Of a stretch of DNA of 64,000 nucleotides, positions 1 through 64,000 are shown piece after piece. The position numbers and the translations under genes are program-made. Source of the stretch: an uncultured Pirellulaceae bacterium (GTDB lineage: Bacteria; Planctomycetota; Planctomycetia; Pirellulales; Pirellulaceae); assembly GCA_937944405.1 (NCBI GenBank), contig CALDYR010000016.1:1-64000 (forward strand), given 5' to 3'. Under the pieces are notes generated by a model. It was not told where the DNA came from, made no database searches, and worked only from the letters and a program-made list of their open reading frames with translations. How positions within the stretch are numbered: the stretch's first letter is position 1; each line of letters begins with the position of its first letter.

Positions 1-473
1 TTACTGCGGTAATGCAAGGTGACTTCAGCGAAAATCCCGTCAGAGAGATACAGTCGATGATCGCGATCTTTGGTCGTGGCAAGCACAAGTTTCGCTTCGC
101 TGATGTAGCCGGGATCGAGGTTAAGCGGCCGGGGTTCAGGAAAGTCGTGATCGGTTGCGAATTGGATTTCAAGATTGTTGGACTGAATTTTGGCTGCGAC
201 GATTCCTTCGGGCGGGACCATACGCTCGAAGGCGACGAACTGTTTCTTCAAGTCTTCGCCCATCGTCGATTGATAGTATTGCGTTTCAACAAAATCGTAG
301 ACGGGACTTTCCAACGCAACGTCGCCATGGGCCTGAACCAGACGCTCGATACTCCACGACAGCGCATCGGGGTAACGGCTGACCATCGCTACGATCAACA
401 ACACTGGTCGATGTTCTGTAAGTTCACCCAAAAGAGACTCCCGATTGAAGGCATGGCCGTTGCAGTTCGTCAT
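1..473 (-). CDS. DUF4416 family protein, 3' end cut by window edge
   Basis: Reading the minus strand from the ATG at 473 gives 157 codons without a stop, running off the left edge. The protein starts MTNCNGHAF and contains the blocks LVLATTKDRDHRLYLSDG and IFAEVTLHYR, which are the hallmark of the DUF4416 family seen in planctomycetes and deltaproteobacteria. Family members are about 170-190 residues, so only the last part is missing. The function is unknown; some database entries call it a GTP-binding protein, without a visible P-loop here. The plus-strand frame over the same bases is a shadow. It diverges from ruvB, with about 430 bp between them. Confidence 0.8.
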   Translation of the reverse strand, partial: MTNCNGHAFNRESLLGELTEHRPVLLIVAMVSRYPDALSWSIERLVQAHGDVALESPVYDFVETQYYQSTMGEDLKKQFVAFERMVPPEGIVAAKIQSNNLEIQFATDHDFPEPRPLNLDPGYISEAKLVLATTKDRDHRLYLSDGIFAEVTLHYRS

Positions 474-905
474 CACGATCCTTCGCGATCAACCGACGGT
501 GCGCGGCCCATCTTTACCACCGGTCGCGGGTTCGCGCGTCGGCATGATAGCCATTTCGGTAGAAGATTGCCAGCGTTCTCCACCGCCGCAACAATACTCG
601 AGGTCGGTCGCCTTTTGAAATAGGACTGGGAACGCACCGGTTGAACAGGTGTGGTCAGATTCTTCAAAGAATATAGTTGCCACCAACGGCCCCCAGAGTT
701 GTCGGATCCGTCGGATCCGTTGTGTTGGAGATTCCAGAGTAGTCTCCCAAGGTTTTTCGTTGTCTGATATAGTGTGACGACGCGGTCAAGCGTGGCCCTA
801 TACCAAGGCTTACGGGGATTGGATGTGAAATCCTGCCGTGCTGAAATTTCTCGTGAGCGATCCCGACTCTCAATCCCGACTCTCAATCCCGACTGATGGG
901 AATTT
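474..905. other. intergenic region with two short tandem duplications
   Basis: Divergent gap between the DUF4416 gene and ruvB. It holds a doubled 9-mer (gtcggatcc) near 699-718 and a tandem 12-13 bp unit (ctcaatcccgact) near 862-895 just before ruvB. The ruvB ATG has only a weak GGGA-type ribosome site. No RNA gene or convincing ORF is seen. The long minus-strand frame over 473-1204 runs antisense through ruvB and is rejected. Confidence 0.4.
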
Positions 906-1934
906 ATGACACGCGAAACGATTCTTTCCAATACACCGCCGCCTGAAGAGGACGATCCACACCTACGGCCGATGCGGATGGATGAAATGATCGGCCAAAA
1001 GGATGTCATCGCGCGGTTAAAAGTTGCGATCGACGCAGCGAAGCAACGCGACGAAGTGCTGGGACATATTTTGTTCGACGGGCCGCCGGGGTTGGGGAAA
1101 ACGACCTTCGCCCATTGCATCCCTAATGAATTGGGCGTGCCGGTAGATCTCCTTTCGGGACCAAGTTTAAAAGCGCCCAAAGATTTGGTCCCAAGCCTGA
1201 CCAATTTACGCCCGAAGCAGGTGCTGTTTATCGACGAAATTCATCGCGTTCCCAAAACCGTTGAAGAGTATATGTATACCGCGATGGAGGATTTTCGCAT
1301 CGATCTGGTATTGGGCGACGGGATCAATGCGCGAACCCACAATTTTAAGCTACGTCCCTTTACGCTGATCGGGGCCACGACGCGCGCCGGGATGTTGACA
1401 CAACCGCTGCGTGATCGTTTTCAGTTACGTGAGCATTTGGATTTTTATACTCTGGGCGAACTTGGCCAATTGGTACATCGTAACGCTGATAAATTGAAGA
1501 TCGATATCGCCGACGAAGCCGCATTGGAGATTGCGTCGCGATCGCGCAGCACACCTCGGGTGGCCAATAACCGTTTGCGATGGGTGCGTGATTACGCTCA
1601 AAGCCGCGCCGACGGAAAAATCACTCACGAGGTGGCTCAAGCGGCTTTAGCGATGGCCGAGATTGACAGTTTGGGGCTGGACCGGATGGATCGGAAGTAT
1701 CTCGACACGCTGATACGAATCTGCATGGGGGGACCTACTGGAATCGAAACCATCGCCGCGACCATGAACTCCGTCGTCGATACATTGGCTGATGAGATTG
1801 AGCCGTTTTTGTTGCGGAGCGAATTGATTTTACGAACACCGCGCGGCCGGGTGGCGACGCCCAAAGCGTTTCAGCATTTAAATATCGCCCCGCCCAAGAC
1901 CGCGTTTCAGTCGGAAATGTTTGATGTCGAGTAA
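906..1934 (+). CDS. ruvB: Holliday junction branch migration helicase RuvB
   Basis: A 342-residue AAA+ ATPase that drives Holliday junction branch migration with RuvA in recombinational repair. Walker A GPPGLGKTT lies at about residues 59-67 and Walker B FIDEIH at 108-113. The sensor 1 block GATTRAG, the arginine-finger region PLRDRF and the C-terminal winged-helix signature RTPRGRVAT are all present. Length is normal. Between the motifs the sequence is rather divergent, for example HCIPNELGV where IIANEMGV is usual and RSTPRVANNRLRWVRDYA after sensor 2. ruvA and ruvC are not in the window, so ruvB stands alone, as in many planctomycetes. Confidence 0.95.
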   Translation: MTRETILSNTPPPEEDDPHLRPMRMDEMIGQKDVIARLKVAIDAAKQRDEVLGHILFDGPPGLGKTTFAHCIPNELGVPVDLLSGPSLKAPKDLVPSLTNLRPKQVLFIDEIHRVPKTVEEYMYTAMEDFRIDLVLGDGINARTHNFKLRPFTLIGATTRAGMLTQPLRDRFQLREHLDFYTLGELGQLVHRNADKLKIDIADEAALEIASRSRSTPRVANNRLRWVRDYAQSRADGKITHEVAQAALAMAEIDSLGLDRMDRKYLDTLIRICMGGPTGIETIAATMNSVVDTLADEIEPFLLRSELILRTPRGRVATPKAFQHLNIAPPKTAFQSEMFDVE

Positions 1935-2141
1935 TTCCAGCGATTGGTACAATTCGGGCTAATGCAACAAATCGGGCGATTCTAGCGATAGACGAATTGT
2001 AGTACGATGACCGATTCAATGGTCGGTTGTACGGGTTTTCAAGCGACGTTCGCCCAAGGTTAAACGCATCGCGGCGGGAATACCTGCGGAAGCGCGGCCC
2101 TTCTAGGACCATTCAACACTCCATCTAAAGAGGATAAATCT

Positions 2142-3053
2142 GTGAGCAAAATTGCGTTCCTATTTCCGGGTCAAGGGGCCCAAAGTATCGGGATGGCGCG
2201 TGACCTCTGTCAGCAGTTGCCAGCGGCAAAAGCTCTGTTTGATCAGGCAGGTGAAATTTTGGGATACGACTTGGCCGACGTTTGCTTCAACGGTCCGGTC
2301 GAGAAACTCAATTCGACCGCCGTTGCGCAACCGGCGCTTTACGTTTCCAGCATGGCGGCGTTGGAGAAGATAAAGCAAGAGAAACCCGAAGCGGTCGAAA
2401 ATTGCCAGGCCGCTGCCGGGTTGAGTTTGGGCGAGTACACCGCGATCGCGTTTGCCGGGGCGGTGTCGTTTGAGGACGGGCTTCGATTGGTAAACAAACG
2501 CGGCAAAGCCATGCAAGCGGCAGCCGATAAAGTCCCCAGTGGCATGGTGAGCGTCTTAGGGCTGGATGAAGACAAGGTTCAGCAGATTTGCGACGACGCA
2601 AGGGTTGAAGGCGAATTCTTACAACTGGCCAATTTTCTATGTCCGGGGAACATTGTGGTTTCCGGTGGGCAAGCATCTTGCGATCGCGTCAACGAATTAG
2701 CTTTAGCCGCCGGTGCGATGAAAACGATCGCGCTTTCAGTGGCCGGAGCATTTCATACTCCGATTATGGAACCTGCGATTCACGATTTGACCGAGGCGCT
2801 TAAAAGCGTTTCTTTGCAATCAGCTAAACTTCCCGTTTACTCCAACGTCGACGCGCGGCCTCATACCGAAGCCGACGTTTTCAATAGCCTATTGGTACAA
2901 CAGGTCAGCGCACCGGTGTTGTGGAACCAAACGATGGCTCGCATGTTGGAGGAAGGCTTCGACCAGTTCTACGAAGTCGGTAACGGACGGGTGCTGACCA
3001 GTTTGCTCAAACGGATCAAACGCAAAGTCCCTTGCGAACCTGTGCTAGGATAG
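2142..3053 (+). CDS. fabD: malonyl-CoA:ACP transacylase FabD
   Basis: A 303-residue transacylase that moves malonyl from CoA to acyl carrier protein and so feeds fatty-acid elongation in the cytosol. The N-terminal FPGQGAQ motif is intact. The nucleophile is Ser95 in GLSLGEYTA, with Arg120 and His205 (in GAFHTPIM) completing the active site. It starts with GTG; AAAGAGG at 2127-2133 is a well-placed ribosome site. It is the first gene of a fabD-fabG-acpP-fabF cluster, but a 214-bp gap holding an intergenic repeat separates it from fabG, so co-transcription is not certain. Confidence 0.96.
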   Translation: MSKIAFLFPGQGAQSIGMARDLCQQLPAAKALFDQAGEILGYDLADVCFNGPVEKLNSTAVAQPALYVSSMAALEKIKQEKPEAVENCQAAAGLSLGEYTAIAFAGAVSFEDGLRLVNKRGKAMQAAADKVPSGMVSVLGLDEDKVQQICDDARVEGEFLQLANFLCPGNIVVSGGQASCDRVNELALAAGAMKTIALSVAGAFHTPIMEPAIHDLTEALKSVSLQSAKLPVYSNVDARPHTEADVFNSLLVQQVSAPVLWNQTMARMLEEGFDQFYEVGNGRVLTSLLKRIKRKVPCEPVLG

Positions 3054-3061
3054 GGTTTGGC

Positions 3062-3237
3062 GGTGAGCCGTTGGCGGGGAATTTTAGTGTCAAGCTTCGG
3101 AATCGTAGTTGGATTGGCCCGAACTCCCGCTGGCTGTGTTTGCCGGAATTTGGGGGCAATCCCCCTGACATGCACTGGAAACGGTAAGCTTGGGGCGTGC
3201 TCGGTGCCACAAAGTTCCGGGAAGAACCAAAAGAAAA
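3062..3237 (-). repeat. dispersed intergenic repeat, copy B (minus orientation)
   Basis: Read on the minus strand, this begins GGTTCTTCCCGGAACTTTG and continues through GGCACCGAGCACGCC, AAGCTTACCGTTT, a GGGGGATTGCCC block, CAACTACGATT and CACTAAAAT. The same ordered blocks appear at 12633-12762 and in part at 47956-48115. It sits between fabD and fabG, opposite to their transcription. No protein is encoded. Confidence 0.6.
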
Positions 3238-3267
3238 GAAATTGTTTAAATAACTCACGGGAAAAAC

Positions 3268-4029
3268 ATGAGCTTGGAATCTTTAAAAGTTGACCTTTCA
3301 GGTCAAAAGGCAATCGTCACCGGAGCCTCACAGGGACTGGGCCGGTCCATCGCAATCGCGCTCGCAACCAGCGGAGCGCGCGTGGCGTGCGTTGCCCGCA
3401 ATGCTGAAAAGCTTGCCGAAACGGTTTGTCTGATCAAGGAGGCCGGCGGCGACGGTGAAGCCTTCCCCGGCGATGTCAGTGTGACCGCTACCGTAGATGA
3501 GATCGTCGATAAAGTTCACCAGCAATGGGATGGGCTGGACATCGTTGTTAACAACGCCGGGATCACGCGCGATACGCTGATGCCAGTGATGACCGACGAA
3601 CAATGGGATGAAGTCATTAACATCAATTTACGCGGCACGTTTCTGTTCACCCGCGCCGCGGCACAGCGCATGATGCGCAGCCGTTATGGCCGGATCATCA
3701 ACATCTCCAGCGTTTCTGGGATCGCAGGCAATGCCGGACAAACCAACTACAGTGCATCCAAGGCCGGCGTGATTGGCATGACGCGATCGCTGGCCAAGGA
3801 GCTCGGCAAGCGTAAAGTGACCGTTAACGCGGTCGCCCCGGGATTCATCGAAAGCGAAATGACCGCGAAGCTGGGAGACGCAATTTTGGGGGAAGTCAAA
3901 AAACGAATTCCTGCTAATCGTGTTGGTCATCCAGACGACGTTGCTGCTTGCGTTCTGTTCCTTGCCAGCCCAGCGGCCAGCTACGTGACCGGCCAAGTTC
4001 TCACCGTTGATGGTGGGATGACGGCATAG
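3268..4029 (+). CDS. fabG: 3-oxoacyl-ACP reductase FabG
   Basis: A 253-residue short-chain dehydrogenase that reduces 3-oxoacyl-ACP with NADPH in each round of fatty-acid elongation. The cofactor motif TGASQGLGR is at residues 18-26 and NNAG at 95-98. The catalytic residues are Ser148, Tyr161 and Lys165 in YSASK. The end [13 protein letters not shown] is typical of FabG. Length is slightly above the usual 245, through a few extra residues at the N-terminus. It lies between fabD and acpP on the same strand, which supports the fatty-acid role over that of a generic SDR enzyme. Confidence 0.95.
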
Positions 4030-4368
4030 GCATCATCACGCCCAAGGCGGTAAGGTGTGGTGAAAATGCCGCTTGGTCAGTGGATGCAGAGCGGGCATGC
4101 GGAACGCCGGTTGTCCTCGGTCGGTGCGAGAAGCAGCCAAACCCGGCTTTTGCTGCTTTGCTGATGGTAAAACTTCTTGCAGACTGGATATCTGCCCGAA
4201 AAATGGCGGTTATTGCGTTTGACTATTGACCGAAATTACACCAATGATCTATCCTTATCGCCTAATCCGTGTCGCTTTTTCGCGGCTTTGGAGTCGGTAG
4301 ATTCGGTTCGACCGATTGATACCAGGGTTTAAATCTAACGAAAATTTTTTTGAGAAGGAGGCCGATCC
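4030..4368. other. fabG-acpP intergenic region with possible structured RNA
   Basis: About 340 bp without an ORF. The segment 4041-4165 is G/C-rich with several potential stems: AAGGCGG against CCGCTT, and GCCGGTT against AACCCGGC enclosing GGTCGG and GAAGCAGCC. The AGCAGCC part recalls the conserved loop of bacterial SRP RNA, but the invariant CAGG and the GGAA tetraloop are missing. Downstream, from about 4200, it becomes A/T-rich and leads into the strong acpP ribosome site. Confidence 0.35.
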
Positions 4369-4611
4369 ATGGCGTCGGTCGAAGAACGAGTTGTCGATAT
4401 CGTGGCAGAACAGCTAGGTGTTGATAAAGACAAAATTAAACGAGAATCAAACTTCGTGAATGATCTAGGTGCCGATTCGCTGGACACAGTGGAATTGGTG
4501 ATGGAGCTGGAAGAAGAATTTGATATTAACATCGCAGATGATGCTGCTGAGAAAATTCAGACAGTCGGCGAAGCGATTGATCATATTACAAGTTCGTCAG
4601 ACAACGCCTAA
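4369..4611 (+). CDS. acpP: acyl carrier protein
   Basis: An 80-residue acidic carrier protein of fatty-acid synthesis. Ser37 in [11 protein letters not shown] is the phosphopantetheine attachment site. The very strong ribosome site AGAAGGAGG at 4353-4361 fixes the start and fits the high expression expected of ACP. Helix II ([12 protein letters not shown]) that binds partner enzymes is conserved. It lies between fabG and fabF, the classic order. Confidence 0.97.
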
Positions 4612-4793
4612 GCATTTAGTGCCGGGAGCTGACGAATATGTTTGTTGAATAATTTGACCGCCATTGCGATTGAGTGATGGTGGTCAATTTCTTTTGGTGC
4701 ATAGTTTTTCAAAATGGGTTGGTAACAGTTTTTTCGATGCCCCTTGGGCATGGGATTGACGAAGACCAATCAATGACAGGTTCGAGAGTGGCC

Positions 4794-6041
4794 ATGAAGC
4801 GACGGGTAGCGATTACCGGATGGGGAATATTGACCTCTCTTAGTTGCGAGGTTGACGATCTGTTCGACCGGATACTCGAAGGTCAAAGCGGTGTCCATGA
4901 CATTAAAATTTGCGACGTCTCTGATATCAAAGTCAAAATCGGCGGCGACATCTATGATTGGAGTTGCCGTGACCTCGTCGGATCTAAGGAAGAAAAGAAA
5001 TTAGATCGATACTCCCAATTCATGATCGTCGGTGCCGAAGAAGCCGTGAACAGGGCCGGCCTTGAATTCGACAAAGAAGCCGATCTAACGCGGTTTGGGG
5101 TTGTTTTAGGTTCGGGTATCGGAGGCATGACGACCATTTTCGAACAGATGGAACGTCTGGTGCTCAAAGGGCCCGATCGGGTCTCGCCGATGACAATTCC
5201 CAAACTCATGCTTAACGCTGGTGGTGGCAATATCGCGATTCGTTATGGCATGCGGGGAGTCAACTACAGTGTTGCTACCGCTTGTGCCAGCGCCGCCAAC
5301 GCGATGGGGAATTCCCTGATGCACATTCAAAACGGCACCTGCGATCTTGTTGTCACCGGAGGTAGTGAAGCCGCGATGACGCGGATGGCGGTCAGCGCTT
5401 TTGCCAACATGCGTGCCCTGTCAATGCGAAACGATGCTCCTAAGGAAGCCAGTCGCCCCTTTGACTCCCAACGCGATGGTTTCGTTTTCGCTGAAGGAGC
5501 CGGCATCCTGATTTTCGAGGAACTCGAACGCGCTAAAGCGCGGGGCGCGAACATTTTGGCGGAAGTGGTCGGGTTTGGAACCTCCTGTGACGCCGGTCAC
5601 ATTACCTCTCCTGATGAACACGGCGTCGGTGCTGCTCAGGCGATGCAAGCGGCGTTGGACGACGCAGAACTCAACGCTGATCAAATCGACTACATCAACG
5701 CTCATGGAACCAGTACCCCCTTGGGTGATAAAGCTGAAACCCGAGCCATCAAAACAGTCTTCGGCGACCATGCGTACAGCGTCGGAATCTCAAGCACCAA
5801 AAGTCAGTTGGGGCACTCGTTGGGAGCCAGCGGTGGAATCGAACTGATTTTGGCCGTCAAAGCGATTCACTCTAGCACCGTTCCGCCAACGATCAATTTG
5901 GAGAATCCGGATCCCGACTGTGATCTGGATTACACGCCCAACACCCCCAAAGAGCGGAAGATCGAGTATGCGATGAGCAACAGCTTTGGCTTCGGCGGCC
6001 ACAACGCTTCGATCATCGTCCGCAAGTACGACGGTTCGTAG
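4794..6041 (+). CDS. fabF: 3-oxoacyl-ACP synthase II FabF
   Basis: A 415-residue condensing enzyme that extends acyl-ACP with malonyl-ACP. The catalytic triad is Cys164 (ATACASAANA), His304 (NAHGTSTPLGD) and His341 (GHSLGASGG). Lys and Phe gate blocks are present, and the C-terminal NSFGFGGHNAS is typical. I take the ATG at 4794 (MKRRVAITGWG) because it matches where the family begins; the frame is open back to 4674 and an ATG at 4773 is also possible. Neither start has a strong ribosome site. It follows acpP by about 180 bp. Confidence 0.94.
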   Translation: MKRRVAITGWGILTSLSCEVDDLFDRILEGQSGVHDIKICDVSDIKVKIGGDIYDWSCRDLVGSKEEKKLDRYSQFMIVGAEEAVNRAGLEFDKEADLTRFGVVLGSGIGGMTTIFEQMERLVLKGPDRVSPMTIPKLMLNAGGGNIAIRYGMRGVNYSVATACASAANAMGNSLMHIQNGTCDLVVTGGSEAAMTRMAVSAFANMRALSMRNDAPKEASRPFDSQRDGFVFAEGAGILIFEELERAKARGANILAEVVGFGTSCDAGHITSPDEHGVGAAQAMQAALDDAELNADQIDYINAHGTSTPLGDKAETRAIKTVFGDHAYSVGISSTKSQLGHSLGASGGIELILAVKAIHSSTVPPTINLENPDPDCDLDYTPNTPKERKIEYAMSNSFGFGGHNASIIVRKYDGS

Positions 6042-6543
6042 CTTCACTGGTAGCGATTGACCTAAAAGTCGTGTTATCCGTTGCTTTCAGTCGCAGCCGA
6101 CAATTGTCCGTATTCGTTTTCAAAGCGCTGTCGTTTGCGTAATCGACCGCAGCGCGGTATCTGAAAGCTTGTCTCCGTTAAGGCAAGGGCAATAATTCAA
6201 TGTCAGGTTGATGATCTAATTGATGCCAGCCTGTTGTCGATTTGATCCATTGACCGGTTTTCTCATAAGGACCACTTACACGGCTGTTTCAATTCCCGAC
6301 TTTGAAACACAACCAATTCAAGCCATTATGGCCTGTCGAGGTTGCTTTTTGGGTTGGTTGCCACGGTTTAAGTAAGCAATAGAGAATGTAAAATCGAATT
6401 TTGCGAATTTACGATCTCGTATTGAACGCACCAAATCAACCGGAACAGTGCCTGGCATTGGACTTGCTGTGTGTTCGGTAACAAGTTTTCATGCGTGGTT
6501 CAATGGACCACCGAACTACCTTCCACCTCCCAAGGAAATTAAG
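6042..6543. other. intergenic region, nothing recognised
   Basis: About 500 bp between fabF and the glycine-rich protein gene. I see no ORF with a ribosome site, no RNA signature and no strong hairpin. It presumably holds the promoter of the downstream gene; the part from 6360 to 6430 is A/T-rich. Confidence 0.4.
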
Positions 6544-6891
6544 ATGAAACGTTTTTTAGCAGTAGCTGTTGCCGTTGTGGCGATGTTCGTGTTCACTTCT
6601 CAAGAATCACAAGCCCAATTTTACCGTGGCGGTTCTGGATTTAGCATTGGTTTTGGAGGTGGCGGCTTCAACCGCGGATTTGGCGGCTACGGTGGCGGAT
6701 TTAATCGCGGTTTCCATGGCGGAGGATTTAATCGCGGATTTAGTAGCTTTGGCGGAGGATTTAATCGCGGTTTCTACGGAGGTGGCCGGTCAGTAAGTTA
6801 CAACAGCTTTCGCCCGACCTATTACCGCCCAACCTACAGTCGCTCGTTTTACGGTGGCGGTTTTTCAGGCGGACGCAGTTGTGGTTATTAG
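6544..6891 (+). CDS. secreted Gly/Phe/Asn/Arg repeat protein
   Basis: A 115-residue small protein with a clear signal peptide (MKRF, hydrophobic stretch, then SQAQ with likely cleavage after residue 24). The mature part is low-complexity and basic: GFNRGF recurs four times, at about residues 41-46, 52-57, 61-66 and 72-77, spaced by glycine runs, followed by RPTYYRPTYSR and a GGGFSGG tail ending in one Cys. The ATG at 6544 has AAGGA about 9 bp upstream, so the longer open frame from 6448 is not used. Similar glycine-rich exported proteins occur in planctomycetes, but the function is unknown. A structural or surface-associated role is inference only. Confidence 0.75.
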   Translation: MKRFLAVAVAVVAMFVFTSQESQAQFYRGGSGFSIGFGGGGFNRGFGGYGGGFNRGFHGGGFNRGFSSFGGGFNRGFYGGGRSVSYNSFRPTYYRPTYSRSFYGGGFSGGRSCGY

Positions 6892-6936
6892 TCACTCAAG
6901 TCACTCAAGTCACTCAAGTCACTCAAGTCACTCAAT
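6892..6936 (+). repeat. five tandem copies of a 9-bp unit
   Basis: The unit tcactcaag is repeated four times exactly and a fifth time with the last base changed, starting one base after the stop codon of the glycine-rich gene. There are no spacers, so this is a simple tandem repeat, not a CRISPR array. Confidence 0.9.
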
Positions 6937-7180
6937 GTGACGCCAATTTGAGCCTTGTTAACAAGGGTCTCTCCCCAAATTTGGCGCATGGGGCGCATGC
7001 CACGCTTACCCATACGGTTGAATGAAGGAGGGGCCAAAAATTCTGCGGATTGACCTGAAGCCTGACATAAACCGAACCATCGGGAAGTCTGGCGAACCCC
7101 ACTACGATTTACAGGCTGGGAATTCTGGTGAATTCCACTGCGAGTTCTAGGCCTGCTATAAAAATCCGAGAACCATCAGC
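6937..7180. repeat. probable degraded intergenic repeat copy, with internal duplication
   Basis: Contains a perfect 14-bp palindrome at 6953-6966 and a pair of related segments (TCTGGCGAACCCCACTACG near 7089 and TCTGGTGAATTCCACTGCG near 7124). These resemble the CCCGAATTCCACTACGATTT block of the repeat at 12633-12762. The end AAAAATCCGAGAACC also matches the end of that repeat (AAAATCCATGAAGAACC). No credible ORF. Confidence 0.4.
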
Positions 7181-7224
7181 AAAAACCGGTGTTGAGAGCA
7201 TTTTCTCATCACCGGTTTTTATAT
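7181..7224. terminator. bidirectional rho-independent terminator
   Basis: AAAAACCGGTG pairs with CACCGGTTTTT around a loop of about 18 bases whose own flanks (TGAGA/TCTCA) extend the stem. A-run and T-run on either side let it work in both directions. It closes the glycine-rich gene on the plus strand and the transposase remnant on the minus strand. Confidence 0.75.
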
Positions 7225-7287
7225 TTTGCGAGCGAATCGATTTTCTTCAGAGAGGGGGCCCCGGGAAATTAAAGGGGACCAATCGGC

Positions 7288-7731
7288 TCACACCTCAGGG
7301 CAAGGCGATTGCACGGCGTTTAACCCAGATAACGCCTCTTTTTCCATGTAGTCGTTGTCCCATCCAGCATATAGTCGCTTGTTATTGACTCCACACTTCG
7401 CCGTCTTCTCTTGTTTCAGCAAGCTTAACGCAGTCCGTCGTAGCGTACTGAAATTCCCGTCGCCGTGTCCCTTGCGGATACGACATTGATCCTCGCCGAA
7501 CGTAACGTCGAGTTGCCAATGCAAACCGTTTTCTATGCCCCAATGACCACGCACTTCCCGCTGTGCCAAAATTCCGCAAGTGAGGCCAGCGCGCATTGCT
7601 GGCAGATTATGACGACGTCCCATTGGTCCACGTGGATCAGCGATACTTGCGAAAACCGCAAGCCAATCGCCGTGTGGAGCACTGCTCATACCGTTTCTCC
7701 GCTCATACCGTTTCTCCTTAAGCGAATTCAA
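7288..7731 (-). pseudogene. ISAs1-family transposase, internally deleted remnant
   Basis: An open frame of 147 codons, but only the two ends of a roughly 370-residue ISAs1 transposase. Residues 20-45 match the N-terminal block (FASIADPRGPMGRRHNLPA). Residues 60-130 match the C-terminal catalytic block (GHWGIENGLHWQLDVTFGED, then RIRKG and KRLYAGWDNDY). The DDE core between them has been deleted in frame, so it cannot be active. The C-terminus continues past the family's usual end. Another fragment of the same family lies at 45150-45460. Confidence 0.85.
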
Positions 7732-8061
7732 ACTCCGTTAAGCTTCTCGGAGACTGTACGAAAAAAATCCACATAGGTTCACTAAATGAGAAGCCCTGAC
7801 TCGCAATCTCAATACCGTGAACGATGACCTTAAATCTTTAGCGGCCTGCGGGCGACCCGCGAAACGGATCGCCAAGAGAGTTCGAACAGTCGAGTCGAGC
7901 AACCCGCTCATCCACCGCCTTACACCAAACACAAACCAAAACGAGAAACCAACAAATCGAAATTTCGCAATCGGAAGCGCCGACAGCGTGAACCTGCGCA
8001 GTGAGCCAATCCGCGAAAAATGCTCAACGATCGCTTGTTTAAGGACTAGGCGGACCATTGC
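7732..8061. other. non-coding or decayed region next to IS remnant
   Basis: Both strands carry open frames here (plus 7817-8257, minus 7738-8058), but neither shows a known domain, signal peptide or convincing ribosome site, and they overlap each other. The plus frame runs into the lactonase gene antisense. I read this as leftover sequence flanking the ISAs1 remnant rather than a gene. Confidence 0.35.
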
Positions 8062-9102
8062 CTACCAACCAAGCCCGATCGCTTTGGTTTTGACTTTACA
8101 GACATCGTTGCTGGATGTCATAAACAACGTCGATCCGTCCTCGCCGAAGGTGCAGTTTGACGTTTTGGCGCCCATCAAAATGCGCCCCAAAAGTTTTCCT
8201 TGGGGGCTGAGTATCAAAACTCCGCCAGGCCCTGTTGCCCAAAGGTTTCCTTTTTGATCCAACGCCATGCCGTCGGGCATTCCCGGATCGTGCAACAACC
8301 CACTGGCGTCAAACAGAATTTTCCCGTCACCGAGGGTGCCATCTTTGTTGATTGGAAAAGATTGGTAGATGGGTTTATTTTTATCCGATTGAGCCACATA
8401 CAGCGTGCTTTCATCTGGCGACAATCCAATTCCGTTGGGCCGAGTAAACTCTTTGGTCAGCAACGTAACGGTTCCTTCGGTCGACAAACGATAAACGCCA
8501 TGCCAGTCGATTTCGCGTGCCGATTCGTCAATCAATCCGTAGGGCGGGTCGGTGAAAAACAGCGTACCGTCAGACGCCATCACCAGATCGTTGGGGCTGT
8601 TGAAACGTTTGCCATCGATTTTTTCTACTAATACTGTCTTCGATCCATCAGTTTCGACACGATAAATTCTCCGGTTACCGTGATCACAGGCCACCAACCT
8701 GCCGTCGGGCATGAATAACAAACCGTTGGTTCCAGGTTCTTTGGCAAGATCGTTTTCGGGCCCATCGTAGCCGCTGGGTTTCATGAAAACGGAAACTTTG
8801 GCTGTGACTGAATCCCATTTGTTGATTTGGTTATTGGGAATGTCGCAAAACAAAAGAGCTTTATTAGCCTTATCCCATGCCGGCCCTTCGGTCCAAATGT
8901 GCCCTTGGGAAATGACTTCGATCGTCGCGCTGACGTCGACCAATTCATCCAACGCCGGGTCCAACCTTTCGATCGACCGTTTGACTTCTGATTTTTCAAA
9001 TTTGTCCTGAGCAAACGCCGAGGGGGGCGCTGATGACGTTGTCCAGGCAAGCACAATCGCGGCACAAGCGGCCCATTTAGAAGTTCGTTTCATGATTGTC
9101 AT
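8062..9102 (-). CDS. secreted SMP-30/gluconolactonase-like protein
   Basis: A 346-residue six-bladed beta-propeller of the SMP-30/gluconolactonase/LRE family. The signal peptide ends at about residue 31 (SAFAQ), so it acts in the periplasm or outside. Expected metal-site residues are visible: Glu in EGPAW, Asn in FNSPNDLV with the following FFTDPPYG, and Asp in MPDGMALD. Relatives hydrolyse sugar lactones, but many planctomycete paralogues have no tested substrate. Starts at residue 1 or residue 4 (MKRTSKW, at 9093) are both possible. Confidence 0.88.
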   Translation of the reverse strand: MTIMKRTSKWAACAAIVLAWTTSSAPPSAFAQDKFEKSEVKRSIERLDPALDELVDVSATIEVISQGHIWTEGPAWDKANKALLFCDIPNNQINKWDSVTAKVSVFMKPSGYDGPENDLAKEPGTNGLLFMPDGRLVACDHGNRRIYRVETDGSKTVLVEKIDGKRFNSPNDLVMASDGTLFFTDPPYGLIDESAREIDWHGVYRLSTEGTVTLLTKEFTRPNGIGLSPDESTLYVAQSDKNKPIYQSFPINKDGTLGDGKILFDASGLLHDPGMPDGMALDQKGNLWATGPGGVLILSPQGKLLGRILMGAKTSNCTFGEDGSTLFMTSSNDVCKVKTKAIGLGW

Positions 9103-9204
9103 TGGTTAGAAGCACGGAAGCTAAATGCTAACTATACCCAAAACAATTATGCCTTACAAAGTTTGCGGCACAAATTCACTCCGCTGCTCGCTAGGTAGAT
9201 TTGT

Positions 9205-10107
9205 CTACATCGCCTTCGATTGCGGTTGCGGGGTAGGGTCACTTTGATTTTCGGCTTTAGGTGCCGGTTGGCCTTTGGGACGCGGCGGGTGAAAATTGTG
9301 ATGGCGGCGCGAACACCGGTCTTTAAATTCCGCCAACGCCGACTCACGATCGTCTTGGTTCTTAAAAGCTCGATCCAACGTCTGGTCAAGAAAGCGATGC
9401 GACAACTCCCAAACGGGAATGTCGTCTTTGAGGTACCGGTGAGCGAACTGGCGTTCGTTTTCTGAAACTTCGGCATCCCTTTTTGACACGTTGGCCAACA
9501 CGTAAGACAGATCGGAGAAAACAGTCGGGAATAACCGCTCCATGCAGATGCAAGATTCATCAAACCGTTCGATCGGAAACAAAAAAGCCTTCCCCGTGTT
9601 GAGGGCCTGATGAATGACATCAAGATCGGTGGATGATTTTCCATTGGTCAGAAAGTGAATCTGGCTGTTGGTCTGTGGATGAACGTATTGTTCCACGAGT
9701 TCCGCATTGGCGAAATCGCGGAAATTCATCTTCTGTGCAATACAGTTCACCTCTTCGAAGTGCCGGTGATAAAAGTACCGCGAGATAAAACGGTCGACCG
9801 GTTGGCGAACAAAACAAAGCGCGTAAACATTGGCTTCGGGAAGATCGTATGGCAGGTCCAGCGACAATTTGTGGTCGCTCATGCAGGCCACCCACGGATG
9901 ACAGCGCACGATCGAACTGACGTCGTCTCTGGTGTACTGTTTCGTTTCCAGCAGCGAATTTGAATTGTAATAGTCGTCGCCGAAATTACGGTTCATCAAT
10001 TGCCGCAACGTCGAACCGCCGGCTTTGGGGACATGCACATGCAGCCACGTTTGTCGCATCGGAACGGTACCGCCGTGGGCTTGGGCGTGAATTTCTTCGT
10101 GTGGCAT
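9205..10107 (-). CDS. sulfotransferase family protein
   Basis: A 300-residue protein with the two PAPS-binding signatures of sulfotransferases: the 5'-phosphosulfate loop VPKAGGSTL at residues 26-34 and the 3'-phosphate motif FVRQPVDRFISRY near 118-130. It would transfer sulfate from PAPS to a carbohydrate or other acceptor; the acceptor cannot be told. The C-terminal 40 residues are a basic then Pro/Gln-rich tail (PPRPKGQPAPK) that looks disordered. Planctomycetes carry many sulfatases and sulfotransferases. It lies 3' of cysE on the same strand with a 210-bp gap; sulfur metabolism is a shared theme but not proof of linkage. Confidence 0.85.
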   Translation of the reverse strand: MPHEEIHAQAHGGTVPMRQTWLHVHVPKAGGSTLRQLMNRNFGDDYYNSNSLLETKQYTRDDVSSIVRCHPWVACMSDHKLSLDLPYDLPEANVYALCFVRQPVDRFISRYFYHRHFEEVNCIAQKMNFRDFANAELVEQYVHPQTNSQIHFLTNGKSSTDLDVIHQALNTGKAFLFPIERFDESCICMERLFPTVFSDLSYVLANVSKRDAEVSENERQFAHRYLKDDIPVWELSHRFLDQTLDRAFKNQDDRESALAEFKDRCSRRHHNFHPPRPKGQPAPKAENQSDPTPQPQSKAM

Positions 10108-10317
10108 GTTGGAATTCAGCAGTCGCTGGGTTAGACATAAATTTGAGTGCTATCATCATTCCACTGTTCGAAAGGCGAGGCAATATCAATCACGCGTGCT
10201 ATCATTTGATTCACTGGAAAATGATGTCCAGCGTGCGGGTCTGCGTCTTCATCGACCGTCAGCGACGGGGCGTTTAATCGACGTTTGTTTGGAAAAAGCG
10301 AGTCTGCTCACCATTGC

Positions 10318-11301
10318 TCAAATTTGAAAATCAATGGGTGGTTCCAAATCTTCGTGGACTTGGTTGCGAATTCGCAGCCGTGGTTTTTCCATGATTACTG
10401 TGGTGAAGGGATCGACAGACTCCGTCAGCCAGACACTGGACCCGATGACCGAATCGTGCCCGACAATGGTTCTGCCTCCCAGCACCGTTGCGTTGGCGTA
10501 GATCACGACGTTGTCTTGGAGCGTGGGATGTCTTTTGGTTCCCCTCACCAAATCACCGTTTTCGTCTTTGGGAAAACTGAGCGCTCCGAGCGTAACACCT
10601 TGGTAGATTTTCACGTGTTCGCCAATTTCGCACGTCTCACCGATGACCACCCCGGTGCCATGATCGATAAAAAAGTGGCGCCCGATCTGTGCCCCCGGGT
10701 GAATGTCGACGCCTGTTTCACCGTGTACCCACTCAGTCATCATGCGTGGAATAAATGGGATTTTGAGCACATGAAGTTCATGTGCCAATCGATAAACCGA
10801 AACGGCGGTGAAACCAGGATAGCACAAAATGACTTCGTCCAGATTTTTGCACGCCGGATCACCGTCATAAGACGCCTGAGCATCGGTTGCCAACACGTCA
10901 CGAATGTTTGGCAACAGTCCTAAGAAATGCTCAGTCAATTCCACGGAAAGACTTTTGATTCGGTCGTTTGAAACTTTTTCTCCGAACACCGCTTGAGTAC
11001 CAATTTCCTGACAGGCTTCTTGGTGGCGCGCGATGGCGATTTCGATCTGTTTCGAAAAGTGGGTTTCGACAAATGCGAATTGCTGTTCGATGCGGGCCTT
11101 TAGTTCATCCGGGCAGGTTTCCTCACAACGGATCAGTGGATTGACGATCTTGCGAAGCGTCTGAATAATTTCGACCAACAGATCGTAGTCCGGGATAGGC
11201 GAATGGTTCGCTTGCGACAATTTCATTGGTTCGGCGATTCGCCGCACCAGCGATTGCAATAGATTGTCTGATTGGGTTGGGGACGATTTAGAAGCGCTCA
11301 T
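10318..11301 (-). CDS. cysE: serine O-acetyltransferase (CysE/EpsC type)
   Basis: A 327-residue acetyltransferase that makes O-acetylserine from serine and acetyl-CoA, the entry step of cysteine synthesis. The left-handed beta-helix of hexapeptide repeats covers about residues 195-310. By alignment with the E. coli enzyme the catalytic set is Asp199 (VDIHPG), His214 (IDHGTG) and His258 (KRHPTL). The N-terminal helical domain is longer than in E. coli CysE, as in the EpsC group. It is divergent from the CuZn permease across a 120-bp gap that contains a TATAAC at 11362-11367. Confidence 0.93.
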   Translation of the reverse strand: MSASKSSPTQSDNLLQSLVRRIAEPMKLSQANHSPIPDYDLLVEIIQTLRKIVNPLIRCEETCPDELKARIEQQFAFVETHFSKQIEIAIARHQEACQEIGTQAVFGEKVSNDRIKSLSVELTEHFLGLLPNIRDVLATDAQASYDGDPACKNLDEVILCYPGFTAVSVYRLAHELHVLKIPFIPRMMTEWVHGETGVDIHPGAQIGRHFFIDHGTGVVIGETCEIGEHVKIYQGVTLGALSFPKDENGDLVRGTKRHPTLQDNVVIYANATVLGGRTIVGHDSVIGSSVWLTESVDPFTTVIMEKPRLRIRNQVHEDLEPPIDFQI

Positions 11302-11421
11302 GAATTCTCTGCCCAGTTTTCGGGCTGCGAAGGTATGACGTTACAATGTTTGTCGATAGAGTATAACGCTTGAGCCCGTTTTTCCGTAGATAGTCGCCTG
11401 CACGGCGGTGGGGCATTGCTG

Positions 11422-12630
11422 ATGAGTTTCCTTGCGTCAATCTGGTCCACTTTATGCGAACTATCGCCTTGGTTGTTGTTGGGAATGTTTTTCTCAGGAC
11501 TGTTGCATGTCGTTTTACCGAAAAAATTTGTACGCCAAAGCCTGCGCGGACTTCCGGGAGTACTCAAATCGGTAGCCATTGGCGTCCCGTTGCCCCTATG
11601 TTCATGCGGAGTGATACCGGCGGGAATTGGCCTAAAAAAAGACGGAGCCAGCGATGGCGCGACGGTCGGTTTTCTGATCAGCACTCCTCAGACGGGAGTC
11701 GATTCGATGTTGGTAAGCGCGACGTTTTTTGGATGGCCGTTTGCAATCTTTAAACTCGCTGCTGCCGCGGTGATGGGAATCGTCGGTGGCGTTTGGATTG
11801 ACCGCAAACCCATTGAAGCCGCAACGATCGATGATTCTATCTCCCCCTCCCCTGCCCCGCACACCGACGAACAAAGACGCTGCTGGAGTCGACTATTGCC
11901 GCATGCGATTGATATGCTGCGGTCTATCTGGGTGTGGTTGGTGATCGGGATCTTCGTTTCCGCAGCCATCAACCAATTCAATACCGCACCACTGACCGCT
12001 GAGATTAATCATTGGGGATTGCTGCCGGCGATGCTGTTGGTGTTAGTGTTTTCCATTCCGCTGTATGTTTGTGCGACCGCTTCGGTCCCGATCGCTGCGG
12101 CGCTGGTGAATTCAGGGTTTCCACCGGCCGTGGCGTTGGTGTTTCTGATGGCCGGACCGGCAACGAACGTCGCCACAATGGGAGCTATCCGTTCCAACTT
12201 AGGCACCCGATCACTGTTGATTTATTTGGTGACGATTATTGTGGGGAGCCTATCTGCGGCCTATCTTTTCGATGCGCTGACCCTAGTTACAACGGCCACT
12301 GGTACCGTCCACATCCATAACGTAACCGCGTGGTGGGCTCAGTTGTCGGCGATGATCGTGTTGGGATTGATTGGATACTTCGTGTTTGAAAACCTGATAA
12401 AGTGTCGGCGCTTCAAAGCCCCCCAAGAAAACGCCCTTCACCAAACGATTTCAATCGACGGCATGTCGTGTGGCAACTGCGTAAGGAAATTGGAGACGCT
12501 CATTCAAAATCAAACGGGCGTCGAATCGGTCTACGTGAATCTTGCCGACGGTCAAGCGACGGTGGTAGGCGACTTCGATCTTGAACAGTTGAAGAAAACG
12601 ATTACCGCCAGCGGATTTGTGCCGCATTAA
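11422..12630 (+). CDS. SO_0444-like Cu/Zn efflux permease fused to HMA domain
   Basis: A 402-residue inner-membrane permease (ArsP_1/DUF318-like fold) with about eight membrane segments. Key features are LPLCSCGVIPAG at about residues 57-68, the family's cysteine motif, and the matching second-half blocks PLYVCATASVPIAAAL and LMAGPATNVA. A heavy-metal-associated domain at about 330-400 carries GMSCGNC, the usual Cu(I)-binding pair of cysteines. The N-terminal part matches the SO_0444 Cu/Zn efflux family. The fused HMA domain likely delivers or senses the metal. The ATG at 11422 follows GGTGGGG; a TTG six bases earlier is also open. Confidence 0.85.
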   Translation: MSFLASIWSTLCELSPWLLLGMFFSGLLHVVLPKKFVRQSLRGLPGVLKSVAIGVPLPLCSCGVIPAGIGLKKDGASDGATVGFLISTPQTGVDSMLVSATFFGWPFAIFKLAAAAVMGIVGGVWIDRKPIEAATIDDSISPSPAPHTDEQRRCWSRLLPHAIDMLRSIWVWLVIGIFVSAAINQFNTAPLTAEINHWGLLPAMLLVLVFSIPLYVCATASVPIAAALVNSGFPPAVALVFLMAGPATNVATMGAIRSNLGTRSLLIYLVTIIVGSLSAAYLFDALTLVTTATGTVHIHNVTAWWAQLSAMIVLGLIGYFVFENLIKCRRFKAPQENALHQTISIDGMSCGNCVRKLETLIQNQTGVESVYVNLADGQATVVGDFDLEQLKKTITASGFVPH

Positions 12631-12632
12631 AG

Positions 12633-12762
12633 TTTGGTTCTTCCCGGGACTCTGTGGCACCGCACACGCCGCAAAGTTACCGTTTCGAGTGACTGATAAG
12701 GGGATTGCCCGAATTCCACTACGATTTCCAGACTTGCCACTAACTAAAATCCATGAAGAACC
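12633..12762 (+). repeat. dispersed intergenic repeat, copy A, with terminal inverted repeats
   Basis: Starts GGTTCTTCCCGGGACTCTG and ends ATCCATGAAGAACC, so the ends GGTTCTTC and GAAGAACC are perfect 8-bp inverted repeats. Inside, the blocks GTGGCACCG, CACGCC, AAAGTTACCGTTTC, GGGGATTGCCC, CCACTACGATTTCC and CTAAAATCC match the copy at 3062-3237 (minus) in the same order. It fills the gap between the permease and slyX. Confidence 0.65.
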
Positions 12763-12781
12763 TAAAGTTTAGAGAGCAGCC

Positions 12782-12994
12782 ATGACCGATCTTGAGAAAC
12801 GTGCGACCCATTTAGAGATGTCGGTCGCCCACCTACAACATGATCTTGAGACACTTGAAAAAGCAGTGCTCGACAACACCGAGAAGCTCGATAGGGTGCT
12901 CGCGGCGCTGGAGCGCCTGACCCAAAAAGTCAGCTCCGCAGAGGAACCAGCCGAACAACGCGATTTAGAGGATGAAAAACCACCGCATTATTGA
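12782..12994 (+). CDS. slyX: SlyX family protein
   Basis: A 70-residue coiled-coil protein. The heptad-rich helix runs over residues 3-50 and the C-terminal EKPPHY is the hallmark of the SlyX family. E. coli slyX has no established biochemical role; it lies near slyD there. A ribosome site GAGAGCAG precedes the ATG. It is convergent with ilvE, about 125 bp away. Confidence 0.85.
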   Translation: MTDLEKRATHLEMSVAHLQHDLETLEKAVLDNTEKLDRVLAALERLTQKVSSAEEPAEQRDLEDEKPPHY

Positions 12995-13120
12995 TCTAGT
13001 AATCGAATCGGTGATTCTGATCCGCGCCCCCCCCAACTGACCAATTCGAATTGAAATTGATCGAGGCACGCACGATACAGAAAACGGCCCAATAAGCATC
13101 CCAGATGACAACCGGCGCCC

Positions 13121-14050
13121 CTAAGACGTCGTTGAAACCGGCGAAAGCCAGTCCCATTTGTCGGGGGTTGAACCATCAAACAGCCCAAAGAAATTCGACT
13201 GAATTGCTTCGGTGATCGGGCCACGGGAACCAGTACCGATTTCGATCCGATCAACGCTACGCACCGGCGTGATTTCTGCCGCGGTTCCGGTCATAAATAT
13301 CTCGTCGGCGATGTACATCAGTTCGCGCGGCAGTTGTTGCTCAATGACTTCGTACCCCAGATCTCGGGCAATCGTGATCGCAGAATCGCGGGTGATCCCC
13401 CCCAGTATCGAAGCGGCCAGCGGAGGTGTGTAGATCGCTCCGTCCCGAACGAGGAAGATATTTTCTGCGGACCCTTCGCTGATCGTACCGTTGGCAGAAA
13501 CGGAGATGCCTTCGGTGTAACCGTTCCGTCGTGCCTCGCCCCCGATTAAATTCGCATTGAGATAGTGGCCACCGGCTTTGGCCAACACGGGAATCGCGGC
13601 ACTGGTCGTTCGGCTCCAAGATGAAACACAGCAATCGATCCCCCGGGTGATGCCTTCTTCACCAAGGTAAGCCCCCCACTCAATCGCCGCAACGATGACA
13701 TCAACGGGAACGTCAGGATTAGGCACCACCCCCAAAGAACCCGCGCCCAAAAAAATCAAAGGGCGGATATAAGCGTTCCCTAGTTCGTTTTCTGAAATTG
13801 ATTTCTTGCACGCCTCGGCCATCTGTTGCTGAGAGAACGGCATCTCGATGCGATAAAGTTTTGCCGAATCGGCCAACCTTCTCAGATGTGCGTCCAAGCG
13901 AAAGATTGCGGGCCCGTTCGCCGTTTCGTAGCTGCGAATCCCCTCGAAAACACTGGTGCCGTAATGAAGCGCGTGAGCCATCACATGAACGGTGGCTTTT
14001 TCCCAAGGGATAATCTCGCCGTTCATCCAAATGAATTTGCTGTTGGTCAT
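13121..14050 (-). CDS. ilvE: branched-chain amino acid aminotransferase
   Basis: A 309-residue class IV PLP aminotransferase that interconverts branched-chain amino acids and 2-oxo acids with glutamate. The PLP lysine is Lys158 in LAKAGGHYLNANL. GTISEGSAENIF and the phosphate-binding GGITRDS and MTGTAAEI blocks are intact. Length matches IlvE rather than D-amino acid transaminase or aminodeoxychorismate lyase. It stands alone, with no ilv or leu genes nearby. Read the other way, small frames over this gene are shadows. Confidence 0.93.
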   Translation of the reverse strand: MTNSKFIWMNGEIIPWEKATVHVMAHALHYGTSVFEGIRSYETANGPAIFRLDAHLRRLADSAKLYRIEMPFSQQQMAEACKKSISENELGNAYIRPLIFLGAGSLGVVPNPDVPVDVIVAAIEWGAYLGEEGITRGIDCCVSSWSRTTSAAIPVLAKAGGHYLNANLIGGEARRNGYTEGISVSANGTISEGSAENIFLVRDGAIYTPPLAASILGGITRDSAITIARDLGYEVIEQQLPRELMYIADEIFMTGTAAEITPVRSVDRIEIGTGSRGPITEAIQSNFFGLFDGSTPDKWDWLSPVSTTS

Positions 14051-14149
14051 GGGTATCGCGCTCTTGATTCTGTAATGCTAATTTCTTGTGATTTTAATGG
14101 TATCGTTTTTCGATTTCCTCGACGACCCCGCTGTTTGTCGATGCCCAAA

Positions 14150-14190
14150 GCCAAAAAAAAGTCAGCAAGCGTTTCACGCCTGCTGACTTT
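14150..14190 (-). terminator. rho-independent terminator of the DUF1559 gene
   Basis: On the minus strand, AAAGTCAGCA pairs with TGCTGACTTT around a 13-base loop, followed by a run of eight or more T. It is about 85 bp after the DUF1559 stop codon and before ilvE. Confidence 0.85.
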
Positions 14191-14273
14191 GAATTTTATT
14201 GCCTCCTTGGGGAGGGCGTTGGAGCCACCGCCACCTAGGGTGGCAGATCGGAGAAAAACTTTCGGGGAAAAAC

Positions 14274-15389
14274 TTAAAATCCGTTTAGGGCTTCGCCACC
14301 AGCGCGAGTCGAAAATGCTTGCCAAGTTCGGCGATCAATGTCGTCGCTACGGAAATCAGTTGAACCGTCGACGCGGCAGACGTTGACACCACCACTGTGG
14401 AAGCTTCGCGCCGTGATTGCAGCATAGGTGCGGGCCATCATAGTCCGGCCTTCTTGTTGATTGGTCCAATCGATGTCAAACTCTTGTCCGCCGTCAACGT
14501 GAATCACACTTGTGTTGGGCGTAAAAGTTGACGTAAATGAAGCCTGATGGGCCCGGCCATCGACCCACTCAGTATGTCCTGAGTTAGATCTAAAATCTCC
14601 TCCCATTGCGACGACATCGGTCGGCGTGGCGGGCATCGCAATGTCCCCGGGTTGGCCTAAATTGCGGAAATAAGGGGTGTACGCTTTGACCTCACCAAAG
14701 AGCATCGTGTTGCTGGTCCCGTCGGTGATTGAGCCGATCGCAATCCTTCGATTCACAGCCAACGCACCTTGGCCATTTCGATTACCTTGGGGGTCCCAAA
14801 CAAACCAATCACCGGCGTTGGATGCGTAATTCAACGGGTGATGGATCGCGTTTCCAGAACTATCAAATCGCGTGGTGCTGTTGGTTTCGCTAGGGCACTG
14901 GTAGATCGGAATTCTGGCCGAAGGCATCTTCACCGTCTCTCCGGCAATCGTGATGTCCGGCGTGTTGGCGTAATCAAGATTGAAATCGATCTGGCTTTCC
15001 AAATTGCCTTGCTCCAAAAACGGCAAAATTTGCGCTTGTGCAGACCAACCGCGCACGTCGGTATTCCCGCCCTGTCCAAACACAACGCCAACCGGCGGTT
15101 TCCACGACGCGGGCAACTTCATAAAACTTGATTCAAAATTCAAAGTGGCCAATGCCATTTGACGCAAGTTATTCGCACAGGTGATTCGCCGTGCCGCTTC
15201 ACGTACTTGCTGGACAGCCGGCAACAACATGCCGATCAAGATGCCGATGATCGCAATCACGACCAGCAGTTCGACTAAGGTAAAACCAAAACTTTTAACA
15301 GCAGAACGTTTAAAACCAGAACGTTTAAAACCAGAACGCTGACGGTTATTGCACGTCATGCAAAAACGCGGAGACGGAAAATTCTTCAT
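14274..15389 (-). CDS. DUF1559 protein with type IV pilin-like N-terminus
   Basis: A 371-residue protein. Residues 34-58 carry the prepilin cleavage and methylation site ([19 protein letters not shown]), then [15 protein letters not shown], the signature of planctomycete DUF1559/SBP_bac_10 proteins. The C-terminus has the family's H-x-GG-x-N-x-x-x-DGS motif ([14 protein letters not shown]). These proteins are expected to be anchored by the N-terminal helix after prepilin peptidase processing, with an unknown external function. The leader is long and contains a tandem [11 protein letters not shown] coded by repeated DNA at 15304-15346. A terminator follows at 14150-14190. Confidence 0.9.
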
Positions 15390-15663
15390 TTATAGGGATC
15401 CTCATGAACCAAACCAACTGGAACTCGCACGACCATGGAAATGTTGTCGGCGAGGGTCTTCCGAGCGTGGCTGGCTGCTGGGATCCAAAGAAGGAAACCA
15501 AGATGGCTTGCTGCGTCGTCAAAAAAGACTAAAGTGTTTTTACAGATTGAACATACAATCTCTGGAGGCATTATCGGAACAACAGGTCTCCCCGCAAGCC
15601 ATTAAAAGCCCATTTCAGTGAATTTCTGGCTGGATTTTCGCCGAAAGACAGAAAACTTCAAAT
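15390..15663. other. divergent promoter region
   Basis: The gap between the DUF1559 gene and hemP. It should hold both promoters. A CGGAGACC-like stretch and GGAGGCATTATCGG near 15564 are visible, but I do not see a clean Fur box. Confidence 0.3.
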
Positions 15664-15840
15664 ATGCCGGACCAGACTCCACCTGAATCCATTACCCCCA
15701 ACGACGCCTTTCCGGAGCTGCCGAAGATCATCAAATTTGACTCGCTGGCGAGATGTGGTGATGAGGTCTGGATCGAACACAACGGACAGATCTATCGTCT
15801 GCGCAAAACGCGGCAGGAGAAACTGATTTTGACAAAATAG
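15664..15840 (+). CDS. hemP: hemin uptake protein HemP
   Basis: A 58-residue protein starting MPDQTPPES. Its C-terminal half has the HemP signature: EVWIEHNGQIYRLRKTR, then QEKLILTK at the very end. HemP proteins are found beside haem uptake genes in proteobacteria and as solitary genes across planctomycetes. In Burkholderia a HemP acts as an activator of haem-receptor expression; the role here is not known. There is no TonB receptor or haem ABC transporter nearby. The next gene, on the minus strand, ends 13 bp after the stop. Confidence 0.85.
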   Translation: MPDQTPPESITPNDAFPELPKIIKFDSLARCGDEVWIEHNGQIYRLRKTRQEKLILTK

Positions 15841-15853
15841 CGTTAATAGCACG

Positions 15854-16324
15854 CTACTTCTGAAGCCTCTGCCGAATTCTTTCAATCCGTTTCCGGTTTA
15901 CGCCTAGGTCCGATCTCCCCACGCGGGATGCCGAACGGAAATGGATCAGCCGATCTTCTGGTATCGCCAGAAATTCGACGTCGTCTACAAAACGAAACAC
16001 TGTCGATCGGAATTCATATCGCAAATAATCCGCTTCTTCATCGATCAGGGTGGCCTGCGGAAAGTGGGTTGCGACGACCTCTTTGATTCGATTTATTTCG
16101 GTCTTGGCGTCTTGGGCACCTAACGAAAACGCGATCGGTGGAAGCGCGTGATCTTGAGAATCGGTCATCGATGCGACGCAATTGGGACTGCCAAGACACG
16201 GTAACAAACGCCCGTCGAACACACCCAACTCAGGGGCTTCGGGACCGAAAAAACTCAGCATTGCCAGACCTATCAACATAACGCAGGAAACGATTAAAAA
16301 CTTCCTCAAAAATTTTTTCAGCAC
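15854..16324 (-). CDS. DUF1499 family protein
   Basis: A 156-residue protein with an N-terminal membrane anchor (residues 9-27). It has the DUF1499 motifs LGSPNCVASM at about 44-53, FRFVDDVEFL at about 110-119, and IHFRSASRVGRSDLGVNRKRIE near the end. The cysteines 43 and 49 are the usual pair. The function is unknown; the soluble part probably lies outside the inner membrane. It follows the gene at 16346-16762 by 21 bp, so the two are probably co-transcribed. Confidence 0.85.
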   Translation of the reverse strand: MLKKFLRKFLIVSCVMLIGLAMLSFFGPEAPELGVFDGRLLPCLGSPNCVASMTDSQDHALPPIAFSLGAQDAKTEINRIKEVVATHFPQATLIDEEADYLRYEFRSTVFRFVDDVEFLAIPEDRLIHFRSASRVGRSDLGVNRKRIERIRQRLQK

Positions 16325-16345
16325 GACAGTTCGTTCAGTTAAAAA

Positions 16346-16762
16346 TCAAGAAAATAAGTTCAGCACCGATAACGCGACAACCGAAAAAATGATCGCCCCA
16401 GCGGTCAATAGTATCAGATTTCGGTTCGGTCGATTACCGCGCACAATAAGCCCTTGCGACCATTTTTCGAGCTTTATGCTTTGTTGCTCAACGGTAGCAA
16501 ATAATTCGACCTGAGTCTTATTGGTACCCTGCCGGCGTTCGTCGTCTTTGACCACCCCGTATACTTCCTGCCAAGGGTGGTCGGATTGTTCACGCCGTTT
16601 AATTCGTGCATGAAAACTGAAAATCTGAAGCCACCCAGGCCGCTGAACCGCATGCAACTCTAATTCTCGGATTTCAGCCGAATTGCCATAAATTCCGTTG
16701 CGTTCCATCCAGGAACGCACGTCTTTTTCCGTGACTCGATTGCCGATAACGCGCGATAACAT
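16346..16762 (-). CDS. hypothetical protein with C-terminal membrane segment
   Basis: A 138-residue protein I do not recognise. The soluble N-terminal part begins MLSRVIGNRVTEKDVRSW and contains ELELHAVQRPGWLQIFSFHAR and EVYGVVKDDERR. Residues 116-137 form one hydrophobic helix at the C-terminus (LILLTAGAIIFSVVALSVL), as in tail-anchored proteins. It is the first gene of a likely two-gene unit with the DUF1499 gene. Confidence 0.65.
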   Translation of the reverse strand: MLSRVIGNRVTEKDVRSWMERNGIYGNSAEIRELELHAVQRPGWLQIFSFHARIKRREQSDHPWQEVYGVVKDDERRQGTNKTQVELFATVEQQSIKLEKWSQGLIVRGNRPNRNLILLTAGAIIFSVVALSVLNLFS

Positions 16763-16989
16763 TTAGGATTCTCCGTGGATTGGGGAGGCATCTCTGACAA
16801 ATCAGTTGATCAACCGTCAGCCACCTCGAATTACCACCACCATTTGTCGCAATGCCGGGGCTTAGCCGCTAAATTTCAGCCAGAAAGAACGTCTATCATC
16901 AAGAAAGTCTGTATTTATTGGATTTTCGTTATAATATGGAGTACGGATCGGTTTTACCGTTGTTTGAATTTTGCCCCGCGAGCTTATCC

Positions 16990-17490
16990 ATGAATCAAAT
17001 TGAACCTGTTTACCGGCGCGGTGTTGCGCTGGTGCGAAACTTTAACACCGGCAATATGCTGCGTTGGCTGGGCGTTTACGATTCTGCCTCACAAACCATC
17101 GGATTTATTACCGGCCAGAGGCTGGAGGGAGAATCGTTCCGCGAAGCCGTCCAGCGCGAGGTGGCGTGGTCTCTGGATGTCGACCGCCAAACCGATTTCC
17201 TGATCTCAAAAATGGCGCAACTGAACCTTGAGTTTGTGGATGCTTTGATCGACGGTGCCAACGCCAAGCATTACCACGTCGCATTTTATAACGTCGAAAT
17301 CTACCGTGAAAAAGTGCTGCGCAAGATCACGGCCCGGGAAGGATTCATCTGGGTCACATCAGAAGAAATCTGTGCCGGTCGCACCAAACTGGGAATCAAG
17401 TTCGATCCGGAACTGACCGCGTTGGTCAAAAAATCGGACGTAATTCAGCACTGGGAATCGGCCGATTCGATTCAAAGAAACGAGTACTGA
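16990..17490 (+). CDS. Nudix-fold protein with degenerate Nudix box
   Basis: A 166-residue protein. Residues 40-63 (TGQRLEGESFREAVQREVAW then SLDVD) line up with the Nudix box Gx5Ex7REUxEExGU. The leading Gly, Glu and the RE pair are kept, but the metal-binding EE pair is replaced by WS. The strand pattern after it (HYHVAFYNVEIY, EGFIWVTSEEIC, GIKFDPEL) fits a Nudix fold. Loss of the EE pair makes normal pyrophosphohydrolase activity doubtful; a binding or regulatory role is possible. The ATG at 16990 is chosen as the point where homology-like sequence begins; the frame is open from 16918. Confidence 0.6.
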   Translation: MNQIEPVYRRGVALVRNFNTGNMLRWLGVYDSASQTIGFITGQRLEGESFREAVQREVAWSLDVDRQTDFLISKMAQLNLEFVDALIDGANAKHYHVAFYNVEIYREKVLRKITAREGFIWVTSEEICAGRTKLGIKFDPELTALVKKSDVIQHWESADSIQRNEY

Positions 17491-17504
17491 AATCTTGCCA
17501 AAGA

Positions 17505-17900
17505 TTACTTTTGAGCAAATCGTAACTGCGCTCGCGCAATCGATACCTTTTTTTGCTTGATCTCGTTGAGTTCGGGTTTGTCAGCGGGCATTGCTAAAGC
17601 TTCTTCCAGAGCTTTTTGGGCGTCCGCGGCAACGATGTCTGCCGCAGGAACACTGCGGCCAGGCAATACAGAAACGACACCGTTTTCAATCTGAGCAAAA
17701 CCGCCATCGACAAAATAACGATCAGTTTTTCCGGCGTCACGGATGCACAGTTCCCCCGGCCCCAAACGCCCAATCATCGGAGCATGACCGGGCATAATTC
17801 CAGCTTCGCCGTCGATCATGGGCAGCGCCACAAATTCGGCTTGTTGGTCAAGCATCGTTTTTTCTGGCGTTACGATGACGATTTGTAATTTGTCGGCCAT
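17505..17900 (-). CDS. atpC: F1 ATP synthase epsilon subunit
   Basis: A 131-residue subunit of the F1 central stalk that couples rotor to catalytic head and can inhibit ATP hydrolysis. The N-terminal beta-barrel shows the usual VTPEKTMLDQ, GEAGIMPGHAPMIG and YFVDGGFAQI blocks; a C-terminal helical part follows. It is the last gene of the atp operon, about 200 bp after atpD. Confidence 0.94.
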   Translation of the reverse strand: MADKLQIVIVTPEKTMLDQQAEFVALPMIDGEAGIMPGHAPMIGRLGPGELCIRDAGKTDRYFVDGGFAQIENGVVSVLPGRSVPAADIVAADAQKALEEALAMPADKPELNEIKQKKVSIARAQLRFAQK

Positions 17901-18102
17901 GGTATTTGATTGTCAAAGGTTGTTCCAACTTCAGCGGCAAGACGCTTACCGCTGGTGGGTGTTGGTATGCTTTTTCAGGTGAATGAGGCGAACGGGAGCT
18001 CACCAGATGCGGCAAGTACGCTGCGGTTCGGGCTTCTACCCAAACCGTTCGATTCGGCGGTTATTGGAGAGAGTGTTTGAGCCTATCCCGTTATGTTTAC
18101 GT

Positions 18103-19557
<1,455 letters not shown>

Positions 19558-19598
19558 TTATATCGTGGTTGATATTTGAAATTCGTATCTTGTGTTTA

Positions 19599-20489
19599 TT
19601 AACCGTTGAGCGCTTCAACGCCGCCGATGACTTCCATGATTTCGCCAGTAATCTGAGACTGGCGAGCCCGGTTGTAGGTCCGTGAGAGCATTTTGATCAT
19701 ATCGTTTGCATTCTCAGTCGCACTCTTCATCGCCACCATCCGAGCGATCTGTTCGCTGACCGCAGCATCAAGGAAGCACTTGAAAAGCTTGACCTTAAAA
19801 CTGGTCGGAACAACTTCCTCCAAAATACTTTCCGCTGAAGGAAGGAATTCGTAAATTGATTCGCCCTTTTTCGCCGAATCATCGACCGAAGTTTCCGCCC
19901 CGTCCAGTTTCCCCAACGGCAGCAACGTTTCAGTCACCACCTTTTGTCTGGCAACCGTTTCAAACTTTGTGTAAGTCACATCCAAGCGGTCGATCGCCCC
20001 GGTAGCGTATTCTCGCAAGTAGCGTTCGGCGATCACTTGAACTTCATCGTATTTTGGTTGGTCGTCAAATTGCAAAAAACCTTCGGCGATTTCAATGTTG
20101 CGAAACTTGAAACCGGAGATACCACGTTTTCCGCTAACATCGGTTTGCACATCGGCGAAACTCTCCATTAGTGCGTCGCGCGACTTAATTCCCAATCTCA
20201 ACGCATTGCCGTTGTAGCCACCACATAGGCCTCGGTTACCTGTCAGAACCAAAATTTTCGCAGCTTTGGCTTCCTCACGGGTCTCCAACAGCGGGTGGGA
20301 AACGTCCAACCCCGCTCGCGCTAAATCGGAAACCACCGCTGTGATACGGCGAGTGTAATCATTGGCCGACGTCGCCCGATCCATGGCTTTCTTAAACCGC
20401 GCGGTGGCAATCAGTTCCATCGTTCGGGTGATCTTCTTGATGTTGCGAATCGACTTGCGGCGTTTGTCTAATGCTTTGGCGTTGGCCAT
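19599..20489 (-). CDS. atpG: F1 ATP synthase gamma subunit
   Basis: A 296-residue rotor shaft subunit. The N-terminal helix shows IRNIKKITRTMELIATARF (the family's KITxxMxMVA region, with I for M). GNRGLCGGYN is the conserved central block, and the C-terminal helix RARQSQITGEIMEVIGGVEAL matches the family end. It lies between atpA and atpD. Confidence 0.97.
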   Translation of the reverse strand: MANAKALDKRRKSIRNIKKITRTMELIATARFKKAMDRATSANDYTRRITAVVSDLARAGLDVSHPLLETREEAKAAKILVLTGNRGLCGGYNGNALRLGIKSRDALMESFADVQTDVSGKRGISGFKFRNIEIAEGFLQFDDQPKYDEVQVIAERYLREYATGAIDRLDVTYTKFETVARQKVVTETLLPLGKLDGAETSVDDSAKKGESIYEFLPSAESILEEVVPTSFKVKLFKCFLDAAVSEQIARMVAMKSATENANDMIKMLSRTYNRARQSQITGEIMEVIGGVEALNG

Positions 20490-20612
20490 AAATTAAGCTC
20501 GAAAACGTTGACATGAGTACTGAAATTAACGACGGAAGGTATCGCAGGCTTTCCACTTACGGCATATCTGGAAGACACTCTGCGGCTGCCCCATCGGACA
20601 CAACCTATGTTT

Positions 20613-22861
<2,249 letters not shown>

Positions 22862-22947
22862 TTCGAGAACCGCTAAGGTTTAAGTTAGCACCGCTTTGTA
22901 AAAAAACTGTTTGTATCGAGACTACGACAGAACGATTTAAGAACTGC

Positions 22948-23496
22948 TTAGGCACCGGGAGACGAGAATCGTTCAACAGATTCGGCAATCAATTTTGCGT
23001 GGTCGTCTTTACTGAGCGCACGCCCCACGATGCTGCTGGCCAATCCGACGGCGGTGTCGACGGACGATTCCGCCAACTCACGAACCGCCTCACTTTTCGC
23101 AGTTTCAATGTCCCCAAGTGCGCGCTGCCGTGTTCGGATTGCTTCTTCATTGGCCTCAGCGACAATCTTTTCTTTCGCCGAATTGGCGTCAGCTTTTGCT
23201 TCGGCCATCACAGCGGCAGCTTCATCGTGAGCCCCGGCAAGTTTTTCTTCGTACTGCTTCAGATTGGTTCGGGCCTGTTGCTCCGCTTTGTCAGCGGCGT
23301 CAATTTTATCAGATATGCACTGCTCACGCGCGTTGAGCCCTTCGATGATTGGCTTCCAAGCGAACTTGCCGAGCAAAAACAGCAGACCACCAAAGATGAT
23401 CAGCGTCCACAACGCCAAATCCGCTGAAACGTACAGCGGGTTGACACTGCCGTCGCTGGCAAGCAACAAGCCGTTGTTTAAGGTCAGAATACTCAT
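22948..23496 (-). CDS. atpF: F0 ATP synthase b subunit
   Basis: A 182-residue peripheral stalk subunit. One membrane helix lies at about residues 27-46 (ALWTLIIFGGLLFLLGKFAWKP), followed by a long charged coiled coil rich in Ala, Glu and Lys. I take the ATG at 23496, which has GAGG about 10 bases upstream, rather than the TTG two codons earlier. It is placed between atpE and atpH, as usual. Confidence 0.94.
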   Translation of the reverse strand: MSILTLNNGLLLASDGSVNPLYVSADLALWTLIIFGGLLFLLGKFAWKPIIEGLNAREQCISDKIDAADKAEQQARTNLKQYEEKLAGAHDEAAAVMAEAKADANSAKEKIVAEANEEAIRTRQRALGDIETAKSEAVRELAESSVDTAVGLASSIVGRALSKDDHAKLIAESVERFSSPGA

Positions 23497-23622
23497 AACC
23501 AATCCTCAATCAATGAAAACGCAACCAGCCAAACCGACCAGAAAATCAAAATCAGAAGCTGAAACCAAAGACTTAACACCGACACCACGCCAAGGGCGCG
23601 GCAAACAGGCTTCGCAACTAAA

Positions 23623-23892
<270 letters not shown>

Positions 23893-23928
23893 TCATCAGA
23901 ATTCTCTCAATTACTCGCCCACCACAAT

Positions 23929-25014
23929 TTAATGGGCGTGTTGCGCCGAACCGATAAACAGCGACGCTAAAAACGCAAAAATGTAAGCTTGCAGGAACGC
24001 GACAAACAACTCCAACGCGCTGAACGCGACGGAACCGAGCACAGCGATCGGCGCGACGGCATAAACGATGGCCGTCCCCCCAGCCACTCCAATGAAGGCA
24101 ACAAAAATCGCCAACACTAGGTGCCCAGCAAACATATTGGCGAACAAACGCACCGCCAATACGAAATGCTTTACCAGCATCCCAAATATCTCAATTACAA
24201 AAATCAGCGGCACCAAAACCATCTTCAGCATAGGCGGCAAATCCATCGTCGGAACCTGCGCCTTAAGAAACTGAACGAACCCCATCTTCTTAACACCAGA
24301 CCCAACAACCACCCCAAAAACGAACAACGCCAGCACGCCGGTCACCGCCATCGTGCCGGTCGCTGAACCAAAGCCGGGAATCATCCCGAACAGATTTAAG
24401 CCCAGCACAAAAAAGAAGGTAGTCAAGATAAATGGCAGAAATCGATCGGTATCTTTTTTCCCGATGGCCGGGCGTGCGACTTCATCGCGAATAAAGACAA
24501 TCATCGCCTCCAGAGCATTCCAGACCTTGCCCTTGGGCTTCTGGCCCGACTGAATCTTACGACCCAACCAACAGAACACCAAGAACATCAGCACCGCAAC
24601 GACCAACTCGATCGCCATAAACTTAGTTGGACGCAATGTCAAAACGGGAGCCTCAGGCGTCCCAACAACCGGTTGCTCAACCCCAAAAACATTCGGAATA
24701 CCAAACCCTGAATGAACGTGCCCTTGATCATCCGTGTACTCAAGCCCCAGAAACCCCGGGGTCTCGATAAAGTTCGCATCCTGAACATGGGCCATCAAGT
24801 GACCTATATCCAAATAGTGATCCATATTGGCCTGCAACTGGTCATTCATCCCCAGCGACTCACCGTGTGCCGCGTGGCCGCCAGCACCGTGATCGTGACC
24901 ATCGTGTTCGCCAGCGACACCATGCCCCTCGCCACCACGAGGCAACTCAAGCCCCCCCCCCGCTGCTTCAGCGGGCGCCGCGTGGGCATCGACAGCCTCA
25001 TCATCTTTGTTCAC
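23929..25014 (-). CDS. atpB: F0 ATP synthase a subunit with His-rich extension
   Basis: A 361-residue stator subunit that forms the proton path against the c ring. The essential Arg is in AVRLFANMFAGH, and the C-terminal SALELFVAFLQAYIFAFLA helix is typical. The first 125 residues before membrane helix 1 are unusual: 15-55 are Gly/His-rich (GEGHGVAGEHDGHDHGAGGH), followed by a further loop with GHVHSGFG. Such an N-terminus could bind metal, but that is inference. The start ATG shares its A with the TGA of the upstream membrane gene (TGATG), so translation is coupled. Confidence 0.94.
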   Translation of the reverse strand: MNKDDEAVDAHAAPAEAAGGGLELPRGGEGHGVAGEHDGHDHGAGGHAAHGESLGMNDQLQANMDHYLDIGHLMAHVQDANFIETPGFLGLEYTDDQGHVHSGFGIPNVFGVEQPVVGTPEAPVLTLRPTKFMAIELVVAVLMFLVFCWLGRKIQSGQKPKGKVWNALEAMIVFIRDEVARPAIGKKDTDRFLPFILTTFFFVLGLNLFGMIPGFGSATGTMAVTGVLALFVFGVVVGSGVKKMGFVQFLKAQVPTMDLPPMLKMVLVPLIFVIEIFGMLVKHFVLAVRLFANMFAGHLVLAIFVAFIGVAGGTAIVYAVAPIAVLGSVAFSALELFVAFLQAYIFAFLASLFIGSAQHAH

Positions 25015-25496
25015 TATGAGTCACCTCGTGAATTTACTTGCCGATTTAATCGACCAATGTCCAAATACAAACTCGCAAACAAACCGATGCTGTAAAACAA
25101 CACCAGCACCCCGACAGTCTCCACCGTCATCACCGAACCATTAACCGAAGCCCCGACAATAACAACCATTGCCGGCAAACCAGCCCTGGCCGAAGTCGCC
25201 AATCCCAAACGAAGCAGCGCTTTATCACTACCAGTTGGGAATTCGCAAAAAAACTGCGACCCAGCGGTGGAAAACGCCGCCACGAGAAACGCAATCGTGA
25301 CCTGTTTTCCTGTCAGTTGCAACGGCAAACATTCTGCACATCGCAAACCGATTAACAACACTAAAACCAACCCCATCAGCAAACAAACAATAAATATCCG
25401 AACGGCCATCCCTCCCCCGCCGGATTGGAACATCAGTCGCAACAAGAAAGGCTCTCGTGATATAATGGTGGTGAAGCTAAACGCAATTAGGGCCAC
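25014..25496 (-). CDS. unknown membrane protein within the atp operon
   Basis: A 160-residue protein with about four hydrophobic segments (near residues 31-50, 64-80, 103-120 and 124-145). It sits where many atp operons keep an AtpI-like gene, between atpZ/I and atpB, and its stop codon overlaps the atpB start. I do not see a family motif; two Cys (CAEC) follow the first clear helix. A role in F0 assembly or ion supply is inferred from position only. Confidence 0.7.
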   Translation of the reverse strand: MALIAFSFTTIISREPFLLRLMFQSGGGGMAVRIFIVCLLMGLVLVLLIGLRCAECLPLQLTGKQVTIAFLVAAFSTAGSQFFCEFPTGSDKALLRLGLATSARAGLPAMVVIVGASVNGSVMTVETVGVLVLFYSIGLFASLYLDIGRLNRQVNSRGDS

Positions 25497-25529
25497 ATCC
25501 TGTCGCTCGCGTCAGGGGCCTTTATGAAC

Positions 25530-25796
25530 TCAGGATTTCGGTTCCGCTGTTGCCTGTTCGAGCTTCCTCACCAGTTGCATTAGTTGAATGCCAGCAACGC
25601 CCATCCCGATTGCTAAACCAATCAAGATAAAAACAACTTTCGTCCCCAACCAAAGGTCAACCAAACAACCGCCCGCCGCCGGCAGCACTGCCATCAAACT
25701 AATCGTCGAAATCTGCGACACCAAGTCCAACGCCTTCGCCAGCGCGGACCGCGTGTCTTTTGAATTTCGAAGGTCGTCATACACAAAGCTAACCAA
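25530..25796 (-). CDS. AtpZ/AtpI family protein
   Basis: An 88-residue membrane protein. The second half has the AtpZ/AtpI pattern: helix, CLVDLWLGTK (family GxxLDxxLGT), helix with GLAIGMGVAGIQLM. Relatives help assemble the c ring or carry magnesium or calcium for the ATP synthase. It is the first gene of the atp operon. The open frame begins with TTG at 25796; a GTG at 25784 could be the true start, and neither has a strong ribosome site. Confidence 0.8.
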   Translation of the reverse strand: MVSFVYDDLRNSKDTRSALAKALDLVSQISTISLMAVLPAAGGCLVDLWLGTKVVFILIGLAIGMGVAGIQLMQLVRKLEQATAEPKS

Positions 25797-26674
25797 CTAC
25801 CGGGTCAAAATATGTCCGCCGCAATCGCTTGAAGCACTAATCTAAACAGCAAAAAAGCCCGTGCCGCAACAACGACAAACAAGCTCCCGCGATTCGGCCA
25901 CAATCTATCCCGCTCAGCGCTGTTCTACAATGAGCCGCAAGATGACTTTGGGAAAATTTTCACAAAGTATTCCTTGCAAATTTACCACGCGAAAAACCTG
26001 CACAGCATCGTGACTATCTCAACCGTGGCGCGGTGACCGTGCTGATTCATGTTGCCGGTTTATGTTGTCGGTTTATGACATGGCGGTAATCAATCAATGC
26101 ACTGTTCAACGCGATAACCCCTACTGTAGCTACAGGCAAACCGCGCTCTAATGCCGCCTAGGCCGGTAGGGCCTTTTCTCGTGTGCAAGCAACGGTCGCC
26201 ATGCCGTCAAAAACATCTTCTCAAGGGCGACCAAAGAGCTATTGCGTTCTCGCGATTAAGCCGCTGTGGGCTCTTTTTTTAAAAAACAAGCATCCCTTAA
26301 AGCCATGACCGGCAATGGCTTGTGGCAAATCATGGCTGGCCGGGCATCGGTTTTTGTTTGCAATAAATTCGAATTGTCGTTAGGATGTTTTAGTGGTGGG
26401 GAGAATCACAAAAAAGGTGGGTAAAGAGGCGTTAAGTTCACGGTAAACCGGCTTTGTTTTTGCTGAGGCCTGACTCGGGTGCTTCTACTTCTTATTTTTT
26501 TAAGTCAATTCTACTGACCAACGCTGGATGCCGGTTTTCGTGACTTGCGTCTGACGTTTTTTGTTCGGGCTGACGGAAATCAGTTCGTCTTAGAAAAACT
26601 ACGGTGCGGTCGCGGCTTGGACGTCGCGTGGACCGGGAATCGCAATACGCCGCAATCCGCGGCAGGAGGCAAAC
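25797..26674. other. long intergenic region with terminator-like hairpin
   Basis: About 880 bp between the divergent atp operon and the DUF4912 gene. No ORF of note. At 26233-26280 AAAGAGC pairs with GCTCTTT around a loop that itself holds AGCCGCTGTGGGCT, ending in a seven-T run, like the end of a small RNA read on the plus strand. Another partial dyad (GCCATGACCGGC and GGCTGGCCGG) lies near 26302-26345. The atp promoter must lie near 25800-25900. Confidence 0.4.
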
Positions 26675-27808
26675 TTGATTTCAGTAAAAACGCTCAGTGC
26701 AAAAACATCGCGCGATCTCGCTCAGATGGCGAAGAAAAAGGGGGTTCCGGGATGGCATTCGATGCGGAAAACGCAGCTGGTCAACGCATTGATAAAATTA
26801 GCCGAGGAAAAAACGGAACAGAAACGTCAGCAAGAAAAACCGCGCGGAACGGCTCCTTTGATTTCGGCCAAAACCCAACCCGTTAAATCCGCGAAGCGTG
26901 CCAAGTCCCATGCCGTTGATGAATCCCCGATCGCAAAAGAGATTCGTCTCCAAGCCGCCGAACAGGAGAGGCTGCGTAGCATCGCTTTCGAACCGGCGTC
27001 CAACAAAGCCCCGACGCGCGATCGTATCGTGCTGATTGTGCGCGACGCTTTTTGGATGCAAGCCTACTGGGAAGTTACTAAAGCAACTGTCCATCGTATC
27101 AAAGTTGCGTTGGGCCCTAATTGGCACAAATCAAGGCCAGTCCTGCGTCTCCTGCGCGTCTCCAGTCGAGGCAATACGAACTCGTTCGAAGAAGTTGCCC
27201 AAGAAATACCTATCCACGGTGGCGTAACCAACTGGTTTATCAACGTGAAAGATTCGCCCTGCAATTATCGAATTGCGATTGGTTACTTGATGCCCGGCGA
27301 AGGCGGCACCGAACGGTTTCACATGATCACCAAAAGCAACGAAGTGCTAACCCCTTCAGCCAACGCGGAAACCGATGAAACATGGACCGACATTACCAAC
27401 GATGTCGAAAAATATTATTCACTTAGCGGCGGTTACGAAGAGAACATCGTTTCCGGCGAACTGCGATCGGTGTTAGAAGAAAAGTCTGGCCAAGCCCTTC
27501 ATACGACCGCGTTTCAGAACATTCCCTCGCTGACGCGTTTCAGTCGCACTTTAAATTTCGAGGTCGATGCCCACATGGTCATCTACGGATCGACAGATCC
27601 TTTTGCCAACGTAACGATCGCTGGAACGCCGGTGGAGATTGAATCTGACGGTTCATTTACCGTGCGGATGGAACTGCCTGACAAACGACAGGTGCTTCCA
27701 GTTACCGCCTCCAGTCGCGACGGGACGCAGCGTCAAACGACCGTCCTTGCCATCGAACGAAACACGAAAGTATTAGCGGCGATGAATAGGGATCTCTCAG
27801 ATTTGTAG
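26675..27808 (+). CDS. DUF4912 protein with Rho-N/SAP-like N-terminus
   Basis: A 377-residue protein. Residues 6-42 (LSAKTSRDLAQMAKKKGVPG, then MRKTQLVNALIK) look like a Rho N-terminal or SAP-type nucleic-acid-binding helix pair. A Lys/Ala-rich linker follows to about 105. The DUF4912 domain spans about 113-235 (RIVLIVRDAFWMQAYWEV is its opening). The C-terminal part has an Ig-like stretch (VYGS-like VIYGSTDPFANVTIAG). The start is TTG, fixed by a full AGGAGG at 26664-26669. Function is unknown; a two-domain nucleic-acid-linked regulatory role is inference. Confidence 0.85.
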   Translation: MISVKTLSAKTSRDLAQMAKKKGVPGWHSMRKTQLVNALIKLAEEKTEQKRQQEKPRGTAPLISAKTQPVKSAKRAKSHAVDESPIAKEIRLQAAEQERLRSIAFEPASNKAPTRDRIVLIVRDAFWMQAYWEVTKATVHRIKVALGPNWHKSRPVLRLLRVSSRGNTNSFEEVAQEIPIHGGVTNWFINVKDSPCNYRIAIGYLMPGEGGTERFHMITKSNEVLTPSANAETDETWTDITNDVEKYYSLSGGYEENIVSGELRSVLEEKSGQALHTTAFQNIPSLTRFSRTLNFEVDAHMVIYGSTDPFANVTIAGTPVEIESDGSFTVRMELPDKRQVLPVTASSRDGTQRQTTVLAIERNTKVLAAMNRDLSDL

Positions 27809-28032
27809 GGACGCCTTTTCGGCCGTGTTCTGGCCAATCTCACTACGATCTCGAAACTTAGTTCAGCAAAGTTTCTCTTCGGTGTTTTGGCCTTGGCATG
27901 TCATAGCCCGGACGTCCGTGCGTTTCAAACCGAAAATACTAGTTTGGGTGGTCGAACGCGGATCAACAGTATCGGCGAATTTACCTTTGAGGCTTAATTG
28001 CTGATGGTTGTCGATGGGAAAGTCAATTGGCG

Positions 28033-28139
28033 TTGTCGAACAAAAGCGAAGCTCTCTTTCTCCATGATACGCTCCTTCTTGCGGCGCAAATCCTTCAGTC
28101 CCCCGCTAATACGCAAAGACTTTCGCTTTTGTTAGACAA
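28033..28139. repeat. 107-bp element bounded by 18-bp inverted repeats
   Basis: TTGTCGAACAAAAGCGAA at 28033-28050 and the reverse complement of 28122-28139 (TTGTCTAACAAAAGCGAA) agree in 17 of 18 positions, with 71 bp between them. This looks like a small non-autonomous mobile element or the ends of a deleted insertion sequence. Confidence 0.65.
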
Positions 28140-28184
28140 AGCCCAGCTTAACTGTCGGTTATCTTGCTAATTGGGGGACAAACG

Positions 28185-28216
28185 TTGACAAACAGGCGTA
28201 TTTTAAATACTATAAT
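28185..28216 (+). promoter_or_regulatory. sigma-70-like promoter candidate
   Basis: A perfect TTGACA at 28185-28190 is followed 17 bp later by TACTAT (28208-28213); TATAAT at 28211-28216 has a 20-bp spacer. It lies about 50 bp before the Cys-rich gene. Confidence 0.5.
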
Positions 28217-28262
28217 GCCATGCATTCCAATGGTCGGCCCATTTTATAAAAGCTAAAGTAAC

Positions 28263-28667
28263 ATGTTTTGTCGAAGACAATTTAGCTTGATCCTTTTAGT
28301 TTACTGGGGGGGGATGGTAAACTTCGGGCCCTCGTTACACACCCACGAGTTCTTTGGCCTGCACTGCAATGATTGCTGCATCAGTTCTGACAGCCCAACC
28401 GCTGAGCCCGAGGCGACCCTAAGATGTTGCGGCCATCACGTTGCCTGTGATGACTCTCCCATCCCCGCCAAGCTTGATAAGACGGTCACTTGTAATTCGC
28501 CGCACGACTGCGCGTTTTGCGATTTTTTCAAATACTGCCACGCGGATATTAAATTGCCGGTGGCGTGTCGTGAATTTCTAAGAGCCGAAGATTGTTTCTT
28601 TAAATCTTCGGTCATCGTTTCTTCTCAGGCGATCGATCACCGATCACGTGGGCCCCCGGTAATCTAA
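28263..28667 (+). CDS. exported Cys/His-rich protein of unknown function
   Basis: A 134-residue protein with a signal-peptide-like N-terminus (residues 1-25) and a Cys/His-rich body: HCNDCC, CCGHHVACDD, CNSPHDCAFCDFFKYC. The spacing HxCxFCxFF recalls short periplasmic proteins such as DUF2946, which are linked to copper in proteobacteria, but the match is loose. A TTGACA promoter candidate precedes it. It is followed on the same strand by a DUF1559 gene. A metal-binding or disulfide-bonded role is inferred from composition. Confidence 0.65.
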   Translation: MFCRRQFSLILLVYWGGMVNFGPSLHTHEFFGLHCNDCCISSDSPTAEPEATLRCCGHHVACDDSPIPAKLDKTVTCNSPHDCAFCDFFKYCHADIKLPVACREFLRAEDCFFKSSVIVSSQAIDHRSRGPPVI

Positions 28668-28897
28668 ACCGCTCTTTTTTTATTCGACCTTGCCTATCGC
28701 GGTAAACCTGTGCTTTTGTTTTCAGCATTTTGTTTGACCGTCACCTTGGTCGTGTCTTAATTATTGCTTGTCTCGACTGCTGCCGCGCAAGATCTGTTGA
28801 TTGCTGCTAATGGTCTTAAACGTTAGACGATAGCGCAGTGAATCGGTCCGCTGGTGCGCGATCGGGTCTGCGTTTCTAATTATTCAAGATTGGTCTC

Positions 28898-29986
28898 ATG
28901 AGTACAAATAACAACGTCTGCAGGCAGGCGTTCACGTTGGTAGAGCTTCTGGTAGTGATAGCCATCATTGGTATTTTGATCGGTATCTTACTTCCTGCCG
29001 TTCAGTCGGTCCGACAAACTGCCCGACGTGTAGAATGTGCCAACAAATTACGGCAAATCACGTTGGCTGTTCACAGTTTTGAGTCCAGCCGCCAGCATTT
29101 CCCCGTCAGTCAAGTTGGTCCGGGTGCGTCTGATGGCGCGGGCGGATTTCAAGCCGGTTACTACAGTTGGCTGGTGCCACTGTTACCGTTTGTTGAGCAA
29201 AGCAATCTGCATTCATCGTTCGACCTAACGGTCAACAACGGTGACGGAGGTGGCTTCAGAATCAGCGATACCCATCCCAATGCAGTTGCTGCGGCGACTT
29301 CAGTGGATTTGTTTTTGTGCCCATCAGACAACCCTTCTACCCGCAATTTTGTTACGGGCAGCGCCAACCCCGCTCCCAGTAACTACGCCGGTAACATCGG
29401 TTGGCCCTCGCTTGCATCTGGATTTTCCAATGAAAACCGAGCGAAATCTTTCAACGGCGTCATACCGCTTGAGAGACCGGCCAATCCGATTGCTTGGCAC
29501 GGAAACCCGAGGATTAGTTTTGGACAGATTGCCGACGGCACTTCCAACACAGCCATGGTTTCCGAACGGCTAGTGCAGACCGGTAACTCGGTCCAAGAGA
29601 TCCGTAGAAGCGATCCAAGATTAGGGTCGCGGCACGTGATACCGGGTGCAGCTGAACCGCTTAACTCTATTGCCAATCGGTTGCTTTCTTCCACCGATCA
29701 GCATGTCATTGAGTCCGCATTTACCGGACGATCATGGAGTTCAGGGTATCCGCTGACTGCCCCAACATACGTTCATATCCTCGGCCCCAACGCTGTTCTA
29801 GGACATTTTTCGTCCAGTGAACGTGAGGGGGATTTCTTGGTATCGCCCAGTAGCAACCACGTCGGTGGCATCAACCTTGCCAGAGCCGATGGGTCGGTCA
29901 CGTTTGTCGGTGACGATATCGAGCGTGAAGCTTGGTGGGCTCTCGGGTCTCGCAACGATGGACGCGTGAGTCCATCGTCGAACTAA
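28898..29986 (+). CDS. DUF1559 protein with type IV pilin-like N-terminus
   Basis: A 362-residue relative of the protein at 14274-15389. The prepilin-like segment is [20 protein letters not shown] at residues 10-29, with Ala instead of Gly before the processed Phe. ILLPAVQSVRQTARR follows, and the end shows the NHVGGINLARADGS motif. It should be anchored by its N-terminal helix with the bulk outside. It is followed 46 bp later by a PEP-CTERM gene on the same strand. Confidence 0.9.
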   Translation: MSTNNNVCRQAFTLVELLVVIAIIGILIGILLPAVQSVRQTARRVECANKLRQITLAVHSFESSRQHFPVSQVGPGASDGAGGFQAGYYSWLVPLLPFVEQSNLHSSFDLTVNNGDGGGFRISDTHPNAVAAATSVDLFLCPSDNPSTRNFVTGSANPAPSNYAGNIGWPSLASGFSNENRAKSFNGVIPLERPANPIAWHGNPRISFGQIADGTSNTAMVSERLVQTGNSVQEIRRSDPRLGSRHVIPGAAEPLNSIANRLLSSTDQHVIESAFTGRSWSSGYPLTAPTYVHILGPNAVLGHFSSSEREGDFLVSPSSNHVGGINLARADGSVTFVGDDIEREAWWALGSRNDGRVSPSSN

Positions 29987-30032
29987 TTTTTCCAACAACT
30001 TTGAAATACAAATATATTAAATAGTTGCAATC

Positions 30033-30875
30033 ATGAAAAAATATTTTTTAGCAACCTTGCTTTTGACTTGTGCCACATCTGTCTCGCAGGGACAGGATGT
30101 CGATATTGAATTTGGGCTCGATAACTTGGCAGCCCCGACGACGGTAGTGGTCGTTTCGGGGTTGTCCAACAGTGACGGCACTCAAATTTTAGACGGTGCG
30201 TTTAGTGGTTTAAGTTTTGATCCTTTGCTTCCGCCGGATTTGAGTGCAGACAACCCGGGCTTCATTACTCCAGCAAGCGAAGGTTTATTAGTTAACTCCG
30301 GTGATGAGGTTTTTGTCCGGTTCTTGAATGCGGGAACCGAATCCACAAACAGCGTCGGAGGGGGCTTCGTCAGCTTCTTTGACCCCAACAACGCGGCCGC
30401 CGGGGTCCAAGCCTTCGGCAACATCACGGTAAGCAACAGCTCAGGTGGCAGTCTATCGCTGAACGGGGCCAGCCTGTCTGGAGATGCAGCTATCTCTTTG
30501 GGATTGGGGGCTGATGGAATCACCGGAGTAAGTACTCCTCCGCCCTCTGCTGGTGAACCACCAGAAATTTTGGGAGTAGGAGAAATTCACACCCATTTGA
30601 CGTTTGATTTACAAGACGAAGCAACAACGCCCGCTGGTGTGATTGGGCTGTTCGGGCAGTTCGAAGTTGACCTTGCCGCTACTGGGCTGGACGGCGTGGC
30701 GGATGTTACTTCCTCACCATTTTTCCTGCTGTTAAACGCTAATTTGGACGACACGACGTTCCGAACACAAGGTTTTCAAGCTTTCGGGGTCACTGCGGTT
30801 CCCGAACCTACAACCGCTGTTCTGCTGACCACGGTGGGGGCGGCTTGTGCGATCCGGCGGCGCAGACGGCCGTAA
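30033..30875 (+). CDS. PEP-CTERM sorted protein
   Basis: A 280-residue exported protein. It has an N-terminal signal peptide (MKKYFLATLLLTCATSVSQGQ), an acidic low-complexity beta-rich body, and a C-terminal sorting signal: VPEPTT, hydrophobic helix, then RRRRRP. Such signals are processed by an exosortase, which is not in the window. The body has no known domain; GEIHTHLTFDL in the middle recalls CHRD-like segments. A terminator follows at 30910-30947. Confidence 0.85.
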   Translation: MKKYFLATLLLTCATSVSQGQDVDIEFGLDNLAAPTTVVVVSGLSNSDGTQILDGAFSGLSFDPLLPPDLSADNPGFITPASEGLLVNSGDEVFVRFLNAGTESTNSVGGGFVSFFDPNNAAAGVQAFGNITVSNSSGGSLSLNGASLSGDAAISLGLGADGITGVSTPPPSAGEPPEILGVGEIHTHLTFDLQDEATTPAGVIGLFGQFEVDLAATGLDGVADVTSSPFFLLLNANLDDTTFRTQGFQAFGVTAVPEPTTAVLLTTVGAACAIRRRRRP

Positions 30876-30909
30876 CGCGTCAGAGAAAAAGTCAGATTTC
30901 AAGCTGGAT

Positions 30910-30947
30910 ATCAACTTCGTCAATGTTTGACGGAGTTGATTTTTTTA
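30910..30947 (+). terminator. rho-independent terminator
   Basis: ATCAACTTCGTCAA pairs with TTGACGGAGTTGAT (two mismatches) around a three-base loop, followed by seven T. It closes the PEP-CTERM gene. Confidence 0.85.
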
Positions 30948-30954
30948 TTAGCCG

Positions 30955-33498
30955 TTGATCTTCGACCTGACCGATATTACCGAGTCCCGGAAAAGGCTTA
31001 ATGTTGAATCAATTTACGGGGCTCACGCTAACCCTTTTAATGAATCTAACCCGGTATCGATATTGCAGCTTCTATTAGTGATTTTGGCTTTTCTCAGTGG
31101 TTTCGTCGCGCTGTCGCACGAACTACTTTGGACGCGCCGCTTGATTGATTTATTGGGAGCCACCGAAGCGGTAGCAGGCAGAGTTCTAGGCTTGTTTTTT
31201 TTAGGCTTGTCGATTGGTGGTTGGTTGGCGGCTCGTTATTCGCATCGAAAACAAAATTCTAGCGTTCGGCTCAGCATTGCCGAATTTTCCATCGCTGTTT
31301 TATCGCTGCCCATCATCTTCTTGCCCGATTGGGCCGATGGTTTGGTGGCCGCACTCGGAACCGATGGGATCATTTCATGGCAGGGCCACCTGTTTAAATC
31401 CATTTTGGTTGCAGGTGTTGTGATCCCCCCTTCGATAATGATGGGGATGACGATGCCGCTGTTCATCCGTGCGATGACTGAGTTAGGCGGATCGATCGAT
31501 CGCGGCGGTATCTGGGTCTATACCTTCAATATGCTCGGCGGTGTTGTAGGTCTGGGAATTACGTCGACATTTTTATTGGGATACGCTGGAGTTCGTGGGG
31601 CAATGATCTGCACTGCGGCGGGTAACTTAATCATCGCGGTCGTTGCGCTGGGACCGTGGTTGAGACGACGGCGTCAGATCCCCCACCAAGAGGCGGCAAC
31701 CATTGGGTTGCCGAATGACGATTCTGCATTCCCCTCTGACGCCGCAGATCTGCGGCAAAGCGGTGCGCGGCGTCTGTTTGTACTGGCGTTCTTTTCTGGC
31801 GTGATCGTGCTGTCCGTCGAAGTGCTGGTCTTGCGTTTGTTGGCTTTAGTAGCGCCGTCTTCAATCCAAACAACCAGTGCGTTGTTAGCGAACGTCATTT
31901 TGTTTCTCGCATTGGGGGCAGCTGCAGTGATGCTGCTCAATCGATTGGGAATCTCCAAACAAATCCAATTGATCACGGGCTTGGCTGGGGGCGCGGTGGC
32001 TTGTGTCCTTTGCCCCTTGATCTTGTATGAAGTAACTGATGAATTGGTTTCCATTCGCTACTTAGCAGCCAGCAAAGGGGAAACCATTGGATCTATCGGG
32101 AGCTACTGGTGGTGGCTGTGCTGGATCGTCGCGGTTTCTTCTGGAGCGACGATGTTTTTTGGGGGGCTCGTTTTTCCGAGCATTTTGTCGATCTTCGCGG
32201 AAAAAGATCCCGAAGGGGGGGCGGTGGGACTGCTGTTAGCAACCAATGGCGTCGGCGGCCTAGTGGGAACTGAGCTTAGTAACCAGTTGATGATCTTCCA
32301 AATTGGAATTTACCGGGGGGTTATAATCCTCGCGGCGGCGGCGGCGTTGGTGTCGATCATCCACTGCATCTGCGAAAACCGCAAACGCACTGCGATTGGG
32401 ATTGTGTTTGTAACGTTGCTGGTCGGTTTGTTGGCCATCGAGCCCTATGATAACCTGCGTTATTTAAGCCCTCGGGCTGAAAAGTCATTCAAGATCGAAG
32501 GCACGTTCTTTGGTGAAGAAGGCGTACTTTTATTAGTCCAAGATGAAACTGGGGCTCGTAGTTTGTTGATGAATAATCAGTACATTTTGGGAAGCTCTGG
32601 TGTGTCTGCCGAAGCCGCCGAACGTCGGCAACTGTTGCTGCCTTGGACGTTGTATCCCGAATCTAAAACAGCCTGTTGCCTCGGTTTTGCGACGGGAATA
32701 TCCGCCAGCGGACTGGAAGGGTTGGAATCCCCTCCCAGTATCGATTCGATCGAACTTTCGGAAAAAGTTGCTGAGATTGCCAAGGAGTTTTTCAACCAAC
32801 AAAATGGTTCTTATTTCCAGCGATCAACCAATCGATTATTGCTTGAGGATGCCCGAACCTTTATCGCGTGCGCTGATAGAAAATATGATTTGATTGTTGC
32901 GGACCTATTTCGGCCCCATGGTTCTGGAGAGTCTCGACTGTTTTCCATCGAGCACTTTCGCAATGTCAAACGCGCATTGCGCTTACAAGGCCTATTCTGC
33001 CAGTGGCTGCCCGCTCATCAATTAAACAAAGCTCAGTTTGAAACCATTGCAAAGACATTTCTTCAGGTATTCCCAAACACATTAGTGGTAACTGGTGGCG
33101 TAAGTTCAGGCACCCCGACGATTGGGTTATGTGCTTGGCAGAATGACAAACATTGGAATACGAAAGATTTAGTCGAAAAGATCCAGAAGATTCGTGGCCA
33201 ACATGAACGGATAAGGGACGTTTTAGCTTTAAATCCTCAGCTTTTTATAGTCGGAACATTGCGTCCAAACTCTGTAGCATCTGCGTCGACCAATACGCTT
33301 GATAATGCTTTGCTTGAAATTGACGCTGGGAAATTTTGGATCACCAAAGACCTGCGTCCGCAAAGAACCGCAGACAATTTGGTCAACGGGTTCCTGTCGG
33401 GAAACAATTGGCCAAAGTTTATGAATTGGCTATACAAAAATTCTGCCCCGGTACTCGACATTCGCCACCGCGCCCAATACATGGAGCAGATAAAGTGA
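30955..33498 (+). CDS. membrane-fused spermidine-synthase-like protein
   Basis: An 847-residue protein. Residues 35-490 form about 14 membrane helices in two blocks (FLSGFVALSHELLWTRRL at the start is the family signature). Residues 510-740 are a Rossmann methyltransferase fold like spermidine synthase, with LGFATGIS as the nucleotide loop and YDLIVADLF as the acidic strand. True spermidine synthases have GGGDG and a DxxD gate; here both are altered, so polyamine synthesis is doubtful. The open frame begins with TTG directly after a terminator, and no in-frame ATG lies before the first helix, so the real start is uncertain. Confidence 0.8.
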   Translation: MIFDLTDITESRKRLNVESIYGAHANPFNESNPVSILQLLLVILAFLSGFVALSHELLWTRRLIDLLGATEAVAGRVLGLFFLGLSIGGWLAARYSHRKQNSSVRLSIAEFSIAVLSLPIIFLPDWADGLVAALGTDGIISWQGHLFKSILVAGVVIPPSIMMGMTMPLFIRAMTELGGSIDRGGIWVYTFNMLGGVVGLGITSTFLLGYAGVRGAMICTAAGNLIIAVVALGPWLRRRRQIPHQEAATIGLPNDDSAFPSDAADLRQSGARRLFVLAFFSGVIVLSVEVLVLRLLALVAPSSIQTTSALLANVILFLALGAAAVMLLNRLGISKQIQLITGLAGGAVACVLCPLILYEVTDELVSIRYLAASKGETIGSIGSYWWWLCWIVAVSSGATMFFGGLVFPSILSIFAEKDPEGGAVGLLLATNGVGGLVGTELSNQLMIFQIGIYRGVIILAAAAALVSIIHCICENRKRTAIGIVFVTLLVGLLAIEPYDNLRYLSPRAEKSFKIEGTFFGEEGVLLLVQDETGARSLLMNNQYILGSSGVSAEAAERRQLLLPWTLYPESKTACCLGFATGISASGLEGLESPPSIDSIELSEKVAEIAKEFFNQQNGSYFQRSTNRLLLEDARTFIACADRKYDLIVADLFRPHGSGESRLFSIEHFRNVKRALRLQGLFCQWLPAHQLNKAQFETIAKTFLQVFPNTLVVTGGVSSGTPTIGLCAWQNDKHWNTKDLVEKIQKIRGQHERIRDVLALNPQLFIVGTLRPNSVASASTNTLDNALLEIDAGKFWITKDLRPQRTADNLVNGFLSGNNWPKFMNWLYKNSAPVLDIRHRAQYMEQIK

Positions 33499-33645
33499 AT
33501 GGCAATCCCAGTTTCCAGCTTCGCCCCAACCTCGCAGGGATAGCTCGACGCGCGCAAGCGGATTGCTCACCACAAAAGCAGAGTCAAAATCAGCGCCTCA
33601 TTGGCCACAATCAACAGGCTAGAAGTTTCCCATGCCTCGGTGATG

Positions 33646-33879
33646 TTATGAATTGCTGTTTTTTTTCTCCGCAAATACAGCCTTAAAGTCTGACGTCGTT
33701 TTTTGCTGACAATAGCTCAGCCATGCCACCACGCCGACCATACCGCACACAAAAGTTGCTGCTTGCAACCGCGGGCCGCCAATCAGAGCCCAACAGCAGC
33801 CTAACAACCCGGTCAGGACCAGTAAAACGATTGCGGTGCTGCGAGCGGTTAAAATATCATTGTCGTTTGAAGTATTCAT
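33646..33879 (-). CDS. small two-helix membrane protein
   Basis: A 77-residue protein starting MNTSNDNDILTAR with two membrane helices (about 15-33 and 37-56) and a polar C-terminus. It starts 29 bp after the YfhO-like stop on the same strand, so it is probably the second gene of that unit. The open frame continues upstream inside the YfhO gene, but that part is a shadow. No family recognised. Confidence 0.55.
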   Translation of the reverse strand: MNTSNDNDILTARSTAIVLLVLTGLLGCCWALIGGPRLQAATFVCGMVGVVAWLSYCQQKTTSDFKAVFAEKKNSNS

Positions 33880-33908
33880 CCCGATGTCTTTCAAAGAATT
33901 GTCAATCA

Positions 33909-36461
33909 CTATGATTTTGATGGATTTTCCAATTGATTCTGCTCCCATTGTAACCTCATTTCGGGTTCCAATGATAGGCACGCCTGCTTTCGCCGAATAA
34001 GAATCAGTACGATCACCACCGCCAGCCACCCCCAACCCGAAATCCACCGCCCCCAGAGAAAACTGGCTGGCCGATAGACACAATTTACCTCAAACGATTT
34101 TCCACGTAGAGACTCAGGAATCGAAACGGTGCTTTCGAGTGGACCGGAGGCGTAAACATCCCGTTCTAAGACCTCACCGGTCGTCTCTGCAGAGTGGAAA
34201 AGAACCCTCCACCCACCGGTCGGCAGAAGGGGTAATCGCAACTCGGTTAGCCGGCTATCTTTGGCCGTCGCAGTGACCTTTCGGTACAGCGTTTGTCCGT
34301 GCCACGTGAATTTTTCCAGCGGTGATCTATTTTGAAGCGGAACATTGGTAAATTTCAATTCCGCTGTCCCTTCCACATCCACGATTCGCGCGTCCACCTC
34401 ACGCGCGACGAACTGAGGATTGATATGGTCAAAGGCGGTTGGCCGAATCGAGGTAAAGCTTCCCCATACTTTTAAATGTGGAACCAACAGGTGGGTTTTG
34501 GGAAACAGCATTTCTCGACGCCACAGCGCCAATTCGGCAACGCGCTGCTCTGAGCTATTAAAAAGAAACCCCCGATTTGCAAAATCCGTTTCCAATACCG
34601 ATGCGGCTAATGGGCGGTTCGGATTAACCTCCCGCAGTGCTGTGATTTTACGCTGCGTTGCAGTTTTCACCGTCATCACCGCAGCATCGATCGGGTGAAG
34701 CATCCATCGATTGTTGATGCCTACCTCGAACATCGTCATCCCGATCACCCCCACAAACAGCCATCGGTAACGCCGCCTCCGACGGCAGTCATTTTGCACT
34801 CGCACCCCATACGCGGCAACCAAGAGGCAACAGCAACAAACCACCGTGCTAAACAAGGCAAAGAAAATTGTGTACAGACTCTGTTCGAACAAAAACGGCC
34901 CAAACAATGTCACCGTGTCGCAACTCCTCAACAGCCCAATCGTTTGCGGCAGAATTAAAACCACCACGCCCTGAAGCCCAACGATCAGCGCTAACCAGCA
35001 GAACGGAATCAATCGTTCGATACCACGGGGTCTCAATTGCACCCCCGCCAGAACACTTAGCGCTAAACAGGAAATCACCATCAGTTTCGCGGGGTAGCGA
35101 AACAGACAGTACTTTGGCAACACCGTCACCATTAACCAATACAGCCCACCGACAGGCTGGTGGAAGGTTCCTGTTTGCGTCGGTCCTACGTTAAAGCCGC
35201 ATTCAGTCATCAGCCAACTGATACCGTACCACCCAAAGGAAGCCAAACAGAACCACGCAGCGATCCATGTCAGCCAAACACGTTCTGCTCTGCCCCGCCC
35301 TTTGCGTTGGTGGCTGTAAAAGGCAAACCCTGACAACGCCAGTAACAACACTACGCACCCAAAATAGTTTGACGGCACCCAGATACGATCGGCCCCCGGA
35401 AACGCGTCGGACCAGCGCGTGTTCACCGGCGCGTCGATTCCAAAAACGTTAGGAAACAACAACCCCAGCACCGACCAAGGCTCTTGGCTGAACTGGTAAA
35501 TGTCTGACACAGGCGGACGGTCAGGCAAATTCACCAAACTGTCAAAGTCTCCATCGTAGATGTTCATCGCAACCTCACCAATCGCCCGGTCGCTTAGCCG
35601 CGCCCACTGGATCGTCGGCAACAATTGGACCGCCGAAAGCACAGAAGTCAAAGCCACCCACACCCCCAAACAGATTACCGTGCGAATCCATGTAGCGCGT
35701 TCGGGGCGCTGAACGCCCCGAACGCCTTGGAGCCAAAACTGCTGGACGCCAAAAACCATGGTCGTCGCCGCCGCGATCAGGCCAAGGTGATAGACCATTT
35801 GTGGATCACCGCCAAAAATCATCATGCTGCAGCAAACGCTGGCCGCGATTACGGTTGTCGCGTTTGATTTGTTTCCCACCATGATCCACACGCATCTCAG
35901 CGCCCATGGCAACCAGGCCGCGCTGACCAAGTAAACAACATTACAGACTTGAAACAGTACGCTGCCACCAAACGCATAACTGATCGCTGCCAAGGTTGCG
36001 CCCCATCGATTGGCGCCCATCGTTTTTGTCAGGGCGTAACTCCCTCCTGCGGCCAGCAACACATGCAACGCCAAGTACCAACTGTAACGCGCCGGAAATG
36101 ATAGAAACCGCAACCAGAAAATCGCTTTGACTGGATAAAGAAGACTGGAGGTGCCATCGGCCAACAGAGGGAATCCGGTATCCTCATAAGGCATCCACAG
36201 CGGGAATTCTCCTTGTTGCATCTGCCAGTCTATCCATTGGAACATCGGATAGTACAAATACGTTGAATCGCGATAACCTGGGATCGCACTGCCACAGAGC
36301 ATCGGCCAAAACAGCGTCAACCAAATCGCGGTGATCAAAACCACCGGCAGGAAACTAACAGCAAAGCGATAAAGTTTAGGCGATTGCGTCAAAGTTCTTT
36401 TGTCTGGCAGGGCGCGACGTTGGCGGTTGGGATACGATAAACTATAACCGCATTCACACAT
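33909..36461 (-). CDS. YfhO-like multi-spanning membrane protein
   Basis: An 850-residue protein with about 12 membrane helices over residues 30-580 and a beta-rich C-terminal domain of about 200 residues before a last helix (821-840). The segment after helix 1 (PGYRDSTYLYYPMFQWID) carries the acidic residue pair expected of GT-C glycosyltransferases of the YfhO group. YfhO proteins in Gram-positives add sugars to wall or lipoteichoic polymers; in planctomycetes the acceptor is unknown. Two short Arg-rich and Cys-rich stretches occur (VVCCCCLL, CRRRRRYR). Confidence 0.75.
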   Translation of the reverse strand: MCECGYSLSYPNRQRRALPDKRTLTQSPKLYRFAVSFLPVVLITAIWLTLFWPMLCGSAIPGYRDSTYLYYPMFQWIDWQMQQGEFPLWMPYEDTGFPLLADGTSSLLYPVKAIFWLRFLSFPARYSWYLALHVLLAAGGSYALTKTMGANRWGATLAAISYAFGGSVLFQVCNVVYLVSAAWLPWALRCVWIMVGNKSNATTVIAASVCCSMMIFGGDPQMVYHLGLIAAATTMVFGVQQFWLQGVRGVQRPERATWIRTVICLGVWVALTSVLSAVQLLPTIQWARLSDRAIGEVAMNIYDGDFDSLVNLPDRPPVSDIYQFSQEPWSVLGLLFPNVFGIDAPVNTRWSDAFPGADRIWVPSNYFGCVVLLLALSGFAFYSHQRKGRGRAERVWLTWIAAWFCLASFGWYGISWLMTECGFNVGPTQTGTFHQPVGGLYWLMVTVLPKYCLFRYPAKLMVISCLALSVLAGVQLRPRGIERLIPFCWLALIVGLQGVVVLILPQTIGLLRSCDTVTLFGPFLFEQSLYTIFFALFSTVVCCCCLLVAAYGVRVQNDCRRRRRYRWLFVGVIGMTMFEVGINNRWMLHPIDAAVMTVKTATQRKITALREVNPNRPLAASVLETDFANRGFLFNSSEQRVAELALWRREMLFPKTHLLVPHLKVWGSFTSIRPTAFDHINPQFVAREVDARIVDVEGTAELKFTNVPLQNRSPLEKFTWHGQTLYRKVTATAKDSRLTELRLPLLPTGGWRVLFHSAETTGEVLERDVYASGPLESTVSIPESLRGKSFEVNCVYRPASFLWGRWISGWGWLAVVIVLILIRRKQACLSLEPEMRLQWEQNQLENPSKS

Positions 36462-36744
36462 TGCTTCAGGAGAAAGAATGATTGCGGTACGTGCTTAAAG
36501 GGTTTCGTATTTTACCGGGACCGATCGTTGCTGTTGCCGTTTAGGCCCTAATTCAACTCCGTGATCCGGTGCTCAGAAATTATTCCGTGATCGCCCACCT
36601 CATTATTAAGCACACCGCGTTTCCAGCCGTCCCCGCCCAACCGTCCCCGCCTATTAGGCGCGTCAAGAAATCGTCGAACTCATCGCACCGCAGTCGTCGT
36701 AATTGCTTGACAAACTTCGAAACGATTTTTACGCAGAAAACAAA

Positions 36745-37056
36745 ATGGATGATCAATCTCACAGCTCACCTGACAAACTCAGCATTACCGGCCCCCAACG
36801 CCCTGCCCCCCCTACTTACGCTTGCCTGATTTACACGATGTACAATGCCGATGGAAAAGTAACCGCGCGAATCGCCAATCTCGCAGGATTCGAACTCACC
36901 GCCGCAACCGAACGTGACGCACTGCAACGTATCTGCAAACAATTCAAATCACACCTTCTACAAAAAACAGAGGCCGGTGGAACGATTGATTGGATCGACC
37001 CGCCTTCACCGCGCAAGGACGATGAAAAGGTGCGCTCTATTCCAGTTCATCTTTGA
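36745..37056 (+). CDS. small conserved-looking hypothetical protein
   Basis: A 103-residue protein. After a polar N-terminus comes YACLIYTMYNADGKVTARIAN, then LAGFELTAATERDALQRIC and a C-terminal helix. The pattern looks like a small alpha/beta domain with two strands and a helix, reminiscent of HicB-like or UPF0150 folds, without their catalytic or DNA-binding parts. The ATG at 36745 is preferred over an upstream TTG. Function unknown. Confidence 0.6.
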   Translation: MDDQSHSSPDKLSITGPQRPAPPTYACLIYTMYNADGKVTARIANLAGFELTAATERDALQRICKQFKSHLLQKTEAGGTIDWIDPPSPRKDDEKVRSIPVHL

Positions 37057-37146
37057 TGATTGATCGGGTCGGTTGAGGGTGCCCTTGGCTTATTGGCCCC
37101 TATGAGTAGTTGTGTTTAATAAGTCTTCAAAAAAACAGGAAATTCC

Positions 37147-37509
37147 ATGCGTCCCTGTAACCAATGCCGAACGCCAATCAGCAACGGGGAAGAGTTTTGT
37201 GAGTCCTGCCTATCGCGCCCCGATATCAAACAAAAGCCGGCGATTTTAAGCCCTCCAGATGGCGAACAAAACAGTCATGCCGACCGACGCGCGGAAGAGC
37301 AAAACGGAGCATGGTCTTGGGGTGGGGCGCTGTTGGAATTTCTAATTGAAGGCGTCGGGGGCATCGTCTGGCTGATTTTAGCGGCAGCGTTTTTTGGTCT
37401 GTGCACGCTGTTGTCGTTCCAAACTGCCGTGTGGGTGTTTTTAGCGTTCGTAATCGCTGGCGTTTTTATCGCGTTACTCGCATCCGGAGGAATGGACATT
37501 TTTGGGTAG
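37147..37509 (+). CDS. zinc-ribbon membrane protein
   Basis: A 120-residue protein starting MRPCNQCRTPI, with a CxxC...CxxC zinc ribbon over residues 4-20 (CNQC and CESC). A polar linker and two membrane helices follow (about 66-86 and 92-112). AGGA lies 8 bases before the ATG. Zinc-ribbon plus two helices is a common small architecture in planctomycetes; function unknown. Confidence 0.7.
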   Translation: MRPCNQCRTPISNGEEFCESCLSRPDIKQKPAILSPPDGEQNSHADRRAEEQNGAWSWGGALLEFLIEGVGGIVWLILAAAFFGLCTLLSFQTAVWVFLAFVIAGVFIALLASGGMDIFG

Positions 37510-37667
37510 CAATTTCATGCCTACGTCCCCTTAAAGCCACCAATCACCAACACCGCAAAGCACCAACTCCTCACAGCGGTATGTTTTTCGTCCCTCCGCG
37601 TCGTGGCCACTATGTGCCGCGCCCATCTCAAATCAACCCATCTCAATCAATTCGCTGCCGCGACTGG

Positions 37668-40600
37668 TTAGTAACCAAGCACCGGCGACAACCAGCGTTC
37701 AATCTCTTCCAACGGTTGCCCTTTGAGTTGCGCGTAGTGTTGGGCTTGGTCCTTGGTAATTTTGTTGATGGCAAAATAGCGCGATTCAGGATGTCCAAAG
37801 TACAATCCGCTGACCGCCGCACCGGGCCACATCGCGAAGGATTCCGTTAAACGGATTCCCGTCGCTGCTTCAACTCCCATTAAATTCCAAAGCGTTTGCT
37901 TTTCGGTATGGTCTGGGCAAGCCGGATAGCCTGCCGCAGGACGGATGCCACGGTATTTTTCGGCGATCATTTCTTCGTTGGACAGGTTCTCGTTTTCGCC
38001 GAATCCCCAATCTTTCCGCGCCCGGTGATGCATCATTTCGGCAAACGCTTCGGCCAAGCGATCCGCCAGCGCCGAGACCATGATCGCGTTGTAATCGTCA
38101 AGTTCGTCACGATACTTCTGCGCCAGTTCATCGCAGCCATGGCCAGTGGTGACCGCAAAACCGCCGACGTAATCGGCTCGTCCGCTGTCCACAGGGGCCA
38201 CGTAATCGGCCAAGGAACGGAAATACTCGATGCCTTTGCGTTGCCACTGTTGCCGCAGCATATGGAAACGCGTCAATTCTTCTTTACGATCGTTATCGGT
38301 GTAAAGGATGATCGAATCGCCTTCAGAATTGGCGGGCCAAAACCCATAAATCGCACGCGCTGATAATTGTTTCTGGTCGATCAAACGATTAAGCATTTCC
38401 TGGGCGTCGGCAAAAAGTTTCGTCGCTTCTTCGCCGACGACTTTGTCGGTAAGGATCTTGGGATACTTGCCATGCAGTTCCCACGACTGAAAGAACGGTG
38501 ACCAGTCGATGTATTCTGCAATTTCCGAAAGTTGGATCTCTTGGTCCACCGCCGGTAGATTCGCGTCCGCCGTTCCGATCGTCCGGACGCCGGTAAAGGC
38601 AGGCGTTGCGACGTGGATCGAATTCCAATCCGTCGGCCAGCGTTTGGCGAAGGCTTCTCCGTAGGGGACCAACGTCATTTGACGTTCTTCGTAACCGGCC
38701 ACCAATTTGTTTTGAAGTTTTGAATTTTCGGCAAGATAATCAGGACGCAAATCGGGGTTCATCAATTTATCAACGACGCCTACACTGCGAGACGCATCCA
38801 AAACGTGGACAACTCCGTGTTCGTACTGCGGAGCAATTTTCACTGCCGTGTGTTTATCGCTGGTCGTGGCGCCTCCGATCAACAGAGGCATCTTCATTCC
38901 CGTCCGTTTCATCTCTTTGGCGACATAGATCATTTCATCTAAAGATGGCGTGATCAATCCAGACAGGCCAATCATGTCGACGTCATGCTGGACGGCCGCT
39001 TTGAGGATGTCGTCGCACGAAACCATCACGCCAAGGTCGATGACTTCATAGTTATTGCATCCCAACACAACGCCGACGATGTTTTTACCGATGTCGTGGA
39101 CGTCGCCTTTGACCGTCGCCAGCAAGATTTTTCCGCGCGTGCTGTCTAGAGACACGCCGGCGTCGATTTTCTCCTGTTCCATGTACGGCAGCAAATGGGC
39201 GACCGCTTTCTTCATTACCCTTGCCGATTTGACGACTTGGGGAAGGAACATTTTGCCGCTGCCGAACAGATCGCCGACGACGGCCATCCCGTCCATCATG
39301 GGGCCTTCAATGATGGAAAGGCACTTGTCGTACTTCAGCCGCGCCTCTTCGGTGTCTTCGACGACGTACTTATCGATGCCTTTGACAAGTGCGTGGCCGA
39401 GCCGTCCTTCGACGGAGTCTTCCCGCCACGTGAGGTCTTCGGTGCTTCCTTTTTTCTTTTTGCTTTTGACCGTTTCGGCAAAATCTAACAAACGGTCGGT
39501 CGCGTCTGGGCGCCGATTGAGCAGAACGTCTTCGACATGTTCCAGCAAGTCCTTGGGGATTTCTTCGTAGATCTCAAGCTGCCCGGCGTTGACGATTCCC
39601 ATGTCCAACCCCGCCTCGATCGCGTGGTATAAAAACGCCGCGTTGATCGCTTCACGCACCGTGTTGTTACCACGGAAGGAAAAACTGACATTGGAAACGC
39701 CGCCAGATATTTTGGCGCCTGGGCAGATCTTTTTGATCGCCCGGGTGGCGTCAAAGAAATTCACCGCATAGTTGTCGTGTTCTTCCATTCCCGTGGCGAT
39801 GGTCAAAATGTTGGGATCGAAGATGATGTCCTCTGGCGGGAATCCGACCTTCTCCACCAACAGGTCATAGGCGCGTTTGCAGACTTTGACTTTATCGTCG
39901 GTTTCAACGGCTTGACCGGTTTCATCAAACGCCATCACAACCGCAGCGGCTCCGTACTGCCGCACCAATCGCGCCCGATGCAAGAATTCTTCTTCGCCCT
40001 CTTTTAGCGAAATCGAATTCACGATCGCTTTCCCTTGAACGGCTTTGAGCCCCGCTTCGATGACTTCCCAGCGCGAACTGTCGATCATCACCGGAACGGC
40101 GCTGATGTCAGATTCCCCTGCAATCAATCGCAGGTAAGTCGTCATCGCTTCGACGCCGTCAAGCAACGCGTCGTCCATATTGATGTCGATCACCGCCGCC
40201 CCGCCCTGGACTTGATCCCGAGCCACTTCGACAGCCTCTTCCATTTTCCCCTCACGGACCAATCGCGCGAATTTGCGTGACCCGGTCACGTTGGTACGTT
40301 CGCCGACCATGAGGAAATTTGCATCTTCGCGCAACGTCAGCGGCAACGAACCGGACAACCGCGTCAATGGTTTGATGTCGTTGGGTTTATGAGGTGGCAC
40401 ATTATGCACCGCCTCATAGATCGCTTTGATATGTGCCGGGGTCGTTCCGCAGCACCCCCCCACGATGTTCAGCCAACCGTTTTCGGCCCACTCTTTAATC
40501 GTGGCGGCCATCGGTTCGGGTTCAAGATCGAACTGGCCCATTTCGTTGGGCGTGCCGGCGTTGGGATGACAGCTGATGTAGCTCGTTGAGATCTTCGAAA

Positions 40601-41399
40601 GTTCTTCGATGTGCGACCGCATGATGTCCGGCCCTAGGGCGCAGTTCATGCCGACGCTGATCATGGGGAAGTGCGATACGCTGTGCCAGAACGCTTCGAC
40701 GACTTGCCCCGAAACGAAGGTCGATCCGCTTTCGGCAAACGTTCCCGACACCATTACCGGAACCTGTCGCCCCGATTGGTTGAAGTACCGCGCGATCGCA
40801 AACAGACATGCCTTGAGGTTCAGGGTGTCGATAACGGTTTCGGGAAAGAGGATATCGACGCCCGCTTCGACCAATGCTTTGACTTGGATGTAGTAGGATT
40901 CTTCCATTTCGTCGAAAGTGATACCGCGATAGGCGGGGTCTTCGACTTTGGTGGAAATCGCGGTCTGCTGCGATGTGGGGCCGATCGAACCGGCGACAAA
41001 ACGCGGCCGATCCGGAGTCAGGGCCGTGAATTCATCAGCCGCTTTTTTCGCATTGGCGACCGCCGCGAAATTGATCTCGGTGACGATGTCGGTTGGAAAG
41101 TCAAAATCGGCAAGCCCAACCGGACTGGCATTGAAGGTGTTGGTCTCGATGATGTCGGCACCAGCCTCAAGATACTGACGATGGATCCCAATAATGGCTT
41201 CAGGGTTGGTCAGCCCGAACACATCGGTGCAGTTCTTAAGATCCTTGGGCCAGTCCTTGAAACGCTCCCCACGCACCTGCTGTTCGGTCAACTCCAGACC
41301 ATAAATCATCGATCCCATCGCTCCATCAAGAACCAGAATCTCTTTGGCGAGACGGTCGAGAAATAATTGGGACGCGTTGGTTTGCTCAATAACGGACAC
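37668..41399 (-). CDS. metH: cobalamin-dependent methionine synthase
   Basis: A 1243-residue enzyme that methylates homocysteine using methyltetrahydrofolate through methylcobalamin. Domains in order: homocysteine/zinc domain (1-335) with Cys253 (MNCALGP) and Cys316-Cys317 (GGCCGTTP); pterin domain (about 355-630); cap and cobalamin domain (about 650-890) with His768 in DVHDIGKN as the lower cobalt ligand; reactivation domain (about 920-1243) with the SAM motif [15 protein letters not shown]. All key residues are present and the length is normal. It starts with GTG at 41399. I do not recognise a cobalamin or SAM riboswitch in the 390 bp upstream. Confidence 0.97.
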
Positions 41400-41794
41400 G
41401 GGCGATCTCAGATTTGGTAGGTTAGTTGTTTTAGGCTGATTCCTATCGGCCTTACAAAGTAATTGGTAAACCGCTTTTCGCGACCCGAAAGCAGCTCATA
41501 GGGAACGTTTATCGGGGAAATTCTGCATTTACGCGACTTCAGGATCCTCGATTCGCGTTGTGTAACCGAATCCGATTGCTTGGGCTGGGATAATCCGCAT
41601 CCAATTGGCGCGGCTAACATTGCCCCGTCCACCGGAATGTGCTAATTATCTCACCGAGGCAGCCGAATTGGCCCTTGCGGCGAATTTTGAACACCGCACC
41701 TTTACCGGATAATTTATCTACCGCTCAAGATAATCACAACCGGAACCGATTCATTTGGATACGCATTACTCCCAATAACAGCGGAATTTTGGTC

Positions 41795-43291
41795 ATGGAA
41801 CCGACATCTACCCCCCCTTCATCTCCTTCTTTACCCAGCGACGTCGAAGCGACACACGCCAGAATCAATCAAAAGCGACGCCAACGCGCCGATTCGTTAG
41901 CGACACGGTCAGTGCAAAACGCTGACGGCACTGTCGATATGCGGCTCGATGCTTCCCATTCCAGCGTGCCAGCACCCTATACCCGCGCCGAACGCTTGCA
42001 AAGTTTCGTCGAACAGTTGCGTTCGACCAATCAAGCGGCGGTTGCGAAAACGGCCACGCTGCGTCCTCCTGCGGGGACCGAAATTCTGAATCGGGCAGCG
42101 TTGCTCAAAGCGCGTTATGATCGACTCGATGGCCCCCCCGCTCCAAGGCAGGCCGCCCAACGCAAAGCCAATCAAGATATTGCCGCCGCGATCGAGGCCC
42201 TCGACGCCTCTCGGAAACGCTATGCAGAACTGGTCGCCGAAGAGAAACTAGGCCCCGAACACGAAGCAATCGCTTACTCCAGCGACCTAGCGTCGACCAA
42301 GGAAGATTTGGTCGCTTCCATTTCCGCAGCGATCGCAACGGTGCTGACCGATTTGCAAATCGACCCGCAGGCCCAACCGCTGGATCTTTCACTGGCAGAC
42401 GTCGCTTTTGCGGAACCAGAACCAGAGCCCAAATCCTCGACCCCTATTTCGCCCCAGCCTATTTCCCCCCAGCAACCGCTCCCCCCAACAGCCCCTTCAC
42501 TGCCCGATGGCGCTCAAGCGGCGATCGAGAATTCGGCTGAAAACCTTTCTCAGGTACCAGTTCCCTCAGAATCGCAAAACGCTAAACAAGACACCTTAGA
42601 CTTGGTCGACTCTGAAGTCTTCAACGTTGGGGCATTCATCTCCGTTGACGTTGCCGCTTGGGATGTTGAGAAATTTGTTTGGCCGATGATCATTGACCAA
42701 TTCTTGGATGTCGGCGAACAAGCAATCAGTCGGTTGGCGAATTTCGCCCTCGATATTCTCGACGGTAGCCAACACCGGTTGGCCATCACCAGCCTCCGTC
42801 GGGGCGCCGGAGCCTCGACGATCGCCTGTTCGATCGCGCGATGGTCTGCCCACATGAAAAAACGAGTCCTTTTAGTGGACGCGAATTTGGCCAACCCTTC
42901 TTTGGCCGCATCGATCGGACTGGGGCCAGACATTAGTTGGGTCAACGCAGTGCGGGAGTCGCTGGACGCTTCCGAAGCAATTATCCGTTGCAAATCGACC
43001 GGTGTTTGCGTCATGCCGCTGGGGGCGATTTCTGACCGCGGTGTACTACCGTCGATGTTGTTGGATCAGTTGGGGGAATTACTTCGCAGCGTCGAACATT
43101 CCTTCGATTTGATCATCCTAGACGTCGGCGTCGCGGAGACACTGCCGACCGAACTGTCAGCCAGCCAGCATTTAATTGATGCGGCGATGATCGTAGATTC
43201 CAATGTCGCCTCGGAACCGTTCCGGCAAACCAAAGATGAATTGCTAAAGTTTGGGATCACAAAGTTCGTTGCAGCACAGAACTCGATTTAG
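41795..43291 (+). CDS. BY-kinase/ParA-like protein with deviant P-loop
   Basis: A 498-residue protein. Residues 1-230 are polar and helical, 230-290 are Pro/Glu/Ser-rich, and the last 200 are a P-loop ATPase domain like the tyrosine kinases (CpsD/CapB) or ParA group. The loop reads LRRGAGASTIAC near residue 335, so the usual Lys of GKST is Ala-Ser. Walker A' LLVDANLANPSLAA and Walker B DLIILDVG are kept. There is no C-terminal tyrosine cluster. It ends 52 bp before a membrane glycosyltransferase gene on the same strand, which suggests a polysaccharide-linked regulator. The ATG at 41795 is preferred over a frame open from 41639. Confidence 0.75.
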   Translation: MEPTSTPPSSPSLPSDVEATHARINQKRRQRADSLATRSVQNADGTVDMRLDASHSSVPAPYTRAERLQSFVEQLRSTNQAAVAKTATLRPPAGTEILNRAALLKARYDRLDGPPAPRQAAQRKANQDIAAAIEALDASRKRYAELVAEEKLGPEHEAIAYSSDLASTKEDLVASISAAIATVLTDLQIDPQAQPLDLSLADVAFAEPEPEPKSSTPISPQPISPQQPLPPTAPSLPDGAQAAIENSAENLSQVPVPSESQNAKQDTLDLVDSEVFNVGAFISVDVAAWDVEKFVWPMIIDQFLDVGEQAISRLANFALDILDGSQHRLAITSLRRGAGASTIACSIARWSAHMKKRVLLVDANLANPSLAASIGLGPDISWVNAVRESLDASEAIIRCKSTGVCVMPLGAISDRGVLPSMLLDQLGELLRSVEHSFDLIILDVGVAETLPTELSASQHLIDAAMIVDSNVASEPFRQTKDELLKFGITKFVAAQNSI

Positions 43292-43342
43292 AAAATGCGT
43301 CCCACCAATCAAGGTGCCGTTTGACGACGTGGCGTTGAAATC

Positions 43343-44947
43343 ATGGCCTCTCAACCTGTTGATGTTTTGGCCGCAAACGCCGCCCCCACGTCGTCACTGG
43401 GCCGATCCATCGTACTGGTTGTCGCGATCTGCCTGCTGTTGCTCGGCGGCGTGTTTCGTGCCACCGCCGTTGGGGATCACCTGTGGCTGGATGAACAACA
43501 CACCGCTTGGGTCGCCAAAGGCGACCTGACGGACGTGGCGCGGCGTGCCGCTGCCGGGAACCAAACGCCGCTGTATTTCTATGCCGTATGGGCCGCTTTA
43601 AAGGTCGGCGGTGTATCTGCCCCGGCTCTTCGATTGCCGGGGTTGGTGTGTGGTATGGCGCTGATGACGATCGTGCCGATCTTAGTTTACCGCAGGACCA
43701 GTTCAACCGCCGCGCTGTTGTTGGTGGCTGCATTTTTTGCGTTTGACTACGATTGCGTTTTCTACACCAGTGAAGCGCGCCCCTACGTCATGGTGCAATT
43801 GCTGGGGGGCGTACAAGCGATCGTTTTCTTCGATTGGGTGTCGGCTATGTTTAACCTTGGCGTCGCAAGCTCCCTCAAACGCAGCCTTGCCACCGCCGTG
43901 TTAGCGGCGCTGATCTTCTACACCCATCCTACGGGAATGCTGTTAATGAGCGCTGAACTAATTTTCGTGTGCGCCGTCTGCGTTTGGCGGCAGTCTTTCC
44001 CCTGGAGACCGTTGATCGCAACAGCCAGTTTTTGCGGCGTTCTGGTTTCACCTGGAATCGCGCTGATCGGTTTCCTTTGGCAACGCCGTGAAAATTGGAC
44101 AGCGGTGTCCGACGTCGACAATGTCTTCATGAGTCTAATTTACGCTGTCGCGCTAATGATGTTGCTGCCCCTAGCGATGCTGTTGATAGACCGTTGGAAG
44201 GATCGCACCCGCCCCCCCAGCCGCGGTCGACCTGAACGTCCGTGGTTAGAACTGGCGTTTGTCGCGTGTTGGGCCATCGTTCCCAAACTGATGATCGTTG
44301 TTCTTGACGCAGTTGGCTGGGTCTCCCTAGCGATCGATCGGTACGCAATCGTGGGCGCGATTGCGTTTCCTCTGTTCGCCGCGTTGGCGATTTCGTCAGT
44401 ACGCAACGATGCACTAAAATGGAGCGTCGCACTTGCGATCGTCGGAGCAATCGCCTGCACTTCCCAAGTGCCGCAGCAGCTGCAATCGGGAGGGTTTCGC
44501 CACGAAAACTGGCACCAGGTTGTAGCAATCATCAACCGTGAGGATGAATCGTTGCCCGTGTTCTTAGTGGCAAATTTGATCGAAGACAGGTGGGCACAGA
44601 CCGATCAGACCGACGGTTTTCAGCAGTATCTGAAATTTCCATTACAGGGGATTCCCGAAGTCATATCGCCCAAACGGATTGTCGCGCGTCCCTCACAAGG
44701 TGAAATTTTTTCGCCTGACAACATAAGAGCGCTGGTTGAACATGACGGCGGTTTAGTGGTCATACGGGAGGCCGAAGTCTATCGTGACGCGATTCGGCTT
44801 GAGATTACCGCCGCGTTACAATCGCATCCGCAAACCAAGTCAGCGCTGCTGTTCGCCGCCCCCATTGAGCGTCCGTCCCCCAACAACGTCCACCTATTTT
44901 TGATCAAGCTCCCTACTGATCAAGATGCTTCGGTGTCGCCGCTGTGA
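43343..44947 (+). CDS. GT39-like membrane glycosyltransferase
   Basis: A 534-residue protein with about 10 membrane helices. The first outside loop has LWLDEQHTAW, the acidic motif of ArnT/PMT-type (GT-C) glycosyltransferases, and FYTSEARPYVMVQL later matches the family. These enzymes use polyprenyl-phosphate sugars to glycosylate lipid A or proteins at the outer face of the inner membrane. The final 100 residues form a soluble tail. It follows the P-loop protein closely and may share its transcript. Confidence 0.8.
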   Translation: MASQPVDVLAANAAPTSSLGRSIVLVVAICLLLLGGVFRATAVGDHLWLDEQHTAWVAKGDLTDVARRAAAGNQTPLYFYAVWAALKVGGVSAPALRLPGLVCGMALMTIVPILVYRRTSSTAALLLVAAFFAFDYDCVFYTSEARPYVMVQLLGGVQAIVFFDWVSAMFNLGVASSLKRSLATAVLAALIFYTHPTGMLLMSAELIFVCAVCVWRQSFPWRPLIATASFCGVLVSPGIALIGFLWQRRENWTAVSDVDNVFMSLIYAVALMMLLPLAMLLIDRWKDRTRPPSRGRPERPWLELAFVACWAIVPKLMIVVLDAVGWVSLAIDRYAIVGAIAFPLFAALAISSVRNDALKWSVALAIVGAIACTSQVPQQLQSGGFRHENWHQVVAIINREDESLPVFLVANLIEDRWAQTDQTDGFQQYLKFPLQGIPEVISPKRIVARPSQGEIFSPDNIRALVEHDGGLVVIREAEVYRDAIRLEITAALQSHPQTKSALLFAAPIERPSPNNVHLFLIKLPTDQDASVSPL

Positions 44948-45149
44948 AACTGATTGAAGCGATTTACATGTCGCCAATGAACCTGAATTTCGCGGTGGAA
45001 GGGTCTACGATGTTTCGAAACGGGATTTATTGTGTCACCGCACAATTTAACCGATCTCAGGCCGCCTCAGGATACTCGGGGCCCCTCATACAAACGGCTG
45101 ATAAACGGCTGATCTGAACAACCCTGATCTGAACAACCCTAATCTTCAA
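44948..45149. other. intergenic region with a 15-bp tandem duplication
   Basis: Holds a doubled 10-mer (aaacggctga, near 45092-45112) and a doubled 15-mer (TGATCTGAACAACCC, 45110-45139) just before the ISAs1 remnant. No gene seen. Confidence 0.5.
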
Positions 45150-45460
45150 CTCTAACAATCCATCCCAATTCATCGTTCTGGCGCTTTGCGGTACCATCTG
45201 CTACTGTGGAACTTGGGAAGATATTGAAGACTTTGGTAAGGAGCGCCAAGAATGGCTCGGCAAGTGACTTGAACTCAAGAACGGAATTCCCGGCCATGAC
45301 ACCAGGGCGCGGGTGATATCCCGACTCGATACCGCAGCTTTCTTCACCTGCTTACAGCAGTGGATAGATCGCCTCCAACTGGATCTCAAGGGGCGCGGTG
45401 TTCACATCGACGGCAAGGACACTGGAGCGAAAAACGGGCGTCGAGCACTTTGGCGTCTAC
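45150..45460 (+). pseudogene. ISAs1-family transposase, N-terminal fragment with stop
   Basis: Reading in one frame from about 45169 gives FIVLALCGTICYCGTWEDIE, FGKERQEWLGK, a TGA at 45265-45267, then LELKNGIPGHDTRARVISRLD and VHIDGKD. This is the middle-N region of an ISAs1 transposase, up to and including the first catalytic Asp of IDGK. The in-frame stop and the lack of the C-terminal half show it is dead. It abuts the nucleoside hydrolase gene. The complementary C-terminal part of such an element lies at 7288-7731. Confidence 0.85.
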
Positions 45461-46404
45461 GGAGATTCTTGGTTGCTGCTGGTAACCAATTGGTCGATTA
45501 CAAATTGGTAGGCCGCGTCGGCGCGTAGTTCAACTGCGATGTCGACGTTGGGCCGCCATTCAGGGTGAGGGCGACGGTCGAGAACTAACGCGCCGCGCGT
45601 CAATTCGCCCTGCCCTTCTACGTCTGCGGCCATGGTTTCGAATGCGAACAGTTGAGGTTCCAACAGCGCCAGCGCTCCGATCGCCGCGTTCAGCGGGATG
45701 CTCTCCTGCCCAAGTTGCTGACGAAAAGCACGGAACGCAAACGGTAAAATCTGACGCAGGAAATCTCCCACCCGCGTTGAATCCGATGGTAAATCATCCA
45801 TCAACCCAAACCCAAAGCTCACTTGTTCAGTGGTGTCCAAGGTCAGGAGAATCGTCGCCGCTTTTGATCTGAGCACTTCCTTTGCGCTGACCGGGTCAAA
45901 ATAAAAGTTAAATTCAGCCGCCGGGGTTACATTACCTTTGGCGATCATGCTGCCACCGGTAAGGATGATGCGGTCGACTAAAGATACCAAGGTCGGGTCA
46001 CGGCGAAAGGCGCGAGCGACGTTGGTCAGCGGGCCGAGGCAGAGGATAGATACTTCGTCTGGATTGGCGCGGAGAATGTCTCCAATGAGTTTCTCAGATT
46101 GATGGCCGCGTTGGAGTTGCGACACTTCAAAATCGGAGTTTCCCAACCCATCGGCACCGTAAAGATACTTTGTGTCCACCGGTGGCGCGTCGGGGGTGGG
46201 CGACGCGGTGCCCAAACGAGGATAGCGAACGGGGTCAAGTTCCGCGATGATCGCTTGCAAATTGTGGTTGGCTTGGCCGGCAGTTACGCAGCCTTCGGTC
46301 GCGGTTACGGCCAGTACCTCAAATCGCGTATCGAACAGCATCATGCACAAAGCGACCGCGTCGTCGATGCCCATATCGCAGTCGATGATGACTTTCCGAG
46401 CCAT
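45457..46404 (-). CDS. inosine-uridine preferring nucleoside hydrolase family protein
   Basis: A 315-residue hydrolase that cleaves the N-glycosidic bond of nucleosides for salvage. The calcium site DCDMGIDDA at residues 8-16 matches the family's DTDxGxDDA. LCLGPLTNVA and the substrate block EFNFYFDPVSA are present. The usual catalytic His near the C-terminus (VAVALDPxHxxx type) is not obvious; the tail reads VDIAVELRA. Substrate is unknown. It is divergent from trpD. Confidence 0.87.
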   Translation of the reverse strand: MARKVIIDCDMGIDDAVALCMMLFDTRFEVLAVTATEGCVTAGQANHNLQAIIAELDPVRYPRLGTASPTPDAPPVDTKYLYGADGLGNSDFEVSQLQRGHQSEKLIGDILRANPDEVSILCLGPLTNVARAFRRDPTLVSLVDRIILTGGSMIAKGNVTPAAEFNFYFDPVSAKEVLRSKAATILLTLDTTEQVSFGFGLMDDLPSDSTRVGDFLRQILPFAFRAFRQQLGQESIPLNAAIGALALLEPQLFAFETMAADVEGQGELTRGALVLDRRPHPEWRPNVDIAVELRADAAYQFVIDQLVTSSNQESP

Positions 46405-46676
46405 GAAATGATTCCAAATCTCTGTTAATGTGTGGCGGATCGTTCCAGATCGAGTTTGAAACTTGGCCTTTTGTGTGGTGTCCTCCGGATTTTAGTAGCC
46501 GTTGTTGGGCCAAACAAGGGAAAAACCTCATTCTCTCACGCCAATCGGGCTCGAATTTGCTAAACTGATGGGACTGGCGTGGCTGCGCTTCTTTTTGGTT
46601 TCCTTTTTAGGACGCATAGAATTTGCCCGGCCGATGCTGCAATCCCCGAAAGCGATTTTTGAAAACGGAGCCAGAC

Positions 46677-47687
46677 TTGATCCGCGAGTCGACGAAAAAT
46701 ATCAAAGAAGGCAATTCTCTGCCTTTGTCCGAAATGACAGAAGTGATGGATTCCATCATAGGTGGCCAATGCAAAGACGCTGAGATAAAAGCGTTTTTAG
46801 TCGCGTTACATGAAAAAGGTGAAACGTCTGACGAATTGGCGGGCGCCGCGCTGTCGCTGCGAAAGCACATGACGGCGATTCGAACCTACCGAGAAAATGT
46901 GGTCGACACGTGTGGTACCGGTGGCGGGAAAACCGGAACCTTCAACATCAGCACCGCTGCGGCCTTGGTCGCCGCGTCAGCCGGTGCGTCGGTGGCGAAG
47001 CACGGCAATCGCCGGTCGACCAGCCTTTCAGGGTCGGCCGACGTGCTGGAAGAATTAGGGGTCAATGTTGATTGCAAGGTCGAGATCGTTGAGAAATGCT
47101 TGAATACTCTAGGGATCTGTTTTTGTTATGCGCCGTTGTTTCATCCCGCGGTGAAAGAAGTGGCCAAAATCCGCAAAAAACTGGGCCATCCGACCATATT
47201 TAATCTCATTGGCCCATTGTGTAATCCAGTCAACGCTCCGTTTCAATTGCTTGGGGCAGGTCTGGGGTCAACCCGCGCGGTGCTTGCCGAAACGTTAGCG
47301 AAATTGGGTACCGAGCGATCGGTGGTCGTGCATTCGCGCGGTGGGCTCGGCGAGATATCGGTGTCCGACGTGACTGACGTTTCAGAGGTACTGGGCACGC
47401 AAGTCCGGCAGGGCGAATTGGCTCCAGTGGATTTTGGGTTGGAAACGAGCAGCATTAAATTGCTGAGAGCCAACAGTCCCAGTGAAAGTGCGGATGTGAT
47501 CCGCCGGATCATCGACGGGCAGTTGGGCCCGCAGCGCGACGTGGTGGTGGCCAATGCCGCCGCCGCGTTGTGGATCTCGGGAATTACTGACGGTTTGTTG
47601 GCCGGTGCCGAACGTTGTGCACGGGCTATTGACAACGGACAAACGAAAGAAATTTTAGCCGAATTAGTCGAAATGTCGAACAAATAA
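46677..47687 (+). CDS. trpD: anthranilate phosphoribosyltransferase
   Basis: A 336-residue enzyme that joins anthranilate to PRPP in tryptophan synthesis. The PRPP loop GTGGGKTGTFNIS, KHGNRRSTSLSGSAD and the LGHPTIFNLIGPLCNP block are intact. I take the TTG at 46677 (MIRESTKNIKEGNSL) because the family begins this way and CGGAG lies seven bases before it; the open frame from 46623 adds 18 residues without homology. No other trp gene is nearby. Confidence 0.93.
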   Translation: MIRESTKNIKEGNSLPLSEMTEVMDSIIGGQCKDAEIKAFLVALHEKGETSDELAGAALSLRKHMTAIRTYRENVVDTCGTGGGKTGTFNISTAAALVAASAGASVAKHGNRRSTSLSGSADVLEELGVNVDCKVEIVEKCLNTLGICFCYAPLFHPAVKEVAKIRKKLGHPTIFNLIGPLCNPVNAPFQLLGAGLGSTRAVLAETLAKLGTERSVVVHSRGGLGEISVSDVTDVSEVLGTQVRQGELAPVDFGLETSSIKLLRANSPSESADVIRRIIDGQLGPQRDVVVANAAAALWISGITDGLLAGAERCARAIDNGQTKEILAELVEMSNK

Positions 47688-47841
47688 ACGTTTGAATAAT
47701 CCGCAATCCCTTGCTTTATGCCCCAGAAAAGCCCTTTTGGCGGCGAAGCAGTGTTGTTATTCTATCGCCATCTCGACCAGTTGCTCGGTTTGAGAAATAG
47801 CTGAGAGCATCCCCACAAAAATTTGATTTAACGAGGACATC

Positions 47842-47943
47842 ATGGCCAAACCAAGCCACAAAGTTAAGAAAGCTAATCACGGCAAACGCCCAGCGAACAA
47901 CCGTGGACGCAAAATCAAGAACAAGAAGATCAAGACTCCGTAG
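47842..47943 (+). CDS. 33-residue very basic microprotein
   Basis: A 33-residue protein, MAKPSHKVKKANHGK followed by RPANNRGRKIKNK and KIKTP, with about 14 Lys/Arg and no acidic residue. It has a good ribosome site (CGAGGA, about 8 bases before the ATG). The composition is that of small ribosome-associated proteins such as bTHX, but the sequence is different. It lies in a 580-bp gap between trpD and trmB, followed by repeat copy D and a terminator. Confidence 0.65.
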   Translation: MAKPSHKVKKANHGKRPANNRGRKIKNKKIKTP

Positions 47944-47955
47944 TCCTCTCTAATG

Positions 47956-48115
47956 GTTATTCCGGGAACTTTGCGGCTACAAGCACGCTCAAAGCTTGCT
48001 TTTCTCGGTGAAGGTAGTCGGGGGATGCAACCGTAGTCCCGTTAACACAGCCAGCGCCAATTGTGGCCAATCTCGCTACGATCGCAATGCGTGCCACCGG
48101 AATCCGGGAAACGCC
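47956..48115 (+). repeat. dispersed intergenic repeat, copy D
   Basis: GGTTATTCCGGGAACTTTGCGG, AAGCACGC, CAAAGCTTGC, GTCGGGGGAT, ACACAGCCAGCG, GGCCAATCTCGCTACGATCGC occur in the same order as in the copy at 3062-3237 (minus). It is diverged and ends near 48115. Confidence 0.55.
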
Positions 48116-48142
48116 TTGTCGGCACTCTCTAGTGCGATAAAG

Positions 48143-48167
48143 AAACGGCTTCCGGGCCGTTTTTTTA
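48143..48167 (+). terminator. rho-independent terminator
   Basis: AAACGGC and GCCGTTT pair around TTCCGG, with seven or more T after the stem. It probably ends the transcript of the basic microprotein. Confidence 0.8.
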
Positions 48168-48265
48168 TTGTATCATTTTTGGAGCAGGGACCGGTGTTTG
48201 TGGTCGCTGATCGATCGCATGATAGGCTGGAAGCCTAACGTATTGACCTCATTTTAAAAGATGCC

Positions 48266-48907
48266 ATGGGCCGCCGTTCATTACCGAAAAAAGATCCTGC
48301 GATCAACTACGACCCGTTCATCGGGGAAGTCGATGATTTGGTTGCTCCGTTTTGCCCGCAAAGCCTGTTTTCGCAAACCGCTGATTTAGAAATCGAAGTC
48401 GGTAGCGGCAAAGGGCATTTTGTGTTGACCGAATCTGGCAACCGGCCCGATCGAAACTACCTTGGCAATGAGATCGCAAAAAAGTATTGCCAGTTCGCGG
48501 CCTATCGATTGGCCAAGAACGAACGGGCCAACGGGTATATGCTGCGTGGTGATGGGCTGAAGTTGTTCCGTGATTTTTTGCCCGACCAATGTGCGGTCGC
48601 GGTCCACGTTTACTTCCCCGACCCTTGGTGGAAAGATCGTCATCGTGTCCGGCGCGTCATGCAACCCTCCTTTATCGCAGATATTGAACGGGTGCTGGTG
48701 CCCGGCGGGATCTTTCATTTCTGGACCGACGTGGAAGAGTATTTCGAAGAGACGGTCGGGTTAATGGCGGAACATAGCGCGCTGACCGGCCCCCATCAGG
48801 TGGAGGAAAGCCCTGCCGATCATGACATGGACTATCGTACGCATTTCGAACGTCGTATGCGGCTCAACGAGCACGATGTGTTTCGCAGCCAATTCCACAA
48901 ACCGTAG
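48266..48907 (+). CDS. trmB: tRNA (guanine-N7)-methyltransferase TrmB
   Basis: A 213-residue SAM-dependent enzyme that makes m7G46 in tRNA. The SAM loop EVGSGKGHF and the hallmark YFPDPWWKDRHRVRRV are both present, along with the C-terminal YRTHFERR block. Length is normal. It is followed by a bidirectional terminator and then rpsT on the other strand. Confidence 0.94.
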   Translation: MGRRSLPKKDPAINYDPFIGEVDDLVAPFCPQSLFSQTADLEIEVGSGKGHFVLTESGNRPDRNYLGNEIAKKYCQFAAYRLAKNERANGYMLRGDGLKLFRDFLPDQCAVAVHVYFPDPWWKDRHRVRRVMQPSFIADIERVLVPGGIFHFWTDVEEYFEETVGLMAEHSALTGPHQVEESPADHDMDYRTHFERRMRLNEHDVFRSQFHKP

Positions 48908-49005
48908 CGTCCGGTTGCTATACGGTGATCAAGCGTGGAGATCCATCCAATTTGGCTTGGTGGCGAGCAAACGGCTTAACCGGCAGGAGAATCAACCGGT
49001 ACGAA

Positions 49006-49036
49006 AAAAGGTAGCTCGTGTGGAGAGCTACCTTTT
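49006..49036. terminator. bidirectional terminator between trmB and rpsT
   Basis: AAAAGGTAGCTC pairs perfectly with GAGCTACCTTTT around a seven-base loop, with an A-run before and T residues after, so it can serve both convergent genes. Confidence 0.85.
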
Positions 49037-49152
49037 GGTTTGCGTTGCCACAAAATTCTATCGCTTCAGGACTTTGTGGCTTTTAAATTGTGACGTTTGA
49101 TCGTGTTGATGGGGGGCAAGTGAAACCCTCATCCGCCGTTTAATCAATCGTT

Positions 49153-49425
49153 TTAGGCACTGGCTTTTGCTTTTTTGATCGCAGCTTGTAAACGTGATTT
49201 ACCCCGTGCGGCTTTATTTTTGTGGATAATGCCTTTGGCTCCAGCACGGTCTAGTTTCCGAGACGCGTCAGGGTACTCTTTTTCTGCTTTTTCGATGTCT
49301 CCGGCTGCGACGGCCGACAGAACGGATTTGATCTGCGTTTTCATGGCCGATTTGGTGGCTTTGTTACGCTCTTGGCGGACGGCGTTTTGGCGAAGTCGCT
49401 TACTGGCACTGCGTGTATTTGGCAT
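49153..49425 (-). CDS. rpsT: 30S ribosomal protein bS20
   Basis: A 90-residue basic three-helix protein that binds 16S rRNA early in 30S assembly. MPNTRSASKRLRQ, RNKATKSAMKTQIK and KGIIHKNKAARGKSRL are typical S20 blocks. It is a single gene, convergent with trmB. Confidence 0.95.
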   Translation of the reverse strand: MPNTRSASKRLRQNAVRQERNKATKSAMKTQIKSVLSAVAAGDIEKAEKEYPDASRKLDRAGAKGIIHKNKAARGKSRLQAAIKKAKASA

Positions 49426-49593
49426 AATTGTTCAGTAATATCTTTAGTTTGTTCTATTGGTAATTTTTAGACCCGATAATATCTCAATAACGCTCGATTT
49501 TGTCCACCGCTATTTTCGGCATTTTACTGGAGGATGTCCCCTCCAAAGCTAATGAAATCGCGCGAAAATTCGTTTTCATCAAAAAACTGGCCC

Positions 49594-50391
49594 ATGACCG
49601 CTTCTCAGCAACCATCCCACCACGCTTCCACCTTGGCAGGGCGGAATGTGCTTGTCACCCGCGCCGCCCATCAAACTGCGGCTTTGGCGGCGGAAATCGT
49701 TCAACGTGGCGGAAAAGTTGCTTTTCAGCCTGCGATCGAAATTGTGGGGCCTGAAAGTTGGACGATGATCGATAGCTTGATTAGGAATCTGGCGGAGTAC
49801 GGTCGTTTGGTGTTCGTTAGTTCCAACGCGGTAAAGTTCTTTTTTGAACGCCTGATCCGGGGACAGCAATTGAAAACATTGCAACAATTGGCCCCCGAGG
49901 TTGTCGCGATCGGGAAGGGCACACAATCAGTGATCGAAGCCTATGGTGTGTGCGTGTCGCGCGTCCCCAAAAATTCCAACAGCCAATCCTTAGCCGAAGT
50001 TTTGGTCGAAAATCCAACCCCATCCAACACCGCGATCTTCCGCGCTGATCGTGGCAGCACCGTATTGAGCGATCGTTTGGCAGAGGCCAAAGTTGATTTC
50101 GAAGAGATCGTGATGTATCGCAGCCAAGACGTTCTCCAGCCCGATCCAGCGGTAGCCACCGCAATGGCTGAAGGTCAAATTGATTGGACAACGATCACCA
50201 GCTCCGCGATCGCGAATTCAGTGGCTAACTTATTCGGTGCCGCACTGGGGCGATCGAAGATTGCGACCATCAGTCCCACCACTACCAGTGCGGTCGAACG
50301 TTTGGGGTTTTCGGTGGCCGCCGAAGCGCGGCGATACGATCTTGACGGAATGATCGCAGCAATAGAACAGCACGAAGCAGACCGTCAATGA
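49594..50391 (+). CDS. hemD: uroporphyrinogen-III synthase
   Basis: A 265-residue enzyme that closes hydroxymethylbilane to uroporphyrinogen III in haem and cobalamin synthesis. HemD is poorly conserved, but NVLVTRAAHQTAAL at the start, FVSSNAVKFFFERL, IGKGTQSVIEAYG and TITSSAIANSVANLFG follow the two-lobed family pattern. The start is uncertain: ATGs at 49534, 49552 and 49594 are in frame; a GGAGG touches the first one and is too close. The stop overlaps the next ATG (ATGA), so cmoB is translationally coupled. Confidence 0.85.
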   Translation: MTASQQPSHHASTLAGRNVLVTRAAHQTAALAAEIVQRGGKVAFQPAIEIVGPESWTMIDSLIRNLAEYGRLVFVSSNAVKFFFERLIRGQQLKTLQQLAPEVVAIGKGTQSVIEAYGVCVSRVPKNSNSQSLAEVLVENPTPSNTAIFRADRGSTVLSDRLAEAKVDFEEIVMYRSQDVLQPDPAVATAMAEGQIDWTTITSSAIANSVANLFGAALGRSKIATISPTTTSAVERLGFSVAAEARRYDLDGMIAAIEQHEADRQ

Positions 50392-51392
50392 ATTACGCAC
50401 CGTTTAACGACATTGGGTTGTTCTTGGATCAGATCAGCGCGGACTGCCCTGCCCTAAAACGCTGGTCACCGAATCTACGTGAAACCTATGATCGACGATT
50501 GGTTTACAATAACGACGGCCTGCTGATGTCTTGGAAAGAGTTGCTGGGACGTCTGCCGTTGCCATCCGATCGTGCGTCTATTGATTGCGTTTTCCACGCC
50601 GGCGGCAATGTGGTCAGCGTCACGGGCAAACCGTCGTTGGATGTTGCTGGATTGCGAACGAGTCTGCTGGAACTCAACCCCTGGCGGGTCGGCCCCTATC
50701 ATTTTTTCGGCGTGGACATCGATTCCGAATGGCGGTCTTTTAAAAAGTGGGACCGGATTACACGGTCGGTTTATTTTGACGGGGCAAAGGTTTTAGATGT
50801 CGGCTGCAACAATGGCTACTTTGGTTTTAAGGCCCTCGCGGAAGGCGCGCGGTGGGTGATGGGGGTCGAACCATTTTTGCTTTACAACCTTCAATTCGAA
50901 CTCTTTCGTCGTTGGCGTGATGATCCTACGCAGATCGGTGTGATGCCGATTTCTGCCGCTGAGATTCCCGCCGGGTTAAAGGTGTTTGATGTGGCGCTTT
51001 CGATGGGAGTGCTTTACCATCGCAGCGATCCGATTGGCCACCTCCAGACGCTCCACGGCAGCCTCCGCAAACGCGGGCAATTGGTGTTGGAAACGATGGC
51101 GATTGATTCCCCGGACGCCGATGTGATCGTGCCTCCAGGGAAATTCGCGAAGATGCGGGGGGTATGGTTCATGCCGACGATCGGGATGCTGAAACGTTGG
51201 CTAGATCGCACAGGGTTCGCGGACGTCATGGTCATTGATGTTTCGGTGACCGACGAAAATGAGCAACGCCGCACCGATTTTATGCCGTTTGAGTCTTTGA
51301 GGGATTTTCTTGATCCGGCGGACCCCAATCGCACGGTCGAAGGACACCCGCGACCGGTCAGAGTGGCGTTGTCTGCGGTGCGGGCCAATTGA
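50388..51392 (+). CDS. cmoB: tRNA U34 carboxymethyltransferase CmoB-like
   Basis: A 334-residue enzyme that transfers a carboxymethyl group from carboxy-SAM to 5-hydroxyuridine in tRNA wobble position. Matches to E. coli CmoB run along the whole length: GVDIDSEWRSFKKWDR, VLDVGCNNGYFGFKAL, SMGVLYHRSDPIGHL, LVLETMAIDS, FAKMRGVWFMPT and DFLDPADPNRTVEGHPRP. The SAM loop has Asn-Asn where E. coli has Gly-Ser. CmoA, which makes carboxy-SAM, is not in the window. If carboxy-SAM is absent in this organism, the enzyme may use SAM itself. Confidence 0.88.
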   Translation: MNYAPFNDIGLFLDQISADCPALKRWSPNLRETYDRRLVYNNDGLLMSWKELLGRLPLPSDRASIDCVFHAGGNVVSVTGKPSLDVAGLRTSLLELNPWRVGPYHFFGVDIDSEWRSFKKWDRITRSVYFDGAKVLDVGCNNGYFGFKALAEGARWVMGVEPFLLYNLQFELFRRWRDDPTQIGVMPISAAEIPAGLKVFDVALSMGVLYHRSDPIGHLQTLHGSLRKRGQLVLETMAIDSPDADVIVPPGKFAKMRGVWFMPTIGMLKRWLDRTGFADVMVIDVSVTDENEQRRTDFMPFESLRDFLDPADPNRTVEGHPRPVRVALSAVRAN

Positions 51393-51657
51393 AAACCGGA
51401 ACTTTCTGGGGGCTGACGTGTTAAGTATCCCGGCGGGACAGTAATCGCCGGCCCCGTTACAGGTACGCCAATACGCCGGTTGGGCAGCCGGCGCCGGCGA
51501 CGAAGTCTCCAGCATTGCCGTTTCGCGTGAATAAGTCGGGCGATCGAGTAAAATTAAAGGCGGTTCAAAGAGCCGGTCGATTTTACGGTTAAAAGGGATC
51601 TTCCTCGTAATCGCAATTATCCCCAGTCGGCGTTATTCAATCTACAGGAAGCTGAAC
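51393..51657. other. intergenic region with GC-rich dyads
   Basis: Near 51432-51500 it has interleaved CGCCGG/CCGGCG words that can fold into several hairpins. It precedes the exporter adaptor gene. No ORF. Confidence 0.4.
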
Positions 51658-53529
51658 ATGCGACTTCGATCAAATTTCCTAGCACTTCGGTGCGGCGTTT
51701 CGACGCCCGTTACGATCGTGTCATTGATCGTTCTTCTGATTGTTGGCATCGGCATTTATTCGTGGCTGTCTTCTGCTGAAAAAGGACCATCCTTTGATCC
51801 CATCACCGCCAGCGTAATCCAAGGTGAATTCGTCTCCAAAGTCCTTGATCAAGGTGAGATCGAAAGCAGCGATAACATTGAAATTCGCTGCGAAGTTAAA
51901 GCACGAAACGGCCAGATCTCTGTGCTTGAAGTGGCACCGGAAGGCATTCAGGTCAATCCCGGTGATTTTTTGGTACAACTCGATTCGGCGTCTTTCGAAA
52001 AAGAGCTTGACGAACAGAACATTGCCATCGCGTCTGCAAAAACGAAAGTCATCCGGGCTGAAACGACTTTAGAGACCGCCAAGGCTTCCAAGCGTGAGTA
52101 CGAAGAAGGGGTTTTTGTCGAAGCGTTACAAACGATTGAAAATGAGATCTTCGACGCCGATTCCCAGATCGCAACCGCCAAACAGGAACTGGAACAGTCG
52201 ATCGCGGTGATGGAGCACAGCGAAAAACTTCACAGTCGCGGTTTTATCACTCAGCGCCAACTGAACGCCGACGTGTTCGCGGTCGAAAAAGCGAAGATCG
52301 CAATCGAGAAGGCGAAGAATTTACTGGCGTTGTCGATGCAGAAGAAGAAAGTTCTGGTGGAAGTTACCCAAGAAAAAGAGCTGACACAGTTAGAAGCCGA
52401 GATTCGTGCGGCGTTGGTCGATCTAGAAAGTGAGCAACGATCGTTCGAAGTAGAGCGACAAAAGCTGGCCGATATTCAAGAGGCGATCGCCAAATGCCGC
52501 ATCGTGGCACCACCCGGAGTTAACGGTCAGTTGGTATACGCCAAAGAATCACGTGGCCGCGGCGAAGAATGGATACTGGAAGAGGGGGCTAGTGTGCGGG
52601 AAAACCAAGTGCTCGCGCGTGTCCCCGATCCCAAAAAAATGCAAGTCAAAGCGCTGATCAACGAACAGAGTATTACTCAAATCGAACCCAACATGCCGGC
52701 GATCGTGAGGGTCGACGCGCTCAATGATATCCGTCTGCAAGGCATCGTCGTGAAGGTTAACCAGTACGCCGAATCCAAGGGCTGGTTCGGATCAAACGTC
52801 CGTAAGTACGCCGTTTTAATTCGTATTTTGGACCCGCCGTTGACGCTTAAACCAGGGATGAATGCATCGGTGTCGATTCAGTCGCGGTTTCAAAAAGAAG
52901 CACTCTTGGCACCGCTGCAAGCCGTTTACAGTGTGCAAGACCGAAGCTTTTGTCTGGTGAAAACGGGGGACCGATATGAAACACGCGAAGTCCTGATCGA
53001 TGGAGATAACTCGAAAATGGTCCTGTTTAAAGACGGCGTCAATGTTGGCGACCAATTAGTGATGAACCCCGGTGCGTTCAAAGAACATATGGAACTTCCT
53101 GAAGTGCTGGCCGACCGAAGTATTGAACTGCCGGACAACGTGACCTTGGTCAAAACCGCCGCTAACGGCAGTTCCCAACGGTCCGATGATGAGCCATCGC
53201 AATCCGATCGCGCGGTTGATAAATCCGGTCGATCCGGTCGATCCGGTCGCCGGTCGTCCGGCGGAATGGTCGACGGGATGATGTCGAAGTATGACTCCAA
53301 TCGCGATGGCACGATTGACGCGACAGAGATGGCTGATTTAACCGGCCGATCCAAGACGATTGTCTCCGGTGCTGATGCGAATTCTGATGAGATGGTTACC
53401 AAAGCGGAACTGATGATCGCAGCAAACAAGCTGATGTCGCGGCGCGGCGGTGGACCGCCGTCCGATGGAGGCAAACGAGGCAGACCCGCGCCCGCCGTCG
53501 ATGGGGATTCGTCCGGGAGCCAGCCTTGA
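51658..53529 (+). CDS. HlyD/MacA-type membrane adaptor with C-terminal EF-hand
   Basis: A 623-residue periplasmic adaptor. Residues 18-38 are the membrane anchor; a split biotinyl-lipoyl domain, a coiled coil of about 170 residues (about 105-285) and a beta-barrel domain (about 330-440) follow the RND/MacA plan. The C-terminus is unusual: Ser/Arg/Gly-rich linker, then a canonical EF-hand DSNRDGTIDATE near 544-555 and a weaker one DANSDEMVTKAE near 571-582, then a Pro/Gly-rich tail. Calcium control of the exporter is a reasonable inference. Its stop overlaps the ABC ATPase start (TTGA). Confidence 0.85.
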   Translation: MRLRSNFLALRCGVSTPVTIVSLIVLLIVGIGIYSWLSSAEKGPSFDPITASVIQGEFVSKVLDQGEIESSDNIEIRCEVKARNGQISVLEVAPEGIQVNPGDFLVQLDSASFEKELDEQNIAIASAKTKVIRAETTLETAKASKREYEEGVFVEALQTIENEIFDADSQIATAKQELEQSIAVMEHSEKLHSRGFITQRQLNADVFAVEKAKIAIEKAKNLLALSMQKKKVLVEVTQEKELTQLEAEIRAALVDLESEQRSFEVERQKLADIQEAIAKCRIVAPPGVNGQLVYAKESRGRGEEWILEEGASVRENQVLARVPDPKKMQVKALINEQSITQIEPNMPAIVRVDALNDIRLQGIVVKVNQYAESKGWFGSNVRKYAVLIRILDPPLTLKPGMNASVSIQSRFQKEALLAPLQAVYSVQDRSFCLVKTGDRYETREVLIDGDNSKMVLFKDGVNVGDQLVMNPGAFKEHMELPEVLADRSIELPDNVTLVKTAANGSSQRSDDEPSQSDRAVDKSGRSGRSGRRSSGGMVDGMMSKYDSNRDGTIDATEMADLTGRSKTIVSGADANSDEMVTKAELMIAANKLMSRRGGGPPSDGGKRGRPAPAVDGDSSGSQP

Positions 53530-54287
53530 ACGAGCCAATTAAAATGGCGGCCAGTCTGCGCGATCTGCAAAAACATTACGTGTTAAAGAGTGAAACCGTC
53601 AAAGCGCTCCGGGGTATTTCCTTCGACGTTCCCGAAGGTGATTACGTGGCGATTATGGGACCGTCGGGGTCGGGGAAAAGTACGCTGCTGAATTTGCTGG
53701 GGTGTCTCGATCGCCCTACCCTTGGCAGCTACTTCTTGGGGGACGCCGACGTGGCCCAGATGTCCGACGATGAATTGTCCGAAGTACGTGCTTCGAAATT
53801 GGGGTTCGTATTTCAGTCGTATAATTTGATTCCCCAGTTAAGCGTCGTAGAAAACATCGAAGTGCCGCTTTATTACATGGGGCAGCTAAACGCCGAATCC
53901 CGAGCCCGTAGTACTGGACTGGCGACCATGGTTGGGTTGGGCGGACGGTTAGGCCACCGGCCGGCGCAATTATCCGGTGGGCAGCAACAGCGCGTCGCGA
54001 TCGCGCGATCGTTGGTCAATGACCCCTATTTTATCTTGGCCGACGAAGCGACTGGGAACTTAGATTCGGTAACCACCGAAGAAATTTTAGCGCTGTTCCA
54101 AAGGCTGAATGATGAGGGCCGCACCATCATTATGGTGACCCATGAAGATGAGGTCAGTCAACATGCCAAACGAGTGATCTGGTTGAAGGACGGTGAAGTT
54201 CAATCAGACCAACCGGTGGAAAACCGAGATGTCTTCACCGCCAAACGCATTCAAGAAATTTCGAACAATGCTGAAGTGAGAACTTAG
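53526..54287 (+). CDS. ABC transporter ATP-binding protein (MacB/LolD type)
   Basis: A 253-residue ATPase. Walker A GPSGSGKST is at about 45-53, Q-loop VFQSYNLIPQL at about 97-107, signature LSGGQQQR near 149-156, Walker B ILADEATGNLD, and H-loop MVTHE. It belongs to the group that powers MacAB, LolCDE and FtsE. It starts with TTG overlapping the adaptor's stop; ATG at residue 7 is an alternative. It is the middle gene of a three-gene exporter. Confidence 0.92.
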   Translation: MNEPIKMAASLRDLQKHYVLKSETVKALRGISFDVPEGDYVAIMGPSGSGKSTLLNLLGCLDRPTLGSYFLGDADVAQMSDDELSEVRASKLGFVFQSYNLIPQLSVVENIEVPLYYMGQLNAESRARSTGLATMVGLGGRLGHRPAQLSGGQQQRVAIARSLVNDPYFILADEATGNLDSVTTEEILALFQRLNDEGRTIIMVTHEDEVSQHAKRVIWLKDGEVQSDQPVENRDVFTAKRIQEISNNAEVRT

Positions 54288-54380
54288 ATTGAATTAGATT
54301 GAACGAAACCTTTCGGGAGTTTCCAAATGCCTTTCATCGACCTGTCGCGGTAGAACGCTTCGGGAGAAATTAAGTCCGCA

Positions 54381-55724
54381 ATGACAAGATTATTTCGAAC
54401 CTTCAAACTGGGGCTCAAAAGTCTGCTGTTACACCCGATGCGTTCGGCGCTGACGGTGCTGGGGATTTTTATCGGCGTTGCCAGTGTGATTTGGTTGTTG
54501 GCGATCGGGGAAGGCATCAGTCGCGAAGCCCAACGCCAAATCGAGGATCTAGGAGCGGAAAACATTATCGTCCGTTCGGTCAAACCGCCCGATGGAGCCT
54601 CCGGCGTCGGCGGAACGGTCGACGATTTCGGCGTAAAGCGATCCGAAGCGGAGATGATTTTGGCGACCGTTCCGACGATTGAACACGTTGTTCCGATTCG
54701 GGAACTGCAACAGAATTTTATCTACAACGGAAATCCAAACGCAAAACCGGTGGACGGTCGTTTGGTGGGATGCACGCCCGAATACGCCGCGATCAATCGA
54801 TTAGAGGTCGCACGTGGGCACTTCATCACGCACCGCGAAGTCGATGCCGAACGTTCGGTCTGTGTCATTTCGGCGGTGTTGGCGGATCGCCTGTTTCCGT
54901 CCGAAGATCCGATCAATAAACAAATGTATTTGCCCGAAAAATTAGAGTATTTCAGCATCGTGGGGGTACTGAAAAAGCGCAACGCAACGGCGGCCATCGG
55001 TGGGTCGTTGTCGGCCCAAGATTTTTCATTAGACGTTTACATTCCCATCAGCACCATGTTTCAGCGCATGGGAGATCGCGAAATCAAACGCACCGGCGCT
55101 TCGTTTTCGATCAGCAGTTTCGAACTGTCGCAGATCACCATCCAAGTCAGCAACGTCCAAGACGTGCCCCGCACCGCCGAACTGATCGAATCTACTTTGA
55201 TGGATGGCAACCGGGACCGTCAGGATATCGCCGTCGTGGTGCCCTATGAGTTGCTTGAACAGGCTAAAACGACGCGGTTGATGTTTATGATGTTCATGGG
55301 ATTGATCGCGGCGGTTTCTTTGATCGTCGGTGGTATCGGAATTATGAATATCATGTTGGCGACGGTGACCGAACGAACACGCGAAATTGGTATCCGTCGC
55401 GCCCTCGGCGGGAAGCGTTCGGACATTACGCAACAGTTTTTAGTCGAAACGATATCCCTTTCAGTGGTCGGTGGATTGACCGGGGTGTTGGGGGGCCTGC
55501 TGTGCCCGTTGGTGGTCTATTACGCTCGGGAGGGAGTGAAGCAGTGCGCGCCTGATTTTTATGCCAACCTGCCAGAGGTGGCGAAGATCATGAGCCCGGA
55601 GATTGTGCCGGCCTCGATTCCTATCGCGTTTTTTATCTCTGTTGTGGTCGGCGTTATCTTTGGGATTTATCCGGCCATCCGCGCCGCTAAAATGGATCCG
55701 ATCGACGCGCTGCGGCATGAATAA
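54381..55724 (+). CDS. ABC transporter permease (MacB/FtsX-like)
   Basis: A 447-residue permease with the MacB/LolC plan: helix near residues 22-43, a periplasmic domain of about 260 residues (MacB_PCD), then three helices (about 308-330, 355-380, 410-432). The cytoplasmic coupling block ERTREIGIRRALGGKRSDI is the family mark. MacB normally fuses ATPase and permease; here they are separate genes, so the complex would be four subunits plus the adaptor. Substrate unknown. Confidence 0.9.
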   Translation: MTRLFRTFKLGLKSLLLHPMRSALTVLGIFIGVASVIWLLAIGEGISREAQRQIEDLGAENIIVRSVKPPDGASGVGGTVDDFGVKRSEAEMILATVPTIEHVVPIRELQQNFIYNGNPNAKPVDGRLVGCTPEYAAINRLEVARGHFITHREVDAERSVCVISAVLADRLFPSEDPINKQMYLPEKLEYFSIVGVLKKRNATAAIGGSLSAQDFSLDVYIPISTMFQRMGDREIKRTGASFSISSFELSQITIQVSNVQDVPRTAELIESTLMDGNRDRQDIAVVVPYELLEQAKTTRLMFMMFMGLIAAVSLIVGGIGIMNIMLATVTERTREIGIRRALGGKRSDITQQFLVETISLSVVGGLTGVLGGLLCPLVVYYAREGVKQCAPDFYANLPEVAKIMSPEIVPASIPIAFFISVVVGVIFGIYPAIRAAKMDPIDALRHE

Positions 55725-55757
55725 CAATCGCTCTTGAGTTCAAAATGAAGAAGGGAT

Positions 55758-57686
55758 TTATTCCGCCGCGTTGTCGTTGTCGTTGTCGGCGAAGACGCGC
55801 GCTGCGTCGATTCCAATTTTACTCAACAGCGGCAAAAGATGTGTGTTGAGAAAATCGCCGTTCTCTGCGGTCAGTTTCGAGACCGATTCCGCTGACAGCG
55901 TCGTCGTTCTTTTGTCGGCGATGTGATGGAGAAGGAGACGCCCTTGTTGGTCACAGTGTAAGTTCAAGACAGTTTTTCCATTGTCCCAGAACAGGAAAAT
56001 GCGGAATCCCTTCCGTGGTTGTGCGATTAATAAGTAGAACAAATCTTCGGCGTCATCTTCGAACATAAATTTGAAGTACGCGCGTTTGCGGCGGACGTTT
56101 TCCCGCCGGCTGCTTTGATCGTGAAGCATTAAAGTCATTCTCAAGTCTGATTTATTCATTGTTCGATTCAACGATTTTGTTTTCTGTTGGCGCCCTTGGG
56201 AGTACGTCTCATAATTTCGAGATCGGACTTTGACTTCATCGGCGATGCGTTCAAACAAAATTTGCTCATAGCCGACCCCAGTCACTCCATGCTCTCCGCC
56301 CAGCACGAGCCACGATTTTGGCAGCCCCGATGCGATGAAGGAGCGTTTGGCTTCTTGCATCAATTCGCGCGGTGATTTGTTGTTAAACAGGGCCCGCCAA
56401 TGGTCGCGGTCGATTTCAATGCGTCCCGAATCACCGAGCTTCAATTTCAGCAAATCTTTTAGGGGGTGTTCAACTTGTTCGCGCCCCGTTTTTCTCAATC
56501 GGCGGCGTTTGCTTTGGGCCGTTTTTTTCTGCGGCGGGGCAGGAGCTGTTTTTTTCGCAACGGTGACGGTGGCTGCGTTTTCTGCGATCCAGTTCGACCA
56601 AGCTTCGACATCGCTGCCGAATTTTTGCCCGGTGACATCTTGCAAGCGTTGAATCGTAAATTGCAACGTTTCTTCTGTTGCTTTGGCCTGAGTTTGATGG
56701 GTTAGTAACTTCAATAGAACCGTCGGCGCGGTGGTCAGTTTTCCATCGACAATCGTTTTTACCAGCAGTACGGTGGCTTCGTCTTGGCAGCCTTGGATGG
56801 CCTCCAAGAAACGGGCTCGCATCTCTAACGGGAGGGTGTCCGATAAAAGCATCGCGGCGACAGCGACGATGTGCTGGTCAAGCTTCTTCGCAAGTTCACC
56901 AGCGGCCGCTTTCCTTCGTTTGAATTTCTTCGACGTTAAATCAGGAAACGCGTTCTCAAATTTTTCACGATCACTGTCCGAAAATTTTAAGATTGATTCA
57001 ACCAGTGTTTCGATGTTCGATTGTGAGGCTAACTTGGGGACACCAAAACCTGCAGCGCGAAAACGATCAAGAATGGAGGTGAAATTCGGTTGCGCGACCA
57101 AATCGTTGATCGATTTTTCCGACATATAGTCAAACGATTCACCGTCGATCGCCACCAAGGTCAACAGATCTGGGGTTTGGCGGAGGAAGTGGAACTTTTC
57201 CTGTTTAAGGTTAAACGACAGCAGGGAAAGCTGCTCTTGATCAGTGTCGACTTTTATTTCGACGCGATTGGTGGCGTCGTTTAGCTCGGTCAGTTGGATC
57301 GTTTTGATGTCTTTTTGTTGTTGTCCCCACCGGTCAGTTCCAGAGTTGATTGTAATTCGAGCCACATTGGATTCGGCGTTGCAGGAGTATCGATCCCCAT
57401 TGCTCGAATGGGAACTGCGATAAGAGTTTTCGACGATCGATTGGATAAGGGCTTCGGCATCTTGTTCTTTGGGGAATTCGATCGACAAGCGACCGTTTTG
57501 GGCTTCCAGTTTAATTTTTTCTGACAGCGCGGTCCTGGCTTTGGGCATCGCGTCGGCAGACTGATTGTTGGCAATTCTCCTGCCCAAACCAAACAGTTGT
57601 GCGTTTGCTGGTTTAACCGTCGCGGCGGCGATAAATAACGCGACGCCAAACACCTTCAGGGTGTTGTTCAAGGTCATTAGTTTCAT
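55758..57686 (-). CDS. large secreted protein of unknown function
   Basis: A 642-residue protein with a signal peptide ending at residue 29 (KPANAQ). The mature part shows helical and beta segments, a low-complexity Pro/Lys/Arg linker (APPQKKTAQSKRRRLRK) near 390, and a C-terminal acidic end DNDNDNAAE. Residues 240-340 have helical repeats that could be HEAT-like (KLDQHIVAVAAMLLSD). No known domain recognised. It is convergent with the ABC permease and divergent from the MFS gene. Confidence 0.75.
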   Translation of the reverse strand: MKLMTLNNTLKVFGVALFIAAATVKPANAQLFGLGRRIANNQSADAMPKARTALSEKIKLEAQNGRLSIEFPKEQDAEALIQSIVENSYRSSHSSNGDRYSCNAESNVARITINSGTDRWGQQQKDIKTIQLTELNDATNRVEIKVDTDQEQLSLLSFNLKQEKFHFLRQTPDLLTLVAIDGESFDYMSEKSINDLVAQPNFTSILDRFRAAGFGVPKLASQSNIETLVESILKFSDSDREKFENAFPDLTSKKFKRRKAAAGELAKKLDQHIVAVAAMLLSDTLPLEMRARFLEAIQGCQDEATVLLVKTIVDGKLTTAPTVLLKLLTHQTQAKATEETLQFTIQRLQDVTGQKFGSDVEAWSNWIAENAATVTVAKKTAPAPPQKKTAQSKRRRLRKTGREQVEHPLKDLLKLKLGDSGRIEIDRDHWRALFNNKSPRELMQEAKRSFIASGLPKSWLVLGGEHGVTGVGYEQILFERIADEVKVRSRNYETYSQGRQQKTKSLNRTMNKSDLRMTLMLHDQSSRRENVRRKRAYFKFMFEDDAEDLFYLLIAQPRKGFRIFLFWDNGKTVLNLHCDQQGRLLLHHIADKRTTTLSAESVSKLTAENGDFLNTHLLPLLSKIGIDAARVFADNDNDNAAE

Positions 57687-57817
57687 TGATTTTCCCAGGA
57701 TAACTGCGATAGAAAACTGTATTGGACTTTAATGTTTGAAAGCTATTGTAAGCGGATTTTACAGTGACTGCAGGCCATTGTGTCTGCGACTCCTTACGTA
57801 CCGGGTTTCGTGTTACG

Positions 57818-59170
57818 ATGACCGACCAAAGTCCGACTCCCAACACAACCAGTTCTCTTTTTTTACCCGCAAATTCTCACTTGTCTTTTTCACGCGACCT
57901 CAAAACAGAAGATGTATTGGCTGATCAAGCGGCCAGTCGGATAAATTTTATCTGGTTATCCGTTTACCAAGTGGTGCTTCGGATCGGCTGGATTTTCAAA
58001 ACCGAGAGCATCATTATGCCGGCGTTCATGGATTTGATCGGCGGTGCGAGTTGGCAGCTTGGGTGCCTGCCGATGTTGAGCCGTTTCGGTCAATCGATTC
58101 CGCCGCTATTGTTTTCAGATCGGATTCGCAACGTGCGTTTTAAGAAACTCGCCTTGTGGCTGTCGACGATGTTGATGGGAAGCTGCTTTTTAGTTTTGTC
58201 GGTTTGCTGGTGGAGCACCGGTGGCGAAAATCGGTCGTGGTGGCCATGGTTGTTTTTAACGGTCTACGCATTGTTTTTTGCGGCCACTGGCGTCAACCAA
58301 TTGCTGTTCAGCACACTGACGGGGAAATTGATTGTTCCACATCAGCGCGGCCGATTGGCTGCGGTGGGGAGTTTGGTCGGTGGATTGTCCGCGATTGTTT
58401 TCGCCTTTTTATTATTGCAGCAGTGGCTGGAGTCGACACCGCCGAAATTTGTTTTGATATTTGGATTCACCGGCGCTGCAATGGTTTGCGCCTCGATCGT
58501 GGCGTGTTGTTTTGTCGAAACGCCTGATCAACAACGCAGCAACCTGCGAAGTGGAATCGAGATCATTGCAAATGCGTCCACGCGCGTTATGGAAGATCGC
58601 AATTTTTGTTTGTTGGCGATCGCAGGTGCGATGTTTGGTATGTCGATGACCCTGTTTCCCCACTATCAATCGATCGCGCGTGTGAAACTGGGGATTGGTT
58701 ATCGCACGATGCTGTACTGGATTGTAGCGCAACACGTGGGCGCGTCTTTATTGGCGGTGCCGGCGGGGTGGTTGGCCGATCAGTTTGGCAACCGGCGTGT
58801 GTTAAGGATTTTGATGGGGCTTTTGTGTGTCGCGCCGGCGATGTTGGTGGTGCTACAGTGGTTTGATGCGCCATCGAAGGTTTTCTATTTGGTGATCTTC
58901 TTTTTACTGGGGCTGACGCCGATCACATTTCGCTACTTCAATAACTACACTTTAGAAATTGCGACGACCGAAAATCACCCGGCATATCTCAGTACGCTCA
59001 ATTGCTGTATGGCGTTGCCGGTGATTTTGACTTCGTTGGTGGTGGGGGTGCTGATGGATGTTCTTGGATTTTACGCAGTCTTTGGTGGCGTGCTGTCATT
59101 GTTGCTGGTTGGTTGGGCCGCAACGTTTTTGTTGGCAGAACCCCGGCATCAGTCGTTCACACGATCCTGA
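57818..59170 (+). CDS. MFS transporter
   Basis: A 450-residue protein with about 12 membrane helices. The family's loop motif is seen as AGWLADQFGNRRVLR after helix 8 or so (MFS motif A, with GxLaDrxGrrxxl). The ligand is unknown. The frame is open from a GTG at 57764; ATG at 57818 (MTDQSPTPN) is the more natural start, but neither has a good ribosome site. It is followed by the TRASH protein on the same strand, 108 bp on. Confidence 0.8.
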   Translation: MTDQSPTPNTTSSLFLPANSHLSFSRDLKTEDVLADQAASRINFIWLSVYQVVLRIGWIFKTESIIMPAFMDLIGGASWQLGCLPMLSRFGQSIPPLLFSDRIRNVRFKKLALWLSTMLMGSCFLVLSVCWWSTGGENRSWWPWLFLTVYALFFAATGVNQLLFSTLTGKLIVPHQRGRLAAVGSLVGGLSAIVFAFLLLQQWLESTPPKFVLIFGFTGAAMVCASIVACCFVETPDQQRSNLRSGIEIIANASTRVMEDRNFCLLAIAGAMFGMSMTLFPHYQSIARVKLGIGYRTMLYWIVAQHVGASLLAVPAGWLADQFGNRRVLRILMGLLCVAPAMLVVLQWFDAPSKVFYLVIFFLLGLTPITFRYFNNYTLEIATTENHPAYLSTLNCCMALPVILTSLVVGVLMDVLGFYAVFGGVLSLLLVGWAATFLLAEPRHQSFTRS

Positions 59171-59278
59171 AGTTGCGTCAAAAGGTGGGCAGGAAAGACG
59201 CGTAAGTTGAGGTGTGCGCTAATTAGTCAATTCGATAGACTTGGTGAAAATTGGCTGCTGATTCTCGGAGAGGTAAAA

Positions 59279-60202
59279 ATGGTTCGTGTACTTTTTGGGT
59301 TTGCACTAGCGATTGTCTTAATTTTAAGCAACCTTCCCGGTTCCGGTGCGGTTGCCCAAGAAATGTCTGGCGTGAAGTGCGTCGTTGATGGCGATCGAAA
59401 CGCAAACCGACAATTCAAATCCAAACATGCCGATGGCGAAGTTTATTTTTGTTGCAAAGGGTGTGCGGCGACGTTTTCCAAACACAAAAAAGATTTCCAT
59501 ACCCGTGCCAACCACCAGTTGATGGTGACCGGGCAGTATCGCCAGATCGCTTGTCCGATCGCTGGCGGCGACTTCGATCAGGAACAAACATCGAAAATCG
59601 GAGGCATCGAAGTCGCGTTCTGTTGCGAAAAATGCATGGCTCAGATTGACGGCGCTGGCGATCTGGCCGCCAAAGCCGAACTTGTGTTCGGAGCCGACGC
59701 ATTTGAGCGCGCCTTTGCGAAGGTACCTAGCGTTCGGGATGCTGGTGAGACGATAGACTGGGGAACGGTGATGTGTGTGGTCCAAACCAAGAGCGCGGTG
59801 AAGAAGAACTTTGTCGCAGACTACCGCGCGGGTAAGGTTTATTTCTGTAGTCGCCGTTGTCTGAATCAGTTTCAAGCCGAACCCACCAAGTACGCGACGC
59901 AAGCGCACGTGCAATTGGTGGCGACCAAGCAGTTTTTGCAGACAAAGTGCCCCGTGAACAACCGAAAGGTTGATGGATCCAAAACGGTGATCGTTGCCGG
60001 ACAACCGATTGCATTTTGCTGTGATGGTTGCATGAGCAAAATTGAATCAGCCACCGAAGCAGAACGCGTCGCGTTGGTCTTCGATGACGCGGTGTTCGAA
60101 AGATCGTTCACAAAGGCCATTGCAGCGAATGATCGCCTACACGCAATGGCCCCAGAGGCTCTGCCTGATCCAAGCAATCCGGCGACCAAAGCTGGAAAGT
60201 AA
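59279..60202 (+). CDS. exported protein with duplicated TRASH/YHS-type cysteine modules
   Basis: A 307-residue protein with a signal peptide (cleavage after about residue 26). The body is two copies of one unit, offset by exactly 132 residues: Cys34/166; CCKGC 58-62 and CSRRC 190-194, each after VYF; Cys92/224 in ACPI and KCPV; CCEKC 115-119 and CCDGC 247-251, each after AF and before M. VYFCxxxCxxxF is the TRASH/YHS-type metal motif. Four metal sites are thus expected in the periplasm; the metal is not shown. The ATG at 59279 has a strong GGAGAGG, so the open frame from 59207 is not used. Confidence 0.85.
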   Translation: MVRVLFGFALAIVLILSNLPGSGAVAQEMSGVKCVVDGDRNANRQFKSKHADGEVYFCCKGCAATFSKHKKDFHTRANHQLMVTGQYRQIACPIAGGDFDQEQTSKIGGIEVAFCCEKCMAQIDGAGDLAAKAELVFGADAFERAFAKVPSVRDAGETIDWGTVMCVVQTKSAVKKNFVADYRAGKVYFCSRRCLNQFQAEPTKYATQAHVQLVATKQFLQTKCPVNNRKVDGSKTVIVAGQPIAFCCDGCMSKIESATEAERVALVFDDAVFERSFTKAIAANDRLHAMAPEALPDPSNPATKAGK

Positions 60203-60504
60203 CATTTGCCCAACGGCCGCCTCTGGGCTTGGGCTTTGGCTTTGCCTTTGGGCCTTCCACCCTTTACGCTCCAGCAGTCGGCCCATGGATGCTCCTTGTT
60301 TCATCCTTGTTTCATCCTCGTTTGGTCGGGGCCATCACTTGGGCGGTTAGTTCAGACGCTTCTGAGGTGCGCGGGGACGAGAGGATGTTTTTTTGAGGGG
60401 CATTAAAGATGTGGCGATTGAGCGCTTTTTAAATCGCTGATTTGCTGTTGGTCGGCGTGCTGAGAATCGTCATACTTTCGGGCAGTATAGATAAGGCTTC
60501 TACC
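60203..60504. other. intergenic region with short direct repeats
   Basis: About 300 bp between the TRASH gene and lpxB. It has GGGCTTTGGCTTTG-type repeats near 60225 and three near-copies of TTTCATCCTTG around 60294-60325. No gene or RNA seen. Promoter of lpxB expected near 60440-60490. Confidence 0.4.
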
Positions 60505-61746
60505 ATGGATGGTGCAATGCGAATTTTCCTTTCGGTCGGTGAACCCAGCGGCGATCTGCACGGTGCCAATTTGATTAGGCGGATGAAATCCGAAATGCCC
60601 GATGCTCAGTTCGTTGGCTTCGGCGGCCCCAAGATGGTCGATGCAGGCTGCGACGTTCACTACGACTTAACCCAACAGGCGGTCATGTTTCTGTGGGATG
60701 TGATCAAACAACTGCGATTCTTTTTTGGTTTGGTCGATCAGGCGGATGAATACTTTGCACAAAACAAAGTCGACGCGGTGGTGCTGATCGATTATCCCGG
60801 TTTCAACTGGTGGATCGCCAAAAAAGCCAAAAAACGGGGTATCCCGGTGTTCTATTATGGCGTACCGCAAATGTGGGCATGGGCACCGTGGCGCGTTCGC
60901 AAAATTCGAAAGTACGTTGATCATGTTTTGTGTAAGCTGCCTTTTGAAGTCCAATGGTTCAAACAACGCAACTGTCACGCGACTTATGTGGGGCATCCTT
61001 ATTTTGACCAACTTCAGCGTCAAAGTTATGACGGTATGTTCCTGCAGTCGATTGCGTCCGACGGGTTGGTGACGCTATTGCCCGGTTCGCGCGATCGCGA
61101 AGTGAAAAATAATTTGCCGACATTGATCGCTGCGGCAGGACATGTTGCCGCAGAGTGCCCCGAGGCTAAGTTCGCGGTGGCATGTTTCAATGCGAAGCAA
61201 AAAAAGATGGCCAAAGAAATTCTCAGCGCGCTGAAACAATCACAGCAGCCAGGCCGGAGCGTTACTGTTGATATCCGCCTCTACGAGGGACGCACTCCGG
61301 AACTGATGGTGGCGGCGACGGCTTGTATGGCGTGCAGTGGCTCGGTGTCGATGGAGTTGCTGCACCACCGTAAACCGACTGTGATCGTTTATAAAGTGAA
61401 GCGCTGGGTTATGGTCGCCCAAGCGGTGCTGTTGCGCACTAAGTTTATCACTCTGGTGAACCTGATTGCCGCCCATGACATTCGCAAACGCACTTGGCGG
61501 CCGTTTAACCCCGAACGCTATCCCGACGACGCGATCATGCCAGAATACATGGCTACTGGAGACGTTTCCAAAGAAGTCGCCAACCATGTCGTGACATGGC
61601 TTCAGGATGATAACCGACGTAACGCAAAGGTTGCGCAGTTGGATGCTGTGGCAAAAGCGCATGCGATCGCTGGCGCGTCAGGCCGAGCCGCCGATTATAT
61701 CCTTTCTAAATTGCCGACGCCCGCCGCGGTAACCAAAGCGGCGTAG
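60505..61746 (+). CDS. lpxB: lipid-A-disaccharide synthase
   Basis: A 413-residue GT19 glycosyltransferase that joins UDP-diacylglucosamine and lipid X to make the lipid A disaccharide at the inner membrane. The N-terminal SVGEPSGDLHGANL, the LIDYPGFNWW block, YYGVPQMWAW and LPGSRDREV are all hallmarks. Presence of lpxB shows the organism can make lipid A. I choose ATG 60505 (AAGG nine bases before); ATG at 60517 is also possible. It is followed by a site-2 protease gene 128 bp later. Confidence 0.95.
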   Translation: MDGAMRIFLSVGEPSGDLHGANLIRRMKSEMPDAQFVGFGGPKMVDAGCDVHYDLTQQAVMFLWDVIKQLRFFFGLVDQADEYFAQNKVDAVVLIDYPGFNWWIAKKAKKRGIPVFYYGVPQMWAWAPWRVRKIRKYVDHVLCKLPFEVQWFKQRNCHATYVGHPYFDQLQRQSYDGMFLQSIASDGLVTLLPGSRDREVKNNLPTLIAAAGHVAAECPEAKFAVACFNAKQKKMAKEILSALKQSQQPGRSVTVDIRLYEGRTPELMVAATACMACSGSVSMELLHHRKPTVIVYKVKRWVMVAQAVLLRTKFITLVNLIAAHDIRKRTWRPFNPERYPDDAIMPEYMATGDVSKEVANHVVTWLQDDNRRNAKVAQLDAVAKAHAIAGASGRAADYILSKLPTPAAVTKAA

Positions 61747-61874
61747 GATCGTGTGACCGATTGGCCGACAACGAGGTCGATCGTCTAAAAGATTTGCGTG
61801 TTGGCGGCGCCGACTGCTACCGGTAAGATTTACATTCGCGCATCTGTGAATCGAGAAACTTACAAGGGGCCGTT

Positions 61875-62633
61875 GTGATATTAGGTGAACCAGGCAGAAC
61901 CGAGTTCGATTTAAACTTTAGTTTCCTCGGGTTTGAGGTTCGGGTTCATCCGGGGTTTTTTATTATCAGCGTTTTGTTCGGGCAAAGCTTAGTCAGCGGG
62001 CCCGAAATCAATACCGGTGTTGGGGTGTTGATGGGCGTTGGGATTTTCTTTGTTTCCATTCTGGTTCATGAATTGGGCCATGCATTAGCGTTTCGACATT
62101 TTGGTTGGCACTCTCGAATCGTGTTGCACTGGATGGGGGGGCTAGCGATACCAGAGAGAGGCTTTGGTCGACGGCAGGCCAAACTGAACAACTATCAGGC
62201 GATCGGTGTTTCGTTGGCCGGGCCGATGGCGGGATTGCTGTTAGGGGGGGGGCTGATTTTGGTCGCACAGCAGGTCGGCAACGCGGTGCCAAAATTTTAC
62301 CTGTTTGGAATCATGCCGATCTTCGTTTATGAACAACGGACGCTCCTGTTGGCAGTGTTGCAGGGCGCGATTGTTATTAACATCATCTTGAATATCTTAA
62401 ACTTAGTTCCCATCTTTCCTTTGGATGGAGGGCAAGTCAGCCGAAACCTATTTGAGATCTTCGATCCGTGGGATGGTACTCGTAAAAGCATAATTTTGTC
62501 GATGGCGACAGCGGTTTTATGTGGTGTACTGGGATATACCAATCGAGACACATTCATTGCAATCTTTTGCTTTTACATGGCGTATCAAAATTATCAGATG
62601 CTTAACCCCGGTGGTGGGCGCCCATGGTCGTAG
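61875..62633 (+). CDS. site-2 protease family membrane metalloprotease
   Basis: A 252-residue protein with about six membrane helices. The zinc motif HELGH is at residues 65-69 and the third ligand Asp184 in NLVPIFPLDGG. There is no PDZ or CBS domain, so it belongs to the short group-III S2P enzymes. It probably cleaves a membrane-bound regulator, unknown here. It begins with GTG preceded by AAGGGG. Confidence 0.87.
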   Translation: MILGEPGRTEFDLNFSFLGFEVRVHPGFFIISVLFGQSLVSGPEINTGVGVLMGVGIFFVSILVHELGHALAFRHFGWHSRIVLHWMGGLAIPERGFGRRQAKLNNYQAIGVSLAGPMAGLLLGGGLILVAQQVGNAVPKFYLFGIMPIFVYEQRTLLLAVLQGAIVINIILNILNLVPIFPLDGGQVSRNLFEIFDPWDGTRKSIILSMATAVLCGVLGYTNRDTFIAIFCFYMAYQNYQMLNPGGGRPWS

Positions 62634-63630
62634 GCCAAACCGACAGTGTTGTTGGCTATTGATGTCATTGAAGAACCAAGACTAAAACGGCGCCTCAAAT
62701 TGTTGCCATTAGTTTTCGATTCATTAGGGTAAAGCAGATGTTTTTGTTTTGAAGTCGGGCGCTGGTTTAGTGATTTCGTTTTAACAATGGGTATGAATGT
62801 TTTGCCGATTGATCAAACAGGTGTTCGTTGCGAACGTTTAGAAAACGATTCGGATTTCCCAAAGAGTGTATTTGCGGAACAGTTTCTCTAAAAAAAGGTT
62901 TTTTTTTAGAACAGCAACACGCGCAATCGACAGGCGCTTTTCGCATCGCAAAATGAAACAGCGTGAGGCTGTAAGTTTTACGAAATGTGCCAGGGAAATT
63001 TCAAACATTGTTGCGCAAGTTTCTTGGCACATCATTTTTCAGTGCCTGCCGCGTCGACAAGTGTCTGGTTGGAAGCCTGTTGGTGTTTCGGCCTCTCTGC
63101 GACACGTTTAAATGGATGCTTGTTGAAACGTCTTAAATTCCCCTGAAAAAGCGCGTTTTTTATATGGGGCGAAATTTGTGTCGATCCGATTTTGTTGCAT
63201 CGATGTCCACGCCGTTCTTTTTATTAAGCATCTCTTGAGAACGTTGCTAATTGGTAAGGAGAATCGAAATGGTTGAAAGGAGATTTACAACACAGTGCAA
63301 TTGAATTTACATCTGCGTGATAGGTTTTCGTTTTGTTCATTTGCGGAGTGAGTTGTTTCAATGAATCTTGGTAGTCGTCGCGGTGAAAAAAATTTACAAA
63401 ACGAGCAAAACAACATTGAAAAGTTCTGGCGGTTCTCTAAAACTTATTTCGTTGTCAACCTGTCGGTGGAAGTTTTGTGCTTTCATCCATCACCAATGAC
63501 GGTGTGTTGAACAGGTTATCATTCGAATCACAACGTGTGGTTTTATTTCGAATGGCGAGTGAGTCATCAAGGCTTTGACGTAAAGCTAGACCGGACTCTC
63601 TCTCCACGGTCTATTAATGGAGGACGTCCT
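62634..63630. other. long gene-sparse, A/T-rich region
   Basis: About 1 kb before the histone-like gene, richer in T and A than the neighbouring coding DNA. TCTAAAAAAA and TTTTTTTAGA (62887-62910) form an A/T hairpin. Two small translatable-looking ORFs occur: an 11-codon one at 63270 with AAGGAG before it, and a 49-codon one at 63361-63510. No known RNA gene recognised. It may be the long leader of the downstream gene. Confidence 0.4.
63361..63510 (+). CDS. possible 49-residue small ORF
   Basis: ATG AAT CTT opens a 49-codon frame with the product starting MNLGSRRGEKNLQNEQ. GGAG lies 12 bases before it, farther than ideal. There is no hydrophobic segment or known motif. It could be a leader peptide of the histone-like gene or chance. 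Confidence 0.2.
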   Translation: MNLGSRRGEKNLQNEQNNIEKFWRFSKTYFVVNLSVEVLCFHPSPMTVC

Positions 63631-63873
63631 GTGGCCAAGAAAAAAGCGAAGAAAAAAGTTACTAAAAAGGAGGCAACTAAAAAGAAGGTTGTCAAGAAAA
63701 AAGTAGCAAAGAAGAAGGCTGTGAAAAAAGCAGCCAAGAAGAAGGCGACCAAAAAGAAGGTTGTTAAGAAAAAAGTAGCGAAGAAAAAAGTAGCGAAGAA
63801 GAAGGTCGTGAAGAAAGCTGCTAAGAAAGTCACGAAGAAGGCTAAAAAGAAAGTCGCGAAGAAGAAAAAGTAA
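63631..63873 (+). CDS. histone H1-like lysine/alanine-rich protein
   Basis: An 80-residue protein made almost only of Lys, Ala, Val and Thr, in repeats such as KKVAKKK, KKVVKKKV and KKAAKK, like the C-terminal tail of eukaryotic H1 and bacterial Hc1/AlgP-like proteins. It should bind and compact DNA. The start is GTG at 63631, fixed by GGAGG at 63619-63623; the frame is open from 63535 but the upstream part has a different composition. A perfect terminator follows. Confidence 0.85.
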   Translation: MAKKKAKKKVTKKEATKKKVVKKKVAKKKAVKKAAKKKATKKKVVKKKVAKKKVAKKKVVKKAAKKVTKKAKKKVAKKKK

Positions 63874-63909
63874 GCTTTGACTTATTCACTTCGAATGAAA
63901 CAACGAGAA

Positions 63910-63937
63910 AGGGTCGCCAGTGGCGACCCTAAGTTTT
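63910..63937 (+). terminator. rho-independent terminator
   Basis: AGGGTCGCC and GGCGACCCT form a perfect 9-bp stem around AGT, followed by AAGTTTTT. It ends the histone-like gene. Confidence 0.85.
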
Positions 63938-64000
63938 TGGTGCTTCCCGAAATGTTGCGGCACCGCGAATGCCCAAAGCTTGCGACTAAAATCTATGAAG
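63936..64000 (+). repeat. dispersed intergenic repeat, short copy C at window edge
   Basis: GGTGCTTCCCGAAATGTTG, GGCACCGCGAATGCC, AAAGCTTGCGACTAAAATC and TATGAAG match, in order, the two ends of copy A (GGTTCTTCCC..., CTAAAATCCATGAAGAACC) with the middle missing. It runs to the last base and may continue. Confidence 0.55.

Follow-up and report, generated by a model that had tools for sequence, protein, structure and literature searches.

An intergenic repeat family of a Pirellulaceae genome is very probably an ISL3-mobilised MITE with a nested GTAG REP doublet

Several intergenic gaps in the genome of an uncultured Pirellulaceae bacterium share a short, diverged repeat, which raises the question of what kind of element this is and what moved it. 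The window analysed here is the first 64,000 nucleotides of contig CALDYR010000016.1 (GenBank assembly GCA_937944405.1), for which an earlier note had left three readings side by side: a MITE-like element, a folded RNA or a regulatory module specific to the lineage. Sequence comparison argues very strongly that the repeats are one non-autonomous MITE family of ~158 bp, which an ISL3-family DDE transposase would have mobilised in trans. The REPIN-like doublet at its centre, a pair of inverted REP hairpins tagged with GTAG, is likely a nested passenger of the MITE.

A BLAST search of the source genome (G000; a 93%-complete draft of 3,951,319 bases, or 3.95 Mb, in 161 contigs) with the first window copy (copy A) as query gave 41 matches, and 30 copies brought into one orientation aligned as a single family with a consensus of ~158 bp. 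L013 was omitted from the 30 fetched copies in alignment A1, and the sequence-only profile R1 comprises 29 copies, namely copy A and 28 on other contigs. At E ≤ 0.01, R1 gave at least 145 matches in the source genome, merging to 142 places, which is a lower bound as scoring covered 150 of the 1266 first-look candidates; both ends of the model were reached in 83 matches, the left end only in 32, the right end only in 23 and neither in 7. The further copies that the earlier note had anticipated are therefore abundant, and all six places that it listed (3062, 12633, 47956, 63936, 6937 and 27832) were matched, the last of them weakly when taken alone (E 0.004), while the limits of copy A move from 3062-3237 to about 3069-3228.

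With 106 candidates scored in each of 28 genomes of the genus, R1 at E ≤ 0.001 matched six (106 matches in G000, 98 in G002, 26 in G014, 11 in G006, 7 in G004 and 5 in G001); the other 22, which serve as a negative control, gave none among their scored candidates. Elements with both ends were present among the loci fetched from G002 (L377, L382), G006 (L378) and G001 (L385), and ISL3-type ends were absent at the three places fetched from G004 (L057, L062, L386). The proposal that the repeat is specific to this lineage is thus nearly right for the full element, but it fails for the core, which is spread across Planctomycetota.

The consensus has no coding capacity and is bounded by imperfect terminal inverted repeats of 24 bp (GGYTCTTCCCGGA...TGGCA), in which the left end (GGTTCTTCCCGGAACTTTGTGGCA) and the right end read inward (GGCTCTTCCCGGATTTTAGTGGCA) are alike at 20 of 24 positions. 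What had been described as an 8-bp terminal inverted repeat of copy A is actually the family's imperfect ~24-bp repeat, degraded at the right end of that copy. The centre of the element consists of GTAGTGGGATTCGCCCGAATTCC, about 17 nt and GGAATTCTGGCCAATCCCACTAC, where each half is GTAGT followed by a 7-bp hairpin with the loop GCCA (undecayed half-core GTAGT-GGGATTC-GCCA-GAATTCC).

Some copies indeed lack the middle, as had been noticed, for two separate reasons. Forms of 116-137 bp and three of 103-104 bp have deletions within or adjacent to the central hairpin, while a recurrent core-less form of 65-67 bp has lost everything that lies between two direct repeats of AAGCTTGCC, the whole doublet included. 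This form recurs at different sites, with both ends present in 6 of 20 further fetched places (L429, L432 and L443-L446) and at 63939 in the window. Its flanking duplications match at 8/8 bases in L429 and the window copy, 6/8 in three others, 3/8 in L446 and 2/8 in L444.

Table 1. MITE copies, REP unit and target-site duplications located in the window
Feature	Position	Strand	Basis
MITE copy A, near-full-length	3069..3228	-	R1 3079-3228, model 1-148, 118.8 bits; the copy is itself in the model
REP unit within copy A	3105-3129	+	REP pattern match
MITE copy, rearranged	6965..7177	+	R1 6967-7117 (model 3-134) and 7118-7171 (model 99-152)
Left target-site duplication TAAAGTTT	12628..12635	.	Sequence
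MITE copy, 127-bp short form	12636..12762	+	R1 12636-12738 (12636-12733 in second scan); alignment
Right target-site duplication TAAAGTTT	12763..12770	.	8/8 identical to left
MITE fragment, right REP and adjoining bases	27826..27860	+	R1 model 102-136, E 0.004; weak alone
MITE copy, full-length, diverged	47955..48115	+	R1 47955-48114, model 1-157, 81.5 bits
Left target-site duplication AAGTTTTT	63931..63938	.	L324
MITE, core-less short form, 67 bp	63939..64000, on to contig position 64005	+	R1 63939-63984; L324 sequence

The window copies (Table 1) illustrate most of these forms. The outer end of copy A is an extrapolation to model position 158, and the outer limits of the rearranged copy are likewise extrapolated; the latter starts with a left end, continues with the right REP twice in direct orientation (7081-7105 and ~7119-7141) and closes with a right end terminating in ATAAAAATCCGAGAACC. 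The short form at 12636 carries its deletion within the central hairpin, and its left duplication includes the TAA codon that terminates the upstream ORF (11416-12630). For the core-less copy, the identical right AAGTTTTT lies outside the window at contig position 64006-64013 (L324). A clear duplication is absent from four of the six window copies, among them the full-length copy at 47955, which is not one of those with at least 7/8 matching bases, and this counts against a mobile-element reading. A stop codon lies no more than ~75 bp before each of the six, and for the copy at 47955 it is that of a 33-codon ORF (47842-47943). The window also contains a repetitive lysine/alanine-rich ORF with direct repeats (63535-63873), presumably histone-H1-like in look, short direct repeats (6657-6773) within the ORF at 6448-6891, and tandem GTCACTCAA units (6890-6937) downstream of the stop of that ORF.

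Target-site duplication was assessed across the source genome by comparing the 8 bases immediately outside the left end with those immediately outside the right end, using all mixed copy pairs as the control. This was applied to 83 of 98 R1 matches (model start ≤6, model end ≥148, flank ≥20 nt), and second matches from overlapping loci were left out. The flanks matched at a mean of 4.80 bases compared with 2.50 in the control, and at least 7/8 bases matched in 23 of the 83 copies when the ends were fixed by the model (0.23 expected), so the target-site duplication that the earlier note had proposed to look for was found, at 8 bp. Windows of 7 and 9 bases at the same ends gave only a small excess (6 against 0.80 and 1 against 0.04, respectively), as a duplication of 8 bp would predict. 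Allowing a play of ±2 bases raised the count to 32 of 83 (2.57 expected), a value reached in none of 10,000 permutations (largest 9). With fixed ends, fewer than 7/8 bases match in 60 of the 83 copies, which weighs against a mobile element. The nine bases on either side are rich in A+T (0.66-0.84 on the left and 0.69-0.83 on the right, compared with 0.40-0.59 farther out and 0.48 in the window), a stretch that corresponds to the duplicated eight bases and one more.

An unoccupied site was found in a relative, although for a single gap: in the congener G011, the flanking genes are collinear with the window and the copy at 12636-12762 is absent from the orthologous gap, with flanks too diverged for the junction to be placed at base level. 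The gap orthologous to 12631-12782 in G002 (L364) contains GTAGTGGGATT, which may be what is left of a REP at that position. All 20 copies fetched from G002, which were chosen among full-length matches, are 158 bp long with a mean pairwise identity of 96.9%, and 11 of them have a duplication of at least 7/8 bases (0.11 expected). The mean identity of 86 copies in the source genome is 67%, so that G002 underwent a recent burst, whereas the source genome holds an old, decayed population. Four fresh insertions in G002 (L387, L393, L396 and L405) lie in a GC-rich hairpin of the ACCCTCCCGAAGGGAGGGT type instead of AT-rich DNA, a possible second target preference.

The ends of the MITE are also the ends of ISL3 elements. 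The source genome has 12 matches to PF01610, the ISL3 DDE domain, at nine places, none of which spans the whole domain. At five of these, a MITE-type end occurs at the distance predicted from the spacing of an intact element in G006, namely 531 bp before the domain at L033 and 62-65 bp behind it at L032, L035, L037 and L041; the end at L033 differs at 2 of 24 positions from either MITE end. A degraded MITE-type end with 3 mismatches is present at L039, and none was found at the ISL3 places on C71 and C77 and at one on C37. The intact G006 element (L213:511-1819; 1,309 bp) is flanked by an exact 8-bp duplication (TTTCTTTT), has end-to-domain spacings of 532 and 63 bp, the same as in the fragments, and encodes a 410-aa ISL3 transposase (L213:572-1804; NF033550, 320.2 bits with a cut-off of 180) with the domains PF01610 (DDE), PF13542 (HTH) and PF14690 (zinc ribbon). 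ISL3 elements in general have GG-type ends and generate 8-bp duplications.

Since these ends are common to the MITE and to ISL3 elements, an ISL3 transposase most likely moved the family in trans. Such a transposase would bind the shared 24-bp ends and insert the MITE mostly at AT-rich 8-mers, often right behind stop codons, duplicating 8 bp. PF01610 is absent from G002 despite its fresh MITE burst (98 matches among 106 scored), which is a gap instead of a refutation because this draft is 89% complete and breaks at repeats. The fetched ISL3 loci of G025, G011 and G001, some of which have full-length genes, gave no MITE-type ends with a 2-mismatch pattern that misses more diverged ends or ends past a contig edge; the pairing of end and enzyme therefore rests on the fragments of the source genome and on G006, G012, G013 and G015.

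The hairpins at the centre of the MITE have a distribution of their own. A REP 25-mer (up to 3 mismatches) was found 69 times in G000, 126 in G002, 34 in G014, 22 in G006, 9 in G004 and once each in G001 and G012. The other 33 of the 40 genomes had none, and no genome contained the reversed pattern. Across the GTDB set, the exact REP 23-mer was present in at least 120 stretches, all 120 in records titled planctomycete. The 80 of these stretches that were analysed contained 99 exact REPs, and for 72 REPs an inverted partner lay no more than 90 nt away. With the query set aside, the stem is fully paired in 10 of 26 distinct REP types, compared with 3.6 expected when halves are dealt randomly and kinship is ignored. 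The compensated stems (GGGACTC/GAGTTCC, GGATTTC/GAAATCC, GGACTTC/GAAGTCC and GGATCTC/GAGATCC) indicate that the single REP hairpin is, or formerly was, preserved in other parts of the phylum.

The doublet also occurs in elements whose ends are not of the ISL3 type. In Rhodopirellula maiorica SM1, it lies in a different element with ends of ~20 bp (GCCCAATGCCATCTACTTTGG / CAAAGTAGATGGCATTGGGC; 13 copies aligned), places of which include L095, L109, L110, L112, L123 and L130. In HKST-UBA45 (L407-L426), it is central to a ~120-bp element that looks like a second REPIN-cored MITE and has both its ends at 12 of the 20 places retrieved. Because CTAG is present on nearly all flanks of the latter (11/12 left and 12/12 right), duplication and element end are indistinguishable there. 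Closer to the MITE is a 153-bp element of G014 (L384:1497-1649), within a T-tract, which carries a REP doublet between ISL3-type ends that have diverged (GGTCCTTGCCGGGATTTAACGGG) and is a sister subfamily.

A different explanation for the family as a whole would be that a structured RNA or regulatory element under selection spread and has been retained close to gene ends, for example as a 3'-end mRNA stabiliser or terminator. The large central hairpin and the gene context favour this: among 68 copies with enough flank, 38 have a facing stop codon no more than 100 bp away (ORF ≥150 aa; 0.09 for random window segments) and 7 are mostly inside such an ORF (0.77 for random segments). However, no window sequence matched Rfam at the gathering score, RNAalifold gave no consensus pairs for 29 copies, and in alignment A2 (97 distinct rows) pairing was at the level of shuffled controls in the doublet stem (0.733 compared with 0.728), left REP (0.758 and 0.760), right REP (0.627 and 0.633) and terminal inverted repeats (0.673 and 0.678), with no excess of double changes. 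The absence of covariation among its own copies argues that the MITE is not a selected RNA, and the folded RNA that the earlier note had entertained finds no backing here. Nor is a regulatory module needed, as the position near gene ends is explained by AT-rich target choice together with the loss of harmful insertions into genes, and we regard this whole line of explanation as highly improbable. The MITE-like option, by comparison, is borne out by the ISL3-common terminal repeats, the 8-bp duplications, the unoccupied gap and the burst in a relative.

The remaining rivals concern the mover and the origin of the core. The repeat could be a REP/REPIN family that owes its mobility to a RAYT (Y1 transposase), its outer parts being merely conserved flanks. 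The GTAG tag and the compensated hairpins speak for this, as do doublets that lack ISL3-type ends at all three places examined in G004 and at one or two places in G014. As the mover of the outer element, a RAYT is contradicted by the 8-bp duplications at outer ends that equal those of ISL3 elements. Furthermore, Y1_Tnp (PF01797) is present in 19 of the 28 genus genomes but absent from the source genome and from G064, which has 103 REPs, and no paired GTAGTGG REP flanks the genes at 60 Y1_Tnp loci (30 of 84 and 30 of 50 matches, with at least one gene counted in both sets, as G065 is G002). One of these loci, L089, has a single GTAGTGG match with 5/7 pairs, while Y1_Tnp genes at L067, L069, L329 and L334 are flanked by another REP type, GTAGCC plus stem, possibly the RAYT-linked REPs of those genomes. 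RAYT mobility of the repeat therefore seems very remote, and as no cognate RAYT emerged among the 60 loci, the doublet is called REPIN-like here and not a member of the REPINs. A further alternative is that the core is not foreign at all, the GTAG hairpins being an inner palindrome of the MITE and free REPs the remains of decayed copies. This fits the position of 64 of the 69 REPs of the source genome inside model matches, the short forms as products of an unstable core, and G014, where most matches are core-only, yet L384 has both diverged ISL3-type ends and L380 has one. Against it, the same 23-mer forms the core of the unrelated-ended elements of R. maiorica and HKST-UBA45, KLAP7 has 23-mer clusters with no ISL3-type ends nearby, and the core-less form exists with duplications of its own, so we consider this origin unlikely. 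The preferred reading remains that a REPIN-like doublet became nested in the MITE, instead of the reverse, and would have spread as its passenger.

On a wider scale, we suggest with some reserve that GTAG doublets may be a recurrent core module of Planctomycetota MITEs with unrelated ends, riding several DDE-type transposons: the ISL3 type here, a GCCCAATGCCATCTAC type in R. maiorica, a CTAG-flanked type in HKST-UBA45 and possibly a CTAGAGG...TTTCAAAAC type. If so, the doublet would be spread by DDE carriers instead of, or besides, a RAYT, as the inner layer of a two-layer parasite that outlives its carriers.

MITEs and REPINs are each already known, and the repeat is an ordinary mobile one with an unusual nested build. 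It resembles bacterial IS-derived MITEs (RUP, NEMIS, ERIC, Nezha, MITEAba12 and others) in being short, gene-less and mostly intergenic, with IS-like terminal inverted repeats, target duplications and a high copy number, but differs from them in its ISL3-family ends, 8-bp duplications and GTAG-REP doublet core. Its partner family, ISL3 (IS204/IS1001/IS1096/IS1165), combines GG-ended repeats with a transposase that has DDE, HTH and zinc-ribbon domains, and the G006 element is flanked by an AT-rich duplication of 8 bp, whereas the MITE itself encodes nothing. The main text of a review of prokaryotic MITEs (PMC10969869) has neither 'ISL3' nor 'REPIN' as a whole word, and no published description of an ISL3-ended MITE with a REP core was found in the open-licence PMC literature.

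The core shares its GTAG tag, short compensated stem and inverted pairing with GTAG REPs and REPINs, but has no cognate RAYT for the GTAGTGG type in the examined loci and sits inside an ISL3-ended MITE. In its passages on REP families, Di Nocera et al. 2013 (PMC3733652) describes GTAG REPs in several phyla and names R. baltica among the species with several families, of which the GTAGTGG REP may be one; the REPIN and REPtron concepts are treated in PMC6006769. A close parallel in those passages of PMC3733652 is the GTAG-15 family of Anabaena variabilis, whose dimers are regularly placed within longer palindromes; H. neapolitanus CGTC-1 likewise has dimers in longer palindromes, an arrangement that the paper says was not investigated in detail, and T. 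roseum GTAG-23 is also mentioned. No tie of the A. variabilis palindromes to a transposase or a duplication is drawn in these passages, whereas both are present here.

The family thus provides a clearly bounded example of nesting between two mobile-type repeats, and it explains a repeat that was otherwise open to annotation as an RNA or regulatory motif. In the source genome, the system looks dead or dying, because its ISL3 genes are fragments, the 93%-complete draft has no Y1 transposase and the copies drift. Within a single genus, G002 shows a fresh burst and the source genome a fossil population, and filled 158-bp elements occur beside core-less forms of 65-67 bp. Nesting of this kind would give REP-type hairpins a route to persist in genomes where no RAYT was found.
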